Shown piece by piece: positions 1 to 21,396 of a stretch of DNA of 21,396 bases. Location of the stretch: positions 1 through 21,396 of the IMG/VR virus record IMGVR_UViG_3300003690_000095, one strand, 5' to 3'. The notes under the pieces are model-generated. The model had not been told where the DNA came from and did no database searches. It was given only the letters and a program-made list of their open reading frames with translations. Source of the stretch: a virus. How positions within the stretch are numbered: the stretch's first letter is position 1; each line of letters opens with the position of its first letter. A program made the translations under genes and the position numbers.

Positions 1-1605
1 GCCCTTGAAGTCGAAGCCGCCGACAACACCGGAACCTGTCAGCGCAGCAGCACTTGTAGTGCCCATCAAGGCTTCTCCAAAACCGCGCAGAGTCCCCACA
101 ACCGGCGTGATGTTGACGCCCGATGTCGTCCATGCCGACAGCGTATCCCTCAACATATTAGCGATCATGAAGCCGGGGTCCTTGGTAACCAACTCTCTTA
201 ACAATCGAGCAGGCAATGCTTGAAGCCCAAGGAACGGCATGTCTATGTCATTGGTCATAACCAGGGAATTGATCAGCATCCTGTCGCCAACCCAGTACCA
301 CTTGGTTACCCCGTTGACGCGAATGCCTAGCGTGTTTGCCTGCGGCCCAGTCGTATCATCCGGCGCTGCGTCTTCGGGGATTGGACGCGCCATGCTGTCG
401 CCCATTAGGCGAAGGTCCCTGATACCACGGCTGACTGCCACGTTCAGCATGGAGGAAGTGATAGCGCTGGATGCGTTCATCAGCATGTTGCTGATGGGAT
501 CGCGAATCCTCTGGGTGCTGGCCGTGATGTACACCCGTCGGCCAGTTTCCCTGTTTAGGTCTTGAAGTTCTTCAAGCCTATTTTTTAGCGCTTGGCTATC
601 GCGGTCGATATATGCCCTGCTGTCGGCAACATCCCCAACCATCAGCCGGTAGACAGGCTTGCCACCCTTCAGTTCCTTGGGCTGCTTGAGGTTCTGGAAG
701 CTGGGGAAGAACTTGTTGTTGTTGTTGTCGAGGCTTTCAAACAAGGTCTTTCTTAGAGGAACGTCCTTCGCACCAGCGCCTTCCCCCTCCGGGGAAAGCA
801 CCTGATAGGCAACCCCTTCGTCAGCATAGAACTCCCGATAGAAGGGAAGGTAATCGGAGTTGGACTTCCATAGCTCGCCCATCTGTTCGGAGATGACGCC
901 CGACTTGACCATCAGATTGACTATGGAATTGTTCCATAGCTGATACTTCTGATGTGCCAGCCTGATCTCAGGGTGCTGCACTCCTAGTTCCAAGCCAATT
1001 TCAATGTCCCTCTCGGTAAACATCCTCTCTCGGCCTTCGCTCTTCAGCCTTCTGGCTCTCACTGCCCCTGCATAGGCGGCGAACTGCTCCAGCAGGCCAA
1101 GGTTGTTCACCTCCTGAAGGATTTGCACCAGACCTTCCGGCGAACCCCACTTGCCTGTCTCTCCGATTTGGTCAATCCTTACGTTCTCACCCGTTACCAC
1201 ATCTCTGTAAGCAGTGTCAGAAGCTAACTGGCGATATTCCCTCCGGTACTCTTCTGCTGTTCCTGGATCAATGCTATCTAGCACCTTCAGATTTATGACA
1301 TGGAAGAACCCACGGTCATATATTACGAAACCTTCTTTTAATGCAGCAGACATGATGCCGGTAGCTCTGGTGAACTGAGCAAACGCCGCAGCGGTTGAGG
1401 ATTCGGCAGTGATCTTGTCGATCAGGCCCTTCTTCAGGGTCAGCTTCTCGGCTGCTGTCCATGCTTCATATCTATCTACAACCCAGTAACGGAAACGACT
1501 GCCGATATGTTCCTCGGAGTTGAGGCCCATCCCGCGCATGACCTTCTCAAAGAAGGTCTCGTTAGGTCCGCTTTCGAAGTGACGGTCGTAGAAGTCCCGC
1601 TGTTC
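1..1605 (-). other. LPD38-like region of the giant protein (residues about 2090-2624, incomplete)
   Basis: The region has GVISEQMGELWKSNSDYLPF then YRE, later DPISNMLMN, WYWVGDRML, LPARLLRELVTKDPGFMIAN and MLRDTLSAW. The run from (Y/L)LPFYRE to PxFxxxNxxRD is what I know as the large polyvalent protein-associated domain 38. It is mainly helical, of unknown function, and normally stands near the C-terminus of such proteins. It continues beyond the left edge. Confidence 0.6.
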
Positions 1606-4600
1606 GGACGATTGATAGTTCTCACGGCTGCGTCGGCGTACGCTGTACTGCTCTCTCAGCGCAGGCGATACCCGCTCGTTGGGCTTGGCTTCTCCCGCTG
1701 CCCGCTTTGCCATGACACTGGCACCGGGGTTGACCTGCGGCAGAACTCTGGGCTTGATCGCTCCCATCTCCGCAGGCAGAGCAAAGGCCGTGGTCAGGCT
1801 GAAGAATGATTGGTCTATCAGGTTGGGATATTTGTCTATAAGTTTCTTGAAGCGATCAAAGGACGCCTCTTTGAAAACAAGTGTGAATGGGTACGGCCAA
1901 TCGGAATAAGGATCATTCCAACGCAGAACAACATGGTTTCCGCTTTCACGCAGATCAAAGTTGGCAGCTTCTGGGGTGTTGCGGGAATTTTGATAGGCGC
2001 TGAGAGTGCCATCAACAAAAGACTCTACCGAATCAAACGGCGTATTCTGCTGGATGTCAGTCAGGTGTTCCTTGGCGTGACGAAGGCCGAAGCCGTTATG
2101 GCCTTGCTTCAGATCGTCCCATTCATTATGTCCACGCTGGATAATGACCCGATGACTCTTGCCCTCCCAAGCCAACGGAGTGGGGGAGTGGAAGACAGGA
2201 TTGATCGCCCCTTCTTGGAGCCTCTCTCTGTAATCTCCTGTCCGGACATCACCGGATCGCAGCGCAGCCCTGATGCGCTTGGCTTCTTCAAAAGTGGGGG
2301 CGGCTGCTCTTTCTCTCTTTAGATATTCCCGCTCGCGGGCCGCTCTGCTCTCAACGGGAGGTCCAAGTCTTCCGCCACGCCTTACGGCATAGAGAAGTTC
2401 GGGACGCTCCACCATGTCCTCGGCAACATTCTCGGTCCAGACCCATGACGGCATCAATCCTGTTTTCTGATCAGCATAAACAGTATCTTCTTGCGAGGCT
2501 GTCCGATTGGTTTCCCCGTATGGGCCAAAGTTTAACCAAGAGTTTTGCCCCCGCGTCTCGGCTGTAACGGCTGGCAATGCATCTGCTGAATACAGTCGGC
2601 TATGAGCTTGCCAGGCGTTCTCTTCTCCGCGAGCCCTAAATCCAGCGCCCTCAATGCCGTGCCCAAAGAAGTCATGGACAGCCCTGAACACATCATTAGC
2701 TCGCATCGGAGTTCCATTGGCATCTACCTCTTGAGTAAACTCAAAGAGGGGGTTTGTCGCTGGATCAAGTGCAGCAGCAGCGTCAGAGCCGAAGCCAAAA
2801 TCTGTGGGATAAACCCAGATATGCTTGTTATTGGCCAAGTCCTCTAGGGCCATTCGCGGGATGTCGTAAGGCGCATCCATATCCTCGCGCATCATCTCAA
2901 TCGTGTAGCCCATCTCCTTTATCACCTGATACTGGGCCACCGTCTCATCAATCATGGCCCTGTACGCCCTCTGCACAGCAGGACCTAATGGATCATGCGC
3001 CATCTCGTCATATGCAGTCGCTATGCGTGCGGAAAATTCGGGATCAATGGGAGCGTATTGCGCCTGCCTAGCATACGGAATGCCTGCCCGCTCCGCATAG
3101 GTACGGGCTGCTTCTTCAATTTCAGGATTAAACCCAAAGGCCGCAGATTCTAGCCCTGGGAGAGGTTGTGCCTCCCGTTGCTCTGGCGATATACGCGCTT
3201 CGCCCAGGCCAACCGCTCTTCCTGGTCTATCTGCTCTGGGGTCTTCCCTTCGTCTTCGTCGTACAACGTAGAGTTCTCCGGGGGCAGCGGCCTCTCCTTC
3301 TCCATAAGTTTCTTGATATTCTTCGCGAAGCGCCGGGTCTCTTCCCGCGACATCACCTGCTGGTCTTCCGGCCCCTCGAACCCCGGCGAGTACCCCTTCA
3401 TCTCCAATGCCATCTCTAATCCTCCGGAATGCTTGAGCGTAATCTGTATTGAGCCTCTGGCCACCAGCCGCGCCCAGTTTTTCCCACAAACTCTTTTCGG
3501 GATACCACAGCGTGGCCTGTAAATCAGCGATGGTCATGTCAGGATATCCTGACGCCTTCACCCTATCAAGAACTTTATTGGCAATACGTCTTGTTGCCTC
3601 TCGGAACCCACCACTTGACGGGGCGTCCTTGGGCTTTGTCTGCTGCGTGACAATAGCCTGCGCCACCTTGGCCCACTCAGGCTTCACATATTTCTGCTTC
3701 AGCCTTCTTGCTTCACGGAATGCCCTTTCGTGTTCCAACCGGAGATCATTAGCCAGATCAATAATGGCTATCTCGTCTAGGGATTCCGCCTCCATAATCT
3801 CAACGAGCTTGGAAATCTCAAAGTTTTTCCCAGTCTCCAAAAGACTCTTGTAAAGACGGTCAGTTTGCTGACCTAGAAGAGCAGGGTTGCCAATGATATT
3901 CCCTGACATGCGGCCCATCGTCCGCATCAGCCACATATCTATGGTGAGGGGATCATAATTACCGGTCAGGTTCTGATAGAATCCCTGGCCAATCTTGGCC
4001 CCCAGCATGTACGACCCATTCACCACGGTGCCTGCGTTCTCCGCCGTACTCACAGGGAAGCCCATCTGCCTTAACTGTCTTACCGTGAAGGATTTGTTAA
4101 AGAGGTCCCGTGTTCCCGCTATCCCAAGGTCTTCAATCAGATCATTAAGAATCTCAAAGTTTTTCCTCATCGACGGGGCGGCCTCTCCCCACCCCTTGTC
4201 TGGGAAACGTCCGTCTCTTTGATAATCTCTGTACACTTCTTCGGTGAACCGGGCATTGCTCAGGACCGGCGTCTTCTGGCTGGTTACGGCCAGCGACACT
4301 AGAAAAATGAAACGATTATCAATGTCCGTAGCTATCTCAGGATGAATTTCTGCCGCCACCTCCATGGCATCGGCAACCTTGGCGGTATACCAGTTGGCAG
4401 CATTGCCGGTCTGTTGCAGCGCCCGTAGTGCTTCCGCCGCAAGCGCATCTGAAATCAAACCATCCTTTGACTGGTCAGTAACTATATCAACAGGAGACTT
4501 GAGAATACGAAGCGCCCTGCGCTGTAGCCTCTGTGCTACCTCGCCAATATTAGCCCCTGTTTCAGGGGGAAGCTCTTCGTTGTATGTGAGATCAAGCGCC

Positions 4601-7600
4601 GACAGCGCTCTTGCACGCTTCGATAGCGCCTTGTCGGCAACGACAATGTCATCGTTGATAGCGGACTGAATAGTGTTGATCGGATCGCGGGGTCTCACCG
4701 CTCTTGAGACACGCCGCACTGCAAAGAGTTCGGCGGCCCGCTCCACAAAGGTTTCGACGGGGGCATCGGGCCGAGCCTGTCCCGTCGCCCTTGCTGACGC
4801 CTCTGCCCGCGCCTGCTCTTCTGCGGTCACCCCTGGAGCAGGAGCGACGACATCAGCCTGTGGGTCTTCTCTTAGACCAACAAATACTTGACCGACGTTC
4901 TGGATATCCAAGTTGGAGAAGGCACCGCGCAGTGCATGGAAGAAGTCAGCGATGCGCTGGAGCAGGTCGCGGGGGGCGCCAGAGATCGCTCTTAATTTAC
5001 CGTTAATATAGGCATCTCCTGTGCGCCCGAAATCGCCAAAGGCATTGGCGATTGCCTCTTCGACAAAATAATCCTCTGCCGTCTCTAGGGGCAAGCCCAG
5101 AGCCTCAGCGCGTTTCCGATAGTCCTCCTTCGCCTCTTGATAATAAGTTAAGTTCCTTGCTGGACCCGCTTTCTTGGCAAAGTTTGTGAGTATTCTCCAG
5201 TCGGCATCACTGAATACCCCTGCTTCCCTCAAGGCATGAATAGTTTCGTGGTCGAGAACCTGCACCAAGTCCTTCAGCACTTTTTCTTTTGTCGCCGTCG
5301 GCTCGATTACATCCAGAGAGAGGGCTATGAGCATCTTGTCCGCATTAAATTTGCCCAGGTCCTGACCGGCTCCGCCATCCAATGTGCGCACAAATTCTAG
5401 CGCAACTTCGTTGCGGTCCTTCAGCCCCTTCACCCCCTTCAGGCGATTGGCTAAAAGCGCTTGAAGTTTATCCACGCCGCCAAACATCTCGGCACGCATG
5501 TCCGTTTTAACAGTTGCCCGGTCAATCCTTGCCTTGAACTCAGCGCTGGCCTGGACCAACGACATGGGCGTGCCATCGGTTTCTGCCCGCCGTATCTTGA
5601 TGCCCTCCCCAACAAACGGGGCAGTTGGTTCGGCAGCGGCTGCAACCCGCGCCTCTTGCTCTATCAGTTCACCGCGCTCAAGAGGGGCAAGCGCTTCTAT
5701 ATCTTCCTCTCTGATACGACCCCTGAGAGGACCCCTCGGGCCACCCTCTACCTGTCTGGTGATGGTGTATTCAGAAGGCCGCCGGTATTTATCGGTGGCT
5801 ATATAGGCTCCCTTGACCCGTGTCGAAGGGACAAGATCGCCGCGCTTCACGCCCTCTCTGATAATGCTTTCGCTAAGACCACCGCGAATGCCAAGGCTCT
5901 TGTTGATATCGGATTTTAGGATTTCCCCTTCTTCCAAGGGGCGCTTTCTGGGAGTGCCATCATCCTTAACTAACCTAGCAGGCATCAGCCTTGCGGTGTT
6001 GATGGCCGTGGCATACTGCTGTGCATCAAATTCCGGTTCACTAATGGTCGGAAGAGAGCGCAGTTCACCTGCCGGGAAGGAAGGAAGCTCCTCTATCGCC
6101 GTCTCCAGCATTCCCAACTGGGCATTGCCCATCGCTTTAATATTTACTGTTCCCGTTTTCCTTCGGGCAAATCTATCGAAGCCATCCCCCTTGCTTCTGA
6201 ACCCCTTCTCTTGAAGGCGTGACAGAAGCCCCACTCTTTCAGCATCACCGAATGTCCTTGGTGTTTCCGGCAGTAGCTTCTCTATTCTTGCGCTTCCAAG
6301 ACCATGATCAGCAAGATCAGATACGGTTAAAAAATCATCCTCGGCAAACGGCTGTCTTCGGGTGTTAATTCTTTTGCTGTTGATCCGCACCGCTTCATCA
6401 TCAGTAAGCTCATCAAATGCAATAGCGGGAGACCTGATCGTTACCCGAGCCGCCTCCAGAAGAGTTCCTCGATCCTCTTCCGCCGCAGCCATAACCGACC
6501 CCTGTGCGAGAGCCTCCGTCTCTATGCTATCCTGGCGTTTAAGAATTTCCGGAACCCTGAAGGTAAGCTCAGAGCGCACGATCTCTGCCTGTCGCCGTGT
6601 AGATAGATAGGGAGAGACACGAACACCGGCCTTGCTCTGGACAAAGAGACGGCCTCTCTCGTCCTGTTCCACCTCATATACATCCGGATTTCCATCCGCG
6701 TCGGTTGTTATGACCCCCCTGTTAAAGGAGAGAACAAGGTCACCGCCAAGGTCATCAACTATTTTCTCGGCAATCATTGCACCGTCTTCTTCCGGCGCAG
6801 CCATCGTCTCGCTTTCAGGGCGTAAGTCCTCAAGCAGAAGAACCGGAGCGGGAGCAGGAAGGGCAAGCACAGGCTCTTCCACCGGAGCGGCTTCAGCCGC
6901 TGCTTGTTCTTTTGAAATCCGCCTCGTTCTCGGCAGCGCAAGCGAAAGCACTCCATGGAGAACGCCAGCGGCTCCAGCCCCATAGCCGAAGTTCTCTGCT
7001 GCCGATTCAGTTATGTCCAGATCGGGATCATAAAACCCTTTAGCAATTGCATTCTGAGCAATCTGAGCAGCCGCCTCTTGCGCACCTTCAGCACCTGCCG
7101 CAATGAATGTTTGCACCCATTTGTTCACTAGGGCTTTGGGGGCCTCTTTTTTGATTGCCTTCAAAAGCAATCCTACAGGCCAGCGCAGAGAGAATACCTC
7201 GGAGGTGCCAGTCGCATAGCCGCTGAGAATGGAGAGCCTGCGGTCTATTTCATCAACGTCACCCAGCTTATCGCCAAGCGCCAGTAAACGATCCGCCTGT
7301 TCAGCCCCACCACCACCAGCGCCCATAGCAACGGCGGGGCCGTACTTAACAGCAAGAGGAGCGGCTCGGGCTAGAAGAGATGCGCCAGCGGCGGCTCCAG
7401 CCCCAATGCCTAGAACTGGGGCCGCCAGACCGGCGGCGACTGTCGTTCCGACAAAGGCAAGCATAGACCCCAACGCAGAACCAAACTTATAGGGCACCGT
7501 ACTCGGATCACCGCCGAACCATTCCTGTATATCTCGTTCTGTCTGGGAGAGATCGGTGGCAAACTCACCCTCAATGTCAGCGCCCAAGACAACGCCCGTG

Positions 7601-7872
7601 CCCCTGAAGGCAGAGACCGGCATCATCAAGAAGGAGGACCCTATCCCCGCCATGAGATCACTGGCGCCTTCGTAGGCGTCTTCTATCCAGCTTGTTTCTT
7701 CTTCGGGTTCTGGCGGGGCTTCGGGAGCTTCGGTAAGCGGAACCCCGAGAGTTGAGTAGAACTCGTTTCGGTCGCGATCAGAATAATACTTCTGATACAG
7801 GGCTTCCGCGAGATCGGCGTCAGACCAAGTATTATATTGAGGGTACTGCTGCCTAAATTCACCAAGCTGCAT
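1..7872 (-). CDS. Giant multidomain virion protein (T7 gp16 position, large polyvalent protein type), C-terminus beyond the left edge
   Basis: I read all 2624 codons from the ATG at 7870-7872 and found no stop; an in-frame TAA two codons upstream fixes the start. No strong ribosome site is seen, so coupling to the gene ending at 7884 is likely. Order: residues 5-44, phage motif YPQYNTWSDADLAEALYQKY; 45-59, Pro/Glu linker; 126-190, Gly/Ala hydrophobic stretch; 260-283, helix EGAQEAAAQIAQNAIAKGFY; 320-345, Ala/Pro linker; 640-705, possible winged helix; 785-985, HETIH metallopeptidase-like domain; 1085-1420, helical domain; 1585-1820, HDFFGH domain; 1897-2015, PBECR-like domain; 2090-2624, LPD38-like region. 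(F/Y)xVRR motifs mark the borders at 1050, 1535, 1828 and 2076. I recognise no lytic transglycosylase motif such as T7 gp16 has. Ejection into the host is inferred from the context. Confidence 0.85.
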   Translation of the reverse strand, partial: MQLGEFRQQYPQYNTWSDADLAEALYQKYYSDRDRNEFYSTLGVPLTEAPEAPPEPEEETSWIEDAYEGASDLMAGIGSSFLMMPVSAFRGTGVVLGADIEGEFATDLSQTERDIQEWFGGDPSTVPYKFGSALGSMLAFVGTTVAAGLAAPVLGIGAGAAAGASLLARAAPLAVKYGPAVAMGAGGGGAEQADRLLALGDKLGDVDEIDRRLSILSGYATGTSEVFSLRWPVGLLLKAIKKEAPKALVNKWVQTFIAAGAEGAQEAAAQIAQNAIAKGFYDPDLDITESAAENFGYGAGAAGVLHGVLSLALPRTRRISKEQAAAEAAPVEEPVLALPAPAPVLLLEDLRPESETMAAPEEDGAMIAEKIVDDLGGDLVLSFNRGVITTDADGNPDVYEVEQDERGRLFVQSKAGVRVSPYLSTRRQAEIVRSELTFRVPEILKRQDSIETEALAQGSVMAAAEEDRGTLLEAARVTIRSPAIAFDELTDDEAVRINSKRINTRRQPFAEDDFLTVSDLADHGLGSARIEKLLPETPRTFGDAERVGLLSRLQEKGFRSKGDGFDRFARRKTGTVNIKAMGNAQLGMLETAIEELPSFPAGELRSLPTISEPEFDAQQYATAINTARLMPARLVKDDGTPRKRPLEEGEILKSDINKSLGIRGGLSESIIREGVKRGDLVPSTRVKGAYIATDKYRRPSEYTITRQVEGGPRGPLRGRIREEDIEALAPLERGELIEQEARVAAAAEPTAPFVGEGIKIRRAETDGTPMSLVQASAEFKARIDRATVKTDMRAEMFGGVDKLQALLANRLKGVKGLKDRNEVALEFVRTLDGGAGQDLGKFNADKMLIALSLDVIEPTATKEKVLKDLVQVLDHETIHALREAGVFSDADWRILTNFAKKAGPARNLTYYQEAKEDYRKRAEALGLPLETAEDYFVEEAIANAFGDFGRTGDAYINGKLRAISGAPRDLLQRIADFFHALRGAFSNLDIQNVGQVFVGLREDPQADVVAPAPGVTAEEQARAEASARATGQARPDAPVETFVERAAELFAVRRVSRAVRPRDPINTIQSAINDDIVVADKALSKRARALSALDLTYNEELPPETGANIGEVAQRLQRRALRILKSPVDIVTDQSKDGLISDALAAEALRALQQTGNAANWYTAKVADAMEVAAEIHPEIATDIDNRFIFLVSLAVTSQKTPVLSNARFTEEVYRDYQRDGRFPDKGWGEAAPSMRKNFEILNDLIEDLGIAGTRDLFNKSFTVRQLRQMGFPVSTAENAGTVVNGSYMLGAKIGQGFYQNLTGNYDPLTIDMWLMRTMGRMSGNIIGNPALLGQQTDRLYKSLLETGKNFEISKLVEIMEAESLDEIAIIDLANDLRLEHERAFREARRLKQKYVKPEWAKVAQAIVTQQTKPKDAPSSGGFREATRRIANKVLDRVKASGYPDMTIADLQATLWYPEKSLWEKLGAAGGQRLNTDYAQAFRRIRDGIGDEGVLAGVRGAGRPAGDVAGRDPALREEYQETYGEGEAAAPGELYVVRRRRREDPRADRPGRAVGLGEARISPEQREAQPLPGLESAAFGFNPEIEEAARTYAERAGIPYARQAQYAPIDPEFSARIATAYDEMAHDPLGPAVQRAYRAMIDETVAQYQVIKEMGYTIEMMREDMDAPYDIPRMALEDLANNKHIWVYPTDFGFGSDAAAALDPATNPLFEFTQEVDANGTPMRANDVFRAVHDFFGHGIEGAGFRARGEENAWQAHSRLYSADALPAVTAETRGQNSWLNFGPYGETNRTASQEDTVYADQKTGLMPSWVWTENVAEDMVERPELLYAVRRGGRLGPPVESRAAREREYLKRERAAAPTFEEAKRIRAALRSGDVRTGDYRERLQEGAINPVFHSPTPLAWEGKSHRVIIQRGHNEWDDLKQGHNGFGLRHAKEHLTDIQQNTPFDSVESFVDGTLSAYQNSRNTPEAANFDLRESGNHVVLRWNDPYSDWPYPFTLVFKEASFDRFKKLIDKYPNLIDQSFFSLTTAFALPAEMGAIKPRVLPQVNPGASVMAKRAAGEAKPNERVSPALREQYSVRRRSRENYQSSEQRDFYDRHFESGPNETFFEKVMRGMGLNSEEHIGSRFRYWVVDRYEAWTAAEKLTLKKGLIDKITAESSTAAAFAQFTRATGIMSAALKEGFVIYDRGFFHVINLKVLDSIDPGTAEEYRREYRQLASDTAYRDVVTGENVRIDQIGETGKWGSPEGLVQILQEVNNLGLLEQFAAYAGAVRARRLKSEGRERMFTERDIEIGLELGVQHPEIRLAHQKYQLWNNSIVNLMVKSGVISEQMGELWKSNSDYLPFYREFYADEGVAYQVLSPEGEGAGAKDVPLRKTLFESLDNNNNKFFPSFQNLKQPKELKGGKPVYRLMVGDVADSRAYIDRDSQALKNRLEELQDLNRETGRRVYITASTQRIRDPISNMLMNASSAITSSMLNVAVSRGIRDLRLMGDSMARPIPEDAAPDDTTGPQANTLGIRVNGVTKWYWVGDRMLINSLVMTNDIDMPFLGLQALPARLLRELVTKDPGFMIANMLRDTLSAWTTSGVNITPVVGTLRGFGEALMGTTSAAALTGSGVVGGFDFKG
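1828..2184 (-). other. PBECR-like nuclease domain of the giant protein (residues about 1897-2015)
   Basis: Core elements in order: GFGLRHAKEH at 1927-1936, DSVESFVDGTL at 1947-1957, HVVLRW at 1980-1985, and YPFTLVFKEASFDRFKKL around 1994-2011. This helix-then-four-strand pattern with G.GL.H....H matches phage Barnase/EndoU/ColicinE5-D/RelE-like (PBECR) domains of polyvalent proteins. H1932 and H1936 are candidate catalytic residues. Moderate confidence; the strands are divergent. Confidence 0.5.
2413..3120 (-). other. HDFFGH domain of the giant protein (residues about 1585-1820)
   Basis: Residues 1725-1790 read DVFRAVHDFFGHGIEGAGFR, then ARGEENAWQAHSRLYS, AETRGQNSWLNFGPYG. H1733, D1734, H1738, E1750, E1751, H1757 and E1772 form a dense set of potential metal ligands. 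The upstream part (APIDPEFSARIATAYDEMAH, MALEDLANNKHIWVYPTDF) is also conserved-looking. I recognise the block from other phage giant proteins but know no function for it. Confidence 0.55.
3613..4620 (-). other. Helical domain with GAKIGQGFYQNLTGN motif (residues about 1085-1420)
   Basis: The region contains ALQQTGNAANWYTAKVADAM, LVSLAVTSQKTPVLSN, a further conserved stretch, then LGAKIGQGFYQNLTGN at 1290-1305 and PLTIDMWLMRTMGR at 1308-1321. This order recurs in phage giant proteins. The K-G-F..NL.G....TID.W pattern reminds me of helix-hairpin-helix DNA glycosylase-like folds, but I cannot assign a Pfam family with confidence. Confidence 0.5.
4918..5520 (-). other. Metallopeptidase-like domain of the giant protein (residues about 785-985)
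   Basis: VLDHETIHALREAG places an HExxH motif at H875, E876, H879, preceded by a helix. Downstream, YFVEEAIANAFGDF has E938 and E939, about 60 residues away, suitable as the third ligand of a gluzincin-type zinc peptidase. The domain ends with RDLLQRIADFFHALRGAF, a helix that commonly follows this peptidase in phage polyvalent proteins. All key residues are present, so activity is plausible. Substrate unknown. Confidence 0.7.
7303..7497 (-). other. Gly/Ala-rich hydrophobic stretch of the giant protein (residues 126-190)
   Basis: Residues about 131-165 are almost without charge (FGSALGSMLAFVGTTVAAGL, then AAPVLGIGAGAAAGASLL), and 178-190 are again small and nonpolar. This could insert in the inner membrane or pack as a glycine zipper, as expected for an ejected protein that must reach the cytoplasm. 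Confidence 0.6.
7741..7860 (-). other. N-terminal phage motif of the giant protein (residues 5-44)
   Basis: The segment FRQQYPQYNTWSDADLAEAL followed by YQKYYSDRDRNEFYSTLGV fits a short motif (YPxYxxxSDxxLAxAxxxKYYSD) that I know at the N-termini of many unrelated phage virion enzymes and polyvalent proteins. It probably serves as a common packaging or recruitment signal, which is an inference. Confidence 0.7.
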
Positions 7873-7883
7873 GGCTTAACCCG

Positions 7884-10571
7884 CTACTCAGGCTGAGGCT
7901 TAGGAAGATTAAGAGGGTTTCCGCTTTGGCCCGCACCAGCCGTGCCATATGCCTGAGCTATCCACTCAGGCATTCCTGGAGTCACATACCTACGCTCGCG
8001 AGCCATCTGTGCCGCATAATATCTCTTCGCGGCTGGAACCAATTGAGCCCGGACCTTATCAAAATCCGTTGCCCCAGTTGGCGGTGTCACACCAATAGAC
8101 TTCGCAATAGCCGCCCACTCAAGAGAGTTTCCTCTCGTCCACGAACCCCCAAGTGCCCCCACACTTGCCGTAACATCTTTTTGAAAGGCTATTTTTAACC
8201 GATCAAAAGCTTGAGCATTTGCCGTTTGAGCCGCCCCATACCCAGTACTCTTTAGCCTATTAACCTCGGATATAAAGGCTGGCATGTTTGGATGAACCTT
8301 GCCTTGAGAATCTCGGTAGAAAAATTTATCAAGTTCTGTACGATCCCCAGCCTTAGCCTTGGCTAGAGCGCCTGGATACATCCTTTCCGGCAACAATGTG
8401 AGCAGCCTTGTTGTTTCGCCGGGCTTCATTGCGGCTGCCATTGAAGCATCTGCTGTCAACAGGCCAGTCTCTCCCCGTATTAAATTAAGCTGATGGGTTC
8501 TTGCGTCCTGCTTCGCCTGCTGGGCAATCTTCAATTGCTCCATAGCCAAGTCTGCATTCCCGCGATTCTGTTGCACTGCAAATTCTGTCATGGCGATGGA
8601 CTCTTGCCGCCGTGCATTACGCATGGCCATCTTGCTGTCAATGATACCCTTGCTTGCAGTTAGCCTAGCAGCCAACCCCTTTGCATATTCATCTCTTGCC
8701 GCCTTATCGACAATCTGAAAGCCCTCAAGTCCATCCTTGAATCCGCTATATAAATCCGGACTTCCAAGGAGACCCTTGGACATCTCCAGCATAAGATTTG
8801 TTAAGCGGTCTCGACGCATTCTTTCCGGCAGCTTGCCAGTCTCATAGAAATCATCCAGCGCCTGAAACCGCGTCTCCAGTTTCTCAAAATCCTTGGCGTC
8901 TGCTGTTCTAAATTCCTTCAGCCCGGTCTCCAGGTCGGTAAAAATCTGTTTGTTGGCATCAGTGAGGGTCTTGAAAAACTCATTAGCTTGCCCTGTTACG
9001 TCCGGAAGCTCTTCCTTTTCCAGGGCCGTCAGCCTGCCTCTAAGTGCTGCGCTGATTCTCTGGAAGCTACCCTCATCCCCTCCACCTACAAGGGCCTTGT
9101 CAGCCGTAACCGTTGGAGAAAAGTTCGTCGGCCAGTCGGCAAGCGGCTTGTCAGTTTCCGTGACAGTTTCAATGACCTTTTGTTCACCAGTGGGAGGCCT
9201 GCCTGTGATGAAATCGGGGTCCATCCCCACGGGGATAGGGAGGGGCACTCTGCCGGGGACATCGCCAGGAGGAGGCCTTTGGCTGCGCAGACCCGGCAAG
9301 CCCTGTGTGGATAAGTTGTACATAAACCCACGGGGGTCTTTCTCGAATTGAGCAAACAATTCTGGATTGCTCTCCAGTGCGGGACGCAGTTCTAGAACCT
9401 TATTTAGAAGATCAATTTCCGCCTTACGCTCCACCATAGGCTGAGAAACATAGCCTCCTATAGACCTGGCAAGCGCTACAGGGCCTTGGATATCTCCAAA
9501 GAACGATGCAATAATCTCATCAAATCTACGTCCGACATCTTCTTGCTCTTCAGCCCCTTCCTCCCCCACCCGCCGTTTCTCCACACTGCGCCTTGTTTGA
9601 GCAGCTTGCAGTGCCAGACTCTCCTTAAGTGCTGTTGCCCGTGACTCATCGGCAAGCTGCTGTGCCCTTTTCTTTTGTGCCGCAGCTTCCCAGGAGGCTC
9701 TTTGAGCATACTGGAGCGTGGTCTGACCACTCGTATCAGGAACTGGAGGGTCTACTCCAACAACACCACCATTGGCTGGTACATTGTCGCCAGGAAGCAG
9801 CCCACCAATCAAAGACATGAGTCCTGGGCCTTTTTGGGTCCGCCGCTGCCACTCATCCAGGCTTTCCTCCCGTCGCCCTTCCTGTGCATACCCTTCCTGT
9901 GCATAAACCGTGCGCCCCTGCGTACCATTGGCAGCCATGGCTGCCGGTCTGGCTGCGGCTACCATGCGGCCACGCCCTCCCGGTAGACGACTATCTTCTG
10001 GAGAGATATCAAAGCCGCGATAGGCACGTTCCGGCTCATTCTGTTCATTCTGTTGCCGAATGAAGGAAGCAATCACGGCCGCCAGCGCAGGGGGGATTAC
10101 GGGACCAGCCCGTTTACGAGCAGAAAATGGCAGACCCGACCTCTTATCCTCTGCCCTAAGAGCTTTAACTATTTCACCTATGGCAGCACGGCTCGATCCT
10201 TCCTGCATATTAACAGTGGGCAATTGAGGCGCAGGCCGCCCCGTGGCTCCTGACAGAGCCATGGCAAGCTGTGCTTCCCGGGGCATCGGAGGCTGTTGGG
10301 GAGGCGCTGCCATAGCACCGGCCTGTGACATAGGAATCGGCTGCTGTCTGCCAGCCAAACGATGCGCCACGGTCGGAGCCTGTTGCGCCGTCTTAGTAGC
10401 CGCCTCTCTGCCCGCAAATTCCTTTGCCATTTCTTCACGGCGCTTCAACTCAGCCGCAACCAGAAAAAGAGGAGCTTGAGCAGAGGGCTGCCGCATCATT
10501 TGCTGAAGAGCTTCCGTGGGGAGGCCCTTCAGATCATTTTCTTGTTCAAGTATTGACGGGCCAATAGCCAT
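7884..10571 (-). CDS. Large helical internal virion protein (T7 gp15 position)
   Basis: 895 residues. The N-terminus has LKGLPTEALQQMMRQPSA, PLFLVAAELKRREEMAKEFA, a conserved start of marine podovirus internal proteins. Residues 65-125 are Pro/Gln/Met-rich. Residues 223-232 are a tandem YAQEGYAQEG, and 250-260 a short hydrophobic GLMSLIGGLLPG. Residues 285-345 are strongly helical and charged, likely coiled coil. Residues 430-500 are a Pro-rich linker. Residues 500-705 are again long helices (FFKTLTDANKQIFTDLETG..., RNARRQESIAMTEFAVQQNR). The rest ends in Pro-rich KPQPE. No catalytic motif seen. GGGAG lies eight bases before the ATG. The stop is eleven bases before the giant gene. Long-helix composition and order fit T7 gp15, which forms the periplasmic conduit; that function is inferred. 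Confidence 0.8.
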   Translation of the reverse strand: MAIGPSILEQENDLKGLPTEALQQMMRQPSAQAPLFLVAAELKRREEMAKEFAGREAATKTAQQAPTVAHRLAGRQQPIPMSQAGAMAAPPQQPPMPREAQLAMALSGATGRPAPQLPTVNMQEGSSRAAIGEIVKALRAEDKRSGLPFSARKRAGPVIPPALAAVIASFIRQQNEQNEPERAYRGFDISPEDSRLPGGRGRMVAAARPAAMAANGTQGRTVYAQEGYAQEGRREESLDEWQRRTQKGPGLMSLIGGLLPGDNVPANGGVVGVDPPVPDTSGQTTLQYAQRASWEAAAQKKRAQQLADESRATALKESLALQAAQTRRSVEKRRVGEEGAEEQEDVGRRFDEIIASFFGDIQGPVALARSIGGYVSQPMVERKAEIDLLNKVLELRPALESNPELFAQFEKDPRGFMYNLSTQGLPGLRSQRPPPGDVPGRVPLPIPVGMDPDFITGRPPTGEQKVIETVTETDKPLADWPTNFSPTVTADKALVGGGDEGSFQRISAALRGRLTALEKEELPDVTGQANEFFKTLTDANKQIFTDLETGLKEFRTADAKDFEKLETRFQALDDFYETGKLPERMRRDRLTNLMLEMSKGLLGSPDLYSGFKDGLEGFQIVDKAARDEYAKGLAARLTASKGIIDSKMAMRNARRQESIAMTEFAVQQNRGNADLAMEQLKIAQQAKQDARTHQLNLIRGETGLLTADASMAAAMKPGETTRLLTLLPERMYPGALAKAKAGDRTELDKFFYRDSQGKVHPNMPAFISEVNRLKSTGYGAAQTANAQAFDRLKIAFQKDVTASVGALGGSWTRGNSLEWAAIAKSIGVTPPTGATDFDKVRAQLVPAAKRYYAAQMARERRYVTPGMPEWIAQAYGTAGAGQSGNPLNLPKPQPE
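9876..9905 (-). repeat. Perfect 15-bp tandem duplication
   Basis: cccttcctgtgcata occurs twice head to tail. In frame it gives YAQEG twice in the 895-residue protein. An identical duplication of this size looks recent. Confidence 0.9.
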
Positions 10572-10583
10572 TGCTCTGCTCCC

Positions 10584-11672
10584 TTATGCCTGCCCAAAGA
10601 TGTTTTGGGCCAGACCAAGACCGCCCAATCCATAACCAAGTAGTTGCTGTCCAGCACCGGGAGGTCTCTGGTACATGGAAGTTTCAGATTGCGGACTGAC
10701 AGGCACGCCATGCATGATGCCACTCAACCAGCCTAGCTGCTGTCGTGGGAAATCTCTCTCCGAGAGGAAATCGGCATAACCAATATCCAAAAACTGCTGC
10801 TCCTGCCCCCGCCGTTCCGCACCTACCTGACGCAAGACATCCGCTCCTAGCAAGGCAGTTCTCTGCTCTTCCGCGCCAAGCGTGGCGAGTGCCTGAGCAG
10901 ACCTGAGACCAAGCTCTTCACCAGTAATCCCCAACTTACCTGCCTGTTGAGCCGCTCGGTCAGCAAGCTCTGCTCTCGTTATCCCTAATTTGGCCGCCAG
11001 TTGCGCCGACGCATCGGCAAGCTGCTGTTCTTTCAAGCGCCTTTCCGCATCGGTCGCAAAGGCTCCTTGAGCCTGCTGGAATGCTGCTGCCCGTAACCGA
11101 GATTCCTGATCCAGTAAGCCCTGGTCAAGACGCTCCCGCGCCAACCCCTCCTGAAGCTGTGCCCGCGAACCGCCAAAGGCACCCCTCTGTACGGCCTGTG
11201 CCCGCAAGCGAGGAAGTACATCTTCACCGAACCTCTGCTCTTCTCTTCTCCTCTGTGTAGCAATGACATTTTCTATGAATGGATTCATGTACTGGGCGGC
11301 TACCCCAGGATCGACAAAAGTACCTGTCTCAAAAGTCCCCGGTACATACTGGCTTCCCGCAGCCAGATCGCGCCTGACCTGACTTGCGTCATAGGGCTGA
11401 TCATAAGCAGCAACATTTGCCGCTCTTAAAGTGCCAAGCTGCAATGCCTGGGGAACGCCAGCGGCCCCGATCTGTGTGGCCACGTTGAAACTTTGCAGTT
11501 CTTCAGGAGAAAACGTAGTGAGTCGCTGACCGGGGAAAGTCTCGTAAGGACGACGAGATTCGGCCTCCGTGCGCTCAATAAGGCCAGTATAGAATGGCTC
11601 CGCATATTCAGGGAGGCTGGTTGAAATGCTCGTCGTTTTGGTCGGCTGTTGAGTGCCACCACCTTTACCCAT
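10584..11672 (-). CDS. Internal virion protein B-like (T7 gp14 position) helical protein
   Basis: 362 residues from MGKGGGTQQPTK. I prefer this ATG because GAGGAG lies seven bases upstream and the overlap with the GNAT gene is only eight bases; an ATG at 11747 would add 25 Arg-rich residues that look like read-through of the GNAT gene. After LPEYAEPFYTGLIERTEAE come YETFPGQRLTTFSPEE and YMNPFIENVIATQRRREEQR, then RLRAQAVQRGAFGGSRAQL, a signature I recognise strongly in marine phage clusters. The middle is a long Ala/Gln/Arg helix with two copies of KLGIT..EL..R.AQ. The C-terminus has FLDIGYADFLSERDFPRQQL, then GWLSGIMHGVPV. Role as an ejected internal virion protein is inferred from order and composition. 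Confidence 0.8.
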   Translation of the reverse strand: MGKGGGTQQPTKTTSISTSLPEYAEPFYTGLIERTEAESRRPYETFPGQRLTTFSPEELQSFNVATQIGAAGVPQALQLGTLRAANVAAYDQPYDASQVRRDLAAGSQYVPGTFETGTFVDPGVAAQYMNPFIENVIATQRRREEQRFGEDVLPRLRAQAVQRGAFGGSRAQLQEGLARERLDQGLLDQESRLRAAAFQQAQGAFATDAERRLKEQQLADASAQLAAKLGITRAELADRAAQQAGKLGITGEELGLRSAQALATLGAEEQRTALLGADVLRQVGAERRGQEQQFLDIGYADFLSERDFPRQQLGWLSGIMHGVPVSPQSETSMYQRPPGAGQQLLGYGLGGLGLAQNIFGQA

Positions 11673-12096
11673 CGCCATTCTCCTCGAACATCTTTTCATA
11701 CACCATGTATTCCGGCGTCCACCCATGCGGCCCAAGAACTCTCTCAAATCCCTTGCGGCCAGTCATTTCCATGCCATCACAATTATTATCCACTGCCCAT
11801 CTTTCAAACGTCTCCAGCATTTGGCCACGCCAGCGCATTATTTTCTCTCCACCCAAGAACTGACCGGCCAATAATAACTTGCCTGGATATGCAACAAACC
11901 TCGTCGTCAAGGCGCTTGTCACTTTCTTATCGTCATCAAAGACAAGCCACAGATGCTGCTCGCCGCTCAGTATCTCCTGTTCAATATGATCCATTGAATA
12001 ACGGCCATGAGCAGTGCCTATCGCCTTGCCTAAAATAGGGGAAACCTCATCCCAGATCAGGTGCAGATAGTCGGGATCAACTAAGGAAACCTCCAT
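11665..12096 (-). CDS. GNAT-fold virion protein in the position of T7 gp13 (internal virion protein A-like)
   Basis: 143 residues. The N-terminal part (DYLHLIWDEVSPILGKAIG) is followed by a strand pair LWLVFDDDKKVTSALTTRFV. Then comes a helix RWRGQMLETFERWAVDNNCD and the segment MEMTGRKGFERVLGPHGWTP ending MVYEKMF. The GR.G..R.L...G(W/F) pattern after a helix with a C-D turn is what phage GNAT-like proteins show around the acetyl-CoA binding helix. T7 gp13 has similar length (138 residues), the same kind of fold and the same place just before gp14. I infer an assembly role and doubt true acetyltransferase activity, since no clear Q/RxxGxG/A loop is seen. Start ATG overlaps the stop of the upstream gene (TAATG). 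Confidence 0.75.
   Translation of the reverse strand: MEVSLVDPDYLHLIWDEVSPILGKAIGTAHGRYSMDHIEQEILSGEQHLWLVFDDDKKVTSALTTRFVAYPGKLLLAGQFLGGEKIMRWRGQMLETFERWAVDNNCDGMEMTGRKGFERVLGPHGWTPEYMVYEKMFEENGDG
11680..11685 (-). promoter_or_regulatory. Ribosome binding site that decides the start of the gp14-like gene
   Basis: The minus strand reads GAGGAG seven bases before the ATG at 11672. The ATG at 11678 would be only one base away, too close. This supports the shorter 362-residue product. Confidence 0.7.
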
Positions 12097-14513
12097 TACC
12101 CTACCGCTCGCCGCAACATCCTCTCTTCTTCTCCGCGAAGCATTGCACCGTTCTCTGGCGTGGGTGGCAACCCCGCGACCTGTGCCCGTCGAACAAGGCT
12201 GGCGGCTGGTTCGATGTATTCATTCTCACCCACACGCAGATTGGCGGTCTCCTCACCCGTCACCGGGTCCACGATCTTCCCGGCAATCACATCAGGACCC
12301 TGAACTTCGCCATCAACAACCGTGGTCTCACCACTGACCGTTTCAACAGTGCCCCCATTCTCCCTGTCGCCGCGCAGCATTTCCTGAAGCATGTGCAGGG
12401 CCTCTGGCCCGAACACTTCCAAGAACTCATCAATTGCACGTTGCGCAACTTCAGGCTCAAGCTCGTTCTGAAGGGCCATAACGGCACGGTCATAGATCGC
12501 CCGCTCCCTGGGGTTCTGTGGCTCTTCAATCGCCCGCTCCCGCAAGCGAACCTCCACATCATCCTGCACCTCAACCGGAGCGCCCTGCATTATGCCCGTC
12601 GTTGCCGCGACCCCGGCAGGTATCTCCAGTGCCATCCCAGCGGCTATATCCTCTTCGATAGTCATGCCATCTGTTCCCTCTTGCGCATAGTAGCTAAACT
12701 GCGGATTAACTCCTGGGACATAAGAAGCTGGAGACGGCATAGGCGGCAAAAAGGCATAAGGAGAATAGGCCGTTGGCGGCGCCGCTTGCTCAGGAAGCTG
12801 TGCCATATCCTCTGGATACGCATCCTCAACAAAAGAACGAGTTCCTAACTCCCGATCCACGCCCAGAGGGATATCGACCTGGGAGCTATCGACCTGGGGG
12901 CTATCGACCTTCGGATGCAAACCGCCAAAATCGTATCCGGGGTCGTCCCCAAGGAGGTTCTTTGCAGCTATTTGCGCACCCGAAGTAAGCAAGCCGAGAG
13001 GCCCACCGAACACCAGACTGGCGACAGGGCCAACAACATTTTTGGCTGCATCCGCAAAGTCGGCGAGCGAAACTACAGGCCCTCTTGGAACTTCAAAACG
13101 CTCTGGGACGCCTGCGGTCTCGGCGGCGCCAGACAGAACCGGACCTGACGTAACTTGCCCCATTAAACTCGGACCATCCACCTGACCCGCACCCCCCCCA
13201 TTTCCCGCCACGCTACCCGCACCTTCCATTGCAGCACCAAGGCCATGACGCCCTGTATCTACATCTCTGGCACGTGCAGAGATTGTGCCGTCTTGTGCAT
13301 AAATGGTCGGCAGACCACCATGCACGGTCTTCCCGCGTGTGCCGCCCCTGGCAAATGCTATTTGATCTTCATCGAACCAAGGGAGTTGCGGATCAACGCC
13401 GGGGGTATAGCCGAGAGGAGGCCGCCTGGCGAACCTCTGCTCTGTGGAGCGCGGCCCCCCATATTTGTAAGTAGGAGGCCTGTCAGGAAACTCGTATTCT
13501 TCTTCCGGCAACCAGGCAGGAACACCGGCTAGAGCCGCCATGGCTGGAGTGGCCAGATCGCCCAAACCTAAGCGTCCCGGCGCAGTAGGCTCCCAGGCCA
13601 TATCAATCTGCCCCAGACCTCCTTTCATATACCCCAGCTTCTCTGGGAAGCCTGCCTCCTCGTATGCGATGGCGGCCTGTGCCGGTTTAAGAGCAGGATC
13701 AAATTTGCCAGCAAGAGCCGACTGCATCTGCCCAGTAGTGTACTGCGGCATACCCGACAACGGGACCGGAGGGCCTGCATCAGGGGTAAATATAGGGGGT
13801 GGTCCTGCTGGACCAAGTGGAATCCCTGCCGGTGCCCCAAACTGCGTCTTAACACCCCCCATAAACTCCAAGTAGTTTGTGCTGTCGATACCACCCGTTC
13901 CGAGGAAGGTCTGCGTTGGCCCCGTAAGATTTACCCATGGCTTTATCGCACCAGATGGCATGAATACTTCTGCTGCAAGCTCAGAGGGAGGAGCCCCCGC
14001 AACCCCTTGAAGCCCTGCGACTCCGGGCTGACCGGCAGCCTGCGCCCCCGCGCCACCAATCGCGCCCGCTAACTCGCCCATGCCCGCTGTACCTATCGCA
14101 GCGAGGATGCCCCTGCCGAGCTTTGTTGACGCATCGCCTTCGGTAACGGCTGCTGTCGTAGCGCCGGAAAGGGCAGCCGCAGCCCAAGGCGACAAGGCGC
14201 CCCCGCTCATTATTCCTGCCCCAATGCTAACAATGGCTGGCAAAAGGCTTTTGAGATTGAACATCTCAGGCAGACCGGTGTCGGGATTGATGGTGACGCC
14301 GTTCTGGGTGAGGGATGCGAGGCCAGCGACTTCTTCCGGTGCCATATGAACCAGCATCGAGTCGCCGTATCGGCCACGATCCGCAAGAAGATCAGGGGAA
14401 TATGGAGCATTGTAATTGACAGGTTCCGTCACCGGCTGCCTACCTGACACCCCTGATAGTTGCCTAGCCCTAACCAGATCAGCCATCGCTCTTGTTTCTG
14501 CACTTGCTGGCAT
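12096..14513 (-). CDS. Large Gly/Pro-rich virion protein with hydrophobic segments, probably internal or ejected
   Basis: 805 residues, no enzyme motif. The N-terminal region has SMLVHMAPEEVAGLASLTQN and TINPDTGLPEMFNLKSLLPA, a pairing I know from marine podovirus internal-virion candidates. Residues about 90-165 are Gly/Ala-rich and hydrophobic (IVSIGAGIMSGGAL..., ILAAIGTAGMGELAGAIGG), resembling a glycine zipper; a second such stretch lies near 495-525 (GPVASLVFGGPLGLLTSGAQ). Long Pro/Gly linkers carry Y.PGV(D/N)PQ twice and YAQ(D/E)G near residues 405 and 608. Residues about 630-720 are acidic and helical; the C-terminus has NLRVGENEYIEPA, like a degraded form of the phage GEFVIPA motif. 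GAGG lies seven bases before the ATG; the stop overlaps the next start by one base. Membrane insertion during ejection is an inference. Confidence 0.75.
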   Translation of the reverse strand: MPASAETRAMADLVRARQLSGVSGRQPVTEPVNYNAPYSPDLLADRGRYGDSMLVHMAPEEVAGLASLTQNGVTINPDTGLPEMFNLKSLLPAIVSIGAGIMSGGALSPWAAAALSGATTAAVTEGDASTKLGRGILAAIGTAGMGELAGAIGGAGAQAAGQPGVAGLQGVAGAPPSELAAEVFMPSGAIKPWVNLTGPTQTFLGTGGIDSTNYLEFMGGVKTQFGAPAGIPLGPAGPPPIFTPDAGPPVPLSGMPQYTTGQMQSALAGKFDPALKPAQAAIAYEEAGFPEKLGYMKGGLGQIDMAWEPTAPGRLGLGDLATPAMAALAGVPAWLPEEEYEFPDRPPTYKYGGPRSTEQRFARRPPLGYTPGVDPQLPWFDEDQIAFARGGTRGKTVHGGLPTIYAQDGTISARARDVDTGRHGLGAAMEGAGSVAGNGGGAGQVDGPSLMGQVTSGPVLSGAAETAGVPERFEVPRGPVVSLADFADAAKNVVGPVASLVFGGPLGLLTSGAQIAAKNLLGDDPGYDFGGLHPKVDSPQVDSSQVDIPLGVDRELGTRSFVEDAYPEDMAQLPEQAAPPTAYSPYAFLPPMPSPASYVPGVNPQFSYYAQEGTDGMTIEEDIAAGMALEIPAGVAATTGIMQGAPVEVQDDVEVRLRERAIEEPQNPRERAIYDRAVMALQNELEPEVAQRAIDEFLEVFGPEALHMLQEMLRGDRENGGTVETVSGETTVVDGEVQGPDVIAGKIVDPVTGEETANLRVGENEYIEPAASLVRRAQVAGLPPTPENGAMLRGEEERMLRRAVG
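12873..12914 (-). repeat. 15-bp direct repeat, two and a half to three copies
   Basis: The plus strand shows atcgacctgggagct, then atcgacctgggggct, then atcgaccttcgg in direct succession. It lies in frame inside the 805-residue protein and encodes a repeating pentapeptide (SPQVD, SSQVD). A short coding microsatellite likely to vary in copy number. Confidence 0.85.
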
Positions 14514-14522
14514 GTCTCATCC

Positions 14523-14819
14523 TCACGATGTCGAAACGGTAACAGTTCCAACCGCAGTTGTTCCAACGGTTGTTCCGCTGTAAGCATCTCCTGCCCGGAT
14601 AATCTTTAATACCCCACCATCATCAAAGATATCTCCGTCCCGCAAGCCCCCTCCAGTTGTCGGAAGCTGTGTAGCGGCCATTTTTGCCGCACGCAAATCA
14701 CCCGGCTCTGCGGCCTGAAAAAAATGAAGCTCAACGATACGAACAAGCGACTCCATATATCCCCTGTCATATTCCTCCGGAGGCAACGGAAGAGTTGAAA
14801 GTAGTTGTTTATCAACCAC
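14523..14819 (-). CDS. Small phage protein with helical N-terminus and GTVTVSTS tail
   Basis: 98 residues with a GTG start at 14819, chosen because GGAAG lies about five bases upstream and the nozzle stop is only two bases away. The N-terminal half is helical (LPLPPEEYDRGYMESLVRIV, ELHFFQAAEPGDLRAAKMAA). The C-terminal half is Gly/Thr/Val-rich and ends GTTAVGTVTVSTS. That tail is almost identical, also at DNA level, to the end of the 119-residue protein at 20368-20727. No function is recognised. It sits between the nozzle gene and the 805-residue protein, so it is probably a virion or assembly protein. Confidence 0.75.
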   Translation of the reverse strand: MVDKQLLSTLPLPPEEYDRGYMESLVRIVELHFFQAAEPGDLRAAKMAATQLPTTGGGLRDGDIFDDGGVLKIIRAGDAYSGTTVGTTAVGTVTVSTS

Positions 14820-14821
14820 AA

Positions 14822-16684
14822 TTACTTCCTGCCGTCTGGCCTGATATCAATGCGCGGCACCCCCAATTTCCACGCGATATTTGTGCCTGAACTTTCTACC
14901 CGGAAAGCCACCTGCCTACTTCGCACCCTGATAAAGGCCTCCTCCGTAAATTCCTGAACGTCCACCATCTTCGTGCCCGTAATCGTAGAAGTATCGGCAG
15001 TCCCGAAGGCGCTCCCAGGAAAGTTTCTAGGCTTGAAAGAGAAGGTCGCAGCAGGAGCCGGGTCGGTAGAGCCAAAGAAAGAAATGTCCGGAATGACCCT
15101 GCTTATAAACTGGAACCTGTCGCCCTCTCCAATCTCGAAATCCGCACTTTCCACATAGGCCGATATCCCAGAAGGAGAGGTCCCCTCCCCATCGTTTAAG
15201 CCAATTTCATGGTTATAAATTTTGTAGTCAGCAGAGTTCGCCCCTATAGGATAGTCTCTTGACGAGCTATCCAGCCACGCCGTTCTGGCCAGCGTCCCAA
15301 AATACCAGCACTTCTCGAATGAATTGTAGATCACATAGCGATCTATCTCAGTGGCATCGGCACTACAATAAAACCACACAATTTCGCCGTAATCCTTGAT
15401 TGTTCCAGCGTGTATCTTTTGCGCCTGCGCACGATTTATATCGCCAAAAACGTAATCCTTGACGGTAGACGGCAGCCCCTGCACGCGCCCGGTATAGACA
15501 AAGAAGTCCCGCAACCCCATCCAGTAGACTGCCCCGTCAAGAGAGGCCACTGCGTTCGGCCCTATGAGTGTTATGTTCCGCGAAAGAACATTATGGCCAA
15601 AGGTGAACGGCGGCCCAACAAAGCGCATGCTGAACAGCGCCTCCTCGGTCCACACCAGAATTTCCTGCCGCGTGTCATAAGCCCTGACGATCTGCGAACC
15701 ACTATTGAGCCGTAAATCTCCAGCGGTATTTGCCGTTGTCGGCGTCCAGTCAACCGCATTCTCCTGATCGGACCACCGGATAAGCAGCTTATCCTGTGTG
15801 CTTGAGCCTCTGTCATTGCAGCCGAAGGCAAGTACATGACGGTCGTTATTGCTGACCATAACCTGTGTCGCAACTGTCGGCGCATCGGACGCCCCCGATT
15901 CATCCGACAGCGCCCCGGCGCGTGTTGACAAACCATCTGAGGCATCCCAGTAATAAACGCCGCCGTTCCTTACGTTGAACACCAAGTCCTCGCCAAAATT
16001 GTCCGCATACCACAACCGCAATTCCATGACAAAAGGCGAACTTGTTGCCGCCGATCCCCATGTGCCGCGACTGTAAGTCCCCGCACCAAACCCAAAAAGC
16101 GGCACAGCCGTATCAAGCCCGACATTGATTTCATAGGCGGCGGTTACGGACCCGCCCCCACCAGCAGTCGAGCCAGACGATGCGCTTCCCGCCGTCTCGA
16201 CCTTATATGCATTGGCGCTGACAATTTCCGTGATCTGATGGGTGGTATTGATCTGAGCCGCCGTTACCCCATCCGTGGTGGTGGCACCGGCAAGGGTGAC
16301 AAAATCATTAAGGACAGCGCCGTGAGCAGTATCCGTAACGGTTATCTCACCGCTACCAGCATCACCTGTCGTAATGGGATTGGACCCCAGACTGGAAGTC
16401 TTCCGCAACGGCGTGATGTTGTTAAAGTCGCCTCCCTCTTCAATGTAGAATCTCTGGGAAGAGCCAATGGCCAAGTAGTCATTGGAATCCAACGTGATGA
16501 AGTTGAACAGCAACCTCATCTGACCGTCAGTAGTGTCGTCGCTGAACCTTTCCCAACCACCAATCTTTTGTGGAAGACCGGAGCGAAATCTGATCTTGTC
16601 GCAATCAAACCAATGACCGTCAGAAGCAAACCTGGTTTGGTCTCGAAAGACACCAGGCGGGAATATCAACTTCTGAAAAGGCAT
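14822..16684 (-). CDS. Tail nozzle protein (T7 gp12 / P22 gp10-like, tail tubular protein B)
   Basis: 620 residues. It opens with MPFQKLIFPPGVFRDQTRFA, then W-DCDKIRFRSGLPQKIGGW, the recognisable N-terminus of podovirus nozzle or DNA-stabilisation proteins (PGV..D.T, VRFR.G.P.K.GGW). Residues 105-190 look like a small inserted beta-domain (TDTAHGAVLNDFVTLAGATT, later AYKVETAG and a Gly/Ser run) that many marine phages carry in this protein. Residues 370-430 hold a beta-propeller signature: LIGPNAVASLDGAVYWMG, FFVYTGRVQGLP, YVFGDINRAQAQKIHAG. The C-terminus is beta-rich and ends in basic residues. The protein would form the distal tube through which DNA leaves the virion. Length is in the normal range. 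Confident family call. Confidence 0.88.
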   Translation of the reverse strand: MPFQKLIFPPGVFRDQTRFASDGHWFDCDKIRFRSGLPQKIGGWERFSDDTTDGQMRLLFNFITLDSNDYLAIGSSQRFYIEEGGDFNNITPLRKTSSLGSNPITTGDAGSGEITVTDTAHGAVLNDFVTLAGATTTDGVTAAQINTTHQITEIVSANAYKVETAGSASSGSTAGGGGSVTAAYEINVGLDTAVPLFGFGAGTYSRGTWGSAATSSPFVMELRLWYADNFGEDLVFNVRNGGVYYWDASDGLSTRAGALSDESGASDAPTVATQVMVSNNDRHVLAFGCNDRGSSTQDKLLIRWSDQENAVDWTPTTANTAGDLRLNSGSQIVRAYDTRQEILVWTEEALFSMRFVGPPFTFGHNVLSRNITLIGPNAVASLDGAVYWMGLRDFFVYTGRVQGLPSTVKDYVFGDINRAQAQKIHAGTIKDYGEIVWFYCSADATEIDRYVIYNSFEKCWYFGTLARTAWLDSSSRDYPIGANSADYKIYNHEIGLNDGEGTSPSGISAYVESADFEIGEGDRFQFISRVIPDISFFGSTDPAPAATFSFKPRNFPGSAFGTADTSTITGTKMVDVQEFTEEAFIRVRSRQVAFRVESSGTNIAWKLGVPRIDIRPDGRK

Positions 16685-16695
16685 TGTTTTTCGCC

Positions 16696-16860
16696 CTACG
16701 ACATAGGATCGTAAGCAGATATATCATCGATTCTGGATTGAGCCTCACTGATCGTGCGATCTTTATCAGCCATATTAACTGCCCGGAGGCCGTCTACTTC
16801 TTCTGGCGTATCAAGTTCTGAGGGGTCATTGCCCTGCGGGGCGAGCAGCCTCGCGCTCAC
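16696..16860 (-). CDS. Small nested ORF of 54 residues in the +1 frame, probable small phage gene
   Basis: This ORF fills the only gap between the long genes. It opens after a TGA two codons before a GTG at 16858-16860 and stops with TAG at 16696, twelve bases before the nozzle gene. The product reads VSARLLAPQGNDPSELDTPE, EVDGLRAVNM, ADKDRTISEA, QSRIDDISAYDPMS. It is acidic and helical in its C-terminal half. An internal ATG at 16773 would give a 25-residue peptide beginning MADKDRT. Neither start has a strong ribosome site; the GTG would rely on coupling to the 107-residue gene it overlaps. It could instead be the C-terminal extension of that protein made by frameshifting, but I see no slippery heptamer. 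Start is uncertain. Confidence 0.5.
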   Translation of the reverse strand: MSARLLAPQGNDPSELDTPEEVDGLRAVNMADKDRTISEAQSRIDDISAYDPMS

Positions 16861-17149
16861 GGCGATTCATGTAGTTTGGCGCGGCCTTGGCCGAATTTAT
16901 AAGGCCATCCTCTGAGGCGGGCATTGTAGATGTGCCTGGGTCGGCGGTGAGTCTGGCCGTTTCCGCGCGGGCCATACGCTTGCTGCAATTATTTATCTTG
17001 CCTCTTATGGCCCAGACGAGCCACCCAAGGACGGTATTGGAATCCAGATCACCCGAGTCGAAAAGATCGTTCTCCATCGCAAGCAATTTATGGTCGTCCA
17101 CAATTTCGGTGTGCGTCACGCCTTTGTACTCGACAGTTATTTTCAACAT
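16826..17149 (-). CDS. Conserved small marine-phage protein (GKINNCSKRM family)
   Basis: 107 residues. The N-terminal half (LKITVEYKGVTHTEIVDDH) is beta-rich. It is followed by WLVWAIRGKINNCSKRMARA, a helix with a strongly conserved GKINN-xKRM signature that I recognise from marine podovirus structural clusters, and a C-terminal YMNRREREAARP segment. AGGAAAG lies about five bases before the ATG. It sits directly downstream of the fibre gene, so a fibre assembly or chaperone role is conceivable, but there is no direct evidence. Its last 35 bases overlap a second ORF in the +1 frame (16696-16860). Confidence 0.8.
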   Translation of the reverse strand: MLKITVEYKGVTHTEIVDDHKLLAMENDLFDSGDLDSNTVLGWLVWAIRGKINNCSKRMARAETARLTADPGTSTMPASEDGLINSAKAAPNYMNRREREAARPAGQ

Positions 17150-17158
17150 CTTACTTTC

Positions 17159-18475
17159 CTATGCAAGGAGCACAATAGAGACAGTATTGGCGAGTGCTGC
17201 TGAACCGTCAAAATCAACGACCTTTGTGCCGTTAGTGACTTCTCCAGTTACGGTGAGGGTGTCGCTGGCGTCCATATCCATGAATACAGCGCCATTTCCC
17301 CGCCAACTTCCACCAAGACTGGAATCATACGGGTTGTCGAGGTAGAAATAGGCGCTTCGATTGCTGGCGACGATAGTACCTCTAGCCTTCGTTTCTGCCG
17401 ACGTGATGCCATTCCATTGAGCTAGAACTGTCACAAGATAAGTACCGGTGACTGGTGCCGTAAATGTGCTCACGCCATCCCAATCAGCATTTTGATCCTT
17501 GATCTCCGTCCCATATACGCCAGTGTAAATTGTCCCATCGCCGGTGACGTTATCGATCGTCGCTGCGTTATTGACCAGGACGCACGGCTGCGTGGGCATG
17601 GTCATGTGCCCATTGGCATCGAAAAGCATCCGTTGGACGCCTTGCGTGGCAACGGCTATCGAATTGGCCGCCGGGAAATAAATTCCCGTATCGGTATCGC
17701 CAGTGTTCGACAGAGCGGGCGCAGAAACAGCCCCATCAGGCAAGTAGAGCGGATTAGCAACCGTCGCGCTGGTGCCGTCGAAGGTGAAATTGGCGCTGCC
17801 CGCAAAGGCGCTGGAGGAGTTGTATTGCACCTGGGTGTTGGAGCCGCCGACGAAACCAGTAGCAGTACCAGAGTTTGCTATTGTTGCGCCAGAATCAATA
17901 TTTAAGGTGGACCCAGACAACACACTGAACGTGTTCGCCGTCATGGTGAAATCTTCAGCACCGGCCAGATCGAAGCGGATGGTATCGTCGTCGTCCCCAC
18001 CCTCTTCTACTTGTATCTTGGTATCGCCGTCCTGATCCGCAATTTCAGTGGAAAGCATTGCGATACGAACCGCCGCGCCAGAGCCAGCGCCGTCGGCATA
18101 AACCCAAGCCGTCGCCCCGTTGGCCACGGTGGCATTCGCACCAGTTCCCTGCGTGAAGATGGCATTACGATTGGCCGTCAAATTGTTATACACCAGATAT
18201 GTCTTATCCTGGTCGTTCGGAGAAAGCGTGATCGTGTTGTCACTACCGAGATCGCCGCCATCTCCAAGCACCAGCACACGATACATGCCATCGGTCAGAG
18301 TGCCGTCCGTGGTAGTAAGAGTCGTGGTTGATCCGGTCAATGTAAGGGCACCGACGCCACTGATGGCACGGTCGATAATGTCCATATTGGTATTGACAGT
18401 GCCGCCCCAAGTGCCTGACTGATCGCCAGTTGCAGGCTTTTCAATACCCTGATTTGAAGTATATGTGCTTACCAT
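17159..18475 (-). CDS. Tail fibre / receptor-binding-type protein with C1q-like C-terminus
   Basis: 438 residues. The N-terminus (STYTSNQGIEKPATGDQSG, then WGGTVNTNMDIIDRAISG) is a recognisable phage fibre start, probably the virion anchor. Residues about 45-145 are beta-rich with LSPNDQDKTYLVYNNLTANR. Residues 145-250 are low-complexity fibre-like sequence including an acidic EEGGDDDDT run and QVQYNSSSAFAGSANFTFDG. Residues 258-284 carry the fibre motif DTDTGIYFPAANSIAVATQG. The last 120 residues, with FTAPVTGTYLVTVLAQW and then a strand-rich region ending TVSIVLLA, look like a C1q/TNF-type jelly roll, a trimeric fold often used for host binding. An AAGGG lies six to seven bases before the ATG. 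I see no chaperone-type autocleavage motif. The fibre call is good; C1q-like is by pattern only. Confidence 0.8.
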   Translation of the reverse strand: MVSTYTSNQGIEKPATGDQSGTWGGTVNTNMDIIDRAISGVGALTLTGSTTTLTTTDGTLTDGMYRVLVLGDGGDLGSDNTITLSPNDQDKTYLVYNNLTANRNAIFTQGTGANATVANGATAWVYADGAGSGAAVRIAMLSTEIADQDGDTKIQVEEGGDDDDTIRFDLAGAEDFTMTANTFSVLSGSTLNIDSGATIANSGTATGFVGGSNTQVQYNSSSAFAGSANFTFDGTSATVANPLYLPDGAVSAPALSNTGDTDTGIYFPAANSIAVATQGVQRMLFDANGHMTMPTQPCVLVNNAATIDNVTGDGTIYTGVYGTEIKDQNADWDGVSTFTAPVTGTYLVTVLAQWNGITSAETKARGTIVASNRSAYFYLDNPYDSSLGGSWRGNGAVFMDMDASDTLTVTGEVTNGTKVVDFDGSAALANTVSIVLLA

Positions 18476-18487
18476 TTCAGACCCTTA

Positions 18488-18961
18488 TCATGCAGCTATT
18501 TTTGTCCAACCAGGCGTTTGCGCCCCATCCACCGACGACCATCCGGGCGTTTGCGAATCATCAATGGATGACCAGTCCGGTATCTGCCCGTCATTGACAA
18601 ACCACCAGTCTATGGTCCCCACAGATGCTGTAGCCACAATCCCGGTAATCTCAACGCCTATCTCCAAGGTCACCGTACCAACAGACCCTGTCGCGGCAAT
18701 CCCCGTCACAGGATATGCCGTTTCGATTACAACGGAACCAACCCCGCCAGTGGCGGCAATCCCCGTAACCGGAACGCCTAACTCTATGACTACACTGCCA
18801 ACAGCCCCTGTTGCAGCAATACCAGTTACGGTATAAGCCGTCTCTATTACAACAGAGCCGACGCCTCCAGTAGCGGCAATCCCCGTAACAGACACAGGCC
18901 CAGGCTGGCCATACGGCCCGTCGCCGTAACCTACACGCCCAAACCCGCTAATAGAGGCCAT
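18488..18961 (-). CDS. Tandem-repeat virion protein (20-residue VTGIAATG repeats plus 11-residue Trp repeats)
   Basis: 157 residues in three parts. Residues 1-24 are Gly-rich (SISGFGRVGYGDGPYGQPGP). Residues 25-104 are four exact 20-residue repeats of the type VTGIAATGxVGSVVIExxxx, with a decayed fifth copy from 105 to about 118. Residues 122-154 are three 11-residue repeats of the type xDDxQTPGWSS. The beta-prone valine/isoleucine pattern suggests a stacked-strand fold; the Trp repeats may form a peptide-like surface or binding tail. Similar repeats are common in uncultured marine phage structural clusters, usually without a name. An AAGG lies about nine bases before the ATG. It is followed by the fibre gene after a 12-base gap. 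A fibre accessory or decoration role is an inference. Confidence 0.8.
   Translation of the reverse strand: MASISGFGRVGYGDGPYGQPGPVSVTGIAATGGVGSVVIETAYTVTGIAATGAVGSVVIELGVPVTGIAATGGVGSVVIETAYPVTGIAATGSVGTVTLEIGVEITGIVATASVGTIDWWFVNDGQIPDWSSIDDSQTPGWSSVDGAQTPGWTKIAA
18500..18598 (-). repeat. 33-bp tandem repeat, three copies (11-residue Trp repeat)
   Basis: Three consecutive 11-residue units: VNDGQIPDWSS, IDDSQTPGWSS, VDGAQTPGWTK. At the DNA level the plus-strand gcgtttgcg core recurs in the two left copies, and the third (tatctgcc) has drifted. The array forms the C-terminus of the 157-residue protein. Confidence 0.9.
18608..18889 (-). repeat. 60-bp tandem repeat, four full copies and one partial
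   Basis: On the plus strand the landmark gcggcaat or its variants ends at 18640, 18700, 18760, 18820 and 18880, a spacing of exactly 60 bases. Each unit encodes 20 residues. Units 1 and 3 end in ETAYT/ETAYP and units 2 and 4 in ELGVP/EIGVE, so there is also a 120-bp super-period. The fifth copy (ITGIVATASVGT) has diverged. Confidence 0.95.
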
Positions 18962-18972
18962 TCTAAATTACC

Positions 18973-19431
18973 TTATGCAATCCGTATGATCGCATCCGTT
19001 GCGTCTGCGGTCGGGAATTGAACCGTGAAGGTGCCAACTGAAACCGTCTTGTCACCGCCAAAATCCAGAACGATGATCGCCGGATTGGTCAGGGAGATCG
19101 AAGTCGTATTCGGTGCTGTGTTATAGATCAGAGCGCCCCGCGCCGTGAAAGATGCGGTTGCCCATGTTGCATCCGCGAAATCAACGTAAGCCGTCGTCCC
19201 GCTCGTTGTCGGGTCCACCTTGGTCAAGGCAAGACCCCCCGCCGTATACGCAGTGCCAGCCGTATTGGTTATCTCGTTTGTCGAGGCATACGCGGTCGTT
19301 GTTGCACTCAGACTTGCCGTGCTTGTATACATCGCGATCTTCATCGCATCTCCCGAGGACAAATCAAAGTCATGTGCCCCCAACAAAAGCTCTTTCTTGA
19401 AGGTCGTGGCCATCGCCTGGGTAATTGACAT
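18973..19431 (-). CDS. Conserved beta-rich marine-phage virion protein
   Basis: 152 residues. The N-terminus reads ITQAMATTFKKELLLGAHDF, followed by DAMKIAMYTSTASLSATTTAY, NEITNTAGTAYTAGG, a VDFADATW segment, RGALIYN, and a C-terminal FTVQFPTADATDAIIRIA. This ordered set of motifs is a very common small protein of marine phage structural modules, always uncharacterised as far as I know. High Thr/Ala content and alternating hydrophobics suggest a beta-sandwich, which would suit a decoration or tail-surface protein. An AGGAG sits about nine bases before the ATG. It lies between the small helical protein and the repeat protein. Family recognition is confident, function is not. Confidence 0.85.
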   Translation of the reverse strand: MSITQAMATTFKKELLLGAHDFDLSSGDAMKIAMYTSTASLSATTTAYASTNEITNTAGTAYTAGGLALTKVDPTTSGTTAYVDFADATWATASFTARGALIYNTAPNTTSISLTNPAIIVLDFGGDKTVSVGTFTVQFPTADATDAIIRIA

Positions 19432-19433
19432 CT

Positions 19434-19721
19434 CTAAAAACTCCTAAGTAATTCTGCCAGTTCCGAATAACCGCCTGTAACAGCTATCTGGACACAAGTT
19501 TCCCTCTCTTCTTGCATCGCCTTTAAGACATAAGCATGCACAACGGCTTCCAACTGGGCGCGAAAGACTACGGCCTGTTCCCTTACTTCTGGTGCCGCCC
19601 CCTCACTCACTTGTACAATTTTGTTGCAGCAAAGAGTTGTCAGTTGGTCCGCAGAAAGACCTCCATTGGCGCTGGTAACAACAGTTGGCGAGCCAATATT
19701 TCCTTCTGCGGTAAACATCAT
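19434..19721 (-). CDS. Small helical phage protein, function unknown
   Basis: 95 residues with no family I can name. It starts MMFTAEGNIG inside the stop of the adaptor gene (ATGATG overlapping TGA) and ends two bases before the next gene. It has a paired-cysteine segment (TLCCNKIVQVSE) and then a long amphipathic helix (EVREQAVVFRAQLEAVVHAYVLKAMQEER). The second Met could equally be the start. Tight packing in the virion operon suggests a small structural or assembly protein, but nothing in the sequence shows that directly. Confidence 0.75.
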   Translation of the reverse strand: MMFTAEGNIGSPTVVTSANGGLSADQLTTLCCNKIVQVSEGAAPEVREQAVVFRAQLEAVVHAYVLKAMQEERETCVQIAVTGGYSELAELLRSF

Positions 19722-20356
19722 CCAGGCCTGTAGACAGGATTACCGTTTCTGTAACCATCACGCCTGTCACTGTATTCACCCAGCATCTTGGCTTGCATAA
19801 GAGCCTCTTGGTAGCGGCCCAGATACATCTGCATGATATCCTGCTCGCCCTTCATAAAAGTATAAGCCTCCACTAAGCAGCCATACAGCAGGACCTGCGA
19901 GATATTGTCTCCAAGCCAAGTGGTTGTATTGCTTGAGGAAAGTCCAGTTGGCCTGTACTTGTAATGAAGTTCCATCGTATACGCCGCATCAGGCACGGGA
20001 GAGAGAATAAACGTGGTGTCATCGAAATGAGCATAATGTTCGGGCTCCCCCGTCGTGTCCGTATCAGGATTAGCTTCCCGCATGAACGAAACATCCTTGG
20101 GCAGCAAATATGAATAAACATTCCCACTGCTGACGAGGGCCAGCGAATGGGACGCCAGAAAATCAGACGGCTTGCCAAGATAGGAATTTGAAGCCGTCGT
20201 CGTGCCGGTAGAGTTTTTACGAAAATACGGAAGATCAATATCAAAGAGAATGCGAAGCTCCGCCTGATTGATGAACTCGTCTATCTGATTAACAAAGGTC
20301 GTCTCGGTATCTTCCGTATAATCCTTGATCGCCTGTACGAGTGTGGAATAATTCAT
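19718..20356 (-). CDS. Head-to-tail adaptor protein (SU10/P22 gp4/T7 gp11-like)
   Basis: 212 residues. The N-terminus (MNYSTLVQAIKDYTED, then FVNQIDEFINQAELRIL) forms helices typical of adaptor proteins that sit between portal and tail nozzle. It is followed by a beta-rich part with YLGKPSDFLASHSL and LSPVPDAAYTMELHYKYRP, and a C-terminal helical part (LLYGCLVEAYTFMKGEQD, then YQEALMQAKMLGEYSDRRDGYRNG). This layout matches the phage adaptor family I know from SU10-like and marine podoviruses, and the length is normal for it. The start is preceded by a GGGGAT stretch. Its stop overlaps the next start by four bases (ATGA arrangement), which suggests coupled translation. Adaptor is a confident family call; the exact T7 or P22 counterpart is not certain. 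Confidence 0.85.
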   Translation of the reverse strand: MNYSTLVQAIKDYTEDTETTFVNQIDEFINQAELRILFDIDLPYFRKNSTGTTTASNSYLGKPSDFLASHSLALVSSGNVYSYLLPKDVSFMREANPDTDTTGEPEHYAHFDDTTFILSPVPDAAYTMELHYKYRPTGLSSSNTTTWLGDNISQVLLYGCLVEAYTFMKGEQDIMQMYLGRYQEALMQAKMLGEYSDRRDGYRNGNPVYRPG

Positions 20357-20367
20357 GGCGATCCCCG

Positions 20368-20727
20368 CTAACTTATCGATACCGTAACAGTGCCAACCCC
20401 ACCGGTTGCCTGCATGCTGGTCTGGGTGGAAAACCCGTACAGGGCCGAGAGGCCGTTATTGTCACCGACCGGGTTCCAGTTCCACGCGATTCTCCTCTGC
20501 GAAACCACGTTCGTATCAGTTCGTGTAAACGGCAACGTCTGCGGATCGTTAATCGGAAACTCCCCAAGAAAGTTCTGAGGCTGATCCTCATCAAGCATTG
20601 ACAGGGAAACTCTTAAACCGGAATCCTTACCGTCCACGACCTGCTGATAAAGGTCTTTCAGCTTGTAGGTAAGACCGCTGCGGTCACAAATCCCAAGAGC
20701 ATATTTCCCGACCGTTCTGTTGGTCAT
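20368..20727 (-). CDS. Small conserved phage protein with CDRSG motif
   Basis: 119 residues starting MTNRTVGKYALGICDRSG. I chose the Met at 20727 because it follows the upstream stop (TGA at 20729-20731) by one base and puts the conserved segment at the N-terminus. An in-frame ATG at 20748 would add seven residues and overlap the upstream gene. The CDRSG...Y.LKDL pattern is a recurrent motif of small proteins found next to phage adaptor genes; the single visible cysteine in it does not make a zinc finger. The last residues (ATGGVGTVTVSIS) match the repeat unit of the 157-residue protein at 18488-18961 and the tail of the 98-residue protein at 14523-14819. Function unknown; a virion component is likely from context. 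Confidence 0.8.
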   Translation of the reverse strand: MTNRTVGKYALGICDRSGLTYKLKDLYQQVVDGKDSGLRVSLSMLDEDQPQNFLGEFPINDPQTLPFTRTDTNVVSQRRIAWNWNPVGDNNGLSALYGFSTQTSMQATGGVGTVTVSIS

Positions 20728-20728
20728 C

Positions 20729-21396
20729 TCACAACCACCCGTAGCCACCAGGAACCAGTTGTAACGACGCCTTCACCCTGTCTTCATCGGCGGCATAGCC
20801 AAACTGCTCGTCATAAACCGCCTTCAATAACTGGGTTCGCTGCGCAGTTTCCGGCCTTTTCATGGAAACATAATAGGCCAACCCTGCGGTAAGAGCCGGA
20901 AGCCAGCGGTCAGGCGCATCATAGGTATTGGTTCCGGCTGTCCCTGCATCCTGTATGCGCCTGATACGCCAGTAAACCAGCGTATAGGTTTGCGCATCAT
21001 CAGGCACTGGCCACAAAGTATACTGAGGGCTTGTCGTTCTCTGGATGTAAATCTGGAGGGGCTTGCCCTTTTGCAACTTGTTCGGTAACTGAGCAAAACT
21101 CATGGGAGATATGCGCGTTACCGACGTATCGGCCTGATTATTGGTTTCCCCGGCGTCCGTGCGGATCATCTGATCCAGGAAATCAATTGTTCCTGCCGGA
21201 AAATCATAGGTCGCCGTACCAGCAGTGATGGCCTGGGTGCCCTCTTCGATTGTCCACAGGTTCAGACCACGGTTGATCCACTCAATGGACATCAGATTAA
21301 GACTGCGCCTCGCCGTCTTCAGATCGTAGCCACTGCGCATCTCCAGACCGGCACGCTCATAGGCCTCCTCACAGATATCAACGATATCCAGAGTAA
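20729..21396 (-). CDS. Conserved phage structural protein, likely head-tail adaptor; N-terminus cut by the right edge
   Basis: The frame has a Met at 21340 but stays open upstream to the window edge. The extra codons encode a stretch with ICEEAYERAGLE just before RSGYDLKTARRSLN, so the real start lies outside, probably only a few codons away; 221 residues are visible. The order EEA(Y/F)ERxG, SGYDL, TARRSLN, EWxNRGLNLWT is a very conserved N-terminus that I recognise from many marine podovirus structural clusters, where the protein is usually called hypothetical or tail-adaptor. The rest is mixed alpha/beta with no catalytic motif. It stops one base before the start of the next gene, so translation is probably coupled. 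The family is clear to me, but the adaptor role is inferred from position before the adaptor and nozzle genes. Confidence 0.85.
   Translation of the reverse strand, partial: TLDIVDICEEAYERAGLEMRSGYDLKTARRSLNLMSIEWINRGLNLWTIEEGTQAITAGTATYDFPAGTIDFLDQMIRTDAGETNNQADTSVTRISPMSFAQLPNKLQKGKPLQIYIQRTTSPQYTLWPVPDDAQTYTLVYWRIRRIQDAGTAGTNTYDAPDRWLPALTAGLAYYVSMKRPETAQRTQLLKAVYDEQFGYAADEDRVKASLQLVPGGYGWL

Follow-up and report, generated by a model that had tools for sequence, protein, structure and literature searches.

We analysed a window of DNA from a marine phage, the entire 21,396-base IMG/VR record, in which a giant gene encodes a chain of exchangeable modules separated by a recurrent short tag. 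In our judgement the product, a polyvalent protein with a full length of about 3,070 residues, is probably the final and largest member of the ejection set, with cassettes that can be exchanged and tags, here called separators, that are likely cleavage or recognition sites. We infer packaging and ejection because of gene order and family; the giant would probably be packaged and sent into the cell together with the DNA. A constant frame, consisting of the N-terminal part, the HExxH domain and the LPD38 block, would carry exchangeable effector cassettes, each of them starting at a separator that is uniform within one protein and different between lineages. The separators would most likely serve as recognition or cleavage sites, and a peptidase, which may be the giant's own HExxH domain, would use them to free the cassettes as separate proteins. 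The features of the window are listed in Table 1.

Table 1. Features of the window; residue numbers (aa) refer to the giant protein, P0001.
Feature	Position	Strand	Remarks
Giant open reading frame, 2,624 codons	1..7872	-	3' end cut by contig end
N-terminal motif, aa 4-53, FRQQYPQYNTWSDADLAEALYQKYYSD	7714..7863	-	weak phrog_10691 match
Ala/Gly-rich hydrophobic stretch, about aa 128-190	7303..7491	-	read off translation
Zincin-like metallopeptidase-like domain, aa 752-1011	4840..5619	-	HETIH 875-879, EE 938-939
Separator 1, FAVRR, aa 1050-1054	4711..4725	-	end of peptidase part
Helical module, aa 1117-1488	3409..4524	-	divergent DUF7178-like; iterated HMM searches
Separator 2, YVVRR, aa 1535-1539	3256..3270	-	
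HDFFGH module, aa 1571-1826	2395..3162	-	phrog_3170, E 1.2e-17
Separator 3, YAVRR, aa 1828-1832	2377..2391	-	
HNEWDD...GFGLRHAKEH module, aa 1882-2063	1684..2229	-	possibly BECR-like
Separator 4, YSVRR, aa 2076-2080	1633..1647	-	
Conserved C-terminal block, aa 2081-2624	1..1632	-	phrog_9854
895-aa gene directly upstream of giant	7884..10571	-	no family match
DNA ejection protein, 387 aa	10584..11747	-	phrog_4287, E 9.4e-14
143-aa GNAT-like small protein	11665..12096	-	phrog_25629, E 1.7e-5; synteny with CRP-901 gp34
805-aa gene in ejection cluster	12096..14513	-	no family match
620-aa tail/stabilisation-type virion protein	14822..16684	-	phrog_3287, E 6e-70

Constant parts and exchangeable modules

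Scans of the whole protein (2,624 residues) against Pfam, NCBIfam and the PDB gave no match. The N-terminal motif is the best stretch of a match to phrog_10691 (whole-protein E 1.5e-11), a family of 3,925 positions whose function is not known, and the hydrophobic stretch that follows is a possible membrane segment. The peptidase-like domain displays the zincin pattern of an HExxH motif followed by a later glutamate. An iterated search assembled 11 members of its family, all in giant phage proteins, and the residues H, E, H, E and E are invariant in 11/11; the region is also conserved with the related contig L002. The sole peptidase profile that responded was PF04450, weakly and under the cut-off (E 0.037), and the domain had no PDB match. 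The C-terminal block is kept in all relatives and in phages of Pelagibacter, Vibrio, Bacillus, Escherichia and cyanobacteria, and relatives show how it goes on outside the window, through Pfam LPD38 and as far as the stop. Most of the modules named in the initial annotation were located (the N-terminal motif, the hydrophobic stretch, HExxH at 875-879 and HDFFGH at 1733-1738), whereas the LPD38-like region does not lie in the window. Pfam LPD38 scores above cut-off in L002, L003 and L004, where it occupies, for example, residues 2391-2578 of L002, and the window ends at L002 residue 2245.

Between the peptidase-like domain and the C-terminal block, P0001 contains the helical, HDFFGH and HNEWDD modules. 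L002 has a DUF7178-containing module of about 700 residues that replaces the helical one, followed by HDFFGH and HNEWDD, while L004 combines the DUF7178-containing module with HNEWDD and is without HDFFGH. In L003 the helical and HNEWDD modules flank another module (phrog_17808) in place of HDFFGH, and L094, which is 34-51% identical to P0001, carries a helical module, a module of the L003 type and an HNEWDD-like module. We assign the helical module to the DUF7178 family (PF23802, found in L002 and L004) because iterated HMM searches from either side find the other (37 and 46 members); an hhalign comparison of the two gave 9%. The phrog_17808 module, at residues 504-680 of L003 and 1605-1771 of L094, is common to two distant relatives. 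The description of the giant as a modular, polyvalent-type protein with an embedded peptidase-like domain was borne out, and because relatives exchange whole modules, the modularity is stronger than could be seen from one sequence.

The giant belongs to the polyvalent type described by Iyer et al. (2017). Several unlike predicted activities are joined in one chain (peptidase-like, DUF7178-like, HDFFGH and HNEWDD modules plus the C-terminal block), recognised domains are represented by the HExxH/EE pattern and, beyond the window, by LPD38 in three relatives, and the gene lies among virion and late genes. The proteins described in that work (J Bacteriol, PMC5512222) are likewise very long and multidomain, are encoded in a late virion cluster, and likewise feature zincin-like metallopeptidases, LPD38, mosaic exchange and proposed processing by a peptidase. 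P1 DdrB/DarB and the N4 virion RNA polymerase, too, are polyvalent giants that are packaged in the virion and contain a zincin-like domain; their other domains differ from those found here. Polyvalent proteins and their mosaicism are already known, and the new feature is the repeated, lineage-specific tag. Neither such a tag nor the HDFFGH family was found described in the open-access papers and databases searched, and the words “linker” and “hydroxylase” are absent from the main text of Iyer et al. (PMC5512222).

Separators at the module joints

Every module starts at a tag of the form [YF][AVS]VRR. P0001 has four copies where 0.016 would be expected, and a count of four did not arise in any of 20,000 shuffles; the pattern was picked after inspection, yet it recurs in independent lineages. 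BLAST homology between relatives breaks at most about 7 residues from a separator in 8/8 tag-adjacent breaks (P0001/L002 at 1057 and 1534, P0001/L003 at 1540 and 1825, P0001/L091 at 1831, L002/L003 at 1451, and L002/L004 at 456 and 1163). L094 has no VRR tag at all and instead carries four copies of [YF]SL[AR]R (0.011 expected), each at a module joint. Since these are the same joints, the tag has changed together at every one of them. The codons of the four P0001 separators differ from each other, which argues for constraint on the protein and against copied DNA. A DNA-level recombination signal at the separators was not convincing, with only a short identity (GARCTCTAY) around some of them.

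Repeated tags that differ from protein to protein are also seen in further giants with an HDFFGH domain, namely RYSPGR five times in L044, RYSP four times in L060, KLSVR three times in L078, TFSV four times in L077 and MFSR four times in L087. Among 65 non-redundant giants, an own tag was significant at p ≤ 0.02 in only 4 (1.3 expected) and at p < 0.05 in 10 (about 3 expected). The pattern [FYL]S[VILRP][RGK] occurs just downstream of the HDFFGH domain in 9/65 sequences, where 1.5 would be expected; the nine include sequences closely related to each other. A generic separator motif is in modest excess over all giants (84 vs 65.7 ± 8.2), and we therefore limit the claim to giants that each repeat a tag of their own. 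In a different giant, L056, a 13-residue phrase is repeated four times between modules (residues 118-763, KYNENHDARGQFS).

Could the separators be sites at which the chain is cut? They may be polyprotein cleavage signals, a role that the pattern fits without proving cleavage. Zincin domains have been proposed to cut polyvalent proteins, and the two packaged examples differ: P1 DdrB is cut before packaging, whereas the N4 virion RNA polymerase is packaged unprocessed in spite of its zincin-like domain (PMC5512222). The N4 case is compatible with a second reading, in which the polyvalent protein is ejected and works as a whole, its uncut separators being flexible linkers or recombination seams. 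That module borders coincide with tags would be expected here too, mosaic rearrangement of polyvalent proteins is known (up to 50 combinations in Helicobacter jhp1044, PMC5512222), and the short DNA identity around some tags points the same way. The embedded HExxH domain is, moreover, unsupported as the cutter, as own tags and HExxH do not co-occur across the 65 non-redundant giants (Fisher p 0.62). On the other hand, a simple seam needs shared DNA, yet the tag codons differ within one gene, and neutral linkers would not change in concert from VRR in P0001 to SL[AR]R in L094. We give an uncut chain a substantial but lower probability, and favor separators that are recognized or cleaved.

Gene neighborhood and integrity of the frame

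All genes of the window share one direction, in the order tail protein, 805-aa gene, GNAT-like gene, DNA ejection protein, 895-aa gene and giant. The 895-aa product is by its position likely a virion or ejection protein. The 143-aa product had no Pfam match, and the CRP-901 gene at its position carries a GNAT annotation. Relatives of the tail protein come from Pseudomonas phages in 97/124 records, and others from the Roseobacter phages CRP-901/902, the Pelagibacter phages HTVC023P/027P and Planktothrix phages (cyanophages). In published work on Sulfitobacter phage GT1, structural modules of this kind are assigned to podovirus lineages that resemble P22 and LUZ24 (PMC10386132). The relatives of the tail protein and the phrog_4287 match therefore indicate an ejection cluster of the P22/LUZ24 type and not the T7-like slot of the initial annotation, for which no gp14, gp15 or gp16 profile was matched. 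Judged by sequence relationship, the tail protein places the phage among the P22/LUZ24-type podoviruses.

The giant shares its position in the virion gene order with the ejection proteins of P22 and T7, and its N-terminal and hydrophobic parts fit such proteins. It is, however, far larger, and no lysozyme or transglycosylase family was matched; Pfam and PHROGs scans of the 2,624 residues gave neither the T7 gp16 transglycosylase nor gp16-type homology. In L003, a phage lysozyme gene follows that of the giant. Genes of 2,772 to 3,209 aa occupy comparable places in ctQRb9, DC33 and the Planktothrix phage Pag-Yong1. The 3,125-aa giant of Limnohabitans phage DC33 (PQ492659.1, L009) is homologous to that of ctQRb9, and DC33 does not have the tag of P0001; the record assigns the 39-kb genome to the Inoviridae, a classification that looks wrong.

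Its place at the end of the ejection cluster and the hydrophobic stretch near its N terminus would also suit a structural channel protein like T7 gp16, in which the middle domains are passive spacers without an effector role. Passive spacers are difficult to reconcile with middle modules that give way to unrelated ones in relatives and in which residues of catalytic type are preserved: the HExxH/EE residues of the peptidase-like family are fixed, and H, D, H and E of HDFFGH are almost invariant. In addition, the genes of CRP-901 at the position of the giant are much smaller. We consider a pure channel protein very doubtful.

The uninterrupted frame from 7872 to 1 was confirmed, with an ATG start, no stop in 2,624 codons and conservation in relatives; at base 1 it meets the end of the contig and is therefore still open. 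A random frame of the same composition would contain about 114.5 stops (log10 P of none = -50.9). The same protein is encoded in L002, L003 and L004 with 61-85% amino acid identity over homologous stretches. Over residues 2080-2624 the differences from L002 at the three codon positions are 0.114/0.079/0.284, thus mostly at position 3, as is also the case against L003 and L004, and this bias indicates a translated gene under purifying selection. The giant frame is a real gene. Its stop, which the initial annotation proposed to seek by extending the contig leftward, was found through the relatives L002, L003, L004, L005 and L091, about 449 residues past the end of the window. This end corresponds to residue 2245 of 2694 in L002; therefore about 449 residues are missing and the full protein would have about 3,070. 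An assembly chimaera or frameshift artefact fusing separate genes, a concern raised by the metagenomic origin and by a contig that stops inside the gene, is already largely refuted and merits hardly any credence, since the independent contigs L002, L003 and L094 run through the same module joints and the third-position bias extends all along the gene.

The HNEWDD and HDFFGH modules

The HNEWDD module is kept in L002-L005, L091 and L094, with conserved H1932, H1936, S1977 and T2028, and had no relatives in the annotated phage collection. H1932 and T2028 are invariant in 5/5, and the histidines in the GFGxxHxxxH stretch together with a conserved threonine near the end are shared by L094. Such histidines and a late threonine are also the pattern of BECR RNases, and the module is possibly BECR-like. 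With no match to any PBECR family profile in Pfam and a structure model of pLDDT 40, the PBECR-like domain of the initial annotation keeps the support of the residue pattern and not that of a profile or fold.

In the HDFFGH module, H1733, D1734, H1738, E1750, H1757 and E1772 are nearly invariant in an alignment of 65 copies. These residues form a metal-site-like pattern, and the domain is likely a metalloenzyme. An AlphaFold2 model (pLDDT 89.8, pTM 0.89) had no match among PDB folds; its strong matches in BFVD are phage proteins that are named at most for other domains. Pfam and NCBIfam gave no match to the module, and neither sequence nor fold offered evidence for the nuclease-like activity that had been ascribed to it. 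The family comprises at least 590 viral stretches and 95 stretches in bacterial or archaeal genomes; in the latter the domain is commonly encoded by a stand-alone gene of about 280-300 aa. The domain is also present in a 433-aa protein of Mycobacterium phage Pinkcreek (gp97, L010 4854-6155), annotated as hypothetical, and proteins of this type occur in 187 Mycobacterium phage records.

Three candidate relationships of this domain were rejected. Among weak Foldseek matches the aromatic amino-acid hydroxylases TPH2, PAH and TPH1 ranked 5th, 9th and 14th, but the likeness is confined to the motif H[DE]xxGH: hhalign aligned 9 columns of PF00351 only (20% probability), the folds do not match (TM 0.15; no VIA Z ≥ 2), and PF00351 (Biopterin_H) had no match in 50 phage records. 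The MATCAP/TMCP carboxypeptidases (PF08014) share an H-x4-H motif with HDFFGH, and 8/65 copies hit that profile in its N-terminal part, below cut-off (lowest E 6.9e-6). This partial match covers profile positions 5-86 of 365 and stops short of the active site; moreover, HDFFGH has D for the E of HExxxH, and hhalign gave 0.3%. Kinship with early proteins of Pseudomonas phages such as LKA1 ORF7 was not established (Foldseek E 0.12, hhalign 3%). LKA1 ORF7 (L191 3662-4228), which has weak fold similarity to HDFFGH and a FRAFHDLGH motif, lies within the initial 4.3 kb of its genome, and the gene is found in over 100 phage records, mostly of Pseudomonas.

In 12/24 genomes with a stand-alone HDFFGH copy, a gene of the S-adenosylhomocysteine hydrolase (AdoHcyase) type lies at most four genes away, and in 7 of those 12 it immediately precedes the copy on the same strand, the gap measuring -37 to +42 nt. 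In the Bacteroidota and the gamma- and alphaproteobacterial cases the neighbor matches only the NAD-binding part of AdoHcyase. Such AdoHcyase-like/HDFFGH pairs from Bacteroidota and gammaproteobacteria are found in L118, L123, L124, L125, L136, L139 and L141, where the pair sits at about 8.8-10.8 kb (for L139, 2.3-4.3 kb). Near the HDFFGH gene of Paraburkholderia and actinobacteria there are also genes that encode homocysteine S-methyltransferase, a Cys/Met PLP enzyme and a methyltransferase. L145, L148 and L154 have homocysteine S-methyltransferase, Cys/Met PLP enzyme and SAM methyltransferase genes downstream of the HDFFGH-family gene, and AdoHcyase is also present in the clusters of L145 and L148; the arrangement resembles an as yet undescribed cluster for the methyl cycle or for biosynthesis. 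The AdoHcyase-type neighbors suggest that the HDFFGH substrate is perhaps in the SAM/SAH cycle, which we offer as a lead and not as a result.

A bolder proposition, which we put forward tentatively and think unlikely as a whole, is that some giants are true polyproteins whose own joint tags change together with a processing enzyme, that their cassettes act as separate injected enzymes, and that HDFFGH is an undescribed metal-dependent enzyme, maybe acting on the SAM/SAH cycle. If true, HDFFGH on the SAM/SAH cycle might serve phages, for example, to blunt restriction-modification. HDFFGH is in any case a well-conserved likely metalloenzyme, widespread in viruses and present on bacterial chromosomes, with a clear lead from its genomic context. 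The cutting of polyvalent proteins into working units was proposed in 2017, when the cut sites were not known, and the tags described here are candidate sites. With a lineage-specific tag at each joint, such sites can be listed concretely, and cassette borders in other giants can be sought by a sequence rule.
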